A stretch of 64,000 nucleotides of DNA from Pediococcus ethanolidurans (GTDB taxonomy: Bacteria; Bacillota; Bacilli; Lactobacillales; Lactobacillaceae). Numbering within the stretch: position 1 is the stretch's first letter; each line of letters begins with the position of its first letter. Shown piece by piece: positions 1-64,000 of the stretch. Location: positions 1 through 64,000 of the forward strand of contig NZ_JQBY01000003.1 in assembly GCF_001437405.1 (NCBI RefSeq). Direction: 5' to 3'. The notes under the pieces are model-generated. The model saw nothing but the letters and a program-made list of their open reading frames with translations, was not told where the DNA came from and did no database searches. A program made the position numbers and the translations under genes.

Positions 1-70
1 GTAAGTGTTGCACTTGATTTGACAATTCGGGAATATTTTTTAGTTATGCTATGAACTATTTTGTAAAAAA

Positions 71-110
71 GGCAGAAGTTTGAGGAAATTTGCTTTCCTT
101 AACTTCTGCC
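71..110 (-). terminator. Rho-independent terminator, probably of pepC
   Basis: A 10-bp perfect stem (GGCAGAAGTT / AACTTCTGCC) with further inner pairing is followed on the minus strand by a run of six T (65-70). It lies 68 bp beyond the pepC stop codon. Nothing else is recognisable in positions 1-177. Confidence 0.75.
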
Positions 111-177
111 TTTCGCTTTAAAAGAACAGCTTTTTTTCATTTTATGACGTAACTAAATCATGTTTTGTTAATTTTAA

Positions 178-1494
178 CTACATCAATGGATCCCAAACTG
201 GTAATGGTTCTGGCTTTGAATCTGCAATCTTCAACTGATCAGCCGTCAAATACTTACGATGAACCACAACTTCATAAACATAATTTTCAAACCAATCATC
301 GGTCATGGCAAAATAGCCTTTATCGCCATTTTTGTCACCCCAACTGTTTTCTACTTTCCACTTGGTAGCTTTATCATCAACCACATCGACACCAGTAAAC
401 GTCATGGCATGTGAAACTTGTGCTTGACCATATAGGAAGCGTTCTGCTTTGCTTAAGCTCAAATCAACGTCAAAAAGTGCATCCGTTTGATAAAGTTTGC
501 TGTCCAATAAACCGTCCTTACGGTCCATTTGTTCCAAAACATCATTACCAAACCAAACTGTCTCACCGTCTTTAAGTTGGGCAATGGCTGCCTTACGTAA
601 CACATCCATTTCAACATTTAACAGTGTAATTTTCTTACCACCCACAATGTTATCTTCGGCTGGCAAACTATATAGTTTATTAAATGGTTGGTACGGCGCA
701 TTAGTTACCACCACATAATCATCCAAATCAACACCAATATATTTATCATAAAACGCTTTTGGTGTCAGATCGGCATCGCGATGATACTTTTTCTTGTCAT
801 CGCGATATTCAAAATCAAATTTAACTGGTGGTTCACCCACAGCAATCGCAGTCATTCGATAAACTTCACCTAGTAACTGATCACGTTTAGCGTTCAATTG
901 ACCTTCAGAAGCACCATTTGCCACTAACTCACGTAATTCAATTGCATCCTTACGTAGTTTAAGGTCCAGTGCACTTGCGAATCCAGTTGTATCATTTGTG
1001 TTAAAAGTTTCTGGCATCACAGATGATGGAACGACACCATATTTTTGAACTAAGCCAGCAGCCATTGCCCACTGACCACCGTCATCTCCAGGTCCTGCTA
1101 AATAAAATTCAACTTCACGATCATTAGCTGGTTTATCTGCGGTACGAATAATATTTTCATAAAAAATATTTGCTCGTTCAACTTTATCCCAGAAATACGA
1201 ATAGGCTTGTGAAAGTTCGAAATCTTTCACATCATGTTTATCTGCAAATTGGTGCCGAAGTGTATTTAACAAAGAAAATAACCAGCAGCGGCCACTGTGT
1301 AACTGATTAGTTACCTTACCTGTATCGATCTCAATCGAAAAAGTACGATCCAAACGAACCTTGGCTGCAATGTCTTCGCTAGCATTTAAAACACCATTTT
1401 TTGTTGCTGCTCTTTGAACAACTGCATTACGATTACCGTCATTAAAAGCTTTTCGAAACTTTGTTACATTCTCTTGTGAAACTTCTTTTCCCAT
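178..1494 (-). CDS. pepC: Aminopeptidase C (PepC/bleomycin hydrolase family, peptidase C1B)
   Basis: Cytosolic cysteine aminopeptidase that trims N-terminal residues from peptides, part of lactic-acid-bacterial peptide utilisation. The papain-type catalytic set is visible: Cys70 in the motif NQLHSGRCW, His in SHAMTFTG and Asn in VENSWG near the C-terminus. The 438-residue length fits the family, and no signal peptide is present. The ATG at 1494 is chosen because GGAGG lies 5 nt upstream; an upstream in-frame start at 1542 would add 16 residues with no ribosome binding site. The gene stands alone between its own terminator and a convergent-free gap from the signal peptidase gene. Confidence 0.95.
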   Translation of the reverse strand: MGKEVSQENVTKFRKAFNDGNRNAVVQRAATKNGVLNASEDIAAKVRLDRTFSIEIDTGKVTNQLHSGRCWLFSLLNTLRHQFADKHDVKDFELSQAYSYFWDKVERANIFYENIIRTADKPANDREVEFYLAGPGDDGGQWAMAAGLVQKYGVVPSSVMPETFNTNDTTGFASALDLKLRKDAIELRELVANGASEGQLNAKRDQLLGEVYRMTAIAVGEPPVKFDFEYRDDKKKYHRDADLTPKAFYDKYIGVDLDDYVVVTNAPYQPFNKLYSLPAEDNIVGGKKITLLNVEMDVLRKAAIAQLKDGETVWFGNDVLEQMDRKDGLLDSKLYQTDALFDVDLSLSKAERFLYGQAQVSHAMTFTGVDVVDDKATKWKVENSWGDKNGDKGYFAMTDDWFENYVYEVVVHRKYLTADQLKIADSKPEPLPVWDPLM

Positions 1495-1582
1495 AGGGCA
1501 CCTCCAAAAAATACGAATCTTAAATAAGAATAAGTTAATCATATTCTAATACTTTTCCAATAAATAGCAAACTACAAATAAA

Positions 1583-1614
1583 AAGCGTCGCAGAATTTTT
1601 ATTCCACAACGCTT
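1583..1614 (-). terminator. Terminator of signal peptidase gene 1
   Basis: The stem AAGCGTTGTGGAA / TTCTGCGACGCTT (with G-U pairs) on the minus strand is followed by TTTTATTTG. It lies 12 bp after the stop of the gene at 1626-2231. Confidence 0.65.
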
Positions 1615-1625
1615 AGTCTATAATT

Positions 1626-2231
1626 TTAATAATCACCAGTACGATCATTTACATTCTTTTTAGCTGTAGTGCTACCCCAGAATGGTACCTTAACGACACC
1701 CATAACTTCACTTTTCTTAACGAAGCCCCAATAACGACTATCATTGGAAACACTTCGGTGGTCGCCTAATACAAAGTACTCACCAGCCGGAACTGTTTCA
1801 GATTTATTTCCCCAGCCACGTGCTTTGGCCACCGATGCTAAGTTCCAATTAGTCGCTTCAGCACCGATTTCTGTTCCCGTTTTCCGTTCATAGGAACTGA
1901 TAAACTTCTGTGGAATCAATTTATTGTTTACATAAAGATTACCATCTTTGTATGAGATTTTGTCGCCTGGCATGCCAATCACACGTTTGACATATTCAGT
2001 ACCCGGAGTCGCCTGTGGGTCTGCACCATATGCATCAAAAACAATCACACTTAGATGCTTGATTTTATCCTGTTTAAAAACAAAGACACGTTCATTATTC
2101 ACTAAGTTAGGCTCCATCGATGTCCCGTCAACACGGACAATTTCAAACAAAAAACTTCTAACTAGTAAAGCAATTGCTAAACCAATTAGAATTGGAACTA
2201 CCCAACTCAAAATACTTTTTATAGTTTTCAT
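1626..2231 (-). CDS. lepB: Type I signal peptidase (paralogue 1)
   Basis: Membrane-anchored S26 peptidase that cleaves signal peptides from exported proteins at the outer face of the membrane. It has 201 residues: one N-terminal membrane segment (about residues 8-29), catalytic Ser38 in VDGTSMEPN, catalytic Lys82 in YVKRVIGMPGDK, and the family box GDHRSVSNDSRYWG near the C-terminus. Start ATG at 2231, with a GAGG-type ribosome binding site upstream. A second gene of the same length at 5033-5638 is roughly three quarters identical by eye, so the two arose by duplication. The gene symbol is a family-level name. Confidence 0.93.
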   Translation of the reverse strand: MKTIKSILSWVVPILIGLAIALLVRSFLFEIVRVDGTSMEPNLVNNERVFVFKQDKIKHLSVIVFDAYGADPQATPGTEYVKRVIGMPGDKISYKDGNLYVNNKLIPQKFISSYERKTGTEIGAEATNWNLASVAKARGWGNKSETVPAGEYFVLGDHRSVSNDSRYWGFVKKSEVMGVVKVPFWGSTTAKKNVNDRTGDY

Positions 2232-2360
2232 GAAAACTCCTCGATTAACTTATTTATATTCTCATTTTAGTGCAAAGTCCTTGAAAAATCTCGTTTAAAG
2301 TTCAAACCTATATAAATTCTTCATAATTTCCTGTGCTACAATAATCGCGAGGTGATTTAG

Positions 2361-3116
2361 ATGAAAAAATTCTTATTAAAAACTGGTATGTTAGCAATTG
2401 GTGCCATTGGTATTCATAAAATTCCTCGACCTGTTAAAGCCTTTGTTCTTGGTAATTTACCGACTTATCAACCAGCAACAGAAACGTTAAATCCCAGCTC
2501 ATTATTATATGGTAAACGAATCGCTTTTTTAGGTTCTTCCATCACGTATGGTGCTGCAGCAAAAGGTAAATCCTTTGTTGAGTATTTGCAAACAAAAGAT
2601 GGTATTATTCCCACCAAATCAGCAATTAGTGGCACCTCTTTAGCTGGTTTAGAACCCAAAACTTATTCAAGTCGTCTTCGAACAGACTTTAATGTAAAAA
2701 GTCACTATGATCTGTTCGTTTGTCAATTATCAACTAATGATGGCCGTGCCCATAAAGCATTAGGTCACATCACACCGTCATCACAAAAGAATGATTTTGA
2801 TCGTCAAACCACCATTGGTGCCATTGAAGATACTTTATCCTATGTGCAAGCCCATTTTGATTGCCCAGTTGTTTTTTACACTTGTGTTCGAAAACCAGAT
2901 ACAGATTACGAACAACTAATTAAAAAGTTGTATCAATTACAGAAGAAATGGCAGTTTTCCATTCTGGATCTCTGGGCCAATCCAACCTTACATCATTTAA
3001 ATAAATCTAACCCATACCTTATGATGGATGATGCGCATCCCACTCAAATGGGTTACAAACAAGTTTGGACGCCGCTTTTTGAAGCTCACTTAACTAAAAT
3101 ACTGGCTAATAACTAA
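2361..3116 (+). CDS. SGNH/GDSL-type hydrolase, membrane-anchored or secreted
   Basis: Predicted serine esterase/lipase-type hydrolase; the substrate is unknown. The 251-residue protein starts with a positively charged hydrophobic segment (residues 1-19) that could be a signal anchor. Block I is GSSITYG around residues 58-64, with nucleophile Ser60 and a Ser replacing the usual Asp of GDS. Block III-like LSTNDGRA and block V DDAHPTQMGY supply the oxyanion-hole Asn and the catalytic Asp/His. The ribosome binding site GAGGTGAT lies 6 nt from the ATG. It is followed by a strong terminator shared with the convergent MFS gene. Confidence 0.82.
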   Translation: MKKFLLKTGMLAIGAIGIHKIPRPVKAFVLGNLPTYQPATETLNPSSLLYGKRIAFLGSSITYGAAAKGKSFVEYLQTKDGIIPTKSAISGTSLAGLEPKTYSSRLRTDFNVKSHYDLFVCQLSTNDGRAHKALGHITPSSQKNDFDRQTTIGAIEDTLSYVQAHFDCPVVFYTCVRKPDTDYEQLIKKLYQLQKKWQFSILDLWANPTLHHLNKSNPYLMMDDAHPTQMGYKQVWTPLFEAHLTKILANN

Positions 3117-3126
3117 CCTGAAATAC

Positions 3127-3164
3127 AGACTGTCATCAAAGCTAATCTTGTGACAGTCTTTTTT
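3127..3164 (+). terminator. Terminator of SGNH hydrolase, overlapping the end of the convergent MFS gene
   Basis: A 9-bp perfect stem AGACTGTCA / TGACAGTCT is followed by TTTTTT. The stop codon of the convergent gene (3142) lies in the loop. Confidence 0.8.
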
Positions 3165-4557
3165 GATGCCGAACCAAACCAATTAACAAAACAAGTGCCA
3201 CCACAATCATTCCTAAAGCAAACCAATAGCTAAAATGCATTCCAGATATAAACCACGCTGGGTTGTGATTAGGATAGGTTGTAATGTGTTGTCCTGCCTT
3301 TTGACTAATGCCTAGATAAAGTAACGAAGTTGAAAGGGAAAGCCCAATAGCCATCCCTAAATTTCGAGCCAGCGCCGCAATTGATCCGGCAATTCCTTGA
3401 AATTGCTTACCCGCATTTCCCATGATCATCGGATTATTCTGAAACGTTCCGTTTGCCAAACCAAATAACATAAGACCAGCAATTAACCAAACTATTCCCC
3501 AACTAGGGGTGATAAACATAAAAATTAATTCCGGAATTAAAAAGATAACCAGTGCAATTAGGGAAATCTTTTCAGCACCAATGTGGTCTCCAATCATGCC
3601 GCCAATTGGAGCTGAAAAAATATTCAGTAACGGAATAGACATTAAAATTAAACCTGCAATAGCCGATGAATATTGAAGTGTTTCCTGCAAATAATAAGGC
3701 ATAATCATGTTGTTAAAATAACCAACTGCGTAGACCAGCATTGCAGAAATAATCCCAATTGAAAATCCCGCATTTTTAAAAATATGTAAATTTAAAAGTG
3801 GATTTTGCGTATGGTTCTCGCGAAAAATAAACATTGCAATTAAAATAGCTGTCGATAAAAACAAGAGTATAATTTCAGGCTTAACAAAGCCAATCTCCTG
3901 ACCCCAGTAAATAGCCACAAAGAAACCTACAACAGCTAATGCATACACCAAATAACCGATAAAATCGATTTGAACTTTTTGATGTGTAGGCAAGTCTTTT
4001 GGAAAAATCTTGTAACCAAATGCAAACGCAATTAGCCCAATTGGTACGTTAATGAAGAAAATAAAGTGCCAAGAAAGAACGGCTAGAATTAAACCACCTA
4101 ATCCTGGTCCCATAATATTACCAACTTGCACAAATGAACTATTAACTCCTAGCGCCACACCATGACGACTTCGAGGAAAAATCTGAGTAATAATGCCAAA
4201 ATTAGTGGCCATTGTCATAGATGCACCTACTGCTTGAACGATTCGTGCAGCCAACATTAGCGGCAACGTTGTACTTAATCCACAGCCTAATGATCCCGCC
4301 ACAAAGATTAACGTTCCAATTTGAAAAATCTTGATTCTTCCAATTTGATCGGATAATTTACCAAAAAATATTAAGAGGACACAAATAAGCACCAAGTAAA
4401 CCGAAACCACCCACTCAGCTTCGTTCATTGGTGCATGGAGATCATGTGAAAGCTTAGGAACTGCAATATTAACAATGCTGGCATCGATTGTCGACATAAA
4501 CGATACCATTGAAGTGGCCAAAAGTAAGGTCCACTGTGAGTTTTGTTTCATCATCAT
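3142..4557 (-). CDS. MFS drug:H+ antiporter, DHA2/EmrB-QacA type (14 TM)
   Basis: Integral membrane exporter of the DHA2 family, which expels cationic or lipophilic compounds in exchange for protons. The 471-residue length and about 14 hydrophobic segments match the family. Visible motifs are FFGKLSDQIGRIK (motif A, after TM2) and the N-terminal STIDASIVNIAVPKL, typical of EmrB-like proteins. Three ATG codons lie in tandem (4549-4557); the first is preferred because AGGTG lies 5 nt upstream. The substrate cannot be deduced. No regulator is adjacent. Confidence 0.88.
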   Translation of the reverse strand: MMMKQNSQWTLLLATSMVSFMSTIDASIVNIAVPKLSHDLHAPMNEAEWVVSVYLVLICVLLIFFGKLSDQIGRIKIFQIGTLIFVAGSLGCGLSTTLPLMLAARIVQAVGASMTMATNFGIITQIFPRSRHGVALGVNSSFVQVGNIMGPGLGGLILAVLSWHFIFFINVPIGLIAFAFGYKIFPKDLPTHQKVQIDFIGYLVYALAVVGFFVAIYWGQEIGFVKPEIILLFLSTAILIAMFIFRENHTQNPLLNLHIFKNAGFSIGIISAMLVYAVGYFNNMIMPYYLQETLQYSSAIAGLILMSIPLLNIFSAPIGGMIGDHIGAEKISLIALVIFLIPELIFMFITPSWGIVWLIAGLMLFGLANGTFQNNPMIMGNAGKQFQGIAGSIAALARNLGMAIGLSLSTSLLYLGISQKAGQHITTYPNHNPAWFISGMHFSYWFALGMIVVALVLLIGLVRHQKRLSQD

Positions 4558-4665
4558 CTATTCACCTGTATCCTTATAAACTAGCAATAGTTTACCACTT
4601 AAAATAACCGCAAAACACTATTCCAACTGTGGAAACGTTTTATCATTAATTTTTTCAACTTCTAA

Positions 4666-4941
4666 CTAAAAGTTGAAACTACGAAATCGTATTTAGTTGT
4701 CTGATACCAAAGCGTCCATAGTAACAAAATTAGATTAAATTGCCGTCTTCCAGCAAATTCGGGCTGGAACGTAGTGGGCACGACTTGAAGCCGCAAACCA
4801 CGTCTCCAAGTTCGGCCTTTATCTAAGCGAAAACCGCTAAGATAAATGTCACTACTGAGCCCATTTGCTTCCAGACTATTCTCTATGAATTAAACCGCTT
4901 AACAACAGTTACTAAAATCATCTTGGTAGTTTAAACCTTTA
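4666..4941. mobile_element. MITE-like element, copy A (core-hairpin form)
   Basis: Lies in the 475-bp gap between the MFS and signal peptidase 2 genes. The left end CTAAAAGTTGAAACTAC (from 4666) is the inverted complement of the right end (GGTAGTTTAAACCTTTA to 4941). Flanks ACTTCTAA (4658-4665) and ATTTCTAA (4942-4949) match at 7 of 8 positions, as expected for an aged target duplication. The core (about 4741-4876) folds as a long imperfect hairpin: AGCAAATTCGGGCT pairs with AGCCCATTTGCT, with inner paired arms around ATCTAAGCG / CGCTAAGAT. There is no ORF. The core is nearly identical to that of copy C (44928-45336). Confidence 0.75.
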
Positions 4942-4980
4942 ATTTCTAAGATAAATTAAAATTAAAAGCCATATAAAAAA

Positions 4981-5012
4981 GCAGAACTAACGAATATTTT
5001 CGTTGATTCTGC
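4981..5012 (-). terminator. Terminator of signal peptidase gene 2
   Basis: The minus strand reads GCAGAATCAACGAA, a 4-nt loop, then TTCGTTAGTTCTGC followed by six T (4975-4980). It lies 20 bp after the stop codon. Confidence 0.85.
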
Positions 5013-5032
5013 CTTTGTTTACCAATTTAATC

Positions 5033-5638
5033 TTAGTAGTCTACTGTTCGTTTATTTACATTTTTCTTAGCACTTGCACTACCCCAAAACGGAACTTTCA
5101 CCACACCCATAATTTTATCTTTCTTAACAAATCCCCAGTAACGACTATCATTTGAAACATAGCGATGATCACCCAGAACAAAATATTCCCCAGCAGGGAC
5201 AGTCTCTGGTTTATTACCCCATCCTCGCGTTTTAGCAACTGATGCTAAATTCCACCGCGTCGCTTTTGCTCCACGCGCCGTTCCAACCGTCCGCTCATAG
5301 TTACTAATAAAGCGTTGTGGAACCAGTTTTCCATTTACATACAAATTGCCATCCCTATAGGAAACCTTATCGCCTGGCATGCCAATCACTCGTTTAACAT
5401 AATACATCTTAGTAGTCACTCTAGGATCCTCACCATGCGCATCAAATACAATCACACTTAGATGCTTAATTCTTTCCTGTCTGAACGCAAAAACACGCTC
5501 ATTATTAGTAAGGTTAGGTGTCATTGATGACCCATCTACACGCACAACTTGAAATAAGTAACTTCTTACCAGAAAAGCAATTGCCAATCCAATTACAACT
5601 GGAATTACCCAACTTAAAATGCTCTTAATTGTTTTCAT
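5033..5638 (-). CDS. Type I signal peptidase (paralogue 2)
   Basis: Second S26 signal peptidase: 201 residues, one N-terminal membrane segment, catalytic Ser38 (VDGSSMTPN) and Lys82 (YVKRVIGMPGDK), and the box GDHRYVSNDSRYWG. It aligns end to end with the gene at 1626-2231. The ATG at 5638 is chosen because GGAGGAG sits just upstream; an in-frame GTG at 5653 would overlap that ribosome binding site. Differences from paralogue 1 are concentrated in the exposed middle region (residues 66-80 and 112-130), which could indicate different substrate preference; this is inference. Confidence 0.92.
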   Translation of the reverse strand: MKTIKSILSWVIPVVIGLAIAFLVRSYLFQVVRVDGSSMTPNLTNNERVFAFRQERIKHLSVIVFDAHGEDPRVTTKMYYVKRVIGMPGDKVSYRDGNLYVNGKLVPQRFISNYERTVGTARGAKATRWNLASVAKTRGWGNKPETVPAGEYFVLGDHRYVSNDSRYWGFVKKDKIMGVVKVPFWGSASAKKNVNKRTVDY

Positions 5639-5849
5639 AAAATACTCCTCCACTAATTTCTCATAAACTCATTGTATCGCAAATCATTCTGTAGAACTTA
5701 CGCTACTAGTTCTTTGTACTGAAAAACTATTTTATTTCAAAACTCTTAACCGGTTACGCACAGTTTTTCACCACTTATACAAAAAGTATTTCTTTTCACG
5801 CTTAAAAGGAGTCTAATAATATCAAAGCCAAACAAAGGAGATGACGGAA

Positions 5850-6296
5850 ATGAAAGTTAGATTAGAAATTGATAACACCCTACAAGAACCAGAAGTTATC
5901 ATAAAGGCTTCTAATCATGATCCAAATGTTGAACACATTAAAAAGCTATTAGAAAACAGTTCTCACTCTGACACCCTTACCTGCTATCAGGGTGCAACCG
6001 AATATTTTTTAAAGCTAGACAACATTCTTTTCATTGAAACCGCCGATCGCCGATTACAAGTACATACCAAAGATGACATATACATTAGTAAAAATCATCT
6101 TTATAAATTAGCAGACAGCCTGCCAGGTTCCTTTTTACAAGTATCAAAGTCAGCACTTGTCAATTTATATCAGGTTAATGCGCTGACCAAGTCAATTTCA
6201 AATTGTCTTATATCTTTTCGAAACTCACATAAGCAAATATACGCATCACGCCGTTATTACAAACAACTTCAAGAACGATTAAATGAAATGAGGTAA
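5850..6296 (+). CDS. LytTR-family DNA-binding transcriptional regulator
   Basis: A 148-residue protein whose C-terminal two thirds (about residues 45-148) is a LytTR domain. It has the strand IETADRRLQVHT, the helix/strand region LYKLADSLPGSFLQVSKSALVNLYQVN and a basic C-terminus. No receiver domain is present, so it is a stand-alone regulator like those lactobacilli encode beside small membrane proteins. The ATG at 5850 is chosen: GGAG lies 9 nt upstream, while the ATG at 5841 directly abuts it. It is followed after 5 bp by a LiaF-like membrane protein and probably co-transcribed with it. Confidence 0.88.
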   Translation: MKVRLEIDNTLQEPEVIIKASNHDPNVEHIKKLLENSSHSDTLTCYQGATEYFLKLDNILFIETADRRLQVHTKDDIYISKNHLYKLADSLPGSFLQVSKSALVNLYQVNALTKSISNCLISFRNSHKQIYASRRYYKQLQERLNEMR

Positions 6297-6301
6297 CTAT
6301 T

Positions 6302-7039
6302 ATGAACGAAAGAACAAAATGGGGTCACTGGTTCTGGGGGCTATTTTTTCTAGCTTGCGCAGCGATTCTCATCGCCAGTAAGATGGGTTGGTTTTCTTAT
6401 CAAGCCAATATGTGGACTGTGATTTTCACCCTAATTCTTGCCGCAGCTACGATTAAAAGCATTGTCTATTTTAGTATTACAGGAACCATTTTCAGTCTTG
6501 CTTTTATTAGCATGCTCTATGCAAAACCTCTGGGTATTACCAACTTAGTTCCATGGACTATTCTTGGTGCTGCATTTTTATTAAGCATTGGTCTATCGCT
6601 TGTCGTCCATCCCTTTAAAAGAAAATTTCACCACCATCAACATGTTTTTATAAATGAAACGGGACATGATGGTCAACATTTTTCTCAAAGTACAACCACT
6701 GATTATGAATCCTATGTTAACGTCAATGTTCGCATGGGAAGCACCATCCGTTATGTACAATCTACTAATTTTCAGCACGCGATCATCAACGTCACAATGG
6801 GAGACGCAAAGGTTTATTTTGATCAAGCCATTATTACTAACGATCGCGCAAACATTGAACTGAACGGTAGCATGGGTGACATTGATCTCTATGTTCCAAA
6901 AGCATGGAATTTACAAGTTCAGCTCGATTCTTTTATGGTAGAAACGACCGAAACTGGCTTGAAACCCACTAAAGATGGCCCACTAGTATCTATTATCGGT
7001 GATTTCAAAATGGGAGACATTACTGTTCATTATGTTTAA
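6302..7039 (+). CDS. LiaF-like membrane protein (cell-wall-active antibiotic response domain)
   Basis: A 245-residue protein with four hydrophobic segments (about residues 10-110), a His-rich basic connector (KRKFHHHQH) and a C-terminal beta-rich domain with repeated MGD/MGS turns (VRMGSTIRY, VTMGDAKVYF, NGSMGDIDLYVP, FKMGDITVHYV). The repeats are typical of LiaF/DUF2154-type C-termini that sense or signal envelope stress. Five bp after a LytTR regulator, it likely modulates that regulator; the partnership is inferred from gene order. It may also share a transcript with the MFS gene at 7104. Confidence 0.75.
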   Translation: MNERTKWGHWFWGLFFLACAAILIASKMGWFSYQANMWTVIFTLILAAATIKSIVYFSITGTIFSLAFISMLYAKPLGITNLVPWTILGAAFLLSIGLSLVVHPFKRKFHHHQHVFINETGHDGQHFSQSTTTDYESYVNVNVRMGSTIRYVQSTNFQHAIINVTMGDAKVYFDQAIITNDRANIELNGSMGDIDLYVPKAWNLQVQLDSFMVETTETGLKPTKDGPLVSIIGDFKMGDITVHYV

Positions 7040-7066
7040 CGCACAACTACATTTTTCAGCTGTTAA

Positions 7067-7088
7067 CTGAAGTACAATTCTACTTCAG
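7067..7088 (+). promoter_or_regulatory. Inverted repeat directly upstream of the MFS ribosome binding site
   Basis: Perfect 8-bp arms CTGAAGTA / TACTTCAG with a 6-nt loop, ending 3 nt before the GGGGG ribosome binding site of the gene at 7104. It could be an operator or an RNA hairpin affecting translation. No T-tract follows, so it is not a terminator. Confidence 0.45.
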
Positions 7089-7103
7089 CGTGGGGGTATT
7101 ATC

Positions 7104-8384
7104 ATGAATAAACTAAACTTATCAGCACAAACCATCAAACTTCTAATTATCAAGTTTACAGGAAACTTCGGCAGTGGCATGCTATCATTTGCCATTGGTT
7201 TATATATTCTTCATCGGACAGGATCCGCATTGGGGATGGGTGTTTCTTTGATTACCGGTCCCATTGTTTCATTAATTTTAACACCGTTTGTCGGCTTCAT
7301 TGTCGATAACTTTAATCATCGTCGTGTGATGATTGCCGCTCAAATTACGACTAGTTTGGGATTGCTTTTATTTGGATTCTCCTTCAGGTTATGGCCCACA
7401 CAGTACTACCCCGAACTCATTGTGCTAATCATCATTCTGCAGATTACTGATAATTTTTTGAGCACCACATTGACTGCCAGCATTATACAATTGTTTGATA
7501 CCAATGAATTACAGAAGGTCAACTCACTCAACCAGTCCATTTCTTCACTAGCTTCATTTCTGGCTCCTATCGTTGGCGCTTTCGTTTACACACTTGTTTC
7601 AATTGATATTTTTGCTTTCATTGAAATTGGTTTTGAATTAATCGCCCTATTTACCATTACTTTGCTTCATTTTTCAACAGTTGTAGAATCTAAAAACTCG
7701 CCTGTCGAAGCCGAAGATTCAAATGAAACAGTCTGGCAAAATTTTCGAACAGGACTTCATTACTTACGCAGCCAACGTTTAATGACGATTCTGCTTGTTT
7801 CCGCGGCAGCAATCAACTTCTTCTTTTCTGCGTTGAATGTTGGGCAGCCTTACTTATTAGTCACAACGTTGAAGTTATCAAATACCCAGTACGGCGTGAC
7901 CGATTCCGCACTTGCAGTTGGGATGTTTGCAGGTGGCATTATCCTTAGTTTTCTGAAGTTAAAACACCATCCCGTGACCATATCTTATATTAGCCTTGCT
8001 GTTCTGTCAGGAATTCTAATACTAGCCGGCATTCCCGAAATTTTAGGTTTACCATCACTTTTAAATACCGTTTACTTCATTGGGTTAAATATTTTAAACG
8101 GTGTAACCTTAGTTTTTATTAATACACCCATGAATACTTTTATGCAGCAATTAATTCCGCAGAAGATGCAAGGACGCATTTTCTCACTAGAAGGCACCAT
8201 TAGCATGCTATTAATGCCAGTTGGAACAATCGTTTTTGGATTTCTTTTCGATCATGTAACAGCACTCTCTATCTTTGCCATTACAGGTCTTTTGTTACTG
8301 CTGTTTACCACTGCAACCATTACAGTTATTCACATGCAAAAACTATTAGATGCTCCTAAAGATATCGTGAATCCGATTCATTAA
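7104..8384 (+). CDS. MFS transporter, macrolide-efflux-like (MFS_3 type)
   Basis: A 426-residue, 12-TM exporter. Hydrophobic segments are regular and the loop after TM2 reads GFIVDNFNHRRVMI, the motif-A equivalent of this subfamily. It resembles the MFS protein at 18144-19448 along its length (shared GNFGSGMLSFAIGLYILHRTGSA and EDELGSSMFSFAVGLFLLRKTGSA-like starts, and a shared LMPVGTI near the C-terminus), so these are paralogues. It sits downstream of the LytTR/LiaF-like pair, suggesting an envelope-stress or antimicrobial-export role (inferred). The substrate is unknown. Confidence 0.85.
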   Translation: MNKLNLSAQTIKLLIIKFTGNFGSGMLSFAIGLYILHRTGSALGMGVSLITGPIVSLILTPFVGFIVDNFNHRRVMIAAQITTSLGLLLFGFSFRLWPTQYYPELIVLIIILQITDNFLSTTLTASIIQLFDTNELQKVNSLNQSISSLASFLAPIVGAFVYTLVSIDIFAFIEIGFELIALFTITLLHFSTVVESKNSPVEAEDSNETVWQNFRTGLHYLRSQRLMTILLVSAAAINFFFSALNVGQPYLLVTTLKLSNTQYGVTDSALAVGMFAGGIILSFLKLKHHPVTISYISLAVLSGILILAGIPEILGLPSLLNTVYFIGLNILNGVTLVFINTPMNTFMQQLIPQKMQGRIFSLEGTISMLLMPVGTIVFGFLFDHVTALSIFAITGLLLLLFTTATITVIHMQKLLDAPKDIVNPIH

Positions 8385-8393
8385 TAAACGAAA

Positions 8394-8434
8394 AGCCTCA
8401 AGACTGATATTATTCAATCTCGAGGCTTTTTTAT
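8394..8434 (+). terminator. Terminator of the LytTR/LiaF-like/MFS cluster
   Basis: AGCCTCAAGA pairs with TCTCGAGGCT (one mismatch), followed by TTTTT. Confidence 0.8.
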
Positions 8435-8462
8435 AGATCAGAAGTTAAAACAAGTCCTGCTG

Positions 8463-9005
8463 TTACGATCGTTTCTGTTTATTTTTAAATGTTTTAAGGA
8501 CTTTCGCCGTTGAGCATGTGTGTTTAAACTTTTTCAACATTTCCTGTTGCTTTTCGGAATTTCGAGCGATCGTAGCATCCGTTACAACTGTTGGCATAAA
8601 TCCTAATTTTTCGGCATCTTGTACTGTTTTTTTAACACCATTATCTGTTGTGAAACCTGTGACCAGTAGCTGTTTAATATTTTGTTGTTGTAAATACGTT
8701 GATAGTTCAGTGTGCTTAAAGGCACTGGGCCCTGGCTTTTGCAATGGATATGCCAAATCAGCTGTCACTAGTGGTTGAGTAAAGCGATTATCAAGTATCT
8801 TTGGCAATAACTTAGGGTGCAGCGTAACAATAATGATCGGTAAGTTTTGCGCTGAAAACTGTGTCACTAATTTTCGATTATTCAACAACACTTGCTTAAA
8901 TTGATCTGATGTCAGTTGTTTAAAAATATGACGTGCTAAAAATATCGAACCGGTCTGTAGATCAATGACCACTAAAGCTGTTCTTGTCATTTTTTCATCA
9001 TTCAT
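8463..9005 (-). CDS. Isochorismatase-family hydrolase lacking the usual catalytic Cys
   Basis: A 180-residue cysteine-hydrolase-fold protein. TALVVIDLQTGSIF carries the conserved Asp and the central strand VTGFTTDNGVKKTVQDA corresponds to the TGxxTDxCVxxT motif. The catalytic Cys is replaced by Gly in NGV. Family members with Cys act as nicotinamidases or amidases; some true isochorismatases of the PhzD type also lack the Cys. The enzyme class is therefore open. Start ATG at 9005; an internal ATG at 8990 is a possible alternative. It begins 7 bp after the MarR-GNAT gene and is likely co-transcribed. The C-terminus is very basic. Confidence 0.75.
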   Translation of the reverse strand: MNDEKMTRTALVVIDLQTGSIFLARHIFKQLTSDQFKQVLLNNRKLVTQFSAQNLPIIIVTLHPKLLPKILDNRFTQPLVTADLAYPLQKPGPSAFKHTELSTYLQQQNIKQLLVTGFTTDNGVKKTVQDAEKLGFMPTVVTDATIARNSEKQQEMLKKFKHTCSTAKVLKTFKNKQKRS

Positions 9006-9012
9006 TAGTCAT

Positions 9013-9930
9013 CTAACCTCTCTCTTTAGCCTGCCAGGCCCATTTTTCTTCGTTAATATCACGATCACACCATTGATTATTTTTCACAGATTCAACCAGT
9101 TTAAATCCTTGTTGTCCATATAAATGACGAGCCGCAACTAGTTCGTCAACCGTCCACAAGTACATCTCTTTTACTTTTTTTGTTTGAGCATAATCCATTA
9201 AGTTTTGAACAAGCTTTTTCCCAATGCCAAGTCCTTGATATCGTGAGTCGACTGCAAACCAACGTACTTGATATTGCATTTTTTCGGCTTTAATCAGTGA
9301 AATGGTCCCCACTTGTCGACCATTTACTTCCGCAACCCAAGTGATTCCCTGAGTTAGATCCTGAACATACTCTGTCAATGCTTTGAACACATACTGATGA
9401 AAGATCGCATTGTACGGAATTTCTTGTTGATAAATTCGACTATGTAGATCTGCAACATAGCCAATATCTGCTAACTTTCCTTTACGTATTTTCACCTGTT
9501 GCTTTTTTTCTAAAATGTTTTGAATTTCATGCATATCTGTACTAATAAGTTGAAGTTGACTAGCAGAATAACTTGATAACTGCGAAGTTAAATAATCACG
9601 TGATAACTTTGTTAATTCTGTAAATGCCGCAATTCCTTTTTGGGTTAACTTGATTTGATAGTGGCGACGATCAGTAGAATCAAGCCCCCGTGTCAACAAT
9701 TTCTGTCCTTCTAATTTAGTGATTATTTTACTTAACTGCCCTTTATCAAATCCTAACACCCTTTGAATTTTAGAGGCTGTTGTTTCTCCTTGAGCTTGAA
9801 TTTCAGCAATAACACGGGCTTCATTCAATGAATATTCACCCACGTACAATTCACGATCAAATGTATTAAATTTATTTGCATAATAACGATTAAAATTACG
9901 AATTGTTTCAATACTCTTTAACAGTTGCAT
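9013..9930 (-). CDS. MarR-type regulator fused to a GNAT N-acetyltransferase
   Basis: A 305-residue fusion. Residues 1-140 form a MarR winged helix (EARVIAEIQAQGETTASKIQRVLGFDKGQLSKIITKLE, wing DSTDRRHYQIKLT). Residues 150-300 form a GNAT domain, with the acetyl-CoA loop in RYQGLGIGKKLVQ and a C-terminal ARHLYGQQGFKLVE block. Such MarR-GNAT fusions are known, but the substrates are mostly undefined. It is the first gene of a two-gene unit with the isochorismatase-like protein. Its own promoter carries a palindrome (9989-10003) that could be the autoregulatory site. Confidence 0.88.
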   Translation of the reverse strand: MQLLKSIETIRNFNRYYANKFNTFDRELYVGEYSLNEARVIAEIQAQGETTASKIQRVLGFDKGQLSKIITKLEGQKLLTRGLDSTDRRHYQIKLTQKGIAAFTELTKLSRDYLTSQLSSYSASQLQLISTDMHEIQNILEKKQQVKIRKGKLADIGYVADLHSRIYQQEIPYNAIFHQYVFKALTEYVQDLTQGITWVAEVNGRQVGTISLIKAEKMQYQVRWFAVDSRYQGLGIGKKLVQNLMDYAQTKKVKEMYLWTVDELVAARHLYGQQGFKLVESVKNNQWCDRDINEEKWAWQAKERG

Positions 9931-9973
9931 GCTTACCGACTCCTTTTTGAGGCTTAATTTTTAGAATAAAAAT

Positions 9974-10002
9974 ATTGTAGTTCATAAAGTTGACTTTTTC
10001 AA
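9974..10002 (-). promoter_or_regulatory. Promoter and palindromic operator of the MarR-GNAT gene
   Basis: On the minus strand a -35 TTGAAA (10002-9997) is 17 bp from a -10 TACAAT (9979-9974). A perfect palindrome GTTGA-N5-TCAAC (9989-10003) overlaps the -35, a placement typical of MarR autorepression. Confidence 0.65.
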
Positions 10003-10034
10003 CTGTTGCTTTTATCAACCATTAAATTGCAAAC

Positions 10035-10077
10035 AAAAAAGAATGAAAATTTCACAATAAGGAAACTTTCATTCTTA
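10035..10077 (-). terminator. Terminator of the ABC-permease-TetR operon
   Basis: The minus strand reads AAGAATGAAAGTTTCC, a loop, then GAAATTTTCATTCTT followed by a T-run (10035-10040), 19 bp after the TetR stop codon. Confidence 0.8.
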
Positions 10078-10095
10078 ACTTTTGATCTCACTAGA

Positions 10096-10734
10096 TTATG
10101 GACGAACCGCATGAATAATCAAGTCTTCAATCCTTTTTAAATCGGCAGTTTCATCAGTTGGAATAGCTGTTATAAAATTGCGTTGAAGAAAATAGGTAAT
10201 TAATTGGCCAATAATTGTTCTCGCTAAATCAACCAACGTCAATCCAGGTCGAACCAATTTGTCTTCCACCATTTTATTTAATGCACTATTAAAAATAACC
10301 GATTGCGATTGTCTAACTAAATCAAAGAACATCGCGCGAACTGTTTCATTGGTCATTATTTCGGATAACAGAATTTGAAACGCGGCAGCATTTTCCTTTA
10401 GAAATTTGTAGCGATCAAAAACAACAAAATGAACAATTTCCTGCAAACCATTATGTTCATTTAATTTCGAAAAAAAATCGTCCCGAAAAACCGGTGCCAG
10501 ATTATTAATCATTGGCTTAATAATTTCCATTAATAAATCCTGTTTGGTTTTAAAATACTTAAAAATTGTTGCCTGACTCACATCGGCATGTTGGGCAATC
10601 TGTGCTGTAGACGTCCCATCGTAGCCCTGACGAGAAAACAGATCCAAGCTGGATAAAATCACTGCTCGACGGCCCTTTGGCATTGTCTGATCATTAAGCC
10701 ACTGTTTATAATTAGTAAACACATTCGAACTCAT
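10096..10734 (-). CDS. TetR/AcrR-family transcriptional regulator
   Basis: A 212-residue repressor-type protein with an N-terminal TetR helix-turn-helix (TSTAQIAQHADVSQATIFKYFKTKQDL, about residues 25-55) and a helical ligand-binding domain. The ATG at 10734 is chosen because GAGGAG lies 6 nt upstream; a longer in-frame version has no such site. It is the third gene of a minus-strand operon with the ABC ATPase and permease and very probably represses that operon through the palindrome at 12725-12746 (inferred). Confidence 0.9.
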   Translation of the reverse strand: MSSNVFTNYKQWLNDQTMPKGRRAVILSSLDLFSRQGYDGTSTAQIAQHADVSQATIFKYFKTKQDLLMEIIKPMINNLAPVFRDDFFSKLNEHNGLQEIVHFVVFDRYKFLKENAAAFQILLSEIMTNETVRAMFFDLVRQSQSVIFNSALNKMVEDKLVRPGLTLVDLARTIIGQLITYFLQRNFITAIPTDETADLKRIEDLIIHAVRP

Positions 10735-10785
10735 AAATAACTCCTCTTTCATTAAGATTATTTTCCTCTTGGTCAAAGTCAACTG

Positions 10786-11970
10786 TTAAACTTTTCGATA
10801 CCGTTTTAGACCAACAATGTTCAAGAAAGTCAGCACAATCAAAATACCGCCTAAAACACCAATATCCAATCCTAGTGTAGACAAGTGCGCCCCATGCATC
10901 ATAATTGCTGTGGAGGCATCCCCCGAATACTTAATCGGAATTATATAAGAAATATCTTTAACCCAGTCTGCCATAGAATCTAATGGGATAATACCTGAGA
11001 AAAAGACTTGGGGAATCACAATAAGCGGAATAAACTGTACCATTTGAAACTCTGATCTGGCAAACGTAGATACTAAAATTCCGAATGCCAAAGCAACCAG
11101 CGCTAAAATTAAGTTAATTATTACTAAATTAAAGACATTACCAACAATATCGATCCCTAGTAGCCAAATAGTTGCCATGACAATAACGATTGTTTGCACA
11201 ATAGCTAAAATACCATAACTAATCATATAGCCAAAAACAATTTCTGATCGTTTAACCGGTGTTGCTAACAAACGATCCAGCGTACCACTAGTTCGTTCTT
11301 TAAGTAAGGCCATTCCAGAAATTAGAAAGACAAAGAAGAAAACGAAGAAGCCCATTAAAATCGGCAAAATCTTATCAAAAAATCCGGTGCTTGAATCGCC
11401 ATAAACATAATGATTGGTTACTTTAGTTTTAGCAACCTTAGTTACTTTAGTAGTCGTCTTGGGTGTCGATGCCTGACTGGCTAACTTGGCTCTAGTCTTT
11501 GCAGGCAATAATTGTTCTACCTTGGTTAACGCACTGGCCGTCGTCTGTAACTGCGTTTTCATCGTACCCATCTGATTTTTCATCGTCGTCATGGTATCCT
11601 CAGTAACGGCATTCTTAAACGCCATTTTTACGGCAGTTGTTTTCGTAGAGTCTGTGTTTGCATAAGTGATACTATACCCACTACTCTTTTTTTGAATAAT
11701 GGAATCAATCTTTTCATCTTTTAAGGCTTTTTTAGCTTGTTTTTTACTGTCATAGGTTTTGACGGCAACATGTTTTGTATTATCCAAGTTAGAACGAATC
11801 GTTTTTGAAACGGCAACAGTACCGATCTTTACATTGGTTGTTGAATTAGCAGAAAATAACACACTAAGTAACAAAATAATAATGATTGGTGCCACAAACA
11901 TCAGAGTTAAAGTTCGTTTATCACGAATTAACTCCTTAATTACACGAGTTGCAATTGCTAGAATTCTCAT
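10786..11970 (-). CDS. ABC-2-type transporter permease
   Basis: A 394-residue membrane subunit with one N-terminal membrane segment (about residues 15-38), a large Lys/Thr-rich extracytoplasmic domain (about 40-200) and five C-terminal membrane segments, the plan of DrrB/YhfG-like ABC-2 permeases. The EMTSGTLDRLL-like motif is present as KERTSGTLDRLLATPVKRSE. Its ATG overlaps the stop codon of the ATPase gene by 4 bp, so the two are translationally coupled. It probably exports a drug or toxic lipid; the substrate is unknown. Confidence 0.88.
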   Translation of the reverse strand: MRILAIATRVIKELIRDKRTLTLMFVAPIIIILLLSVLFSANSTTNVKIGTVAVSKTIRSNLDNTKHVAVKTYDSKKQAKKALKDEKIDSIIQKKSSGYSITYANTDSTKTTAVKMAFKNAVTEDTMTTMKNQMGTMKTQLQTTASALTKVEQLLPAKTRAKLASQASTPKTTTKVTKVAKTKVTNHYVYGDSSTGFFDKILPILMGFFVFFFVFLISGMALLKERTSGTLDRLLATPVKRSEIVFGYMISYGILAIVQTIVIVMATIWLLGIDIVGNVFNLVIINLILALVALAFGILVSTFARSEFQMVQFIPLIVIPQVFFSGIIPLDSMADWVKDISYIIPIKYSGDASTAIMMHGAHLSTLGLDIGVLGGILIVLTFLNIVGLKRYRKV

Positions 11971-12692
11971 GATTGAACCCCCTCTGCTTTCAAAAAGACG
12001 TCTTCAATCGTTGGTACTTCATATTGTTTCTTCAAATTTTGAGGCGTATCAAAGGCCATCACGCGTCCACCCAGTAATAAAGCTACGCGGTCTGTCAGTT
12101 CCGCTTCATCCATCACATGCGTCGTAATCAAAATGCTGCGTCCTTCATCACGAATACTGCCCAGTTCTTTCCAAATTTGTCGACGCAGTGCTGGATCAAT
12201 TCCAACAGTGGGTTCATCTAGAATTAGAAGTTCCGGTTCTCCAAGAAGCGCAATCGCTAGTGATAAACGGCGCATCATTCCACCAGAATATCCGGAAACT
12301 CGTTTGCTAAGATCTTCGGTTAAATCAACAACCGCGGCTGCATGTTTAATTTCTGTACTTATATTTTTTTTATTAATACCCTTCATTTTGCCAAAAAATT
12401 GTAAGTTTTCTCGCCCAGATAGAGCTTCATACAAAGCATCCGTTTGCGCCATATAGCCAATTCGTGACAATAACTGTCGATTGGGCATTGTTTGCTTAAA
12501 AACGGTAGCTGAGCCGCCATCAGCAACCTCCATCCCCAAGGCTGTTTTAATTACTGTTGATTTGCCTGCACCGGATGGTCCAATTAAACCAACTATCTCA
12601 CCTGGCATAAGATCCAGATTGACATCTTGTAAAACAGTTTGTTTACCAAATTTCTTAACAAGATGGGTCAAAGAAATAATTGAATCTGTCAT
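11967..12692 (-). CDS. ABC transporter ATP-binding protein (drug-export type)
   Basis: A 241-residue nucleotide-binding subunit with Walker A GPSGAGKST, Q-loop YMAQTDALYE, signature YSGGMMRRLS, Walker B LLILDEPTVGID and H-loop ITTHVMDEAE. The pattern of a signature with two Met, plus the D-loop VGIDPALR, is that of DrrA-like drug exporters. The ATG at 12692 has GGAGG 7 nt upstream; a longer in-frame start lacks a ribosome binding site and would run into the operator. First gene of the ABC/permease/TetR operon. Confidence 0.92.
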   Translation of the reverse strand: MTDSIISLTHLVKKFGKQTVLQDVNLDLMPGEIVGLIGPSGAGKSTVIKTALGMEVADGGSATVFKQTMPNRQLLSRIGYMAQTDALYEALSGRENLQFFGKMKGINKKNISTEIKHAAAVVDLTEDLSKRVSGYSGGMMRRLSLAIALLGEPELLILDEPTVGIDPALRRQIWKELGSIRDEGRSILITTHVMDEAELTDRVALLLGGRVMAFDTPQNLKKQYEVPTIEDVFLKAEGVQS

Positions 12693-12724
12693 TTTAATTC
12701 CTCCAGTAAAAATCACAATATATG

Positions 12725-12746
12725 TAAGTGATTGGTTACTCACTTA
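12725..12746 (-). promoter_or_regulatory. Palindromic candidate TetR operator upstream of the ABC exporter operon
   Basis: Perfect 7-bp arms TAAGTGA (12725-12731) and TCACTTA (12740-12746) are separated by 8 bp, 33 bp before the ATPase start. The arrangement and the TetR gene in the same operon point to autoregulation. The rest of 12747-13046 holds no gene; it contains a TATAAT (12954-12959) that could serve the HAD gene. Confidence 0.6.
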
Positions 12747-13046
12747 ACGTTTGTTAGTGTACTTCGCGCTAACTTAAAAGTCAACACAAAGCTTAAAAAA
12801 ATTGTCTCAATCATCTACTACTCAGCAATCCTTGGCATTAATATCACGTGTTAAATGAATCTATCTATTTTTAGAAGAGTGTTCAGCTACTCACCTAAAT
12901 TCTGTTATTTTCAATTTTTTTGAAAAATTATATCAAGTTAGCTTTGAACCGAATATAATCAGGTATGAAATGTAATTCAATTAATTGGCAAAACCAGTTT
13001 ATTCATGACGGTGTTTGCTAAAATTAAGAAAATGGGGGATATCAAC

Positions 13047-13697
13047 ATGTATTTAACGTTTGATTGTTACGGTACCTTGCTTAATGAAGAAGGGCTTTAC
13101 AGTAAGGTAGCAGAAATTGCGAATAAACTTGGTGTGGACGGACCAACTGCTCGTAAGTGGTTTATTACTTATTTAGATGATCGTAATCATATGGTGCCCT
13201 ACTTGGACTATGATCGTTTAGTTCGCCAGACTTTAACCGAAATGGATAAGCATTTTGATTTGGCACACAAATTCGAAGAACATTATGTTGAAGTCCTACA
13301 GGCAATTCGGGACTTAAAACCATTTCCAGAGGTTGTTTCAACTTTAAATGAACTAATCAAACGTGGTGATCACTTAATTGCCATGTCAAATTCATCGTGG
13401 CCAATCATTACCGCCAATGTGGCAGCACTCGAAAATCCGTTTGAAGATATTATTATTGCCGAGACAACTCATGCGTACAAGCCTGATCTTCAATTCTTCC
13501 AGTACGTTCAAAAAAAGTATAACTTTACTGCGGAGAATCATATCCACATTGCTCAAGGATTTAGCTCCGACATCGTTGCAGCTAAGCAAATGGGCTGGCC
13601 AAGTATCTGGGTAAATCGAGCAAATGAAAAGCCATTTGGTGGTGTGGAACCAACTCATACTGTGAAAAAACTTGATGAAGTATTGAATCTAATTTAA
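13047..13697 (+). CDS. HAD-superfamily hydrolase (haloacid dehalogenase type II-like)
   Basis: A 216-residue phosphatase/dehalogenase-fold enzyme. Motif I FDCYGTLL gives nucleophile Asp6, motif II is IAMSNSSWP, motif III Lys is in TTHAYKPDLQFF, and motif IV FSSDIVAAKQMGWPSIWVNR matches the L-2-haloacid dehalogenase branch. The substrate is unknown. The ATG at 13047 is preferred over 13005 because GGGGGA lies 7 nt upstream and motif I must be at the N-terminus. Monocistronic. Confidence 0.85.
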   Translation: MYLTFDCYGTLLNEEGLYSKVAEIANKLGVDGPTARKWFITYLDDRNHMVPYLDYDRLVRQTLTEMDKHFDLAHKFEEHYVEVLQAIRDLKPFPEVVSTLNELIKRGDHLIAMSNSSWPIITANVAALENPFEDIIIAETTHAYKPDLQFFQYVQKKYNFTAENHIHIAQGFSSDIVAAKQMGWPSIWVNRANEKPFGGVEPTHTVKKLDEVLNLI

Positions 13698-13720
13698 CTG
13701 AATAATAACTGAGACATTAA

Positions 13721-13756
13721 AAGTCATCTAATTTTGAAAAATCAGATGTCTTTTTT
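13721..13756 (+). terminator. Terminator of the HAD gene
   Basis: GTCATCT...AGATGTC stem with AT-rich inner pairing, followed by six T. An outer inverted repeat ATAACTGAGA / TCTCAGTTAT (13705-13714, 13762-13771) encloses it. Confidence 0.7.
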
Positions 13757-13800
13757 AGTTTTCTCAGTTATCATTCAGTATGATTATAATATAAATATAT

Positions 13801-13816
13801 TGTTTCACGTGGAACT
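13801..13816. other. parS-like site 1
   Basis: TGTTTCACGTGGAACT differs at two positions from the ParB/Spo0J target TGTTTCACGTGAAACA. It lies about 17 kb from dnaA. A 7-bp inverted repeat TTGTTGA / TCAACAA (13817-13837) abuts it. Confidence 0.7.
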
Positions 13817-13867
13817 TTGTTGACTTAATATCAACAACATATAGCATTCAATAAAATGCAATCACGC

Positions 13868-14758
13868 TCACAAATGAACACTAGGTTTAGCCGCTGAATC
13901 TTGGAATAATGAGGCGGTTGCATCCCAAATTCGCTGTGCAACCTTGCTATGATTCATTGTGTATAAATGAATACCATCCACACCATGTGCCACTAAATCA
14001 ACAATTTGATCAACTGCATAGGCAATTCCAGCATCACGTAAAGCTTCTTTATTATCCGCATAACGATTCAAAATTGACAAAAATTTTTCCGGTAATGGTT
14101 TGCCAGAGATCTTTGCCATGCGTTCAATCTGACCTTTATTCGTAACCGGCATAATTCCTGCTTCAATTGGAACAGCAATCCCGGCACCACGCACCTGCTC
14201 AATAAAATCATAAAAACACTGATTTTCGTAAAACAACTGCGAAATCAGATGATCTGCGCCGGCATCCACCTTACGTTTCAAATTGGCAATGTCAGCCGTT
14301 AAATTGGCTGCTTCCTGATGGCACTGCGGATAACACGCTCCAATAACCTGAAAATCACCCGTTTGTTTAATAAAACTAACTAATTCATTGGCATGATTAA
14401 AGTCACCAATCGGTTCTCTACCCGCAATTTTGTCACCACGCAATGCCAAAATATTATTAACATGATGTGCATTGAGCTCTTGCAACAAATTACGGACATC
14501 TTCCTTAGATTGATAGAGTCCCGGAATATGTGCAACTGCCGTGATGTTAAGTTGATTTTGAATAAAGTCAACAATTTTAACATTTTGATTTCGGACACTA
14601 GTTCCGCCGGCTCCTAGGGTTACTGAAATAAAATCCGGATGAATTTGTGCCAAATTAGTTAATATTGGGCGTAATTTATCAACCGGTGTTTTGCTATGTG
14701 GTGGAAACACTTCGAAGGAAAAAACAGTTTTCTGATTAAAGACTTCGGTTAGTTTCAT
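13868..14758 (-). CDS. metF: 5,10-methylenetetrahydrofolate reductase
   Basis: FAD-dependent TIM-barrel enzyme reducing methylene-THF to methyl-THF, the methyl donor for MetE. It has 296 residues and starts MKLTEVFNQKTVFSFEVFPPHSKT, containing the family motif SFEVFPP. LGAGGTS, NILALRGD and DHLISQLFYE are further conserved blocks. Its ATG lies inside metE, 23 bp before the metE stop, so the two are co-transcribed and probably translationally coupled. Both are under the metE T-box. Confidence 0.95.
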   Translation of the reverse strand: MKLTEVFNQKTVFSFEVFPPHSKTPVDKLRPILTNLAQIHPDFISVTLGAGGTSVRNQNVKIVDFIQNQLNITAVAHIPGLYQSKEDVRNLLQELNAHHVNNILALRGDKIAGREPIGDFNHANELVSFIKQTGDFQVIGACYPQCHQEAANLTADIANLKRKVDAGADHLISQLFYENQCFYDFIEQVRGAGIAVPIEAGIMPVTNKGQIERMAKISGKPLPEKFLSILNRYADNKEALRDAGIAYAVDQIVDLVAHGVDGIHLYTMNHSKVAQRIWDATASLFQDSAAKPSVHL

Positions 14759-17018
14759 AAAGCGAACTCCTTACTTTTTTCGTTGCTTCAACCATGTTGG
14801 ATACCGCGTCAAAGGCTTCTTTTTCAGAACGCGTCTTTAAACCACAATCCGGATTAATCCAAACTTTAGCTGCTGGTAGTTTGGCAATGATGTGATTAAT
14901 AATTTCTTCCAATTCTTCAACACTTGGAATTCGTGGTGAATGAATATCATAAACGCCAGGGCCCACTTCCGTTTGAAAGTTTGCTGCAACTAATTGATCA
15001 ATCAACGATAAATCGGAACGAGAAGCCTCAAAGGAGATCACATCGGCATCCAAATTATCAATTGCTTGAATAATATCGCCAAATTCGCTATAGCACATAT
15101 GCGTATGAATCTGCGTCTCTGGTTTTACACCACTATGCACCAATCTAAAGGCAGGTACTGCCCAGTCAAGATAAGCACGGTACCAGTCTGATTTTCGCAA
15201 CGGTAAATTCTCACGTAATGCTGGTTCATCAATTTGAATGATCTTAATATCATGAGCTTCAAGATCCAAAACTTCATCGCGAATGGCCAAGGCAATTTGG
15301 GTAACAGACTGTTCGGGCGTAATATCTTCTCGTGGAAACGACCAATTAAAGATGGTAACTGGGCCTGTTAACATCCCTTTAACTAACCGATCCGTTAACT
15401 TATTAGCAAAAACGGTTGTGTCAACGGTAATTGGCTCATTGCGACTAACATCACCCCAAATAATTGGTGGTTTTACGCCCCGCGTTCCGTATGATTGGAC
15501 CCAACCATTTTGCGTAAAAACAAACCCATCCAGTTTTTCGCCGAAATACTCAACCATGTCGTTACGTTCATATTCACCATGAACCAACACATCAACCCCA
15601 ATTTTTTCTTGGAATTCAATAATTCGTTTGATTTTTGCTTGATTAAACGCATCATATTCGGCTTGAGTAATTTCACCCTTACGCAGTTTAGACCGATTTT
15701 GACGAACGTCTTTGGTTTGGGGGAAGGAACCAATGGTTGTCGTTGGTAACTCTGGTAAGTTAAATACCTGCTTTTGAATTTGTTCCCGTTTTGAACGTTC
15801 TGGTAATCTGGTGTAATCTGCTGCTGTCAATTGTGCGATTCGTGACTTAACCTGCGAATTTTCTGGATGTTTAATTGTCGAAAACAGCTCATTATTAATA
15901 GCCAAAACTTTTTGATCATGTCCTTGAAAAATAGCATCTAGTTCAACTAATTCGTCTAGTTTTTGATAGGCAAAGGCCAAATGTTGTTGAACTGTTTTAG
16001 GTAGTTTAGTTTCCAAAGAAGCATCGTATGGAACATGCTGTAAGGAACATGAACTACTCAAAACGATTTCGCCTTTAACGTTTAATGCTTTAAGTGTCTC
16101 AATAGTAGTCACATAATGATTTCGCCAAATATTTTTACCGTTAACAACTCCTGCAAAAAGCACCTTATCAGTAGGAAACCCATTTTCTTTAATCAACTTG
16201 CTGTTTTCAGTTGTGGCAACCAAATCCAAACCAATGCCATCAAAAGGCAATTTAATCAACGTTTGATAAGAATCGCGCACATCGCCAAAATAAGTTTGCA
16301 ACAATACCTTAACAGCCTTTTTAGCTGGCAACAGGCTCTCATAAATTTTAGTGAACAAGGCAAGATCTGTTTCACTCTGATCAAAACTGAGGGCAGGTTC
16401 ATCTAATTGAAGCCATTTCACATCTTGTTCATTAAGTTTTGCAAGTAAGTCTTGATAAGCATTTACTAGTGATGATGCAAAGTCTTGTGGCTGTTTATCG
16501 CCTTTAAAAATACTTAGTTTAAGTAACGTATAAGGTCCAACAATCACTGCCTTAGGATTTTGAATACCGTGTTTTTTAGCTTCATTGATTTCATCAAAGA
16601 GTTTAGAACCAGTTAATTTAACATCGGTTTCATCATCAAATTCTGGCACAATATAGTGATAGTTTGTGTTGAACCATTTTTTCATTGGTAAAGCTTTAAC
16701 AGACTCAGTTTCACTTTGATAACCACGAGCTAAAGCAAAGTATTCATCCAAACTAGACAAGCCGAGCTGCTTATAACGCGCAGGAATAACATTGAACAAA
16801 TAAGCAGCATCTAACGTTGTATCAAAAAACGAAAAATCTCCCACCGGAATCAGATCAATCCCTGCTTTTTGTTGTTTATCCCAGCGCTGTGCCTTCAATT
16901 GCTGCGCTGTTTTCAATAATTCCTCTTTTGTTGCGCGTTTTTTCCAGTAATGTTCAGTTGCAAACTTCAATTCTCGATGTTCACCAATTCTAGGAAAGCC
17001 AATAATACTCGTTGTCAT
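14736..17018 (-). CDS. metE: Cobalamin-independent methionine synthase
   Basis: Transfers the methyl group of 5-methyl-THF-polyglutamate to homocysteine. The 760-residue protein has the usual two barrels: an N-terminal start TSIIGFPRIGEHRELK and a C-terminal barrel beginning TTTIGSFPQTKDVRQ. The zinc ligands are visible as HTHMCYSEFGD (His, Cys) and NPDCGLKTR (Cys), and VLVHGEYERNDMVEYF is the substrate-binding signature. GGAGG lies upstream of the ATG at 17018. Regulated by the T-box leader at 17046-17310 and followed by metF. Confidence 0.97.
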   Translation of the reverse strand: MTTSIIGFPRIGEHRELKFATEHYWKKRATKEELLKTAQQLKAQRWDKQQKAGIDLIPVGDFSFFDTTLDAAYLFNVIPARYKQLGLSSLDEYFALARGYQSETESVKALPMKKWFNTNYHYIVPEFDDETDVKLTGSKLFDEINEAKKHGIQNPKAVIVGPYTLLKLSIFKGDKQPQDFASSLVNAYQDLLAKLNEQDVKWLQLDEPALSFDQSETDLALFTKIYESLLPAKKAVKVLLQTYFGDVRDSYQTLIKLPFDGIGLDLVATTENSKLIKENGFPTDKVLFAGVVNGKNIWRNHYVTTIETLKALNVKGEIVLSSSCSLQHVPYDASLETKLPKTVQQHLAFAYQKLDELVELDAIFQGHDQKVLAINNELFSTIKHPENSQVKSRIAQLTAADYTRLPERSKREQIQKQVFNLPELPTTTIGSFPQTKDVRQNRSKLRKGEITQAEYDAFNQAKIKRIIEFQEKIGVDVLVHGEYERNDMVEYFGEKLDGFVFTQNGWVQSYGTRGVKPPIIWGDVSRNEPITVDTTVFANKLTDRLVKGMLTGPVTIFNWSFPREDITPEQSVTQIALAIRDEVLDLEAHDIKIIQIDEPALRENLPLRKSDWYRAYLDWAVPAFRLVHSGVKPETQIHTHMCYSEFGDIIQAIDNLDADVISFEASRSDLSLIDQLVAANFQTEVGPGVYDIHSPRIPSVEELEEIINHIIAKLPAAKVWINPDCGLKTRSEKEAFDAVSNMVEATKKVRSSLYETNRSL

Positions 17019-17045
17019 AATATTCCTCCAATTAATTTTTTATAC

Positions 17046-17310
17046 AAAAAAAGCACCACCATTACCTACTCGGACCTAAATCCGAGGACGCGTAACCGTG
17101 GTGCCACCTCTATTTTCGTTAATTTCACAATCAACGACTCAGCTAGTTTCAAACAAAACTAGTGCCCCTTATCGGTGGCAAAACCGGTGATTTGGCGTGA
17201 ACCGCCTCACAGCTCTGAGCTCATCTTCATCCCTACTCTAAATCCTCATTTTCACCCAGGTACTGAGGTCTCTAAAATTCATTATAGGCATTACTCTTCT
17301 CATCAACGCT
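17046..17310 (-). promoter_or_regulatory. T-box riboswitch (methionine) controlling metE-metF
   Basis: Read on the minus strand it has all the landmarks: a GATGAGAAGAGTA start (17297-17309), an AGAGA stem I element, the T-box AGAGGTGGCACCACGG (around 17096-17111) and a terminator whose arms GCACCAC / GTGGTGC (17053-17104) end in seven T. Two ATG triplets lie at the specifier position (17222-17224, favoured by spacing, and 17228-17230), consistent with sensing uncharged tRNA-Met. T-box control of metE is known in Lactobacillales. Confidence 0.9.
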
Positions 17311-17331
17311 TTAAATTAAATTTTAATGAGA

Positions 17332-17359
17332 GTGTAACGCTGTTCTAATTTATTGTCAA
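17332..17359 (-). promoter_or_regulatory. Promoter of the metE T-box leader
   Basis: On the minus strand TTGACA (17359-17354) is followed after 16 bp by TACACT (17337-17332). This places the start of transcription about 20 nt before the T-box stem I. Confidence 0.55.
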
Positions 17360-17367
17360 ATTCACTT

Positions 17368-17383
17368 TGCTTCACGTGAAACA
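17368..17383. other. parS-like site 2
   Basis: TGCTTCACGTGAAACA matches the ParB/Spo0J consensus TGTTTCACGTGAAACA at 15 of 16 positions. It lies between the metE leader promoter and the HTH regulator gene. Confidence 0.8.
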
Positions 17384-17439
17384 TTTTTGTGTTTTGTTTG
17401 GCATCTTGATTAAATTTTTCCTATTTCAACACTATTTCT

Positions 17440-18042
17440 CTATGCTTCTTCATTGGACTGAGGATCCACATCAGAATACATCGTGATCTCCATATTTAGA
17501 GAAACTTGAGGATCGTTTGGGTATGGATCTTTAAACTTTGTTGTTTCCTCATTTAATTTTCTTAATAATTCAATTCTTCCTTTATTAGATAGTTTTAGAT
17601 CTGATTGCGCCCAAGAAAATGTACTTTTATCACTATTGCCGCCGCCTTGAATAAAATCGACATTTTTTTGAAATGCTTGTAAAACTCTCTTTTGATTAAT
17701 CATCAAGAGTTCCATAAGATCTTCACCATGTTCTTTGACATATTCATCGCCTAAATCTATTTCCTGATCACCTTTTTTGCCATCTTTTGAACTTTTATAC
17801 AAAAAGGCCGAACTATATACCTTTTCGGTTAAATTTTTAATTTGGTTCTCTGATACTATCTTTAAAAGACCAAAATCCGTCATCCTTTGAATTGGATAAT
17901 AAAGATTAGACGGTTTTTCATTTAAAACCTTAGCCAACTGTTTAACGGTAATTCCGCTCTCTTTATTGGCAGCATCTATTATCTTATTCACTTTATGATC
18001 AGCTAATAGTTTTGCTAAACTATCAAGTTTATTAGAACTCAT
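17440..18042 (-). CDS. Winged-helix transcriptional regulator (ArsR-like HTH), partner of the MFS exporter
   Basis: A 200-residue protein with an N-terminal winged helix (about residues 15-70: ESGITVKQLAKVLNEKPSNLYYPIQRM) of the ArsR/HTH_20 type, then a mostly helical region without cysteine metal ligands. It lies 101 bp downstream of an MFS exporter on the same strand and probably controls it. GGAAG lies 8 nt before the ATG. It is not a metal sensor by sequence; a drug or lipid ligand is possible but not shown. Confidence 0.75.
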   Translation of the reverse strand: MSSNKLDSLAKLLADHKVNKIIDAANKESGITVKQLAKVLNEKPSNLYYPIQRMTDFGLLKIVSENQIKNLTEKVYSSAFLYKSSKDGKKGDQEIDLGDEYVKEHGEDLMELLMINQKRVLQAFQKNVDFIQGGGNSDKSTFSWAQSDLKLSNKGRIELLRKLNEETTKFKDPYPNDPQVSLNMEITMYSDVDPQSNEEA

Positions 18043-18143
18043 TTAAGGAACTTCCTTTTCATTTTTAACAAGTTTATTCACAATACACATCAACTCACTT
18101 ATCATACCAATCTCATGATTATTAAACCAGTCATCAAAAAAAT

Positions 18144-19448
18144 CTATTTTAAAACCTTTTCTAAATTTTCTTTTTTTGCTGCCCTTTTAACAACATGCAC
18201 CGATTTTGTTGCCTTAATTTGCATAAATCCTAAAATACAGATGATCACAATGACCCCTGATGTTAGAAAAATAGCTCCTGCATTAAAATGGTCAAATAAA
18301 TAACCATACATAATTGTTCCTACTGGCATCATCAACATTGACAATGAAGATTGAATCGTAAAAATACGTCCCTGAAAACTAGAATCAATATGCAATTGCA
18401 TGTAGCCAGCCATTGGCACATTAGTTTCAAACAACGCAATTCCCAGTAGTAAGGCCAAGCCAACATAAATACCGGTAATTCCCAATTTTAAAAATTGAAC
18501 ATGCAAAAGTACTGGGAATCCCATGCCACTTGTAATTAAAGCAATCACGACAACCCAACGATACATAAGTTGAATCTGATTTTCTGCTGGCTTTTGTTTC
18601 ATAAATATAAAACCAGACAAAATCATGCCTACCGAGGTACTGGCCTCAACCATACTGTAAGAAACGTTACTTAATTTATATTGATTAACTAATAAAAAAG
18701 GCAATCCAACGTTTACTGCACAAAAGAAAAAGTTGATTACACAGGCAGTTAGGATCAGCATGACAATCGCCTTTTTCTGACGTAAATAATGAATACCTTC
18801 CTTAAATGAAGTTAAAAAGTTCACTTTTTCCTTAACGTTCGTTTCAGTAACCGACTGTTTGCCATTAAATCTGAAGTTCAGCGATAGCACAACCACCATA
18901 ACAATTGAAGTTGTCGCTAACATAATCAGTGTAAAACCAAAGAATGGCATCATCCCATATGCGATTCCACCTAAAATGGGGGCCAGAATTGAAGCTGAAG
19001 AACGAACCATCTGTTGAATTGAATTAAGTTGCTGCACCTGTGTTTTTGGAACTAAATTAATCGCTGAAGCACTAAAAACATTACCAATAAATAACTGAAA
19101 AATATCTAATAAAACTAGTAACACAATAATTTTTACGAGATACGTATCTGAAAGTTGTTGAAACTCCATTGAGAAAAATGCCATTGTCATAATAATACCA
19201 ATCTGACAGATCACAATAATTTTTTTATGATTAAAATGATCCACAATTGTTCCTGAAATTGGCAATAAAACTAATGATACTAACGGTCCAATTAAAATAG
19301 AAATACCTAAATTCATGGCCGAACCAGTTTTACGTAGAAGAAATAAGCCCACCGCGAAACTAAACATGCTACTTCCTAACTCATCAATCAGCGCAATAAT
19401 GCCAACTTTAATAAGCTGCTCCTTACTCGTATTCAAAAGGTTTTTCAT
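18144..19448 (-). CDS. MFS transporter, macrolide-efflux-like
   Basis: A 434-residue, 12-TM exporter, a paralogue of the protein at 7104-8384. It shows the same start pattern (SMFSFAVGLFLLRKTGSAM), a motif-A-like loop GTIVDHFNHKKIIVI and C-terminal SLSMLMMPVGTIMYGYLFDHF. Such proteins export macrolides or related antimicrobials; no specific substrate can be inferred. AGAAGGAA is the ribosome binding site. It is probably regulated by the following HTH gene through the inverted repeat at 19461-19540. Confidence 0.85.
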   Translation of the reverse strand: MKNLLNTSKEQLIKVGIIALIDELGSSMFSFAVGLFLLRKTGSAMNLGISILIGPLVSLVLLPISGTIVDHFNHKKIIVICQIGIIMTMAFFSMEFQQLSDTYLVKIIVLLVLLDIFQLFIGNVFSASAINLVPKTQVQQLNSIQQMVRSSASILAPILGGIAYGMMPFFGFTLIMLATTSIVMVVVLSLNFRFNGKQSVTETNVKEKVNFLTSFKEGIHYLRQKKAIVMLILTACVINFFFCAVNVGLPFLLVNQYKLSNVSYSMVEASTSVGMILSGFIFMKQKPAENQIQLMYRWVVVIALITSGMGFPVLLHVQFLKLGITGIYVGLALLLGIALFETNVPMAGYMQLHIDSSFQGRIFTIQSSLSMLMMPVGTIMYGYLFDHFNAGAIFLTSGVIVIICILGFMQIKATKSVHVVKRAAKKENLEKVLK

Positions 19449-19460
19449 AATAATTCCTTC

Positions 19461-19540
19461 TATCGTTAAAATTTATTTTTATGGTAATTTAGTTATAGCT
19501 TGTTGTTGCTAAAATGTCAATAAAAAATATTTTAACGATA
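19461..19540 (-). promoter_or_regulatory. Inverted-repeat pair flanking the MFS promoter region
   Basis: TATCGTTAAAAT (19461-19472) and ATTTTAACGATA (19529-19540) are perfect 12-bp inverted copies 56 bp apart, bracketing the likely promoter. A regulator bound to both could loop or block it. Confidence 0.5.
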
Positions 19541-19560
19541 AAATAAATATTATTATTAAT

Positions 19561-19592
19561 AAAAACGCCATCCTAATATCTCTATTAAGATG
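19561..19592 (-). terminator. Terminator of the trp operon
   Basis: The minus strand reads CATCTTAATA-N4-TATTAGGATG, followed by GCGTTTTTATT, 19 bp beyond the trpA stop. Confidence 0.8.
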
Positions 19593-19610
19593 ACTATAAA
19601 TTTAGCACTC

Positions 19611-20411
19611 TTAGTTCTGGGCTATGGATACTTTATCAATGGCCGTTCTCACTTGTGTAACATATTCTGTTAAAGCTAGATCGGTATGTTGTCTCGTGCT
19701 GCCAGAGGCAATTTGATGCACAATAGCACTACCAACAATAACACCATCCGCAAGCTCAGCCATGGTTGCGGCTTGTTGCGGTGTATGAATTCCAAAACCA
19801 ATTGCCGTCGGAACATCCGTAACCTGACGGATATTCTCAATCAGTGCTTTTAAATCAGTTTGAATATCATTGCGTACCCCTGTAACCCCCATTGAAGAAA
19901 CCACGTAAATAAATCCAGTTGCTTTCTTAGCAATCTTTTGAATACGTTCCACTGGTGAAGTTGGTGCAATTAATGGAATTAAGTTAATACCAAATTGATC
20001 TGCAAACGGACGTAACTCATCTTGTTCCTCTAGCGGTAAATCTGGAATAACTAATCCCGATACTCCCAGTTCCGCACAACGTTTGGTAAAGGCTTCATAA
20101 CCATATTTAAAGACAATGTTTATGTAGGTTAAAAAGACCAATGGAACCTGTGTTTGTTCTCGAATTGCAGTAACCATTTCGAAAACACGTTCTGTTGTTG
20201 TATGATCTTTAAAAGCTCGTAAATCTGCTGCCTGAATTTCAGGACCATCAGCAACCGGATCCGAAAAAGGGATTCCTAATTCAACAATATCACTACCTGC
20301 ATTTGCTAAAGCCACCACGTGTGCAACCGTCGCATTAAAATTAGGATCTCCGGCAACAACAAAGCTAATAAATGCCTTTCGTTTTTTAAACACTTGTGTC
20401 AAGTTATTCAT
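19611..20411 (-). CDS. trpA: Tryptophan synthase alpha chain
   Basis: Cleaves indole-3-glycerol phosphate to indole, passed to TrpB. It has 266 residues. [17 protein letters not shown] carries the catalytic Asp, FVVAGDPNF the Glu/Asp region, and [15 protein letters not shown] and [11 protein letters not shown] form the phosphate site. The ATG overlaps the end of trpB by 8 bp, so the pair is translationally coupled. Last gene of the trpDCFBA operon. Confidence 0.96.
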
Positions 20412-21612
20412 TGATATTCACCCCTCTATACTTAGCAATGGCTGCAACATCCTTATCACCACGACCAGATAAGTTACAGATAATAATTTGATCTTTGCGC
20501 ATCTTAGGAGCCAACTTCTTTACATAGGCAACTGCATGAGCACTTTCAATTGCACAAATGATCCCCTCTGTTTTGGCAATATACTCAAAAGCATCAACTG
20601 CTTCATCGTCAGTAATTCCCACATATTGTGCTCTACCAGTTTTAGCTAAGTAGGCATGTTCTGGACCAACACCTGGATAATCAAGCCCAGCAGAAATAGA
20701 ATAGACTGGTGCGATTTGGCCATCTTGATCCTGTAAGAAAATCGATTTCATTCCATGAAAAATTCCTTCACTTCCACGCTCTAGTGTTGCTGCAGTTAAA
20801 GGTGTTTCAATTCCTTTTCCCGCAGCTTCACACCCAATTAACTGAACTTCAGGATTATCAATATAATTTGCAAAACTGCCAATAGCATTACTACCACCAC
20901 CGACACAAGCAACAATTGCATCTGGCAGCCGCTTTTCAGCTTTCAAAATTTGTGCTTTGGATTCTTTACTGATCACACTTTGAAAGTCACGTACCATCAT
21001 TGGAAACGGGTGTGGACCAGTAGCAGAACCCATAATGTAGGCAGTATCATCGCAGCGCTGTGTCCACTCTTGCAAAGCCGCATTAATGGCATCTTTTAAT
21101 ACCATCGACCCGGTTGTAACTGAATGTACTTTGGCACCTAACAGCTTCATTCGGTATACATTTAATGCCTGGCGATCCGTATCTCTTTTACCCATATAAA
21201 TCTCACACTGCATCCCAAACAAAGCAGCTACTGTTGCTGTTGCGACACCATGTTGTCCTGCACCAGTCTCCGCAATGACGCGTGTTTTTCCCATTCGTTT
21301 TGCCAACAAGGCTTGGCCAAGAACATTATTAATTTTATGGGCACCGGTGTGATTTAAATCCTCCCGTTTTAAATAAATCTTGGCACCACCTAGGTCTTTT
21401 GTCATTTGTTCAGCAAAATAAAGCAATGAAGGACGATTAGCATAATTATTTAACAAATTATGAAGTTCAGTTTGAAATTCAGAATCCTTTTTATAATGTT
21501 CATAGGCCGCCGTTAGTTTTTGTAATTCCGTCATTAATGTTTCTGGAATATATTGACCACCATATTCACCATAGCGACCATTTTCTGTTTTTTCATGATT
21601 AGTTTCTTGCAT
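20404..21612 (-). CDS. trpB: Tryptophan synthase beta chain
   Basis: PLP enzyme that condenses indole with serine. It has 402 residues. The PLP Lys lies in [23 protein letters not shown] is the COMM-domain entrance with its catalytic Glu, and [12 protein letters not shown] is the PLP phosphate loop. It overlaps trpF by 14 bp and trpA by 8 bp. All key residues appear intact. Confidence 0.97.
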
Positions 21613-22189
21613 TGTGAACGCTCCTTACTATTTTGATCATTTTTTGCAAATCTTTAACATGTTGTGTTTCAATCCCACTTGAAACATCAATCACGTTTGG
21701 ATGAACTGCTTGAATTGCATCAGTTACATTATCCGGTGTCAATCCACCAGCTAAGAAAAAAGGTTGGGTAGGTCGTGTTATTTTTTCCCACGGCCAGATT
21801 CCGCCACTACCTGGTTTCATGCCATCAATAAGAACGTAATCTGCTGATGTAACAAAAGAAGATTGTGTATAGGAAAATGCTCGAATAATGGGAATTCTTA
21901 ATTGCTTAAGTCGATTCACAACCTGTTCTGATTCATGCCCATGCAACTGTACATATTGAATAACACCCAATTGATATAAGTTCACCATTTCACTAAATGG
22001 TGCATCTCGAAACACACCTACGGCAGGAATGTTGGCATTTAATCTCTGCCGAAATTGAAGTGCCTTTTTTAAAGTGATATATCGTGGACTATCCTTTACA
22101 AAGACAAAGCCAACAAAATCAGGTTGCGCTTCATTTGCATAATCGATATCAATTTTACGAAATAAACCGCACAACTTTATTTTTGTCAT
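21599..22189 (-). CDS. trpF: Phosphoribosylanthranilate isomerase
   Basis: Amadori isomerase of tryptophan synthesis. It has 196 residues. KLCGLFR carries the catalytic Cys and the Asp is in [24 protein letters not shown] and DVSSGIET form the phosphate site. It starts one base inside the trpC stop codon (TAATG). The length is typical for the family. Confidence 0.95.
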
Positions 22190-22971
22190 TAGCTTTCTCC
22201 CTTCAAATTTTGCAATGTTTGTTTTTTATTTTTTGCTCGCATCATTGTTTCACCAATTAAAACTGCATCAACACCAAAATGACGTAATTGATCAACGTCT
22301 TCTCTAGTTTGAATACCACTTTCAGAAATATAAAGAATGTCATCCGGAACAAATTCTCGTAGTTTTTGACTGGTTGTTAAATCAACAGTAAAATCTTTCA
22401 AATTGCGATTGTTCACACCAATAATACGTGCGCCATTATTTAATCCTCGTTGAATTTCCGTTTCGTCATGTGCCTCTACAATAGCCGATAGCCCAAGTTG
22501 ATCTGCCAATTTCAAATAGCATCTTAATTGTTCATTCGTTAAAATAGCCACAATCAATAAAATACTACTTGCACCCGCCAACTTTGCTTGATATATCATG
22601 TATGGGTCAATCGTAAAGTCTTTTCTTAAAAGCGGTAATGAAACTTCTTTATGCACTGCCGTTAAGTACGTGAGATCACCTTGAAAATATTTGGGCTCTG
22701 TTAAAACTGAGATGGCATCAACTCCATCCCTCTCATAATCATGAGCAATTTTTTTATAATCAAACTGCTTCACAATCTGTCCTTTAGATGGTGATGCCTT
22801 TTTAATCTCACAAATGAAGGTCAATTGCGGTTGCTTAAGACACGTCTCAAAAGGAAATTCTTGTTCAAGCGTTAGTACATTGACTTGCGATCTCAATTCA
22901 TCCAAAGGGTGTACTTTCTTTTCCAAGGTAATTCGTTTTCTTGTTGCTTTTACTAAATCATCTAAAATCAA
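22189..22971 (-). CDS. trpC: Indole-3-glycerol phosphate synthase
   Basis: Ring-closing decarboxylase of tryptophan synthesis. It has 260 residues. FICEIKKASPSKG carries the catalytic Glu and Lys, LLRKDFTIDPYMI the second Lys, and IVEAHDE, GVNNRNLKDF and YISESGIQT the remaining sites. The start is TTG at 22971, 8 nt after AGAGGTG, overlapping the ancestral trpD stop. Because the site lies beyond the trpD nonsense codon, trpC must initiate independently of complete trpD translation. Confidence 0.95.
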   Translation of the reverse strand: MILDDLVKATRKRITLEKKVHPLDELRSQVNVLTLEQEFPFETCLKQPQLTFICEIKKASPSKGQIVKQFDYKKIAHDYERDGVDAISVLTEPKYFQGDLTYLTAVHKEVSLPLLRKDFTIDPYMIYQAKLAGASSILLIVAILTNEQLRCYLKLADQLGLSAIVEAHDETEIQRGLNNGARIIGVNNRNLKDFTVDLTTSQKLREFVPDDILYISESGIQTREDVDQLRHFGVDAVLIGETMMRAKNKKQTLQNLKGES

Positions 22972-23987
22972 TGACTGAACACCTCTTGACTAAGCCTTAC
23001 TAAATTATTTAATTCTGTTTCGGCCGCACCACTTTCAAGTGTTGTTTTTGCTATATCAAAACCCTCTGCCAATGATAGTTCGGGCTTGGCAACGTGAATA
23101 GCAGCCGCAGCATTCATCAAAACTGCATCACGCGGGGCCCCTTGTTAATTTGCAAGAATCGCTCTTGTAATCTGAGCATTTTCCATGGCCGTTCCACCAA
23201 CTAGTTCTTCTGGTCGACTTCGTTTTAAACCAAATTGTTCAGGTGTAATTTGATAAGTTTTAAAAATACCATTGTGAACTTCCATAACGTCTGTTTCAGC
23301 AGCTGATGAAATCTCATCTAGCCCATCACGACCATGAACTACCATTGCAGATTGAATACCCAATCGATCTAAAACGTGTGCCAACGGTTCAATCAGTTTT
23401 CCGTCATAAACTCCCAATAACTGCATTGAAGCATTGGCCGGATTTGCTAGTGGACCCAAAATATTAAAAATAGTTGCAATGCCTAACTCTTTTCGAGCCG
23501 GGGCCACATATCGCATTGCTTGGTGATATTCCTGAGCAAACATGAATGCCATGCCAATTTGCTCTAAAATTGCTTCACTTTGTTGTGGTGAATCATCTAT
23601 TTTAACTCCCAAAGCTTCAAGTACATCAGCCGCACCACTTTTTGAAGATGCTGCTCGATTACCATGTTTTGTTACCGGAATTCCTGCTGCCGCGACAACA
23701 AATGCAGTGGTTGTTGAAATATTAAACGAATTAGAATGATCGCCACCAGTGCCCACAATTTCTAACGTTGGTTTCTTAGTATCAAAGGCAAGTGCATGCT
23801 CTCGCATAGCTTTGGCTGCACCGGCAATTTCATCAACAGTGGCTTCTTTCATAGCCAATGCTGTTAAAAATCCCGCAATTTGTGCATCAGTTGCCTTACC
23901 ATTCATAATTTCATTGATAATTGCTTCGCTAGTATCAAAATTCAAATTTTGGTGCTGACTCAACTTTATAATTGCCTCTTTAATCAT
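22968..23987 (-). pseudogene. trpD: Anthranilate phosphoribosyltransferase with an in-frame stop codon
   Basis: First gene of the trp operon. The frame is open for 280 residues and includes the PRPP-binding [14 protein letters not shown] and [25 protein letters not shown] at 23147-23145 interrupts ILAN-stop-QGAPRDAVLMNAAAAI. The same frame then continues without shift for 58 more codons to a TGA at 22968 that overlaps trpC. The restored length of 339 residues fits TrpD. A single-base change at one codon explains it. The lost part is the conserved C-terminal domain, so activity is doubtful. Good ribosome binding site GGAGG 7 nt before the ATG. Confidence 0.88.
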
Positions 23988-24021
23988 ATTAATTCCTCCA
24001 CCTAAATATTTTTTAACACAA

Positions 24022-24330
24022 AAAATCCGCCCATGACTTCATTAAAGTCAAGGACGGATTTTCCGCGGTGCCACCTTGTTTGAAAAAGATCCCCCTTCGT
24101 TATTTACGAAAGAGATATTTTTCCTCCTTAGCGAAATGCAAACACATTTCCGGGAATTGACGCATCCCTCAGCGTCACGGTGTAATCACGTAAAAATACG
24201 TTTTGGCCGTGCCCTCCGTGGTCCATTTAATAATCTGCGTTCGGTCACATTCTCAGCAATAGTGACTCTCTGTGCGTGCATAACTATCTTGATCTCCACT
24301 TCATTGGTTTCATGGACGAATATTTATGTT
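24022..24330 (-). promoter_or_regulatory. T-box riboswitch (tryptophan) controlling trpDCFBA
   Basis: On the minus strand: an AGAGAG stem I element, a TGG specifier triplet (24225-24223) at the expected distance from the distal stem, the T-box AAGGTGGCACCGCGG (about 24063-24078) and a terminator AAAATCCGTCC-loop-GGGCGGATTTTTT (24022-24062). TGG implies sensing of uncharged tRNA-Trp. No separate gene lies in 23988-24398. Confidence 0.92.
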
Positions 24331-24336
24331 GGTGCA

Positions 24337-24365
24337 ACATTAAAACATTATTAAAACTTTGTCAA
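24337..24365 (-). promoter_or_regulatory. Promoter of the trp T-box leader
   Basis: On the minus strand TTGACA (24365-24360) is 17 bp from TAATGT (24342-24337). Confidence 0.65.
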
Positions 24366-24398
24366 GCTTATCTTAGAATTTTATTTTAAAATTCGATT

Positions 24399-26309
24399 TT
24401 AATTTTTTACTTTAGCAATTCTGCCCTGTTCAATATACACACTCAAAATAGCAATATCAGCGGGATTTACACCACTAATCCGACTCGCCTGTGCAATTGT
24501 TTGTGGTTGGATTTTTTCTAATTTTTGCCGACCTTCTGTAGCCAGACCATTAATTGCAGCATAATCAATATGATCTGGAATTTTTTTGACTTCCATCTTT
24601 TTGAGACGTTCAACCCGTTCCTTGGCCTTTTTAATATAGCCTGCATATTTGATCTCAATTTCAACCTGTTCAACTACTCGTCGATCAAGCTTTTTATCAG
24701 GCGCTGGAATAAATTGCAGTAGTTCCTTGTAAGAAACCTCCGGGCGGCGAAGAAATTCAGAAGCCCAGACCCCATCTTTAAGTTCATGACCACCTTTAGA
24801 AATTAGAAAATCGCGAACTTGTTTTGGTTTGATTCGAATCGTATCTAAACGGTTTAACTCATTTTCAATATCTGCTTTTTTACCTAAAAATGTTTGGTAA
24901 CGGTCATCATTAATGAGCCCTAACTCATGACCCATTTCAGTTAAACGCAGATCCGCGTTATCATGACGTAAAATCAACCGGTATTCAGCACGACTCGTAA
25001 GTAAACGATAAGGTTCTTTAGTGCCTTTGGTGACCAAGTCGTCAATCATAACACCAATATAAGCATCACTTCGTTTTAAAGTAAATTGACCCTTATCCAA
25101 GGCACGTAATCCTGCATTAATTCCAGCCATCAAACCTTGACCAGCAGCCTCTTCGTAACCTGAAGTACCGTTAGTTTGACCGGCAGTATACAAGTTTTTA
25201 ACCACCTTGGTTTCCAAAGTTGGTTTTAACTGATATGGTGAAACAACATCGTATTCAATCGCATATCCCGGCCGCATCATTTCAGCATCTTCTAACCCCT
25301 TAATTGAATGGAGAATTTGTTGCTGAATCTCTTCAGGCATTGAAGTTGACAGACCTTGAACATACCATTCATCAGTATTACGACCTTCTGGTTCAAGAAA
25401 TAATTGATGATGATCTTTATCTGCAAAACGGACAATTTTATCTTCAATTGAAGGACAATAACGAGGTCCCACACCCTCGATTACGCCAGAAAACATGGGT
25501 GCTCGATCTAAGTTTTTACGAATAATTTTATGTGTATACTCATTCGTATAAGTTAACCAACAAGAAAGCTGATTTTTAACATCAATATAAGCACTATCTG
25601 GTGTTGTAAAACTAAAATGATTAGGTTCTTTATCTCCAGGCTGCTCTTCAGTTTCATCATAATGAATTGTGCCACCGTCAACTCGTGGTGGTGTTCCTGT
25701 CTTAAAGCGTTCCAAATCAAAACCATAATCTTTTAAATTCTTGGTTAACTTCATTGCTGGCTGTGAATTATTAGGACCTGAAGAATACATCAGTTCACCA
25801 ATAATAATCTTTCCACGGGCAGCGGTTCCTAAGGTCAACACAACACTTTTAGCGTGATAGCGGGCCCCTGTATTAGTGATAATTCCCTTGCAAACACCAT
25901 CTTCAATAATTAAATCGTCTACGATTCCCTGTCGCAAAGTTAGATTAGGCTCATCTTCAATGGTTTTCTTCATCTGGGCATGATACGCATGCTTATCTGC
26001 TTGTGCTCGTAACGCACGAACTGCAGGACCTTTTCCTGTATTAAGCATCCGCATTTGGACATAGGTCTTGTCAATATTTTTACCCATCTCACCACCAAGG
26101 GCATCGATTTCACGGACAACAATTCCCTTGGCCGGTCCACCAACTGAAGGATTACATGGCATAAATGCCACCATGTCTAAGTTGATGGTCATTAGTAGGG
26201 TTTTATTCCCCATTCTTGCAGCTGCCAAGGCTGCTTCCGAACCCGCATGCCCAGCACCAACTACGATTACATCGTAATCTTTACCTGCATACTGTTTTAC
26301 TTCTGTCAT
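24399..26309 (-). CDS. mnmG: tRNA uridine-5-carboxymethylaminomethyl modification enzyme MnmG (GidA)
   Basis: FAD-dependent partner of MnmE that installs the cmnm5 group on the wobble uridine of several tRNAs. The 636 residues start with the dinucleotide fold [32 protein letters not shown] and [12 protein letters not shown] are family signatures, and the C-terminal helical domain binds MnmE. GGAGGAAG lies before the ATG. It lies 72 bp after mnmE on the same strand, the usual arrangement beside the origin. Confidence 0.98.
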
Positions 26310-26381
26310 GACTCTTCCTCCACATTTTGAGCTTCAATCAGCTTCATAATTAGTTTTACATTTAACTTAAATTAACTTCAA

Positions 26382-27773
26382 CTACTTACCTAAACAGAAT
26401 TGGCTAAACAATTGATCTAATAATTCATCTTGATAACTGTCTCCAGTAATTTCACCAAGAAAGTCCCAACATCTGGTCATATCAATTTGAACCAGATCCA
26501 CAGGCATTCCATCCTTGAGTCCTTGTAAAACAGAATCTAGTGCATCTTCAGCTTGATTTAATAACCCAATGTGGCGAGCATTGGTCACGATAACGCTATT
26601 CTGATTACTTTCAATTCCACCAAAGAATAATTTAGAAATTTTTTCTTTTAAGTCATCTAGTCCAACACCTTCTGTTGCAGATGTTCGAATAACTTGATCC
26701 TCAGAAACAAGATTAAACAGTTCATCAGTATCTAATTGCATGGGTAAATCAGCTTTGTTTAAAATAATGATACGTTTTGCTTCATCTGTGACCTTGATCA
26801 GCTGACGGTCTTCATCAGATAATGGTTGACTACTATCTAAAACAAGCAAAACTAAATCAGCGGTTTGAATGGCCTTACGACTTCGTTCAACCCCAATTTT
26901 TTCGACCTTATCATTGGTTTCATGAATACCTGCCGTATCAACCAACTTCAACGGCACACCACGAACGTTTACATATTCTTCCAAAACGTCACGCGTTGTT
27001 CCAGCTACGTCCGTCACAATCGCTTTATCCTCATGCAACATGCGGTTTAACAAACTAGATTTACCAACATTAGGATGACCAACAATCGCCGTAGCTAAAC
27101 CATCTCGTAAGATTTTACCCTCCTGAGCTGTTTGCAACAATTGTTTAATTTGGGCTTTAACTTCAACCGCTTTTTCACGTAATAATTTACTGGTCATTGT
27201 CTCTACATCATCATATTCAGGATAATCGATATTAACTTCCACCTGTGCCAAAACATCAAGAATATCCTGACGTAAGTTCTTAATTAAATGAGACAAATCA
27301 CCATCTAATTGATTTAAAGCAACTTTCATTGAACGGTCTGTCTTAGCCCGAATCAGATCCATGACTGCTTCCGCTTGAGAAAGGTCAACTCTTCCATTTA
27401 AGAAGGCTCTTTCGGTAAATTCGCCTGGTTTTGCCATTCTTGCACCATGACTCAACAAGAGCTGCAAAATATCATTGGTTGGCACAATACCACCATGACA
27501 ATTAATTTCCACAACATCTTCACAAGTATAAGTTTTGGGAGCAAGCATAACTGAAACCATAACTTCATCAACTATCGCGTTTGTTTTGGGATTAACGATA
27601 TGACCATAATTAATCGTATGACTTTTAACTTTATGCAGATTCTTACCTTTAAAAATTTCAGAAGCCACATCAAGTGCCGTTTTTCCACTTACTCGCACAA
27701 TTGAAATGCCACCTTCACCAGGTGGGGTCGAAATTGCAGCAATGGTATCCAATTCAGTAGCTGTTTCTAACAT
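26382..27773 (-). CDS. mnmE: tRNA modification GTPase MnmE (TrmE)
   Basis: GTPase acting with MnmG. The 463 residues comprise an N-terminal folate-binding domain ([22 protein letters not shown]), a helical domain and an inserted G domain with G1 [10 protein letters not shown]3 DTAGI and G4 NKAD, ending FSQFCLGK with the C-terminal Cys motif (C-hydrophobic-GK) needed for modification. Everything expected is present. Confidence 0.98.
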
Positions 27774-27808
27774 TATCTATTTCCTTTCTAAAACCATTCC
27801 AATAAAAA

Positions 27809-27860
27809 AAGCACCCAGTCCACGCCTTAATAAAAAGGTTACGTGGATAAAGTACTTTCA
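27809..27860 (-). terminator. Terminator after jag (or leader attenuator of mnmE)
   Basis: On the minus strand CCACGTAACCTT pairs with AAGGCGTGG, followed by CTGGGTGC and seven T. It lies in the 165-bp gap between jag and mnmE. Confidence 0.55.
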
Positions 27861-27938
27861 CTACTTTACCTCAAATTTGAATAATTGGTTATATCTTAAA
27901 ATTTTAGCGCGCATTTGTCAATTTGTTACACTTCATAA

Positions 27939-28730
27939 CTAAATTTGTTCATCTTGAACCAGTGCCACAACTACATATCGATGTGGCTCATGGCCTTCAG
28001 AGAAGGTTGAAACAAAATGATTATCGGCCAAAGCGGCATGAATCACTTTTCGTTCAAACGCGGGCATTGGATCCAAAAATACTGGTTCACCAGTTGCCAC
28101 AACTTCACGAGCCGTATTCTCGGCCAAATGCTGTAAAGTTTCAATTCGTCGTTCCCGATAATTTTCAACATTCAATTCTACATTTACATGTGCAATTCCC
28201 TGGTGAAGTAAAAATACTTGCGCTAATGTTTGCAGAGCATTAATTGTTCGCCCGTGTTTTCCAATTAGCATCCCTTCCTGTTCGGTTTTAAATTCAATCG
28301 AAACCTCACGGTGGTGGAATTTGTTTGTTGCGGTTGCCTCAATTCCTAATTGCGAAACAATTTCGGATAAATAGTTCTGTAACTCTGTCACAACCGCATC
28401 ATTCAAACGTGGACGTGCCGTATGTGTCTCACTTGGTGCTAATTCATTGCTGTGCAGCGATTCGTGAACTTCAGCACTAGTTTCATGATTTGCTTCATCA
28501 GGTTTATTCTGAACTTCAGAATCATTTTTCAATGCTTTATTTTCGTTAGACTTTGATTTCGGATCTACAGGTACTGATATTTCAATCTTAGCTAATCGCT
28601 TACCAATTCCTAAGAATCCTTTTTTCGGTTCAACAAGTGTTGAAATTGTGACAGCTTTTCGATCTAACTTTAAATAAGCAAGACCGATTTCAATTGCTTT
28701 TTCGACCGTTGTTCCCGTATAAGTTGCCAT
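27939..28730 (-). CDS. jag: Jag/KhpB (EloR) RNA-binding protein
   Basis: Cytosolic RNA-binding protein that, with KhpA, affects cell elongation and envelope synthesis in Firmicutes. It has 263 residues: a Jag-N domain (about 1-50, with EKAIEIGLAYLKLD and KKGFLGIGKRLAKIE), an acidic low-complexity linker (about 55-115), a KH domain (with GKHGRTINALQ) and a C-terminal R3H domain (NTAREVVATGEPVFLDPM, H in RKVIHAAL). The ATG at 28730 is selected by GGAGGT 6 nt upstream. It follows yidC as usual. Confidence 0.95.
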   Translation of the reverse strand: MATYTGTTVEKAIEIGLAYLKLDRKAVTISTLVEPKKGFLGIGKRLAKIEISVPVDPKSKSNENKALKNDSEVQNKPDEANHETSAEVHESLHSNELAPSETHTARPRLNDAVVTELQNYLSEIVSQLGIEATATNKFHHREVSIEFKTEQEGMLIGKHGRTINALQTLAQVFLLHQGIAHVNVELNVENYRERRIETLQHLAENTAREVVATGEPVFLDPMPAFERKVIHAALADNHFVSTFSEGHEPHRYVVVALVQDEQI

Positions 28731-28805
28731 TGGCTTACCTCCTTGGTTAAGTTTTATGTACAGTAAAAGGAGATCAGAATGAAACATTCCAATCTCCAGT
28801 TATCT

Positions 28806-29642
28806 TTATCGTTTGTTGCGTCCTTTATAAGCCTTACGTTTTGCCTTGGCCAATGCGCGTTTCTTGTCACGTTCAGCTTGTACCTTTGCTTCACGTTCGC
28901 GATTGATTTTAAATGGATTTTGAATAACCATTGTCTGCCCAGCTTGGAAAATGTTTGTAACCACCCAGTATAGTGAAACAGCAGCTGGTACGCTTAACGC
29001 TGTAAAGAAGATAATTACTGGCATTCCAATTGTCATCATCGTTGTCATACCATTTTGCATTGGTTGCGACTTCATGCTCAACCATGAACTGACATAGGTA
29101 AAGACAGCCGCTAAAATAGGTAAGATAAAGTAAGGATCTTTATCACCCAACTGCAACCACAAGAAGGTCCCAGCTTTTAAGACTTCCGTTCGGTTCACGG
29201 CGGCATACAAAGCATACAAAACAGGTAACTGAACAATTAATGGCAAACACCCTGCAACAGGATTTACACCTGCTTCAGAATAAAGTTTTTGTTGTTCTTC
29301 ACGTAATTTTTGTTGTGTTTCAACATCTTTAGAAGAATACTTCTTTTGTAATGCCTGAACTTTTGGCTGAATTTCAGCGGTTTTCATTGAAGACTTTGTT
29401 TGGTAAATCATCAAAGGCAAAATGATAATTCGAATAATAATGGTAAAGATAATAATTCCCCAACCATAATTATTTCCAAACAGCTTAGATAACCAAATAA
29501 TTGCCCGCGAAAAGTTGTAGACAATCCAGTGATCCCAAATACCGGTACTATTCTTCGTAATGGGAGCTGTACTACATCCAGCTAAAAACAAGGTTAAGCT
29601 GGCAATCGCCATCATCGCGATATTTCTTTTGCTATGTTTCAC
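28806..29642 (-). CDS. yidC: Membrane protein insertase YidC/SpoIIIJ (Oxa1 family)
   Basis: Inserts and folds membrane proteins, alone or with Sec. The 278 residues begin with a lipoprotein signal peptide and lipobox LAGC (Cys23), followed by five membrane segments. The conserved Arg in IIIRIIILPL and the QPKVQALQKKY cytoplasmic loop are present, and the tail is very basic (KRALAKAKRKAYKGRNKR). The start is GTG at 29642, immediately after the rnpA stop codon, so translation is probably coupled. Confidence 0.96.
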   Translation of the reverse strand: MKHSKRNIAMMAIASLTLFLAGCSTAPITKNSTGIWDHWIVYNFSRAIIWLSKLFGNNYGWGIIIFTIIIRIIILPLMIYQTKSSMKTAEIQPKVQALQKKYSSKDVETQQKLREEQQKLYSEAGVNPVAGCLPLIVQLPVLYALYAAVNRTEVLKAGTFLWLQLGDKDPYFILPILAAVFTYVSSWLSMKSQPMQNGMTTMMTIGMPVIIFFTALSVPAAVSLYWVVTNIFQAGQTMVIQNPFKINREREAKVQAERDKKRALAKAKRKAYKGRNKR

Positions 29643-30002
29643 TTACTTTTCCTCACTTTGATCAGTAGTTAAAATATTAGCTAACGTAAATACGTGTTTC
29701 AATTGCTGTTTGGTTTCTTTCATTGAAAGACCAGATGCTTGTGGTCGTGCAATGACCAAAAAGTCAATATCTTGACGTAATTGAGGCTTGAATTCTAGAA
29801 TGCTTTGATTGATGCGACGCTTCATGTAATTTCGCATAACAGCATTGCCAATCTTCTTACCAACAGAAATTCCAACCCGAAAATGGGGTTGTTTGGGCTT
29901 TTCCATCACATAAACAACAAATTTTCGATTTGCGAATGAATTATGTGTTTCAAAAACCTTTTGAAATTCTGTTTCTTTTTTTACACGGTATGACTTGCGC
30001 AT
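29643..30002 (-). CDS. rnpA: Ribonuclease P protein component
   Basis: Protein subunit of RNase P, aiding 5' maturation of tRNAs. It has 119 residues: [18 protein letters not shown] start and the RNR-like basic helix [24 protein letters not shown] precedes the ATG. It sits between rpmH and yidC, the standard origin-proximal arrangement. Confidence 0.97.
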
Positions 30003-30060
30003 GATCTCTCTCCAAAATAATTCGTATCATCAGGGTTTCTTACATATAAAGGCGGCCTAT

Positions 30061-30111
30061 CTTTTATTTTTGAATTTCTTCAAAAATAAAAGACCACTGG
30101 GATCAGTGGCC
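30061..30111 (-). terminator. Tandem overlapping hairpins between rpmH and rnpA
   Basis: On the minus strand GGCCACTG-ATCC-CAGTGGTC is followed by TTTTATTTTTG, a compact terminator one base after the rpmH stop. That T-rich tail is itself one arm of a perfect 14-bp inverted repeat (30061-30074 and 30079-30092, loop TTTC). The site may attenuate rather than fully end transcription into rnpA. Confidence 0.65.
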
Positions 30112-30246
30112 TTATGCAGATAATACTCTTCTACCTTTTAGACGTCGACGTGCTAAAACTCTACGGCCGTTACTTGTACTCATACGTTTACGAAAACCAT
30201 GCACACGTGAACGATGACGCTTCTTTGGTTGATATGTTCTTTTCAA
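30112..30246 (-). CDS. rpmH: Ribosomal protein bL34
   Basis: The 44-residue protein begins [17 protein letters not shown] after the initiator and ends in a basic [12 protein letters not shown], the standard bL34 sequence. The start codon is TTG at 30246 with GGAGGTG 6 nt upstream; no ATG is available. It is too short for ordinary ORF calls. First gene of the minus-strand rpmH-rnpA-yidC-jag cluster. Confidence 0.97.
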
Positions 30247-30426
30247 TTCGTACACCTCCCATAGCAACACTGAAATTTATATAGATTTCATTTACATAAT
30301 GAAATAACTCAGTATCTAATTACAATTACCATAATATAGTATCACAAATCAATCATCATGCAAAGCTCTTAAACGAAAAAAGATAATTATTTTGTTCACA
30401 CTTCAAACCTATTACGGTGTGTACCC

Positions 30427-30641
30427 TGTGGATAAAAACAAATAGTCTTTTTACTTTTGCACCGTTTTTTCCAAACTTATCCGGATATTCACCCCCTGTG
30501 ATTGAGTTATCCACATTTTCACGATTTTCAGTGGATAACTGCTTGTAACCCCTGTTACTAGGGCTATAGTTATCCACCGTTTTGTGTGAATAACCTAAAT
30601 TTTCATGAAAATTTGCGTTTTTTTCAACATCCTGTGGATAC
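30427..30641. other. oriC: oriC, upstream DnaA-box cluster (incA/B-like)
   Basis: Within 215 bp of the rpmH-dnaA gap are DnaA boxes matching TTATNCACA: 30427-30435 (minus), 30507-30515 (plus) and 30585-30593 (minus, TTATTCACA). Near-matches are at 30530-30538, 30570-30578 and 30633-30641. The gap 30247-30791 holds no gene. Confidence 0.9.
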
Positions 30642-30668
30642 TTTTTTCCCTAACCTGTGATTTATTTT

Positions 30669-30701
30669 AAATAGTTTTCCACATCCTGTGGAAAACTATT
30701 T
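30669..30701 (+). promoter_or_regulatory. DnaA-box-like hairpin upstream of dnaA
   Basis: A perfect 15-bp stem AAATAGTTTTCCACA / TGTGGAAAACTATTT with a 3-nt loop, followed by T residues. Each arm carries TTTTCCACA, one mismatch from a DnaA box. It could be a terminator shielding the origin, or a DnaA-sensitive autoregulatory site. Confidence 0.6.
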
Positions 30702-30791
30702 TTTTTCATGCTAAAATTAATGCATTGTTTCTTTCGATTTAAGAAGTGAAAACACAAAAAATAAACGGTACGTTACTTTGGAGGGATTTTT

Positions 30792-32138
30792 GTGCTAAGT
30801 AAAGACGAACTCTGGGACCAAATAAAGGCCGATTTCCAAAAAGATGATGATATTTCATCACTCGGTTTTTCGACCTGGATCGATGTGGCTAAACCAATCG
30901 ATTTAAAAAATCATATCATGACCATCCAACTGCCATCGCCGTTACATCGCGATTATTGGAAACAGCATTTAGCACCAAAATTTGTTGAATATGCCTATCT
31001 AATTACGCAGGCGGATATTACGCCCGACTTTGTCTTAGAAGGCGAGCAAGAAGAAACAGTTCAACAAGAAAAAAAGGCCGTTGAAAAACCAAAGACAACG
31101 CCCGACTTTATGGAAGTAACTACATTAAATGATAAATATACATTTGATACTTTCGTAACTGGTAAGGGAAATCAAATGGCGCACGCTGCTGCTTTAGTTG
31201 TTTCTGAAGACCCCGGCACCATGTATAATCCACTCTTCTTTTATGGAGGCGTTGGCCTTGGCAAAACGCATTTAATGCATGCGATTGGCCATCAAATTCT
31301 CAAAAATAATCCTGATACAAACGTTAAATACGTAACTAGTGAAGCATTTACAAATGATTTTATTAATGCGATTCAATCAAAACATCAAGAAGAATTTCGG
31401 GAAGTTTATCGAAACGTTGATCTCCTTTTAGTTGATGATGTTCAGTTCTTTGCTGACAAAGAGGCTACGCAAGAAGAATTTTTCCACACATTTGAGGCTT
31501 TATATAGTAATCAAAAACAAATTGTTCTAACCTCAGATCGTTTGCCTAACGAAATCCCCAAACTACAAGAACGCCTTGTTTCTCGTTTTAAATGGGGATT
31601 ATCCGTCGATATCACACCACCTGATTTGGAAACGCGAATCGCTATTTTGCGTGAAAAAGCCATGGCAGATAAAATTGAAATTCCTGATGACACTTTAAAC
31701 TACATTGCCACGCAGGTTGATTCCAATGTTCGTGAATTAGAAGGTGCGTTAGCTCGTGTCCAAGCTTACGCAAACTTACAAAGTACCAGCATTACCACTG
31801 ATTTAGCTTCCGAAGCCATGCGTAGTTTGAACTTTGGTACCAAGTTTAGTGAAGTTTCCATTTCTTTGATTCAGGATAAAGTAGCCAAGTATTATCACAC
31901 ATCTATTTCTGACCTAAAGGGTAAAAAGCGAATGAAATCAATTGTGGTTCCTCGTCAAATTGCCATGTATTTATCACGCGAGCTTACCAATGCTTCTTTA
32001 CCAAAAATTGGAACCGAATTTGGTGGTAAGGATCACACAACCGTTATTCATGCCCATGAAAAAATTGCGGCAGCCTTAAAAAAGGATGACGATTTACAAC
32101 GTCAAATTGGTGATTTAAAAAGTGAGCTGAAACCATAG
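30792..32138 (+). CDS. dnaA: Chromosomal replication initiator DnaA
   Basis: AAA+ initiator that binds DnaA boxes and melts the origin. The 448 residues comprise domain I (1-80), an acidic linker (80-108), the AAA+ domain with Walker [10 protein letters not shown] (152-160) and Walker [10 protein letters not shown], and C-terminal domain IV with the DnaA signature ([27 protein letters not shown]). The start is GTG at 30792, placed by GGAGGG 6 nt upstream. DnaA boxes flank it on both sides. Confidence 0.99.
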
Positions 32139-32140
32139 AC

Positions 32141-32288
32141 TGTGGACAAGTGTGAATTACTTTTAAAGTTATCCACATGTTATAAACATAGATAATCTTT
32201 GACCTACCTAAGCGTTAGGTTACATTTACACAATATCAACAGCCCCTATTACTACTGTTACTTTTAATATATAATTATATATAAATAC
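32141..32288. other. oriC: oriC, dnaA-dnaN unwinding region (incC-like)
   Basis: A perfect DnaA box TTATCCACA at 32169-32177, weaker ones at 32141-32149 and 32151-32159, and TTTACACA at 32225-32232. A GC cluster (GCCCC, 32242-32246) follows, then trinucleotide repeats CTATTACTACTGTTACTT (32246-32263), which match the layout of B. subtilis DnaA-trios, then an AT-only tract (32264-32285). This is the expected basal unwinding system. Confidence 0.85.
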
Positions 32289-32315
32289 ATTTCGTCCAAA
32301 GGAGATTCTTAAAAA

Positions 32316-33455
32316 ATGAAATTCACTGTAAAACGAGCTGCATTCATTAAAAAATTAAATGACGTTCAAAGAGCAATTTCTTCTAAAACAACGATTCCAA
32401 TTTTGACCGGATTAAAACTAGATGTTGAATCTGATCAGATTATCCTAACTGGTAGTGATGCAGATATTTCAATCGAGACAGTTTTAGATGCAAAAAATGA
32501 AGATAACGGATTGTCAATTACTGATCCGGGGAAAATCGTATTACCAGCTCATTTCTTTAGTGATATTGTTAAACGTCTTCCAGAAGAATCAATGACAGTT
32601 GAAATTACCGAAGGATTTCAAACAGAAATTTCATCCGGAGCAGCAGAATTTACTATTAATGGTTTAGACGCTAATAATTATCCGCGCTTACCAGAACTTG
32701 ATGGTAATGATCAAATTCAACTTTCTGGAAATGTGTTTAAACAATTAATTAGTCAAACCGTTTTGGCAGTTTCAACCCAGGAAAGTCGTCCAATTCTAAC
32801 TGGGGTTCATTTTAGTATTGATGGTGATAAATTTGTGGCTGTTGCAACTGATAGCCATCGCTTAAGTCAACGTCAAATTAAATTACCACAAGGAAATACC
32901 GGCAAATATGATGTCATCATTCCCGGAAAAAGTCTCGTTGAGTTGTCGCGAATGATTGGTGAGGAAAATCCCGATGTTATTATGAGAATTTCCGAAAATC
33001 AGGTTTTATTTACACTAGGTGACACAGCGTTCTATTCTCGTTTGCTTGAAGGAAATTATCCTGATACTTCTCGTTTGATTCCAAAAGAAGCAACAACTAC
33101 TTTGGAATTTGATGCACCTGCACTATTAGCTGCAATTGAACGAGCTTCCCTGTTATCACATGAAAGTCGCAATAATGTTGTCAAACTAGCCATTACAACG
33201 GCCGATAAAAAAATTGTTATTTCGGGTAACTCACCTGATGTTGGTAATGTGGAAGAACAACTGGATGCAAAGGTTGTTGAAGGTGAAGACTTGGAAATTT
33301 CATTTAACCCAGACTATATGAAAGATGCGTTACGGTCATTTGGCCAAACTGAAATTCAAGTTTCATTTACTTCAGCATTACGACCATTTACATTGGTTCC
33401 AACTGAAGATCAAGAAAACTTTATTCAATTGATCACACCAGTTCGAACATTTTAG
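32316..33455 (+). CDS. dnaN: DNA polymerase III beta subunit (sliding clamp)
   Basis: Ring-shaped processivity clamp. It has 379 residues, an N-terminal MKFTVKRAAFIKKLNDVQRA start, three repeated clamp folds and a C-terminal LITPVRTF that closes the peptide-binding pocket. AAAGGAG lies upstream of the ATG. It follows the origin unwinding region and ends 15 bp before the repeat element at 33471. Confidence 0.99.
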   Translation: MKFTVKRAAFIKKLNDVQRAISSKTTIPILTGLKLDVESDQIILTGSDADISIETVLDAKNEDNGLSITDPGKIVLPAHFFSDIVKRLPEESMTVEITEGFQTEISSGAAEFTINGLDANNYPRLPELDGNDQIQLSGNVFKQLISQTVLAVSTQESRPILTGVHFSIDGDKFVAVATDSHRLSQRQIKLPQGNTGKYDVIIPGKSLVELSRMIGEENPDVIMRISENQVLFTLGDTAFYSRLLEGNYPDTSRLIPKEATTTLEFDAPALLAAIERASLLSHESRNNVVKLAITTADKKIVISGNSPDVGNVEEQLDAKVVEGEDLEISFNPDYMKDALRSFGQTEIQVSFTSALRPFTLVPTEDQENFIQLITPVRTF

Positions 33456-33471
33456 ATATAAAGTTCATAAA

Positions 33472-33630
33472 CTAAAGGTTGAAAGCACAAAAGCGTTCGT
33501 GGTAACAAGATTGGATCTAAATGCCGTCTTCCAGACCAGGTGAGCCGCAGGACGGCAGTTAAACTATTTTTTGAAGTCTAAGTCGTTTAACAGCAGTTAT
33601 TGATGTGATTTTGATACTTTCAACCTTTAG
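33472..33630. mobile_element. MITE-like element, copy B (short form)
   Basis: Perfect 14-bp terminal inverted repeats CTAAAGGTTGAAAG (33472-33485) and CTTTCAACCTTTAG (33617-33630) are flanked by an exact 8-bp direct repeat TTCATAAA (33464-33471 and 33631-33638). The interior has a GCCGTC / GACGGC hairpin and no ORF. It lacks the long core hairpin of copies A and C but shares the right half with copy C. Confidence 0.85.
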
Positions 33631-33642
33631 TTCATAAATAAA

Positions 33643-33690
33643 AAAACACGAAGTTGAGAAAATGTTTTCTCAACCTCGTGTTTTATTTTT
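33643..33690 (+). terminator. Terminator of dnaN
   Basis: AAAACACGAaGTTGAGAAAA pairs with TTTTCTCAAC-TCGTGTTTT, followed by ATTTTT. It lies beyond repeat copy B, which therefore inserted between dnaN and its terminator. Confidence 0.85.
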
Positions 33691-33795
33691 CATCTAGAAA
33701 TTAAATTCAGAGGATTTGAGAAAAATACGCAGAAAATGGCAAAAGTGTCTCCCTGTGTTCAAAATCGCTTAAAACGCGAATCATAGCCTCTGAGA

Positions 33796-33824
33796 TTGTT
33801 TTTTTAGGTTTTAAAAGGTATAAT
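33796..33824 (+). promoter_or_regulatory. Promoter of yaaA-recF-gyrB-gyrA
   Basis: TTGTTT (33796-33801), a 17-bp spacer and a consensus TATAAT (33819-33824). Confidence 0.7.
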
Positions 33825-33941
33825 AGAAAGGTATTGGTAAAGATTCTGCAAAAAATCAAATGAATTATTTTTAGGATGACAAAACACCACTTTAATAATT
33901 AATTGATTTAAAAAATAAGCTTTAGAAAGGTGGTTGTAATT

Positions 33942-34169
33942 TTGGAAAAAGAAGTTTTAATTACAACGCCATTCATTACGCTCGGTCAACTCTTAAAAGA
34001 AGAATCAATCATTGGGACTGGTGGACAGGCTAAATGGTATCTTCGTGAACATGCTATAGAGGTAAATGATGAGCCTGAGAATCGGCGGGGAAAAAAGCTA
34101 TATCCTAAGGACACAGTTGATATTCCAGGTGAAGGACGGTTTCTTGTGCGTTCAAGACGTGAGGATTAG
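33942..34169 (+). CDS. yaaA: S4-domain RNA-binding protein YaaA
   Basis: A 75-residue S4-like RNA-binding protein found between dnaN and recF in Firmicutes. The S4 motif [47 protein letters not shown] covers almost the whole protein (described here by its ends: TLGQLLKE to [10 protein letters not shown]). The TTG at 33942 is chosen, 8 nt after AAGGTGG; the GTG at 33930 overlaps that site. It is 2 bp from recF and first in the recF-gyrBA operon. Confidence 0.92.
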
Positions 34170-34171
34170 TC

Positions 34172-37272
<3,101 letters not shown>

Positions 37273-37295
37273 TTTAGGATTGGAGGTTAAAGAAT

Positions 37296-39836
37296 TTGTC
37301 TGACGAAGAAAATATTGGAACTCGAGTGACAAATGTCAATTTGAGTCGAGAAATGCGAACATCCTTCCTAGATTATGCAATGAGTGTTATTGTGGCACGA
37401 GCTTTGCCAGATGTACGAGATGGCTTAAAACCAGTACATCGCCGAATTTTATATGGGATGAATGAACTAGGAGTTACGCCGGAAAAACCTTATAAGAAGT
37501 CAGCCAGAATCGTTGGGGATGTCATGGGTAAATATCATCCCCATGGTGATTCCGCAATCTATGAATCAATGGTACGAATGGCCCAAGATTTCAGTTATCG
37601 TTACATGTTAGTTGATGGTCATGGTAACTTTGGTTCTGTTGATGGTGATGGCGCAGCTGCAATGCGTTATACCGAAGCTCGAATGAGCAAAATTGCGGTT
37701 GAAATGTTACGCGATATCAATAAAAATACGGTTGATTTTCAAGAAAACTATGATGGAACAGAGCGAGAACCAAAAGTTTTGCCAGCCCGTTTTCCCAATT
37801 TATTAGTTAATGGAGCAACTGGAATTGCGGTCGGGATGACGACCAATATTCCGCCACATAACTTATCTGAAGTCATTAGTGCTATTCATATTTTGATGGA
37901 TAATCCTGAAGCTACTACGGCTGATTTGATGGAAGCCGTTCCTGGACCTGACTTCCCAACTGGTGGAGTGGTTATGGGTAAATCAGGAATTCGAAAAGCC
38001 TATGAAACTGGTAAAGGTACGATTATTTTGCGTGCCAAAGTTGATATTGAACAGGAAAAGAGTGGCCGTGAAAAAATTGTGGTCACTGAACTTCCATACA
38101 TGGTCAATAAGGCAAAGTTAATCGAAAGAATTGCTGAATTAGCTCGTGATAAACGAATTGAAGGCATCACAGATGTAAACGATGAAACCGATCGTGAAGG
38201 TATGCGAGTGGTAATTGACGTTCGTCGTGATATGAGTGCTTCTGTTGTTTTAAACAATTTGTACAAAATGACTTTGATGCAAACCACATTTAGCTTTAAT
38301 ATGCTGGCAATTGTGGATGGTGCACCAAAAGTTTTGAGTTTAAAGCAGATTCTACAGTATTACCTTAAACATCAAGAAGAAGTTATTCGTCGTCGAACTG
38401 AATTTGATTTGAAAAAGGCGCAAGCACGTGCCCATATCCTTGAAGGCTTACGAATAGCCCTTGATCATATTGATGAAATCATTTCAATTATTCGTAACTC
38501 TGAAACGGCTGAGATTGCCAAAGATCAGTTGATGCATAACTATTCATTGTCTGATAAACAATCCCAAGCCATTTTGGATATGCGTTTGGTTCGTTTAACC
38601 GGTTTGGAACGTGAAAAAGTTGAGAATGAATACAACAAGTTAACGGCTGAAATCGCTGATTACAAAGATATCTTAGTTCATACGGAACGGATCAATCAGA
38701 TTATTTATCAAGAATTACTTGATATTCAAGATAAATTTGGTGATAAACGACGAACAGAATTACTTGTAGGTGAAGTTCTTAGCCTTGAAGACGAAGATTT
38801 GATTGAAGAAGAAGACGTCATGGTTACGTTGACACATAATGGTTACGTAAAACGGATGCCACAATCTGAATTCAAATCCCAACGTCGCGGTGGTCGTGGT
38901 GTACAAGGAATGGGAGTTCATGATGATGATTTCATTGAACATCTTGTTTCAAGCTCCACCCATGATGTGCTGTTATTCTTTACCAATGCCGGTAAAGTTT
39001 ACCGAATGAAAGGTTATGAGATTCCAGAGTATGGCCGAACTGCCAAGGGAATTCCGGTTATTAATCTTTTGGGAATTAGTGCAGGTGAAAGCATTCAGGC
39101 TGTCATTAATGCCGGTCAAGATCATGACCAAGCAGATGAACGCTACCTCTTTTTCACAACGTTAAAAGGAGTTGTCAAACGAACTCCTTTGAATGAATTT
39201 TTGAATATCCGAAGCAATGGTTTAAAAGCAATTAACTTAAAAGATGATGATGAGTTAATTAATGTGGTTATCACAGACAATAAACAAAATATCATTATTG
39301 GTACTCATAAAGGGTATGCGGTTAGTTTTGCTGAAGGTTCTGTTCGGTCAATGGGTCGTTCAGCGACTGGTGTTCGTGGTATTCGTTTACGAGACGATGA
39401 CTATGTGGTTGGGGTTGATTTATTGAAACCAGAAAGCAAAGTACTCGTCATTACTGAAAAAGGATACGGAAAACGGACATTGGCTAGTGAATATCCAATT
39501 AAAGGACGTGGCGGTAAAGGAATTAAAACTGCTAATGTCACAACCAAGAACGGACCGTTAGCTGGTTTGACGACGGTTGCTGGTGATGAAGATATCATGT
39601 TGATTACTGATCGTGGTGTTATGATTCGTTTTGATGTGGATTCTGTACCAGAAACAGGACGTGCAACAATGGGTGTTCATTTAATTAAAATTGATGAAGA
39701 TTCCAAGGTTGCGACAATGGCCAAAGTAGATCATGAAGACGAAGATGATCCTGATGAAGCACCACAAGATTCATCTGCTGATAGTCAAGCTCAATCTACT
39801 GAAGAAACTTCAACTGAAGATTCTTCTGAAGAATAA
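37296..39836 (+). CDS. gyrA: DNA gyrase subunit A
   Basis: DNA-cleaving subunit of gyrase. It has 846 residues. The catalytic Tyr is in [15 protein letters not shown] and the quinolone-resistance region is [20 protein letters not shown], with Ser and Glu at the usual positions (wild-type-like). The C-terminal beta-pinwheel has a GyrA box RRGGRGVQG and a long acidic/Ser/Thr tail after it. The start is TTG at 37296 with GGAGG upstream. Confidence 0.99.
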
Positions 39837-39849
39837 TAAATAAATAAAA

Positions 39850-39906
39850 TAAATCTCAATAAACAACGTAACTTAGTTATGTATCGTTTATTGGGATTTT
39901 TGTTTA
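39850..39906 (+). terminator. Terminator of gyrA
   Basis: AAATCTCAATAAAC pairs with GTTTATTGGGATTT across a 20-nt loop, followed by TTGTTT. Confidence 0.8.
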
Positions 39907-39935
39907 TTGCGTTGCACAAGTATGCATGCTATAAT
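39907..39935 (+). promoter_or_regulatory. Promoter of rpsF-ssb-rpsR
   Basis: TTGCGT (39907-39912), a 17-bp spacer and TATAAT (39930-39935). Confidence 0.7.
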
Positions 39936-39974
39936 TTAAGTTCGTGAGTAACTATTAATTTAGAAGCTCTCCTT

Positions 39975-39998
39975 GCTTTCTTAAATCGTTAAGAAAGC
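39975..39998 (+). promoter_or_regulatory. Leader hairpin upstream of rpsF
   Basis: Perfect 10-bp stem GCTTTCTTAA / TTAAGAAAGC with a 4-nt loop in the 5' leader, 15 nt before the GGAGG. It may be part of an S6:S18 autoregulatory leader, which is known upstream of rpsF in many bacteria; the exact motif was not confirmed. Confidence 0.45.
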
Positions 39999-40027
39999 CA
40001 CTTAGTCCATAAGGAGGTGTAAAACAC

Positions 40028-40318
40028 ATGGCACAAAAATCATATGAGATTACTTATATCATTGCACCAGATGTTGAAGAAGCAGCTAAGGCAGCCTTAG
40101 TAGAACGCTTTGACAAGATCTTGACTGACAATGGTGCAGAAGTGGTTGATTCAAAGGATTGGTCCAAGCGTCGTTTTGCTTATGAAATCGGTGGATACAA
40201 CGAAGGTATCTATCATGTCGTAAACGTTAAAACAAACGATGACAAGGCCTTGAACGAATTTGACCGAATTTCAAAGATTACTGACGGCATCTTACGTCAC
40301 ATGATCGTTGTACGTTAA
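40028..40318 (+). CDS. rpsF: Ribosomal protein bS6
   Basis: A 96-residue small-subunit protein, start [18 protein letters not shown], with the family block [30 protein letters not shown] precedes the ATG. First gene of rpsF-ssb-rpsR. Confidence 0.98.
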
Positions 40319-40359
40319 ACAATAAACAGAATTATTAATTCAGAAAGGAGTCATTGTTT

Positions 40360-40905
40360 ATGATAAACCGAACAGTTCTTGTTGGACGCTTAACCAGAGA
40401 TCCTGATTTACGATACACCAACAGCGGTGCTGCAGTTGCTACCTTCACAGTAGCAGTTAATCGACAATTTACGAACTCTCAAGGAGAACGTGAAGCTGAT
40501 TTTATTAACTGTGTGATTTGGCGAAAGGCAGCCGAGAACTTTGCTAACTTTACCCATAAAGGTTCATTGGTGGGTGTGGATGGACGAATTCAAACGCGTT
40601 CATACGAAAACCAACAGGGTCAACGGGTATATGTAACAGAAGTAGTTGTTGAAAACTTTTCATTGTTGGAATCTCGAGCTCAGTCCGAGCAACGTCAGCA
40701 ACAGAGCGGCAACACGGGATTTCAGAGCAATGCTCCTCAATCATCCGGCAATACCAATCCATTTGATGCTGGGCAAGGAAACAACAATAGTAACAGCCAA
40801 AGCAACAGCAATGGCAATGCTTCTAGTGCAAGTTCTAACCCGAATGATCCATTTGCAGATAATGGCGAACAAATTGATATTTCCGATGATGATTTACCAT
40901 TTTAA
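40360..40905 (+). CDS. ssb: Single-stranded DNA-binding protein
   Basis: A 181-residue SSB with OB fold (about residues 1-108, [20 protein letters not shown]), a Gln/Asn/Ser-rich flexible linker and the acidic protein-interaction tip DISDDDLPF. The ATG at 40360 is placed by AAAGGAG 9 nt upstream, not the in-frame TTG two codons earlier. It lies between rpsF and rpsR. Confidence 0.97.
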
Positions 40906-40926
40906 TCATTAGAGGAGGGATTTTCA

Positions 40927-41166
40927 ATGGCTCAACAAAGAAGAGGCGGAAATCGTCGACGTCGTAAAGTTGACTTTATCGCTGCTAACCATATCGAATA
41001 CATCGATTACAAAGACACAGACTTACTGAAACGCTTTATTTCAGAACGAGGCAAGGTTTTGCCACGTCGTGTTACCGGAACAAGTGCTAAGAACCAACGT
41101 CGTTTAACAATTGCAATTAAACGTGCACGGATCATGGGCTTACTTCCATTCGTTTCAGAAGAATAA
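40927..41166 (+). CDS. rpsR: Ribosomal protein bS18
   Basis: A 79-residue small-subunit protein that binds 16S rRNA with S6. [27 protein letters not shown] is the family core (ends [10 protein letters not shown] and LPRRVTG). GAGGAGGG precedes the ATG. Last gene of the operon, followed by a terminator. Confidence 0.98.
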
Positions 41167-41173
41167 TTAAATT

Positions 41174-41217
41174 AAGACTTTTTGAATCAATTTATTGATT
41201 TAGAAAGTCTTTTTTTA
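41174..41217 (+). terminator. Terminator of rpsF-ssb-rpsR
   Basis: AAGACTTT...AAAGTCTT with an inner ATCAA/TTGAT pair, followed by TTTTT. Confidence 0.85.
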
Positions 41218-41428
41218 TGGTCAAAAACATCTATCTAGAATGCAAAGGTACTATTACTTGTATGAAATAGTTATAAATATCAGTAAATAAGTTCATTTTT
41301 GATAGTATCGGTTAAATTCTTATTCATAAAAGTATTAAATGCTGCTATGCTGTTCGAAACTATACCAACTTTATAATGCAAAATGATTTATAATAATACT
41401 TAGTTAATACAATAAAAAGGGGAACAAA

Positions 41429-42109
41429 ATGTATCGTTATTTTATTCAACCACAATTAAATAAGGTGAATAATTCGCTAATTGGTTATGAGTTGCTAATT
41501 AGGCATTTAACTACTGATGGTTGGCGACCACCTAAGTATTTTTCAGATATTCCCGCAACGACAATTGCTGGAATGTTAACAGCAACTACCGCTAAGTTAG
41601 TTTTAAAAATTGGCTCGGTTTCCGTTAATTTAAATCGAACTCAGATGATGAATGCGGAAATTAATGATGCGTTAATCCAATCACAAGATCAATTACGACC
41701 CTTAAAGCTTAACGTGGAACTTACAGAAGAACCTGGTGACGAATCGATTACAAATGCGGATCTTGAACCCATGTTAGAACGCTTCAGGCAGCGTGGTATG
41801 GAACTTTGTTTAGATGATGTGGGTACTGGTGATAATCAGTATGAAGAGATCAAAGAACTGCTCCCTTACGTTAGTGAGCTTAAATTTGCTTTGCAAAATT
41901 TTGATGAAAAATTTCAAGACCCTAAAATTCAAGCAAAAGTCACCTACTGGCGAGATATTGCTAAGAAGGAAAATCTTCGTTTTATCCTTGAGGGAATTGA
42001 GGATGAGGCAGATGATCAATTAGCTGATAGACTAAATATTGACTTAAGACAAGGCTATTATTATGGCAAACCACATCTTTTAAAAATTAAAGCAGATGAT
42101 CCGGACTAA
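41429..42109 (+). CDS. Stand-alone EAL-domain protein (cyclic-di-GMP phosphodiesterase-like)
   Basis: A 226-residue protein that is all EAL domain. Motifs in order: YELLIR (EALxR equivalent, Glu kept), VSVNLN (Asn), VELTEE (Glu), LCLDDVGTG (DDFGTG equivalent), LKFAL (Lys), LEGIED (Glu) and QGYYYGKP. Most catalytic residues seem to be present, so it could hydrolyse c-di-GMP, though the DDV and ELL variants leave doubt. No sensor, transmembrane or GGDEF domain is attached. AAGGGG is the ribosome binding site. It is followed by nox, whose start lies 25 bp beyond. Confidence 0.85.
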   Translation: MYRYFIQPQLNKVNNSLIGYELLIRHLTTDGWRPPKYFSDIPATTIAGMLTATTAKLVLKIGSVSVNLNRTQMMNAEINDALIQSQDQLRPLKLNVELTEEPGDESITNADLEPMLERFRQRGMELCLDDVGTGDNQYEEIKELLPYVSELKFALQNFDEKFQDPKIQAKVTYWRDIAKKENLRFILEGIEDEADDQLADRLNIDLRQGYYYGKPHLLKIKADDPD

Positions 42110-42134
42110 AGGGGTTAGGAAGAAGGTCAATAGT

Positions 42135-43484
42135 ATGAAAGTGGTTATTGTTGGTTGTACGCATGCAGGAATCGCCGCAGCAACAGAAATTTTCAAGGCA
42201 CATCCTGATACAGAAGTTACCATTTATGAACGTAACGATAACGTTTCATTTTTGTCATGTGGCATTTCACTCTATTTAACTGGGCAGGTAAAACGTCTTG
42301 AAGATATGTTTTATGCCACGCCTGAAGATCTGGCTAAAGAAGGCGCAAAAGTACGAATAAAGCACGATGTTTTGAGCGTTGATACCAAGGCACATCAACT
42401 TAAAGTAGAAAACCTGGATACTAAAAAGGTATTTACGGATACATATGATAAGTTGATTATGTCAACCGGCTCCTATGTTGTGGTCCCACCGTTAATGGGA
42501 ATTGATGATTCACGTGTTTTGTTATGCAAAAGCTATGATCAGGCTAAGCAGCTGTATGCTTCAGCCAAGAATCATAAACATATTACCATTGTCGGTGCTG
42601 GTTATGTGGGCGTAGAATTGGCAGAAGCATATGCGGATACAGATCATGAAGTTACATTGATTCAATCACATGATCAAATTTTGAATAATTATGTAGACAA
42701 AATGTTGTCTGATCAGGTAACGGCACTCTTAAAAAAGAGTGGTGTCCATGTTTATTTGAATGAACGCGTTCAAGCATTTCGACGTGATGAACAAAACGAT
42801 AAAGTTGTCATTGAAACTAATAAAACAAAGCATGAAGCTGATTTAGCGATTGTTTGTACCGGTTTTATGGCCAATACGGAATTGTTGCGTGGGCAAGTTG
42901 ATATGGATCGTCATGGGGCCATTTTGATTGATGATTATTTACAAACTTCAAATCCAGACGTCTATGCGGCAGGGGATGCATGTGTTTCACACTTTAACCC
43001 AGCGCATAATAATGCTTATATTCCCTTAGCTACGAATGCGGTTCGCCAGGGTGCTTTAGCTGGTAAAAACATTTTTGGAAAAGTTCAAAAATATATGGGT
43101 ACGCAAGCAACATCAGCGATGGAATTGTTTGGATATACATTGGCTTCAAGTGGATTAACACTTTCAAGTGCAAAACGCGAAGGCTTTGATGCAGCGTCAG
43201 TGGTGTATAAAGGAGATTATCGACCAAGCTATATGCCGACGACTGACTTGCTGACAATTGTACTAGTATACGATCGGCAAAATCGCCGGATTTTGGGTGC
43301 ACAGTTGTTCAGCAAACATGAGGTCGCCCAATCGGCTAATACCATTTCGGTTTGCATTCAAAATAAAAACACGATTGATGATCTAGCTTTTGTTGATATG
43401 TTGTTTCAACCACATTATGATGAACCGTTTAATTACTTAAATTTGGTGGCGCAATTGGCGGTTGAACAAGAACGACAAGCTTAA
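42135..43484 (+). CDS. nox: NADH oxidase / CoA-disulfide-reductase family flavoprotein
   Basis: FAD-dependent pyridine nucleotide-disulfide oxidoreductase; the water-forming NADH oxidase type in lactobacilli, used to regenerate NAD+ and remove oxygen. The 449 residues have an N-terminal Rossmann VIVGCTHAGIAAATEI, redox-active Cys in VSFLSCGISLYLTG, a second Rossmann ITIVGAGYVGVELAEAY, and the FAD-binding VYAAGDACV. The ATG at 42135 has AAGGT upstream. CoA-disulfide reductase remains possible. Confidence 0.88.
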   Translation: MKVVIVGCTHAGIAAATEIFKAHPDTEVTIYERNDNVSFLSCGISLYLTGQVKRLEDMFYATPEDLAKEGAKVRIKHDVLSVDTKAHQLKVENLDTKKVFTDTYDKLIMSTGSYVVVPPLMGIDDSRVLLCKSYDQAKQLYASAKNHKHITIVGAGYVGVELAEAYADTDHEVTLIQSHDQILNNYVDKMLSDQVTALLKKSGVHVYLNERVQAFRRDEQNDKVVIETNKTKHEADLAIVCTGFMANTELLRGQVDMDRHGAILIDDYLQTSNPDVYAAGDACVSHFNPAHNNAYIPLATNAVRQGALAGKNIFGKVQKYMGTQATSAMELFGYTLASSGLTLSSAKREGFDAASVVYKGDYRPSYMPTTDLLTIVLVYDRQNRRILGAQLFSKHEVAQSANTISVCIQNKNTIDDLAFVDMLFQPHYDEPFNYLNLVAQLAVEQERQA

Positions 43485-43494
43485 TCGTAAAGAA

Positions 43495-43530
43495 AAAGAG
43501 ACTGAGAAAATTTTTCTCAATCTCTTTTTT
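43495..43530. terminator. Bidirectional terminator between nox and the MFS gene
   Basis: AAAGAGACTGAGAAAA pairs with TTTTCTCAATCTCTTT (one mismatch), with T runs on both strands. Confidence 0.75.
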
Positions 43531-43545
43531 ACAACGTAGATTAGT

Positions 43546-44733
43546 TTAACTAAGTCGCTGTAATTTTTTAGGCTCTTTTAGGAATAGATGGCCAAGTAAA
43601 GCACCAATTAAGAATATGGCAGCTACACTGCATACACCGACCCATCCGAAGCGACTCCATGCAAAGGTTGCAAAGAAAGTGCCTAGAGAACCGCCTAAAA
43701 AGTAACTGAACATAAAAACAGAATTATTACGACTGCTTGCTTTTAAACTTAATGATTGGACAATTGCCTGATTGGAAACTTGACCAAATTGTGTACCCAA
43801 ATCTAGTAAAATAATCCCAACAATTAAACCAATAAATAAGTGACCGATACTTGCAAAAATGATAAAGGCAAGAGTTGAGAATAGAATTCCCAAACCAATT
43901 GTCATGCGGGGCGAGTAGGTGTCCACCATGCGACCAATGATCGAGGCAAACAAGACACCGGTAATACCCAACAATCCCAATAGACCAGCAACATCACTTC
44001 CTAAATGATATTGACTAGCTAAATAAAATGCTAGTGTTGACCAAAGTACATTTGAAACACCAAATAAACAAAAACCATTAATTGCAGCACCCTGTAAATG
44101 TTTTTCTTTTGCGAGCAAATTGGGTAATGAAGCCAGGATTTTTCCATAATGCATATTTTGATGTTGGCGAGGATCACGTGGCAAGTAAAGGTGAAGAACA
44201 CCTAATAAAATAGTGCAAGCAATTGCTGCAATCAAATAAACGTATTGCCAGCTAAGGATACTGCCTAATAATCCACTAACTGAACGTGATAATAGAATTC
44301 CTGTTAATAAACCGCTGAGGACGTTACCTAAAACTTTCCCCTGATGCAAGCTGGGAGCTAAGAAAGCTGCATAAGGAATAATGATCTGAGGTGCAACAGA
44401 AGTAATGCCGACTAACAAAGAAGCAAGGCCAAAAATGATGATTGAGGGCGACAAAAAAGCGCTCAGCAATGCCAAAATTGAAAGAATAAGCATGATCTGA
44501 ATAAGATGATAACGATTAAAAATATCTCCCAGTGGGACAATAAATAATAACCCAAACGCGTAGCCTAGTTGAGTTAACATTGCGACAACACCAACGGCTG
44601 CTTTAGAAACTTGAAAGGTAGTTGCAATTAATCCCTCAATCGGTTGAATGTAATTTAAATTTGCAACGATGATTCCTGTTGCGATTGCCATTAATAAAAC
44701 TGTTTTTCCGGATAGTTCTCTTTCTGACTTCAA
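43546..44733 (-). CDS. MFS transporter (DHA1 type) with leader-peptide region
   Basis: A 395-residue 12-TM exporter. ANLNYIQPIEGLIATTF start, FIVPLGDIFNRYHLI motif A and SRSVSGLLGSILSWQYVYLIAAI motif C resemble YfcJ/AraJ-like exporters; the substrate is unknown. The start is TTG at 44733 with AAGAAGGG 6 nt upstream. That ribosome binding site is predicted to be sequestered by the end of a 19-codon leader ORF (44779-44838), see findings. The gene is convergent with nox. Confidence 0.82.
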   Translation of the reverse strand: MKSERELSGKTVLLMAIATGIIVANLNYIQPIEGLIATTFQVSKAAVGVVAMLTQLGYAFGLLFIVPLGDIFNRYHLIQIMLILSILALLSAFLSPSIIIFGLASLLVGITSVAPQIIIPYAAFLAPSLHQGKVLGNVLSGLLTGILLSRSVSGLLGSILSWQYVYLIAAIACTILLGVLHLYLPRDPRQHQNMHYGKILASLPNLLAKEKHLQGAAINGFCLFGVSNVLWSTLAFYLASQYHLGSDVAGLLGLLGITGVLFASIIGRMVDTYSPRMTIGLGILFSTLAFIIFASIGHLFIGLIVGIILLDLGTQFGQVSNQAIVQSLSLKASSRNNSVFMFSYFLGGSLGTFFATFAWSRFGWVGVCSVAAIFLIGALLGHLFLKEPKKLQRLS

Positions 44734-44740
44734 ACATAAC

Positions 44741-44790
44741 CCTTCTTCGTATTAAGATTTTAATTAAACAAATAAGTATTACGAAAAAGG
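44741..44790 (-). promoter_or_regulatory. Ribosome-binding-site-sequestering stem of the MFS gene
   Basis: On the minus-strand transcript CCTTTTTCGTA (44790-44780, end of the leader ORF) pairs for 11 bp (one G-U) with TACGAAGAAGG (44751-44741), which contains the MFS ribosome binding site. A 28-nt loop separates them. Confidence 0.6.
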
Positions 44791-44838
44791 ATTTTCAGTT
44801 CGCATAATTAGCCAGTGAAACAAGTGGTTATTTAACAT
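44779..44838 (-). CDS. Short leader peptide upstream of the MFS exporter
   Basis: A 19-residue ORF (MLNNHLFHWLIMRTENPFS) with ATG at 44838 and a full GGAGG 7 nt upstream, a better site than that of the MFS gene. The stop codon lies in the stem that hides the MFS ribosome binding site. Size, strong initiation and position are those of translational-attenuation leader peptides, as in erm and cat genes. It is too short for standard gene calls. A function as a stable protein is unlikely. Confidence 0.6.
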   Translation of the reverse strand: MLNNHLFHWLIMRTENPFS

Positions 44839-44870
44839 ACGACGACCTCCATAATCAACTAAGTGTAAAC

Positions 44871-44898
44871 AAAAAAGCTATTTTCGTAAAGGATAGCT
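44871..44898 (-). promoter_or_regulatory. Terminator-like hairpin in the MFS leader
   Basis: On the minus strand AGCTAT / ATAGCT (44898-44893, 44881-44876) encloses an 11-nt loop, followed by six T (44876-44871). Its loop and arm carry TTACGAAAA (44889-44881), perfectly complementary over 9 nt to TTTTCGTAA at the end of the leader ORF (44787-44779). It could compete with ribosome-binding-site sequestration. Confidence 0.5.
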
Positions 44899-44927
44899 AA
44901 TTATTGGAGAAGGTTATAGGTGTGCAT

Positions 44928-45336
44928 CTAAAGGCTGAAACTACCAAAATGTTCATGGAAACAAAATTGGATTAAAATGTCGTCTTCCAGCAAATTTGGG
45001 CTGGAACGTAGTGGGCACGACTTGGAGCCGCAAATCACGTCTCTAAGCTCGGCCTTTATCTAAGCGAATTTCGCTAAGATAAATGTCACTACTGAGCCCA
45101 TTTGCTTACAGACTAAGTCTAATCTTTGTAATCAACACATCAATATAAAACAACTTTGATATCAGTGTTGCTGAGCATTATTTAACATCAAACATTTTTA
45201 GTGCAGAGGCAATTGGTCTCACGTGTCCACCCCGTTCCAGACAAGGTGAGCCATAGGACGGTAATTTGACTACTTTTCATGAACTAAAACTTTTAACGAC
45301 AGTTACTGGAATTGTTTTGGTAGTTTCAACCTTTAG
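44928..45336. mobile_element. MITE-like element, copy C (composite long form)
   Basis: Terminal inverted repeats CTAAAGGCTGAAACTACCAA (from 44928) and TTGGTAGTTTCAACCTTTAG (to 45336) differ at one base. Flanks GTGTGCAT (44920-44927) and GTGTGCGT (45337-45344) form an 8-bp target duplication with one mismatch. The left half (about 44941-45118) carries the same core hairpin as copy A; the right half (about 45205-45330) matches copy B. No ORF. It sits directly upstream of the MFS leader. Confidence 0.85.
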
Positions 45337-45372
45337 GTGTGCGTACCAAATAATTCTTTATATTTGTAAAAA

Positions 45373-45388
45373 TGTTTCACGTGAAAAG
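45373..45388. other. parS-like site 3
   Basis: TGTTTCACGTGAAAAG matches the ParB/Spo0J consensus at 14 of 16 positions, between repeat copy C and gdpP. Confidence 0.7.
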
Positions 45389-45512
45389 AATTATTGTTGC
45401 GTTTTTTAGATGTCAAAAATGAATTGGTTTTATTTTGTTACCAGTTAGTCACGGTTCTTTGTCTCCCGTCTTTGTGATAAAATAAACCTAGTACACAATT
45501 CGAGGAGAAACT

Positions 45513-47540
45513 ATGAAAAAATTACGTTTAGCAGAAAGGATCCCAGTATTTATGCGGAATCCCCGCTTGCGTTTGTTAGCAATTTACATTATCTTGTTAT
45601 CACTCGTTGGCGCGGGAGTTGCGTTTTATTATAACTGGGTATTGGGAGTCGTATTATTAATACTTCTCATTTTGGGGAGTATTTTTATTAGTGACACTTT
45701 TCATCGGGTCAATGAAGAAACCACCAAATATATTTCTGACCTTTCGTTTCGGATTAAACGTAGTGAACAGGATTCACTTTTGCGCATGCCACTAGGAATT
45801 TTGATTTATAGTGATGAAGACCAGGTTCAGTGGATTAATCCGTATATGCAAGGCTATTTGAGTGATAAGGATGTCCTTGGCAAAAAATTAGCTGATGTCG
45901 ACAAAGATTTAGCCAAAATGTTGAACGATCATCGCGATGAAAAAGGTACAGTGACGGTGAACTGGGGTGATCGTCGCTTTACATTACTCATTGAACAAGA
46001 CAGTCATGTTTTGTACATGATGGATATTACTAAATACGCAAAAATTGAAGAAGCCTATGATAATTCTCAAGTAGTAATTGGTCAGGTTTTCTTGGACAAT
46101 TATGATGAAGTCACCCAATCTATGGCAGACTCTGATGTTTCAAGTTTGAGTAGCTTTGTGACGAATCAGATTTCAAGCTGGGCACAAGAATTTGGGATGT
46201 ACTTAAAACGAGTCGATGACGATCACTTTTTTGTTTTAATGTATGCAGAAGTCTTGAAAAAAGTTGAGGCTGATAATTTCAAGTTACTAGATACTATTCG
46301 AGAAGCAACATCAAAACAAAACTTTCCAATTACTTTGAGTATCGGGATTGCTTATGGCGATCAAGATTTGAATAACTTGGCTGACTTATCGCAAAGTAAT
46401 TTGGATTTGGCATTAGGACGTGGCGGTGATCAGGTTGTGGTAAAATCACCAGATGATCAAGCACGTTTTTATGGTGGTAAGACAAATCCAATGGAAAAAC
46501 GAACACGAGTTAGAGCCCGGATGATTAGCCAGGCGGTTACCGAATTAATGTCACAGGCCGATCAAATTTTTGTGATGGGTCACCAACAATCAGACATGGA
46601 TTCATTAGGTGCCTGTTTGGGAATTCGGCGGATTGCACAAATGAACAATCGGCAATGTTGGATTGTATTAGATCAGGAGAATTTACATTCTGATGTTCGG
46701 CGATTATTAACCTCGTTAGAAGACTATCCAGCCATTAAAGAGTCGATTATTACTCCTGAGGCGGCCTTAGAGAATGCCAACAGTCAAAGCTTGCTTATTA
46801 TGGTTGACCATTCTAAACCATCGCTAACAACGGCTCCTGAGCTTTATAAGAAGCTTGAAAATCGAGTAATGATTATTGATCATCACCGTCGAGGCACGGA
46901 ATTTCCAGAAAATCCAGTTTTGGTTTATATTGAACCATATGCTTCTTCCACTTGTGAGCTCATTACCGAAATGTTTGAGTATCAATCTAAGGATAGTGAA
47001 CCAATTAATGAGATTGAAGCTACCGGGATGTTAGCAGGAATTGAAATCGATACGAAGTCTTTCACCACTAAAACGGGAACTCGAACCTTTGATGCAGCAA
47101 GTTATCTACGTTCAGTTGGTGCTGACGAAAATCTAATTCGGCATTTCATGAAAGAAAACGTGGACAGTTACTTACAACGTAACCATTTAATTGAGTCTGT
47201 TGAATTTGTTAATAAAAACTTAGCCGTTTGTGTTGGTGAAGATGATCGCGATTATGATCCAGTTACGGCCGCCCAAGCTGCTGATTCGCTGTTATCAATA
47301 TCAGGAATTGAGGCATCATTTGTTATTACGCGTAGATCAAAGAAGCAAGTTGGAATTTCGGCGCGTAGTGCAGGGGATGTTAACGTTCAGCTCATTATGG
47401 AACAAATGGGTGGTGGCGGTCATTTAGGTAGTGCTGCAACTCAGATTGAAGGTCAGAGTGTTTCTGAAGTTAAAGCGACCTTAACCGATATTTTAAAGAA
47501 GAAAAATGATACAGAAAATAAAGATGATGAAGAGGAGTGA
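45513..47540 (+). CDS. gdpP: Cyclic-di-AMP phosphodiesterase GdpP (YybT)
   Basis: Membrane-bound enzyme hydrolysing c-di-AMP, controlling cell-wall and potassium homeostasis. It has 675 residues: two membrane segments (about 15-60), a PAS domain (about 85-165), a degenerate GGDEF domain (about 175-310), and DHH/DHHA1 domains with [36 protein letters not shown] and the GGGHLGSAA motif. All DHH metal ligands are visible. It ends 5 bp before rplI, an arrangement common in Firmicutes. Confidence 0.97.
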
Positions 47541-47545
47541 TTCTG

Positions 47546-47998
47546 ATGAAAGTTATTTTTTTGGAAGATGTGAAAGGCAAAGGTAAGCGCGGACAGGTTA
47601 AAGAGGTTCCGGATGGTTATGCACAAAACTTTTTAATTAAAAATCATAAAGCTGAAGCAGCAACCAAGGGCGCGTTAAGTAGCTTAAAGGGCCAACAACG
47701 AGCTGAAGAAAAGCATGAAGAAGAAATTCTAGAAACCGCTAAGAAATTAAAGGTGACTTTAGAAGATGATAAAACAGTTGTTGAATTAACTGCTAAAGCT
47801 GGAACAGATGGCCGTTTGTTTGGATCAATTCCTAGTAAGCAAATTGCACAAGCCTTAGATAAACAATTTGGTCTTAAGTTAGATAAACGAAAGATTGAAT
47901 TAAATGAACCAATTCGTTCACTGGGATACACAAATGTTCCAGTTAAATTACATCCACATGTGACGGCTAAGATTCGTGTCCATGTGGCAGAAAAATAA
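47546..47998 (+). CDS. rplI: Ribosomal protein bL9
   Basis: 150 residues: [21 protein letters not shown] start (N-domain), a long connecting helix and a C-domain ending [14 protein letters not shown]. The ATG at 47546 is placed by GAGGAG 8 nt upstream. It lies between gdpP and dnaB as in other Firmicutes. Confidence 0.98.
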
Positions 47999-48095
47999 TT
48001 ATGAATAATTGTTTTGTGGTGAAATAGCGAGTTGAACATTGAGTAAAGCAGCAAACTTGTTTTAGAGACATTTCTTAGTCATCAGAGGTAAGAAC

Positions 48096-49487
48096 ATGGA
48101 TAATGACATTTTAGAAAATCAAACACCGCCACAAAATAGTGATGCGGAAAAAGCCGTTTTAGGGGCAATTTTCTTAGATTCCGATGTGTTAGTTGACGCA
48201 ATGGAATACTTAACACCGGAAGATTTTTATCAACGAGCTCATCAAATCATTTTTAAAGCAATGGTTTCACTAAATGATGAAGATGAAGCAATTGATGTTG
48301 TCACAATGAATAATAAATTGACTGCCCAAAATCAATTGGATGATGTAGGTGGTGTCAGTTACATTGCTGAATTGGCAGCTTCAGTACCAACGGCAGCTAA
48401 TGTGGTTTATTATGCCAAGATTGTGCAAGAGAAGGCCATCTTACGGCGTTTAATTAAAGCTGCTACTAAAATTGTGACTAAAAGTTACCAACAAGATGAA
48501 GATGTTGGGGCAGTTTTAGATGAAGCTGAACGTGAAATTACAGAGGTTTCGGAAGATCGAAATCAGTCCGGCTTTAAGAAGATTTCAGACGTTTTAACAA
48601 ATTCGATGACCGAGATCAATAAACTCTACCAAAATGGGGATGAGATCACTGGTTTATCAACGGGTTATAGCGAACTAGATAAAATTACAGCTGGATTACA
48701 TCCAGATGAATTGTTTATTTTGGCTGCTCGTCCTGCCGTCGGAAAAACGGCATTTGCTTTGAATATTGCACAAAATATTGGAACGAAAACCGATAAAACG
48801 GTGGCCATTTTCAGTTTGGAAATGGGTGCTGATCAGTTGGTTAACCGAATGCTTTGTGCAGAAGGTAGTATTGACGCCAATCATTTGAGAACCGGTCAAT
48901 TAAATGAGGAAGAATGGCAAAATCTGGTCATTGCAATGGGAAGTTTAGCTAAAGCCAATATTTATATTGATGATACGCCAGGAGTAAAAATGGCAGAAAT
49001 TCGCGCGAAATGTCGCCGATTAGCAAAAGAGCAGGGGAACCTGGGATTAGTTGTAATTGACTACTTGCAGTTGATTGAAGGTTCTGGTCAAGAAAACCGG
49101 CAACAAGAAGTGTCGGCGATCTCACGGCAACTTAAAAAATTGGCTAAGGAATTACGAGTACCTGTCTTAGCATTGTCACAGCTTTCTCGTGGTGTTGAAC
49201 AGCGTCAGGATAAACGACCAGTTCTTTCAGATATTCGTGAATCTGGATCAATTGAACAAGATGCTGACATTGTCGCTTTCTTATATCGTGAAGATTATTA
49301 TGATCGTGAGGATGGCGAGGATAGTGATAATCAAAATTCGGATCCGCGTGAAAATGGGGACCCTGATGTAGGACCTGTTGAAGTTATTATTGAGAAAAAC
49401 CGAAGTGGTGCGCGAGGAACGGTTAAACTATTGTTTGTGAAATCGTATAACAAGTTTGCCCCCATTGCTTACGTGCCAGATAACTAG
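48096..49487 (+). CDS. dnaB: Replicative DNA helicase DnaB
   Basis: Hexameric 5'-3' fork helicase (DnaC in Bacillus nomenclature). The 463 residues comprise an N-terminal helical domain (PPQNSDAEKAVLGAIFLD), a linker, and a RecA-like domain with Walker A AARPAVGKTAFALN, Walker B LVVIDYLQL, and LSQLSRGVEQR. A short acidic insert near residues 410-430 (DGEDSDNQNSDPRENGDPD) is typical. No intein is present. Confidence 0.98.
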   Translation: MDNDILENQTPPQNSDAEKAVLGAIFLDSDVLVDAMEYLTPEDFYQRAHQIIFKAMVSLNDEDEAIDVVTMNNKLTAQNQLDDVGGVSYIAELAASVPTAANVVYYAKIVQEKAILRRLIKAATKIVTKSYQQDEDVGAVLDEAEREITEVSEDRNQSGFKKISDVLTNSMTEINKLYQNGDEITGLSTGYSELDKITAGLHPDELFILAARPAVGKTAFALNIAQNIGTKTDKTVAIFSLEMGADQLVNRMLCAEGSIDANHLRTGQLNEEEWQNLVIAMGSLAKANIYIDDTPGVKMAEIRAKCRRLAKEQGNLGLVVIDYLQLIEGSGQENRQQEVSAISRQLKKLAKELRVPVLALSQLSRGVEQRQDKRPVLSDIRESGSIEQDADIVAFLYREDYYDREDGEDSDNQNSDPRENGDPDVGPVEVIIEKNRSGARGTVKLLFVKSYNKFAPIAYVPDN

Positions 49488-49500
49488 AATGAAAAAAATC

Positions 49501-49538
49501 AACAGTTTCGCGCGGCTCACGGCTAATGTGAAACTGTT
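49501..49538 (+). terminator. Hairpin after dnaB, possible terminator
   Basis: Perfect 9-bp arms AACAGTTTC / GAAACTGTT enclose a GC-rich 20-nt loop. The T-rich stretch follows only after 13 nt, so termination is uncertain. Confidence 0.4.
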
Positions 49539-49596
49539 AGTTTATGCACTTTTTTAAGTTAATTTAAGTTAGTTTTTTTGAGGAAAGGAGAGGACG

Positions 49597-50793
49597 ATGA
49601 AGGAATTAAAATTACGGTATTTACTTTTAGGTGCCTTGATGGACAGTATTGGAATGAGCTTTGTGTGGCCGTTGACAACCGTCTATATGCATAATATCTT
49701 GGGTCATTCGCTGACAATTGTAGGAATTGTGCTCATGCTGAATTCAGTTGCCAGCATCATTGGTTCATTTGTGGCTGGACAATTATTTGATAAGTACGAT
49801 GGTTATTACTTACTGCTTGGTGGTATCGTATTTACGGCATTAAGTATGTTTGTGTTGGTTTTTTCAAATGATTGGCCAGTTTATCCAATTATGCTTGTGA
49901 TGATTGGATTGGGAACGGGCTGGATTATGGCATTCGTCAATGCACTGGGAACAACGGTGCATAGTCGAGATGGGCGGTTTGTTTTCAATATGTTGTATTT
50001 TGTACAAAATCTGGGTGTTATGGTGGGAACGGCCATTGTCGGTATTATGTTTAAGGATAACGTGGCACCATTGTTTGCTGTCTCTACCGCGTTGTATGTG
50101 CTATTTTTTGTAGTGGCCGTTACCAATTACCACGTCAAACGAGAATTACCAAAACGACAAAATCAGATGGATCAAAATGCACAAGCAGCGTCTAAAACCG
50201 AAAAATTACCACGGATTAACGCTTTGGTGATGTATACCTTATTCATTAGCTTATTTTTAATTTGGATTTTTTATCAACAGTGGAATAGCAACATATCTGT
50301 TTATATGTTGAGTTTGCATATTCCTTTGAAGGACTACAGTTTTCTTTGGACTGTAAATGGATTCTTTATTTTGATCGTGCAGGCCTTTCTGAGTTGGAAG
50401 GGTGGTAAGATGTTTAAAGATCCTTTCCATCAAGTGTATTTTGGAATGCTATTTTTAATTGCTTCATATGTCATCTTGGTTTTTGCAACACAGTATATTG
50501 CTTTTGTATTTGCCATGATTATTTTGACGATTGGCGAGGCAATTACGTTTCCACAAATTCCGGCGATTGCCAATTTATTGTCACCATATAGTATGAAGGG
50601 TCGGTATCAAGGACTAGCGAGTTCCTTCCCATCGGCTGGACGTGCATTGGGGCCATTAGTTGGAAGTTTGATTATTGATACATTTTCATTTGTGTCATTA
50701 TTTGTGGTAGCAGCGGTCATTATCGCCCTGATTCTGTTTGTTAATATTGCAGTAATTGAACGAAGTAAGCATGAATTGACGGAATATAATTAA
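49597..50793 (+). CDS. MFS multidrug-efflux-like transporter (DHA1)
   Basis: A 398-residue 12-TM exporter. TM1 GALMDSIGMSFVWPLTTVYMH and the TM2-TM3 loop GQLFDKYDGYYLLL (motif A variant) with SIIGSFVAG suggest the multidrug-resistance DHA1 group. AAAGGAG lies 6 nt before the ATG. Stand-alone; no regulator is adjacent; the substrate is unknown. Confidence 0.82.
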   Translation: MKELKLRYLLLGALMDSIGMSFVWPLTTVYMHNILGHSLTIVGIVLMLNSVASIIGSFVAGQLFDKYDGYYLLLGGIVFTALSMFVLVFSNDWPVYPIMLVMIGLGTGWIMAFVNALGTTVHSRDGRFVFNMLYFVQNLGVMVGTAIVGIMFKDNVAPLFAVSTALYVLFFVVAVTNYHVKRELPKRQNQMDQNAQAASKTEKLPRINALVMYTLFISLFLIWIFYQQWNSNISVYMLSLHIPLKDYSFLWTVNGFFILIVQAFLSWKGGKMFKDPFHQVYFGMLFLIASYVILVFATQYIAFVFAMIILTIGEAITFPQIPAIANLLSPYSMKGRYQGLASSFPSAGRALGPLVGSLIIDTFSFVSLFVVAAVIIALILFVNIAVIERSKHELTEYN

Positions 50794-50796
50794 GCG

Positions 50797-50872
50797 TGTT
50801 GAAGAGGTGCTTAGCTTCTAAATATACTTTAGCTAGGTAGAAGAAGCCGCCCCTTTTAAGACTTTTCAACAG
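50797..50872. other. Structured intergenic stretch after the MFS gene
   Basis: GTGTTGAAGAG pairs with CTTTTCAAC-type sequence at the other end, and inner CTTCT pairs with AGAAG. No T-run follows. It could be a folded 3' UTR. Part of a 318-bp gap that also holds a terminator and a promoter. Confidence 0.3.
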
Positions 50873-50890
50873 AATAGAATACAAACGAGC

Positions 50891-50921
50891 GACCATTAAC
50901 CAAACGTTAGTGGTCTTTTTG
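50891..50921 (+). terminator. Terminator of the MFS gene at 49597
   Basis: GACCATTAAC pairs with GTTAGTGGTC, followed by TTTTTG. Confidence 0.75.
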
Positions 50922-51057
50922 TTTCAGTTGAAGTTAAACATTTGGTGAAATTGTAGGTCAATGAAGTGCTTGTTAATTTATATTTCTGTAATAATTTGAG
51001 AAGAGTTTGTAAATAGATTTCAAAGATATCGTATTGTGTGCATGTTAAGATTATTCT

Positions 51058-51066
51058 TGTTATAAT
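51058..51066 (+). promoter_or_regulatory. Extended -10 promoter element of the NlpC/P60 gene
   Basis: TGTTATAAT, a perfect extended -10, 45 bp before the ATG. A clear -35 is not seen. Confidence 0.5.
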
Positions 51067-51111
51067 TATAAGAAATAAATTAATAAAAATAGGTTAAACG
51101 AAAGGAAGTCT

Positions 51112-51654
51112 ATGATTAAAACAAACTTTAAACATGCACTAATGCTTGCAGTTGGTGTAGCCGGATTAGCATTAGGATCAACTACAGTGGCAAGTGCCAA
51201 TGCAAATGATGGTGGTAATCAACAATATTCAGCAACACAAACAGCTGAAAATAGCCAAACAGTTAAAACTATGGAAACAACTGATACAACTGGAAATGCG
51301 GCAGTTGTTTCTGAGGCACTGACTTTGGCAAAAAAACACATTCCTTATGTTTGGGGTGGTGAATCTCAAAGGGGAATGGATTGCTCAGGTTTGACAGAAT
51401 GGGTTTACGCTCATGTAACAGGTAAATCACTGGGACACAATACGGTTATTCAAGAAGGTCATGTAGCCAAACAGACCGTGGCACAGGCACAACCAGGAGA
51501 TTTATTATTCTGGGGAGCACAAGGATCAAGCTATCATGTGGGTATCTACATAGGTAATGGAAAATATGTTGCCGCTCCCGCACCAGGACAATATGTTTCA
51601 GTCCAATCCATTAGTAGTAGTTTCATGCCAAGTTTTTCAGGACACGTAGTTTAA
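51112..51654 (+). CDS. Secreted NlpC/P60 peptidoglycan endopeptidase
   Basis: A 180-residue exported cell-wall hydrolase. A signal peptide (residues 1-30, TTVASANAN cleavage region), a short Gln/Thr-rich spacer, and a C-terminal NlpC/P60 domain with catalytic Cys in MDCSGLTEWVY and His in SYHVGIYIGNG; AAPAPG is the third-residue region. It cleaves gamma-D-glutamyl bonds in stem peptides. No SH3 or LysM domain is attached. AAAGGAAG is the ribosome binding site. Confidence 0.92.
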   Translation: MIKTNFKHALMLAVGVAGLALGSTTVASANANDGGNQQYSATQTAENSQTVKTMETTDTTGNAAVVSEALTLAKKHIPYVWGGESQRGMDCSGLTEWVYAHVTGKSLGHNTVIQEGHVAKQTVAQAQPGDLLFWGAQGSSYHVGIYIGNGKYVAAPAPGQYVSVQSISSSFMPSFSGHVV

Positions 51655-51659
51655 CAAAA

Positions 51660-51725
51660 AAAGATGGTTTGTAACGATATTTGAGTTAGACATGCTCAAA
51701 GGTATCTTACAAATCATCTTTTTAT
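51660..51725. terminator. Bidirectional terminator between NlpC/P60 and DUF1304 genes
   Basis: A long stem AAAGATGGTTTGTAA / TTACAAATCATCTTT, continuing inward, with T runs on both strands. Confidence 0.85.
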
Positions 51726-51726
51726 T

Positions 51727-52095
51727 TTACATAAAAATTGCGAGAAGCATAGCAATGGCGCCAGGTAGGGCCTCATACCAAAAGAAACGTTTTGAAAAAA
51801 CAAAGCCTTCATAAACGCCATTTAGAAGTACAAATAAGTTTAAGAAGATTAACATGAATTTCATGGTTCCACTGGGGACAATGATTACAGTCAATATTAT
51901 GACTAGGCCAATAAAGCCACTAAATAGGCCTAAATTTTGAATAAACTTCTGAATGATTGAGTTTTGAATCACTTTTCCGGGCAGGTTGAAAAATTTACCT
52001 ACAGTGTCATATGAAGCAAAAAGTTCTATATATAGGAAATAGATGTGTGCCAGAGCAATAAGTAAACTCACTAGAACAGCAATTGTTGATAACAT
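51727..52095 (-). CDS. DUF1304-type small membrane protein
   Basis: A 122-residue protein with four hydrophobic segments. The pattern AHIYFLYIELFASYDTVGKFF near the N-terminus and NGVYEGFVF further on match DUF1304 proteins, whose function is unknown. AGGAGG precedes the ATG. Stand-alone and convergent with the NlpC/P60 gene. Confidence 0.75.
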   Translation of the reverse strand: MLSTIAVLVSLLIALAHIYFLYIELFASYDTVGKFFNLPGKVIQNSIIQKFIQNLGLFSGFIGLVIILTVIIVPSGTMKFMLIFLNLFVLLNGVYEGFVFSKRFFWYEALPGAIAMLLAIFM

Positions 52096-52284
52096 TAAAA
52101 GCCTCCTTACTTAAATCAATGATATACATTAAGTATAAAGAAATTCGAAAAAATAACATGAAAATTATATAAGAAGAAATTAGAGATGTGAACCATATTT
52201 AAATCAGTTTATAGTTTAAATCCTCCTTGCTGATGTTAAATTGAAACACAAAAATGTACTATAAAGCCGATAAATAAGTTGTTG

Positions 52285-52305
52285 AAACGTATGAATACTA
52301 CGTTT
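52285..52305. promoter_or_regulatory. Inverted repeat in the long gap upstream of the LysM gene
   Basis: AAACGTA / TACGTTT with a 7-nt spacer in an AT-rich 501-bp gap (52096-52596). The gap holds no gene and no clear promoter; TTGACT (52497-52502) may be a -35 for the LysM gene, but no well-spaced -10 was found. Confidence 0.3.
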
Positions 52306-52596
52306 TATAGAATAACGCATATAAAATAAAATAGGCTAAAAAAAGAAAAATAAACAGAAATATTTAAATAATTTTGTGATAATAGACATGAAAAACTCAA
52401 ATAGTGTTATCCCTAGTGTAACTAAGGACTAAGTATGATTAACTTCAATTAAATTAAACGATTTTTTGCCTTATGTTACAAAAATATGACATGAACTTGA
52501 CTGAAGGTCAATGAATATAAATGTTGTTGAAACATAACTGAAACAATTGGAGTGTATTCTACTAGGTAGATTAAAAACACAAGGAGAGTAACATAC

Positions 52597-53217
52597 ATGA
52601 CATTAAGAAATAACGTAACAAAATTCGCAGTAGCATTTATGGCCGCATTGTTCTTTGGTCTTACATTGTTAGTAACAGTCTCTCACGCCGATCAAATTTA
52701 CACAGTTAAATCAGGCGATACACTTTCAGGTATTGAATATAGCCTTAACAAAGATACTAACTATACAAAATTAGCAACAGCAAACAAAATTAAGAACGTT
52801 AATTTAATTTACGTTGGTCAAAAATTATTAATCAAGAGTGACGGCGAAATTAAAGCAGCTACTAAGAAAGAAGTTGCAACCGTTCCTGCAACTCAAAAGA
52901 CAACTTCAACAAGTTCACAAAACACTAACTCAAATACACAAAGCAGCCAAGCAACACAAAATACTGCTTCTACACAAACAACGACAACAAGTAGCAGTTC
53001 ATCATCTGCTAAAGCATGGATTGCTAACAAAGAATCAGGCGGTTCATACTCAGCACGTAATGGTCAATATGTTGGTAAGTATCAATTAAGTGCTTCATAC
53101 TTAAATGGTGATTATTCAGCAGCTAACCAGGAAAAAGTAGCTAACGCATATGTATCTTCACGTTATGGTTCATGGTCAGCAGCTAAGTCATTCTGGCAAG
53201 CAAACGGCTGGTACTAA
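52597..53217 (+). CDS. Secreted LysM protein, aggregation-promoting-factor-like
   Basis: A 206-residue exported cell-wall protein. A signal peptide (residues 1-31, ending SHA), one LysM domain (residues about 33-78: [20 protein letters not shown]), a Thr/Gln/Ser-rich linker (about 85-145) and a C-terminal domain starting [27 protein letters not shown] that resembles the Apf/lysozyme-like C-termini of lactobacilli. KESGGSY contains the expected Glu. It may shape cells or degrade peptidoglycan. AAGGAGAG is the ribosome binding site. Confidence 0.9.
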
Positions 53218-53241
53218 AATAAAATAGTATAACTAAAAAAT

Positions 53242-53269
53242 CGTCCTTCATTTAGAAGGGCGTTTTTTT
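53242..53269 (+). terminator. Terminator of the LysM gene
   Basis: CGTCCTTC-ATTTA-GAAGGGCG followed by seven T. Confidence 0.85.
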
Positions 53270-53278
53270 ATAGCCACA

Positions 53279-54253
53279 TTAACCTAATTTGATTTTACTT
53301 TCAGCTAGTGCTTGATCAATAACGTGCATGACGATTTCATCTTGCTTCAAGTGCTTTGCGGCGAATTCGAAATCATGATTTTCAATAACTTTAGTAAATT
53401 GTTGAAATTCTTGAAACATTCGATGTGGATGAACCTTGACGTCCACAATTTTTGGCTGTTGATGACGAAGTTTAAGGGTGTAATGATCTAAAACGTTGGT
53501 AGGACCACTTACGACGATAGATCCTTCCGTTCCTTCAATTGTGGTTGTGACAGGCGCATCTACATCTTTGGCACCAATACTGACGACTTTAGTCTGAGGA
53601 TAGTTCATAGTCAGAATTCCTGAAGTATCAATGTGCTTTTCAACATTTGCTAAATAATGAACGTTACTTGGAGCACCTAATAACCCCACAATGAAGTAGA
53701 TATTATAAATATTAAGATCCATCAAGGCACCGCCACCTAATTTAGGATTAAATGCAGGCAGGACTGTTCCCTTTCGAAAAGCATCATAACGTGATGAATA
53801 CTGTGAATAGTTACAAGAAATCACCTTGATATGACCAAGTTGCGATAAATCAGCCTTTAGTTGTTGATAGTTGGCAAGATATTGATTGGTAATTGCTTCC
53901 AAAAGAATTAAATGTTTTGTTTCAGCTAGTTTAATTAATTCGGTTAACTGTTGTTCATTTAAGGTAAATGGTTTTTCACAAATAACGTTCTTTCCTGCTT
54001 CTAAAGCAGCCTTGGCAAATTGAAAATGCAAGGCATTGGGCAAGGCGATGTATGCAGTGTCAATATCGCTCGCTAAACATTCATCTAAGTTTGTATATAG
54101 TTCATCAATATGAGCAGTTTTTTGAAGGTCTTCCATTACAGGAAGATCTTTTTTCTGTCCGAAAATGGCTTTAACATCGATTTCAGGCAAATCATCAATA
54201 ATGGTGACGAAATCATTGACAATTTTACCAGCTCCTAAAATTGCTAAGTTCAA
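53279..54253 (-). CDS. Gfo/Idh/MocA-family oxidoreductase 1
   Basis: A 324-residue NAD(P)-dependent dehydrogenase with Rossmann NLAILGAGKIVNDF, the EKP motif in VICEKPFTL, and the C-terminal GGGALMDLNIYNIYFI (DxxxxH-type site, with Asn/Tyr variation). The substrate, probably a sugar or cyclitol, is unknown. It follows oxidoreductase 2 by 12 bp on the same strand. Confidence 0.87.
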   Translation of the reverse strand: MNLAILGAGKIVNDFVTIIDDLPEIDVKAIFGQKKDLPVMEDLQKTAHIDELYTNLDECLASDIDTAYIALPNALHFQFAKAALEAGKNVICEKPFTLNEQQLTELIKLAETKHLILLEAITNQYLANYQQLKADLSQLGHIKVISCNYSQYSSRYDAFRKGTVLPAFNPKLGGGALMDLNIYNIYFIVGLLGAPSNVHYLANVEKHIDTSGILTMNYPQTKVVSIGAKDVDAPVTTTIEGTEGSIVVSGPTNVLDHYTLKLRHQQPKIVDVKVHPHRMFQEFQQFTKVIENHDFEFAAKHLKQDEIVMHVIDQALAESKIKLG

Positions 54254-54265
54254 ATTAAAAACCTC

Positions 54266-55282
54266 CTAATTGCATTGTTTAATACCCTGTTCCAACATTT
54301 CGATTTGTTGGATGGTTTCTTCGTCTTGCACAAGCTTCTTTTGATTATTAACGAGTGTTTCATAAACGCCAGCATAAACGCGACTATAATCTCCGTTGAC
54401 AGTGACAACTTTTTGTTCATGATAGTTGTGATTCTCGTCATAATAGGTTAACGTGCCGTAATCCTCTGTACGATCAATGCCAAAGTCTTCGTGATTGGGC
54501 ATGTAAAATAGCTTTAGATGTTCTTCTTGACGATCCATCCGTTTTTTAATAAACATCCCCTGTTTGCCGTAAATGACAAAACTGGGACGCGGTTTAATTC
54601 TAAAGTAGCTGGAAGCAACACGGACCTTCATCTGACCGTAATACATGCTAATATCAAAGTAATCGTTCATGTGACCTTTTCCTAGTAATTGCCGAACGTC
54701 GTAATGAACGTTATCTGGTTTTCCGAAGAAACTGAGAACTTGATCTAAGGTGTGGCACCCATGACCATACAGAAAACTGTTAATTTTGCTGAAGCCTTTA
54801 GCTTGCTCAGGGACCTCAGGACGATAATAGTCATAATTAGATTCGACTTCTAATAAATCGCCTAGCAGGCCACTATGAATAACTTTTTGAACCGTTAAAA
54901 AGTCAGAATCAAAGCGGCGATTTTGATAACATTGAATGAAAAGCTGTTTTTGCTTTGCTAATGTAAACAATTCACGAGCTTGTTGTGGGGTTTCAGCAAA
55001 TGGTTTTTCAACCAGGACATTTTTTCCATGATTCAAAACATCTTTAGCTGTGGCATAATGAAACTGACTGGGAGTTGTGACCACGACTAATTGAATTTCC
55101 GGATCATTATAAATATCATCCAAATCGGTTGTGTAGTGAACACCTGGAATTGTATCCCAACGTATTTTGCCACTTGGTGAATAAATGGTTTTGACATTAA
55201 ACTGATCTTTGAGTTTTAAAATAAATGGTAAGTGATAACGGTTGGTGCTTTTGCCGTTACCAATATAAGCAACGTTAATCAT
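54266..55282 (-). CDS. Gfo/Idh/MocA-family oxidoreductase 2
   Basis: A 338-residue dehydrogenase with Rossmann start INVAYIGNGKSTNRYHL, the EKP motif in VLVEKPFAETP, and the site LYGHGCHTLDQVLSFF with catalytic-type His. It is first in the two-gene unit and divergent from the RpiR regulator at 55481, so it is probably controlled by it. GGAGG precedes the ATG. Confidence 0.88.
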   Translation of the reverse strand: MINVAYIGNGKSTNRYHLPFILKLKDQFNVKTIYSPSGKIRWDTIPGVHYTTDLDDIYNDPEIQLVVVTTPSQFHYATAKDVLNHGKNVLVEKPFAETPQQARELFTLAKQKQLFIQCYQNRRFDSDFLTVQKVIHSGLLGDLLEVESNYDYYRPEVPEQAKGFSKINSFLYGHGCHTLDQVLSFFGKPDNVHYDVRQLLGKGHMNDYFDISMYYGQMKVRVASSYFRIKPRPSFVIYGKQGMFIKKRMDRQEEHLKLFYMPNHEDFGIDRTEDYGTLTYYDENHNYHEQKVVTVNGDYSRVYAGVYETLVNNQKKLVQDEETIQQIEMLEQGIKQCN

Positions 55283-55390
55283 TAAAATAACCTCCTAAAG
55301 TTTATACACTTAGTATATGAACAGCTGGGAGGGTGATACCATTGTTTTGGGAAAAATGGCCGAAACTATCAAGATTTTTAAGTAATGGAA

Positions 55391-55410
55391 CTAAATGTTT
55401 GAACATTTAG
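55391..55410. promoter_or_regulatory. Palindromic operator between the dehydrogenase pair and the RpiR gene
   Basis: CTAAATGTT-TG-AACATTTAG is a perfect 9-bp-arm palindrome in the divergent intergenic region, well placed for RpiR control of both directions. Confidence 0.6.
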
Positions 55411-55480
55411 GCCAAAAATGAGTACAAGAATTAAATAAACAGATTGAAATGATAAACTTATAAAGAAGGGTGGTCTGAAG

Positions 55481-56359
55481 ATGGCACTATTGGAAAGACT
55501 AAGTCAACACACTGATTTGACAGATAACGAAATACGGATTAAGGACTATTTAACCAGCCATTTAGCAGATATACCTGGAATAACTGTTGAACAATTGGCT
55601 GCGCTCACGTATACTTCGCATTCAGCAATTGTCAGATTGGCTAAAAAATTAGATTATCAAGGTTTTCGTGAATTAAAGCTTGCGGCTAGTGATAGTTTGA
55701 CACAACAACTAATTTCTTTGGGAGCCGTGGACGCCAATTTTCCGTTTAACCCTACTGATTCAGTTACAACAATTGCCAAGAATATGGCAGATCTGACAAG
55801 CACGGCAATTAAACGTGCGCAGGCGCAAGTAAATCCACATCAACTCGAAACAGCTGCGCAGATGTTATTGGATGCAAAACGGCTTTTCTTTTTTGGGCGT
55901 GGTGACTCCCAGATTCGGGCTCGTAGTTTTCAAAATAAGTTAGTAAAACTTGATATTTTTCCGATTCTTGCTGAAGAATATGTAGATGAAAAATGGGTAA
56001 CTACCAATATTCATGAAACGGATTGTGTTTTGTTTATTTCGTATGGGGCCAATATTCCAGAATATGCGCAAATAATGACATTCTTGAAGAAAAATCATGT
56101 TCCAACGATCTTGCTTACAGGTAATCGCCAAATTAAACAAATGAACGAGGCACAGTTAACCATAGTGTCTGCACAAGATGAGAATGAGGACGAGAGTAAA
56201 ATTGGGACGTTTGCTTCTCAAATTGCGTTTGAATATATTTTGGATACTTTGTTCTCTATCATGTATGGTCATGCTTATACGCGAAATTTACTTAGTCAAA
56301 GACAAACAGCCACTATGTTAAACACCGGTAGTTTGTTTGAAAAGGATCAAACAAAATAG
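55481..56359 (+). CDS. RpiR/MurR-family transcriptional regulator
   Basis: A 292-residue protein with an N-terminal RpiR helix-turn-helix (about 1-77: GITVEQLAALTYTSHSAIVRLAKKL) and a C-terminal SIS sugar-phosphate-binding domain (about 125-255: LFFFGRGDSQIRARSFQNKL). It is divergent from two Gfo/Idh/MocA dehydrogenases and very likely senses a phosphosugar from that pathway. AAGGGTGG is the ribosome binding site. The following 357 bp (56360-56716) hold only a terminator. Confidence 0.9.
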   Translation: MALLERLSQHTDLTDNEIRIKDYLTSHLADIPGITVEQLAALTYTSHSAIVRLAKKLDYQGFRELKLAASDSLTQQLISLGAVDANFPFNPTDSVTTIAKNMADLTSTAIKRAQAQVNPHQLETAAQMLLDAKRLFFFGRGDSQIRARSFQNKLVKLDIFPILAEEYVDEKWVTTNIHETDCVLFISYGANIPEYAQIMTFLKKNHVPTILLTGNRQIKQMNEAQLTIVSAQDENEDESKIGTFASQIAFEYILDTLFSIMYGHAYTRNLLSQRQTATMLNTGSLFEKDQTK

Positions 56360-56660
56360 ACCATTACAATCAACAATACTTACCAATTTGCCACGTGTTA
56401 CATCAAACACAAATCATATGGAATATGGAAGCTGTGCTAGTAAGAAAGATAAATGCACAGCAAGCGTTTAACGAGGTATGGTATGTCATTACTTGACTAT
56501 AAGATAATGAGAGGTAAGTATCAGTTAGTAAGTATTTAAGTTCTGCAGACCAAGTAACTGTATGATCATGAGTGTCATGGTAATAGGAGAACTAATATTT
56601 TACAGGCTACAGCGTTAGGATCTAAATAATTTTGAAGAAATTTACCAAAAATAATGAAAA

Positions 56661-56702
56661 ACTATAAACCCCGCAACTACGAATGGTTGCGGGGTTTATA
56701 GT
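56661..56702 (-). terminator. Terminator of the HicAB operon
   Basis: A perfect 17-bp stem ACTATAAACCCCGCAAC / GTTGCGGGGTTTATAGT with an 8-nt loop and a T-rich tail on the minus strand. Confidence 0.85.
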
Positions 56703-56716
56703 TAAGTTGGTTATAT

Positions 56717-57115
56717 TTAGATACCTAGCTTTTCTTCAAGTGCTTCGGTTAATGTAGCCGAAAAATTGATATCTTGTGTCTGCGCTTTTTCAGCTAATGA
56801 CATTGGGATAGTTACATTCTTACGTACAGTGGCATCACGTGATTTTCTACGAGCAGCCTTCATATCGACACCAACATAGCTCACGATTAATCCAGGGTTG
56901 CTAGCCTGTACCTTGTTAAGTGACGTTGCCATAGGATACTCCTTGTAATCAGGTAGTGCTACTGCCAGTGCGTCAGGTGCATTCTTGATAGCTTCCTCCA
57001 GAGTTTTACCATCTGTAACAGTATCGGGAACATCTGGGAAAGTAACAGTATAGTATCCATCATTATTAACATTATCGAAGACAGCAGGATATACAACGTA
57101 GTTTGGTTTATTCAT
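56717..57115 (-). CDS. hicB: HicB-family antitoxin
   Basis: A 132-residue antitoxin. The HicB fold is YPAVFDNVNNDGYYTVTFPDVPDTVTDG followed by TLEEAIKNAPDALAVAL (block ends YPAVFDNV and TVTDG); the C-terminus AEKAQTQDINFSATLTEALEEKLG is a ribbon-helix-helix DNA-binding module. It neutralises HicA and represses the operon. The start is uncertain: ATG at 57115 lacks a good ribosome binding site, and an in-frame TTG at 57142, after AGGGA, would add nine residues. Confidence 0.85.
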   Translation of the reverse strand: MNKPNYVVYPAVFDNVNNDGYYTVTFPDVPDTVTDGKTLEEAIKNAPDALAVALPDYKEYPMATSLNKVQASNPGLIVSYVGVDMKAARRKSRDATVRKNVTIPMSLAEKAQTQDINFSATLTEALEEKLGI

Positions 57116-57150
57116 ATTGTTAGTTAATAAGGTGTACAACAAAGCGGTCC

Positions 57151-57351
57151 CTATTTGAGACCTGCTTGTTTCAATATTGAATTGTATGTTTTGGGTGGAA
57201 TAGAAGCTTTCTTAGTTGAGAACTTAACGGTTACCTTATGGCCTTTGCCATCAATAAACCTGTGATGGTCACCAACCTGTCTATCCTTAAGTTCTTTGAA
57301 GCCTTGTTTCTTTAATATTTTCAAAACATCAATTGCTTTAATCTGCGACAC
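57151..57351 (-). CDS. hicA: HicA-family mRNA-interferase toxin
   Basis: A 66-residue double-stranded-RNA-binding-like toxin. KQGFKELKDRQVGDHHRFIDGKGHKVTV carries the catalytic His in GDHHRF (usually GSHH), and IPPKTYNSILKQAGL is the family C-terminus. The start is GTG with AAAGGAGG upstream. hicB follows 8 bp after the annotated hicA stop if the TTG start is used. It cleaves mRNA when HicB is lost. Confidence 0.88.
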   Translation of the reverse strand: MSQIKAIDVLKILKKQGFKELKDRQVGDHHRFIDGKGHKVTVKFSTKKASIPPKTYNSILKQAGLK

Positions 57352-57377
57352 CTTATTATCCTCCTTTCAATATATTA

Positions 57378-57428
57378 ATAATACACTAATGCGCATAGAT
57401 AATCAACGATTTAATGCGTTAATACGCA
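57378..57428 (-). promoter_or_regulatory. HicAB promoter with palindromic operators
   Basis: On the minus strand TTGATT (57406-57401), 17 bp, TATTAT (57383-57378). The palindrome ATGCGCAT (57389-57396) lies in the spacer and a second inverted repeat TGCGT-N4-ACGCA (57415-57428) is just upstream. Both fit HicB binding. Confidence 0.65.
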
Positions 57429-57452
57429 TAAATATTTAAGAGGTGAATCATC

Positions 57453-57629
57453 ATACGAAGACCAAGTGAAAAAAAGAATACTATGGCACAGGCCAAGAGA
57501 ATTTTTTTAAAAAACGTACAAGAAATATTTGATATAAAACAAGTTTATGCCCCTGCTCTTATTTCAAATAGTGTAGAGTGCGCACATTACCATCAGCTCA
57601 TAAGAATATCAACTTTTGAAAATTTTTGA
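57453..57629 (+). other. Unrecognised 58-codon ORF with ATA at the start position
   Basis: An open frame from 57453 to a TGA at 57629. AAGAGGTG (57438-57445) lies 7 nt before an ATA codon, exactly where a start codon is expected. It begins IRRPSEKKNTMAQAKRIFLK and ends STFENF; an internal ATG at 57483 would give 48 residues. Either the start was lost (ATG to ATA) or the ORF is a relic. No family is recognised. Confidence 0.35.
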
Positions 57630-57639
57630 TAGGAAGGTG

Positions 57640-57714
57640 ATGTTGATAATTAGTGAGTTTTTAAATGAAATGATTGCTATAATTTGGATAGCATACAGGG
57701 GGATCAACCAATGA
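57640..57714 (+). CDS. Tiny ORF overlapping the next gene
   Basis: A 24-codon ORF (MLIISEFLNEMIAIIWIAYR...) with GGAAGGTG immediately before ATG 57640 and near TTG 57643. Its TGA overlaps the ATG at 57711 (ATGA), suggesting coupling. Hydrophobic in the middle. Function unknown; could be chance. Confidence 0.3.
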   Translation: MLIISEFLNEMIAIIWIAYRGINQ

Positions 57715-57935
57715 TTAAACCAATTAGAACAGTACTTTCATCCTATGATATTAAATTTTTAAGCGACCATAACATTTCTATTCCTGACGAAAAGTCTAAG
57801 ACGTTTAATGCTGACTTTGATGTAATGTATACAGCGATTGAGGACTTAGAAATAGATAATTTAGGCGTAGATTACACAAGTAATGAAACTTCAAATCATG
57901 CTAACACCATACTAAACAAGTTAGCTGCTTACTAG
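57711..57935 (+). CDS. Hypothetical 74-residue protein
   Basis: A small acidic protein beginning MIKPIRTVLSSYDIKFLSDH and ending NTILNKLAAY. The ATG at 57711 has AGGGGG 8 nt upstream; an in-frame start at 57684 has none. No domain, signal or membrane segment is recognised. It lies beside HicAB and tRNA-Lys, in a stretch that looks accessory. Confidence 0.6.
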   Translation: MIKPIRTVLSSYDIKFLSDHNISIPDEKSKTFNADFDVMYTAIEDLEIDNLGVDYTSNETSNHANTILNKLAAY

Positions 57936-58053
57936 AAGTTAGTTATGTTAACAGCATTTCCATTACAGCAAATTATAATAGGTGCAAAGGACGCCTAAAA
58001 CCTTCCTTAATGGCTAAAATTGACACTTTAAACTTAGCACGGTATTTAGGAAG

Positions 58054-58092
58054 AAAGACCAACATTTTTTATTTGATGTTGGTCTTTTTATT
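58054..58092 (+). terminator. Terminator downstream of the hypothetical gene
   Basis: AAAGACCAACAT pairs with ATGTTGGTCTTT, followed by TTATT. Confidence 0.85.
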
Positions 58093-58206
58093 ATGTATAC
58101 TTGCCCCCAGCGACTTTAATAAAGTAATGGAAAAAGTAATATAAAGTAATGTTTTTAGTTGTATTTGATTAATTCTCTATAACAATGTATAACCGTTAAA
58201 AGTATT

Positions 58207-58250
58207 AAAAAACTAGTAACCACGGTGTTTTAACACTGCATGACTACTAG
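58207..58250 (-). terminator. Terminator of tRNA-Lys
   Basis: On the minus strand CTAGTAGTCATGCAGTGTT pairs imperfectly with ACACCGTGGTTACTAG, followed by six T. Confidence 0.75.
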
Positions 58251-58264
58251 CTAATTGGTATTTA

Positions 58265-58337
58265 TGGGTGGTCAGGGGATCGAACCCTGGACCCACGGAT
58301 TAAGAGTCCGTTGCTCTGCCAGCTGAGCTAACCACCC
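58265..58337 (-). tRNA. tRNA-Lys (anticodon CUU)
   Basis: A 73-nt cloverleaf on the minus strand: acceptor GGGTGGT / ACCACCC, D-arm with TTAGCTCAGCTGGCAGAGC, anticodon stem ACGGA / TCCGT with loop CTCTTAA (anticodon CTT), T-loop GGTTCGATCCC. CCA is not encoded. The 3' end faces the accessory genes at 56.7-57.9 kb. Confidence 0.95.
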
Positions 58338-58457
58338 ATATCATTAACCGACTTAAATATATTATCATATATTTCTAGCAATGGCAACCCGTTGAGCTAA
58401 ATTTTTACAAGACAAATGCTTGGCTTTTTTCCATACATGTAACCGCTAAAACTCGTG

Positions 58458-58466
58458 TGTTATAAT
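58458..58466 (+). promoter_or_regulatory. Extended -10 promoter of walR
   Basis: TGTTATAAT, 88 bp before the walR ATG. Confidence 0.6.
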
Positions 58467-58554
58467 AGGAATGCAATGTTTTTAAGCTTTTTGGCGAAAA
58501 TAAGTTCGAATAGATTTAAATCAAAACGACTCTGTTAAGGAGGAAATAAGCTTT

Positions 58555-59256
58555 ATGCAAAAGATTTTAATTGTTGACGATGAAAAACCAATTTCAGACA
58601 TCGTAAAATTTAATTTAACTAAAGAAGGCTACGAAGTAATTACAGCCTATGATGGGGAGGAAGCCCTCGAAAAAGTTGAAGATGAGCAACCAGATTTAAT
58701 CTTGCTCGATTTAATGCTTCCTAAAATTGATGGATTGGAAGTTGCTCGTCGTGTACGTGCTAAACACAGTATTCCAATTATCATGGTGACAGCAAAAGAT
58801 TCTGAATTAGATAAGGTGGTTGGTCTAGAACTTGGTGCAGACGATTATGTCACCAAACCATTTTCTAATCGTGAACTGGTTGCCCGTGTAAAGGCTAACT
58901 TACGTCGTCAAGACCAGTTAGTAAACTCTGAACAAGAAAATAATGACATCAAGGTTGGCGATTTAGATATCAATCCAGATGCCTATGCTGTTTCTCGTCG
59001 TGGTGAACAACTGGATTTAACCCATCGTGAATTTGAGTTGCTGTATTATTTAGCACAGCATATGGGACAGGTTATGACCCGTGAGCACTTGTTACAAACG
59101 GTTTGGGGTTATGATTACTTTGGTGATGTCCGAACAGTTGATGTCACTGTCCGTCGTTTGCGCGAAAAGATTGAAGAAAATCCAAGTAATCCAATTTACC
59201 TTGTTACGCGACGTGGAGTGGGATATTATTTACGGAATCCAGAAAATGAAAAATAA
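58555..59256 (+). CDS. walR: Response regulator WalR (YycF)
   Basis: OmpR-type regulator of the essential WalRK system governing cell-wall hydrolase genes. It has 233 residues: a receiver ([15 protein letters not shown] start, phospho-Asp in [14 protein letters not shown] in [10 protein letters not shown]) and a winged helix ([26 protein letters not shown]). AAGGAGG precedes the ATG. First gene of walR-walK-yycH-yycI-yycJ. Confidence 0.98.
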
Positions 59257-59268
59257 TGGGAGCCATGT

Positions 59269-61122
59269 TTGGTTATGAACAAAAAAACCCGTTTCTACCA
59301 ATCGATAAACTTTAAAATAGCCTTGGTATTCGCCTTGTTATTGATGATAACATTGGAAATTGTCGGGGTTATTTTTGTACGTCAGTTGGAACAACAAAAT
59401 TTAAGTCAATTTAAAAACCAAATTCAATTGGGAACCTATGTTGATAATGAAATTTCAGAACAATTAGGCAAAAACAACACCACTTCAGCTAATAAACAGA
59501 TGCAACAGATTATTTCTGATGTGAATAATACGAATATTACGGAAATTCGTGTCATTGACAATAAAGGGACTGTTCGTGCTTCCAGTGATCTGAATGAGCA
59601 ATCAATTGTGGGTCAAAAAACGACGGATCAGGCAATCAAAAACGTTATCTACAACTCACGTTCTTATCAGCAGGTTAATTATGATCAAGGGAATAATAAT
59701 CGTTACTATATCTCAATTATTCCGTTAATTAGTACTAGTGGTAACTCTAATAGTGTGGTCGGAGCGCTATACGTTCGCGCTAACTTAGAGAGCGTTTATT
59801 CAAATGTAAACAAAATCACGTTGATTTTCTTCGTGGCCGCCTCATTTGCGATCGTTGTTGGCTTACTGCTAGCAATTATTATTTCGCGAGCGATTACCCG
59901 TCCAATTGAAGAAATGAAGAAGCAGACCATGCGAATTGCGCGTGGTGACTATTCTGGCCATGTTCACGTCTATGGAAAAGATGAGTTGGGTCAGTTGGCC
60001 TCTGCGGTTAATAACTTGTCTGTACGTGTGGAAGAGGCCCAGGAGTCAACGGAATCTGAACAGCGGCGTTTGGATAGCGTTTTGGCCCATATGACCGATG
60101 GTGTTATCGCCACTGATCGACGAGGACGAATTACAATTGTGAATGACATGGCGCTTGATTTCTTAAGTGCTGATGCTGAACATACAGCTGGCAAATCAAT
60201 CTTGGATGTTTTAGATATTCGCACAACGTATACCCTGCGCGAATTGTTAGAAAATCAAGATGACATTGTGCTTGATTTTTCGACTAAAACTCAAGACTTG
60301 ATTCTGCATGCTTCATTTGCCTTAATTCAACGAGAGTCTGGGTTTATTAGTGGTTTAGTTTGTGTGTTACATGATGTAACTGAACAACAAAAGATTGATC
60401 AAGATCGTAAACAATTCGTTTCTAATGTTTCGCATGAACTGCGAACACCATTAACGAGTTTAAAGAGCTATATTGAAGCCCTAACGGATGGTGCTTGGAA
60501 AGATCCTAAAGTGGCCCCCCAGTTCTTGAAAGTAACTCAGGATGAAACAGATCGTATGATCCGAATGATTAATGATTTACTGAGTTTGTCACGAATGGAT
60601 TCAGGAACCGCTAAGCTTGATTTAGAATTAATTAATTTAAATGAATTATTCAATCATGTTTTGGATCGATTTGACATGATCTTGAAAACGGATGATAATC
60701 CTGATAAAAATTACACAATTAAACGTGAATTTACACGGCGTGATCTTTGGGTTGAAGTTGATACAGATAAATTCCAACAAGTATTAGATAATTTGATGAA
60801 TAATGCGATTAAATACTCACCAGATGGTGGTCAGATCACTTGTCGTTTATTAGAGACACATAACCATGTGATTCTGAGCGTTTCAGACCAAGGTTTGGGA
60901 ATTCCAAAGAAAGACCTTACCCACGTCTTTGATCGTTTCTACCGTGTGGACAAGGCACATTCTCGTGCACAAGGCGGTACTGGTTTGGGATTGGCAATTT
61001 CAAAAGAGATTATTTCAATGCATGGTGGCCGAATCTGGGTTGATAGTAAGGAAGGCAGAGGATCTATATTCTATATTTCTCTTCCTTACGAACCCATAGA
61101 TGAGGAGGATCAATGGGAATGA
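59269..61122 (+). CDS. walK: Sensor histidine kinase WalK (YycG)
   Basis: A 617-residue membrane kinase with two membrane segments (about 14-33 and 182-205) enclosing an extracytoplasmic sensor domain, HAMP, a PAS domain (about 265-370), HisKA (SNVSHELRTPLTSLKSY, phospho-His) and HATPase (NLMNNAIKYSPDGG, GTGLGLAISKEI). The TTG at 59269 has GGGAG 6 nt upstream; the ATG two codons later is the alternative. It is coupled with yycH by a 10-bp overlap. Confidence 0.97.
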   Translation: MVMNKKTRFYQSINFKIALVFALLLMITLEIVGVIFVRQLEQQNLSQFKNQIQLGTYVDNEISEQLGKNNTTSANKQMQQIISDVNNTNITEIRVIDNKGTVRASSDLNEQSIVGQKTTDQAIKNVIYNSRSYQQVNYDQGNNNRYYISIIPLISTSGNSNSVVGALYVRANLESVYSNVNKITLIFFVAASFAIVVGLLLAIIISRAITRPIEEMKKQTMRIARGDYSGHVHVYGKDELGQLASAVNNLSVRVEEAQESTESEQRRLDSVLAHMTDGVIATDRRGRITIVNDMALDFLSADAEHTAGKSILDVLDIRTTYTLRELLENQDDIVLDFSTKTQDLILHASFALIQRESGFISGLVCVLHDVTEQQKIDQDRKQFVSNVSHELRTPLTSLKSYIEALTDGAWKDPKVAPQFLKVTQDETDRMIRMINDLLSLSRMDSGTAKLDLELINLNELFNHVLDRFDMILKTDDNPDKNYTIKREFTRRDLWVEVDTDKFQQVLDNLMNNAIKYSPDGGQITCRLLETHNHVILSVSDQGLGIPKKDLTHVFDRFYRVDKAHSRAQGGTGLGLAISKEIISMHGGRIWVDSKEGRGSIFYISLPYEPIDEEDQWE

Positions 61123-62438
61123 GAGGAATGCGAACAAGTCGAATACTAATTCATCTTGGCCTTATTTTAGTGGTCCTATTAAGTGTGGTATTATCATGGT
61201 TTATTTGGACAAATCCTGCGCGTTATGAAAAGACCAAGCAGCAATCCAGTCGTAATAGTACGGTTATTCAAAATGAACAGTACAACAAGTCAATTGGTGA
61301 TATCTACTTACCTACACAGGTCATTTATCATCAAACGGGTACAAATACACATCTGATCAATAATACAAATGTGAGTCTAACTGATTCAATCCGCAGTGCG
61401 ATTGAAAAGTGGCATTTACGAGGGGTAACAAGAGAGTCAGTTAATAGTCGTAAAGCTTATGAGAAACTGATTGCACGGGATGAAACGGTGATGCTAAAAT
61501 ACCCGGACAGTGTAACCAGTGGTATTTTGAATGATGCATTTGATCAAAAAACAAAATTTAGCGGAAAGTTTTCAAGAATCGTTTTTTCTGTGTCAAAACG
61601 AAATGAAGTTTACTTGTTAAATGATACCAATTATGCGATTTATAAAGTTCGTACAACTAATCAGAACTTGGCACAAATTAAAGAGCTATTAAGTGGAAAT
61701 GTGCAACGATTTGCGGTGAAAGAAACGTTGATTAACCACCGTTTAATGACAAATTATGAAAATGAAGTTAAAGTTCCTGAATACAGCTATTTAGTTAATA
61801 AACAAACGGCTGCGTACTTTGTTTCAACGTTGATGGACAGTGATAATGCTTCTTCAGTAACGACAAAGGAACAAAAGGGCAAGACCATTTATAGTGATAG
61901 TAATTCAAAACGCATGACCATTAATAACAAGCGAGGCACCGTTTTTTATGAAGATTTAGCGGGACAGCAATCCTATCATGAAGGGACAAGTAAGGCATTA
62001 TCACAAAGTTTTACAGTTCTCAAACGTATGGAAGTTCCGTTAGATAACATGCGTTATTATCGTTACGATTCTGAAAAAAATTCAGTGATTTACCGAAGCT
62101 ATGTAGAAGGATTTCCCATCTTCAATCAAACTGATTACGGGACAGTTGAAGTTCAGATAACCGGTGCTCGAACGAAACAGATTGATTTTTCCTTATACAG
62201 TTTACAAATTCCAGTTCCAACTGGAAAAGAACGCACAACTTTACCATCAACACAGACGATTTTAAATCAACTAGAGGCCACTGGTTATAAATTAAGCGAT
62301 ATTAATAATATTGAGATTGGTTATCAATGGACGGCCAACCCATCTAGTGATCTTGTGGTAAATTTAACACCAACCTGGTATGTGAACTACAAGAATCAGT
62401 GGATTTCATATCAAAAATTGATTGAACAACAGCCATAA
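61113..62438 (+). CDS. yycH: WalK accessory regulator YycH
   Basis: A 441-residue membrane-anchored extracytoplasmic protein that modulates WalK. An N-terminal membrane segment (about 10-30) and a large outside domain (GFPIFNQTDYGTVEVQ block). GAGGAGG lies before the ATG, inside walK. Divergent in sequence from Bacillus YycH but with correct position and topology. Confidence 0.92.
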   Translation: MGMRGMRTSRILIHLGLILVVLLSVVLSWFIWTNPARYEKTKQQSSRNSTVIQNEQYNKSIGDIYLPTQVIYHQTGTNTHLINNTNVSLTDSIRSAIEKWHLRGVTRESVNSRKAYEKLIARDETVMLKYPDSVTSGILNDAFDQKTKFSGKFSRIVFSVSKRNEVYLLNDTNYAIYKVRTTNQNLAQIKELLSGNVQRFAVKETLINHRLMTNYENEVKVPEYSYLVNKQTAAYFVSTLMDSDNASSVTTKEQKGKTIYSDSNSKRMTINNKRGTVFYEDLAGQQSYHEGTSKALSQSFTVLKRMEVPLDNMRYYRYDSEKNSVIYRSYVEGFPIFNQTDYGTVEVQITGARTKQIDFSLYSLQIPVPTGKERTTLPSTQTILNQLEATGYKLSDINNIEIGYQWTANPSSDLVVNLTPTWYVNYKNQWISYQKLIEQQP

Positions 62439-62452
62439 GGGGATGAGAACGC

Positions 62453-63514
62453 GTGGATTTCAAAAGAATTGAATTAATATTTTTAACAGCCTTTGCGGCA
62501 CTGGATATCTTTTTAGTCATCTCCTTTTTTCAAAACAATTCTGATGTTCATTCAACTTCACAAGGAACGAGTCATAATACAACTATTTTGAAAGAAATGC
62601 GTGACGATTCGATTACGTTTGCAAAGCCGTCCAACAAAAAGGGTCAGGGATATTATATTTCTACTCAAACTTCTGGTAATAAAAAGCTGAAGGAAAAAAT
62701 GGAAGCGTTAAGTGCTCAGTCGGCCAAAATGGTTAGTGGTGAGATTATCAGTACGTTTAATACACCAATAACGATAGATAAACAGAATCCAGACAAAACA
62801 TTGGATCAGGTTGTAAATGACAGTAATCAAATTGCCAATGGAAAACATTATAAATATGATGAAAAAATCTCGACGGCTAGCCAAATTATTTATACTCAAA
62901 TTGTATCTGGTCAACGAATTTTCTCGAAATCTGGTCAAATTCGCTTTAAGTTAAATAGTAGTAATCAAGTAGTGGGTTACACCCAGGGGTATTTGACAGA
63001 TGCTAATCCGCTTCGTGAAAAGCAAGATACAATAAGCCAAGAACGTGCAATTATTTGGCTTTATCAGTATAATGAGGTGCCTAATGAGTCTGTGATTAAA
63101 TGGGCACGTTTAGGATATACGAGATTATTAAGTATTCAAAAAGGGTCCGTTTATGTACCAACTTGGTATATTGCGGTCCATGGTAAAGGCAGTACAGCCC
63201 TTCAGTATTATCGAATTAATGCTTTCACTGGTGTAATTATGAAATACAATACACAGGTTGAATCAACTTCAAGTAGTAAGAATACTAGTTCAATCGAATC
63301 AAGCAGCAGTGAAAACGATGATAGTTTGTTGAGTCAGGCGGTTTCAAGTTCTAAACGCGCGGTTGAATCGAGCACACAAACTAGTGTGCGTGAAACAACT
63401 AGAAGAGCATACAGTAGCAGTTCAGCCACTAGCTCTAGTACCAGTGCTAATGCAACCAGTTCAAGTGAAACAAGTAGTACAAGCAGTAGCTCAGCTTCAT
63501 CTGAAGTTCAGTAA
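62453..63514 (+). CDS. yycI: WalK accessory regulator YycI with Ser-rich tail
   Basis: A 353-residue membrane-anchored protein that acts with YycH on WalK. One N-terminal membrane segment (about 7-25) and a beta-rich YycI domain (to about 270, ending YYRINAFTGVIMKYN). An extra Ser/Thr-rich tail of about 75 residues follows (see findings). The start is GTG at 62453 with GGGGATG upstream. Confidence 0.92.
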   Translation: MDFKRIELIFLTAFAALDIFLVISFFQNNSDVHSTSQGTSHNTTILKEMRDDSITFAKPSNKKGQGYYISTQTSGNKKLKEKMEALSAQSAKMVSGEIISTFNTPITIDKQNPDKTLDQVVNDSNQIANGKHYKYDEKISTASQIIYTQIVSGQRIFSKSGQIRFKLNSSNQVVGYTQGYLTDANPLREKQDTISQERAIIWLYQYNEVPNESVIKWARLGYTRLLSIQKGSVYVPTWYIAVHGKGSTALQYYRINAFTGVIMKYNTQVESTSSSKNTSSIESSSSENDDSLLSQAVSSSKRAVESSTQTSVRETTRRAYSSSSATSSSTSANATSSSETSSTSSSSASSEVQ

Positions 63515-63562
63515 ATGGTTAATTGAAGTTAAATATAGTTAGAATAAGGGGTAAGGAAATAC

Positions 63563-64000
63563 ATGAGTGATGACGACATGAAAATTAGTGTTTTGGCGAG
63601 TGGCAGTACTGGCAATGTGACCTATATTGAAACACCCCAACATAAAATGTTGGTGGATGCTGGCTTAAGTGGCAAGAAAATTGAAGGTCTCATGAACAGT
63701 ATTGGTCGTGATTTAGCTGACGTTGATTCACTTTTTCTTACCCATGAACATACTGACCATATCAAAGGTGCTGGTGTTTTGGCACGCCGGTATAATCTTG
63801 ATTTATATGCTAATCAGGGAACTTGGCGTGCGATAGAACCTAAGATTGGTCCAATCCCAGAAGAAAAGAAAAATATTTTTGAAGTTGGCAAGACTAAAAC
63901 CTTTGGAGATATTGATGTTGAAAGCTTTGCTGTGTCACATGATGCGGCTGAACCGCAGTTTTATGAATTTCATCACAATGGCAAGACATTCGTCATTTTA
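63563..64000 (+). CDS. yycJ: Metallo-beta-lactamase-fold protein YycJ/WalJ (truncated by window end)
   Basis: The first 146 codons of an MBL-fold nuclease/hydrolase of the WalJ family. ISVLASGSTGNVTYIET is the family start and LFLTHEHTDHIKG carries the HxHxDH metal-binding motif. AAGGAAAT precedes the ATG. The gene runs off the right edge. Confidence 0.95.
   Translation, partial: MSDDDMKISVLASGSTGNVTYIETPQHKMLVDAGLSGKKIEGLMNSIGRDLADVDSLFLTHEHTDHIKGAGVLARRYNLDLYANQGTWRAIEPKIGPIPEEKKNIFEVGKTKTFGDIDVESFAVSHDAAEPQFYEFHHNGKTFVIL

Follow-up and report, generated by a model that had tools for sequence, protein, structure and literature searches.

The DNA analyzed here is a 64,000-nucleotide stretch of the Pediococcus ethanolidurans genome (hereafter the window). 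On its minus strand, a gene for an exporter of the major facilitator superfamily (MFS) is preceded by a short open reading frame (ORF) with a ribosome binding site of its own, as expected of a gene controlled by a leader-peptide attenuator (Table 1). The initial annotation had described a 19-codon leader ORF with a full GGAGG 7 nt before its ATG, and inspection of the sequence confirmed both features. It had also paired the end of the leader, CCTTTTTCGTA (44790-44780), with TACGAAGAAGG (44751-44741) around the exporter's ribosome binding site. The two segments are complementary over the 11 bp claimed, as read from the sequence, and folding extends them to 14 pairs (44793-44780 with 44751-44738) that bury the binding site.

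Table 1. Features of the leader-exporter locus in the window
Feature	Position	Strand	Evidence
Leader ORF, 19 codons + stop, MLNNHLFHWLIMRTENPFS	44838 (ATG) to 44779 (stop)	-	Profile match E 1.2e-12; pN/pS 0.09 in five Pediococcus species
Leader ribosome binding site GGAGG	44846..44850	-	Sequence; 7 nt before ATG
MFS exporter, 395 residues, TTG start at 44733	43546..44733	-	Pfam MFS_1 E 1.2e-32
Hairpin 5' arm, inside the leader's end	44780..44793	-	Folding; co-variation
Hairpin 3' arm, contains exporter ribosome binding site GAAGAAGG (44748-44741)	44738..44751	-	Folding; co-variation
Putative -35 element TTTACG	44885..44890	-	TTTACG-17 nt-TA...T in 5/5 Pediococcus species
Putative -10 element TACACT	44862..44867	-	TAAACT in parvulus, damnosus, G011; TAGAAT in cellicola

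The exporter scored below the cut-off of the NCBIfam models for aromatic-acid, Bcr/CflA and other efflux transporters, and a sequence search against solved structures found no relative. Among known RNA families, only a tRNA reached its gathering score in the window, and the one match near the leader was at chance level (E 0.85). In the region 44734-45513, the leader-exporter unit stands head-to-head with a divergent gene, presumably gdpP; four other Pediococcus species share this arrangement, the distance to the leader core being ~140 to 300 nt. The space separating the leader from the gdpP-like gene contains a dispersed, MITE-like element (44928-45336, minus strand). Its 22-nt ends are inverted repeats (21 of 22 positions identical), it is flanked by a possible target-site repeat, GCACAC, and it has 75 matching pieces in the genome. 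Most of the long copies checked carry ~78 extra middle bases that are missing from this copy.

To assess how widely the leader occurs, we searched upstream of relatives of the exporter. In named genomes, 26 such loci were found, and a short upstream ORF with the same core, HWLI-x-R-x-E-x-(P/A)-F, is present at nine. The leader was found in Pediococcus parvulus, Pediococcus damnosus and Pediococcus cellicola, in Loigolactobacillus iwatensis, Loigolactobacillus jiayinensis and Loigolactobacillus binensis, in Lapidilactobacillus concavus and Lacticaseibacillus pantheris, and in one Lactobacillus metagenome-assembled genome. A motif search upstream of the other 17 exporter loci found no leader. 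A profile built from 11 leaders, with no member from genera g34 or g52, matched 24 of 397 genomes of the family at E<1e-6, and 13 of these belong to genera outside the profile (11 in g34 and two in g52). A second profile, of 24 leaders, matched 35 of the 397 genomes in six genera at E<1e-7; it includes sequences from many of the genomes that it later matched. Three genomes with weak matches only (G052, G374 and G400; E 4e-4 to 0.008) were left out of the counts. For all 35 strong matches, the exporter gene lies 3' of the leader on the same strand, with a gap of up to ~350 nt.

Beyond the family, a search of 365 genomes from the order, some of them family members, gave no credible match. Four of the 365 had a match at E<=0.001, and three of these are of the same family, including the window's own genome. 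The match at L128 (E 9.7e-5) was discarded: it covers only part of the profile, and the surrounding DNA reads in another frame as what we take to be an ssb gene. A search of plasmids returned one distant relative (52%). Five strings of the leader core had no match in the open-access literature, and no such system turned up among the papers listed on leader peptides in lactobacilli, both searches leaving most subscription papers uncovered. The main text of a tool paper on conserved upstream ORFs (PMC10219788) contains neither 'Lactobac' nor 'MFS'. Judged by its sequence, the leader thus appears to be a new peptide family serving a known kind of switch, absent from the literature searched.

The leader is conserved as a peptide. 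In five Pediococcus species, pN/pS over leader codons 1-18 is 0.09 (pS 0.524, pN 0.046), and over the leader core in 13 g52 genomes it is 0.12 (pS 0.787, pN 0.095). The in-frame codons just downstream of the leader give 0.89 in Pediococcus and 0.86 in g52. These two genera have the leader at every exporter locus (5 of 5 in Pediococcus, 13 of 13 in g52), so that no motif filter was involved. Across 37 loci, the Arg is written with six codons, and the His, Glu and Phe with two each; as these loci were gathered by a pattern requiring W, R, E and F, the invariance of those residues and the ratio of 0.20 obtained from these loci are partly built in. Selection acts on the leader peptide, and its codons vary freely.

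Conservation stops at the Phe of the core. The stop codon follows directly in all 13 g52 genomes, a single Ser precedes it in the window, and elsewhere up to ~20 further codons are read. Amino acids, not codons, are thus held up to a fixed point, which is the pattern of an arrest peptide. The simplest reading would be that the ribosome arrests when Phe occupies the peptidyl site, regardless of the next codon. Strong selection on the peptide could also mean that the ORF encodes a functional small protein and that the hairpin is a separate matter. However, at E<1e-7 the ORF occurs only upstream of this exporter, in 35 of 35 cases, and the hairpin arms overlap its end and co-vary, and we regard a small protein as quite improbable.

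We assessed the hairpin by pairing each 5' arm with its own 3' arm and with every other. Of the 37 loci, 32 entered this comparison, five with spacers over 80 nt being left out. For whole arms, the pairing energy was -13.78 kcal/mol with the own partner, -8.86 with swapped partners and -6.98 with shuffled ones. When the Pro-Phe codons and the core of the binding site were removed from the arms, the values were -7.32, -4.10 and -4.32 kcal/mol. The sum for own arms was reached by none of 20,000 permutations, either across all loci or within groups, although the species are related and such counts are not probabilities. Five loci (L011, L015, L053, L056 and L060) pair weakly with themselves, their own partner ranking 23-30 of 32. 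By itself, the stability of the predicted 156-nt transcript (44855-44700) does not stand out from that of shuffled sequences, 50 of 200 of which fold equally well (z -0.71). Since both the leader and the pairing of the arms are conserved in relatives, they exceed chance.

The exporter's binding site is thus sequestered by a hairpin that overlaps the leader, and in 31 of the 32 short-spacer loci at least half of the site is paired. The site is unpaired to a mean of 0.45 at leaderless loci vs 0.22 at leader loci, in a comparison for which 14 of 37 leaderless loci could be placed (L033 and L122 are probably one genome); at several leaderless loci it is as hidden as at leader loci. Together with the linkage to the exporter at 35 of 35 strong matches and the low pN/pS of the peptide, the co-variation of the arms across 32 loci gives good support to the central claim of the initial annotation, a leader-peptide attenuator that hides the exporter's binding site.

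We then modelled the effect of a ribosome at successive codons of the leader, counted back from the Phe (F). Averaged over the 32 loci, the predicted openness of the exporter's binding site is 0.18-0.19 until F-7, 0.29 at F-6, 0.50 at F-5 and 0.58 at Phe. For the window, the values are 0.00 until F-7, 0.09 to 0.37 across F-6 to F-2, and 0.54 at Phe. With a ribosome on Phe, the modelled site is more open than with none in all 32 short-spacer loci, and when the 5' arm is masked, the exporter start region of the window becomes nearly unstructured. The modelled stall frees the site only partly, as the mean of 0.58 indicates. Five g34 loci (L052, L055, L057, L058 and L062) have spacers of 174-328 nt between leader and exporter and show no clear opening in the model, and L062 shows the reverse; the script that picked the exporter starts may have erred at long-spacer loci. 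By eye, repeated and strongly folding DNA appears to have been inserted between the arms at these five loci, in one or two copies.

Two other explanations were considered here. An amino-acid starvation attenuator, with the ribosome waiting at the His-Trp or Arg codons, would draw on residues that are indeed nearly invariant, the His-Trp pair and the Arg. However, a ribosome modelled at the Trp (F-9) keeps the site closed (mean 0.18), the leader has no run of codons for one amino acid, and Glu and Phe are equally fixed; we give this explanation very little credence. Constitutive translational coupling would dispense with stall and ligand altogether, translation of the leader melting the hairpin and feeding ribosomes to the exporter. 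The 5' arm does overlap the end of the leader, so any passing ribosome opens the hairpin briefly. Yet coupling requires translation and not a particular peptide, and here the amino acids are held while the codons are free, which makes coupling alone rather unlikely.

The initial annotation had gone further and likened the locus to erm and cat resistance genes, with a third segment, TTACGAAAA (44889-44881), releasing the leader end. The match of this segment to the leader end is exact over 9 nt, as claimed, a length attained by just 6 of 2000 shuffles. In the other four Pediococcus species, the best match is 5-7 nt (reached by 40 to 860 of 2000 shuffles), so that the complementarity of an upstream segment to the 5' arm, on which an ermC-type switch depends, is not conserved across the five species. 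The segment also overlaps the TTTACG of a promoter-like element. All five Pediococcus species have TTTACG, 17 nt and then TACACT, TAAACT or TAGAAT at the corresponding position; the alignment over this stretch includes four of the five. A generic consensus promoter scan did not report TTTACG/TACACT, which has 8 of 12 consensus bases where the limit is 9, and the promoter therefore rests on its conservation. From these elements, transcription would start near 44855, downstream of the third segment. Because the third segment overlaps the conserved promoter-like -35 element, it is probably not transcribed.

A fold of 44920-44700, in which the initial annotation expected two alternative states, leaves the hairpin closed. 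This longer stretch does fold better than its shuffles (z -2.33; 1 of 200), which is relevant only if transcription starts upstream. An erm-like three-segment switch could appeal to that stability and to the exact match. Nevertheless, with a -35-like element over the segment in all five species, matches of 5-7 nt in four of them and an unchanged hairpin in the longer fold, we consider it highly improbable and rejected the segment as a competing strand. The terminator-like hairpin with six T (AGCTAT...ATAGCT, upstream of the leader) did not hold up either, as it was not picked up by the terminator scan and the other four Pediococcus species lack it. The same scan found no intrinsic terminator between leader and exporter in the window, and the 'terminator' was dropped. 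Of the erm/cat-like layout, the sequestered site stands and the third segment does not, which leaves a simpler switch with a single hairpin; the alignment of relatives likewise shows a conserved leader and co-varying arms, and no conserved third segment.

The exporter is more widespread than its leader. Orthologues (E<=1e-100) occur in 82 of the 397 family genomes, and the leader is present in 34 of these and absent from 48, so the exporter can evidently do without it. By genus, the leader accompanies the exporter in 5 of 5 genomes of g1, 4 of 5 of g47, 10 of 11 of g34, 13 of 13 of g52, 1 of 2 of g3 and 1 of 3 of g14, and in none of 43 exporter genomes of the remaining genera. In a tree of 63 of 69 exporter proteins (three short and three identical ones dropped), leaders occur on either side of the deepest split, and their presence or absence requires 7 changes. 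One leader genome, G310, has a broken or incomplete exporter gene (a 233-residue ORF).

Some leaderless loci indicate what may replace the leader. Nine genomes of genus g4 have the exporter, and in all six that were read upstream (L113-L117 and L123; by eye) the leaderless exporter follows the end of a PadR-like gene, one of which was confirmed by Pfam (PadR, E 3.9e-12). This suggests a switch from leader control to repressor control of the exporter in g4. Phenolic acids or drugs are frequent signals of PadR-type regulators, a hint that the exporter's substrate may be a toxic small molecule. At L091 (G254), DNA like the pre-leader DNA of its close relatives L052 and L058 joins the exporter's ATGATG directly, via GAGAATTGAGG (by eye; the automatic alignment placed this region poorly). 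Leader and hairpin appear to have been deleted there, so that the leader's ribosome binding site would now immediately precede the exporter. In Loigolactobacillus zhaoyuanensis (L012 and L083), there is no leader and the exporter has kept its own binding site.

Taken together, we consider it probable that the leader is a translational attenuator of the MFS exporter, working through a single hairpin and a ligand-triggered stall. Our confidence is slightly lowered because of the five long-spacer loci and of a promoter that the consensus scan missed. The transcript would begin shortly before the leader's ribosome binding site. When no signal is present, the leader would be translated to its end and the transcript would refold, the leader end pairing with the exporter's binding site; with the hairpin closed, synthesis of the exporter would stay low. 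With the signal, a ribosome would stall while its exit tunnel contains HWLI-x-R-x-E-x-(P/A)-F, the Phe most likely occupying the peptidyl site, and would cover the 5' arm and so free the binding site. The exporter is thus probably switched on, as the model predicts, when a ribosome stalls on the leader. We infer that such stalling takes place, that a ligand is needed for it, and that this small-molecule ligand is related to the pump's cargo.

Several known systems resemble the proposed attenuator in part. In ermC, stalling of a ribosome on the leader unmasks a Shine-Dalgarno sequence (PMC6685928, PMC5418344). The proposed stall-driven release of a hidden ribosome binding site would be similar, whereas here no upstream alternative segment is supported and the downstream gene is an exporter rather than a methylase. 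For mef(E)/mel of streptococci, a leader peptide is needed for induction of the efflux gene, and mef(E) combines a transcription terminator with an 8-residue leader, MTASMRLR (PMC4335068); in contrast, the scan detected no terminator between this leader and its exporter. The critical residues of TnaC include Trp12, Asp16, Ile19 and Pro24 (PMC8429421). As in TnaC and SpeFL, the fixed residues are spread along the tunnel, with W, R, E and F at -9, -5, -3 and 0 provided that Phe occupies the peptidyl site, and in g52 the stop directly after Phe recalls arrest at termination. The resemblance to these two is one of design, no sequence kinship having been shown. TnaC acts on Rho-dependent termination, whereas here the start of translation, and not transcription, appears to be controlled.

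The closest parallels are cmlA and fexA, exporters of chloramphenicol and florfenicol, which are listed as translation attenuators of export genes (PMC5418344). They share with this locus a leader ORF and a hairpin over the exporter's ribosome binding site; what sets this locus apart is a peptide core conserved across six genera within one family. The leader sequences of cmlA and fexA also differ from this one. Likeness of layout and of gene kind makes it a real possibility, if short of a probable one, that the ligand of the attenuator is a ribosome-targeting antibiotic that stalls the leader and is exported by the pump, and the pump does resemble drug-efflux models, below their cut-off. However, the fixed residues reach back to -10 from the presumed stall site, farther than in the motifs of the mef and erm kind, which are short. 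In addition, the leader is chromosomal, of long standing and linked to a single pump; the search of plasmids gave one distant relative.

A ligand that is not an antibiotic fits the conservation of the peptide as well as a ribosome-targeting drug does. We tentatively propose, as a possibility only, a new family of ligand-sensing arrest peptides, found only in Lactobacillaceae among the genomes searched, in which the nascent core and the tunnel together would bind a molecule other than a classical antibiotic (for instance, an exported metabolite or a plant compound) and arrest would occur on Phe before any codon, sense or stop.

To our knowledge, sensing of small molecules via the ribosome has been described for few leader peptides. 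This leader is short and open to cell-free testing, its peptide is conserved in six genera of bacteria from food and the gut, and it is tied to one pump. The compact core would lend itself to structural work on sensing by nascent chains, and identifying the ligand would probably also show what the pump exports. Finally, the relatives that lack the leader, or whose pump is preceded by a PadR-like gene, offer natural comparisons of changing control over one pump.
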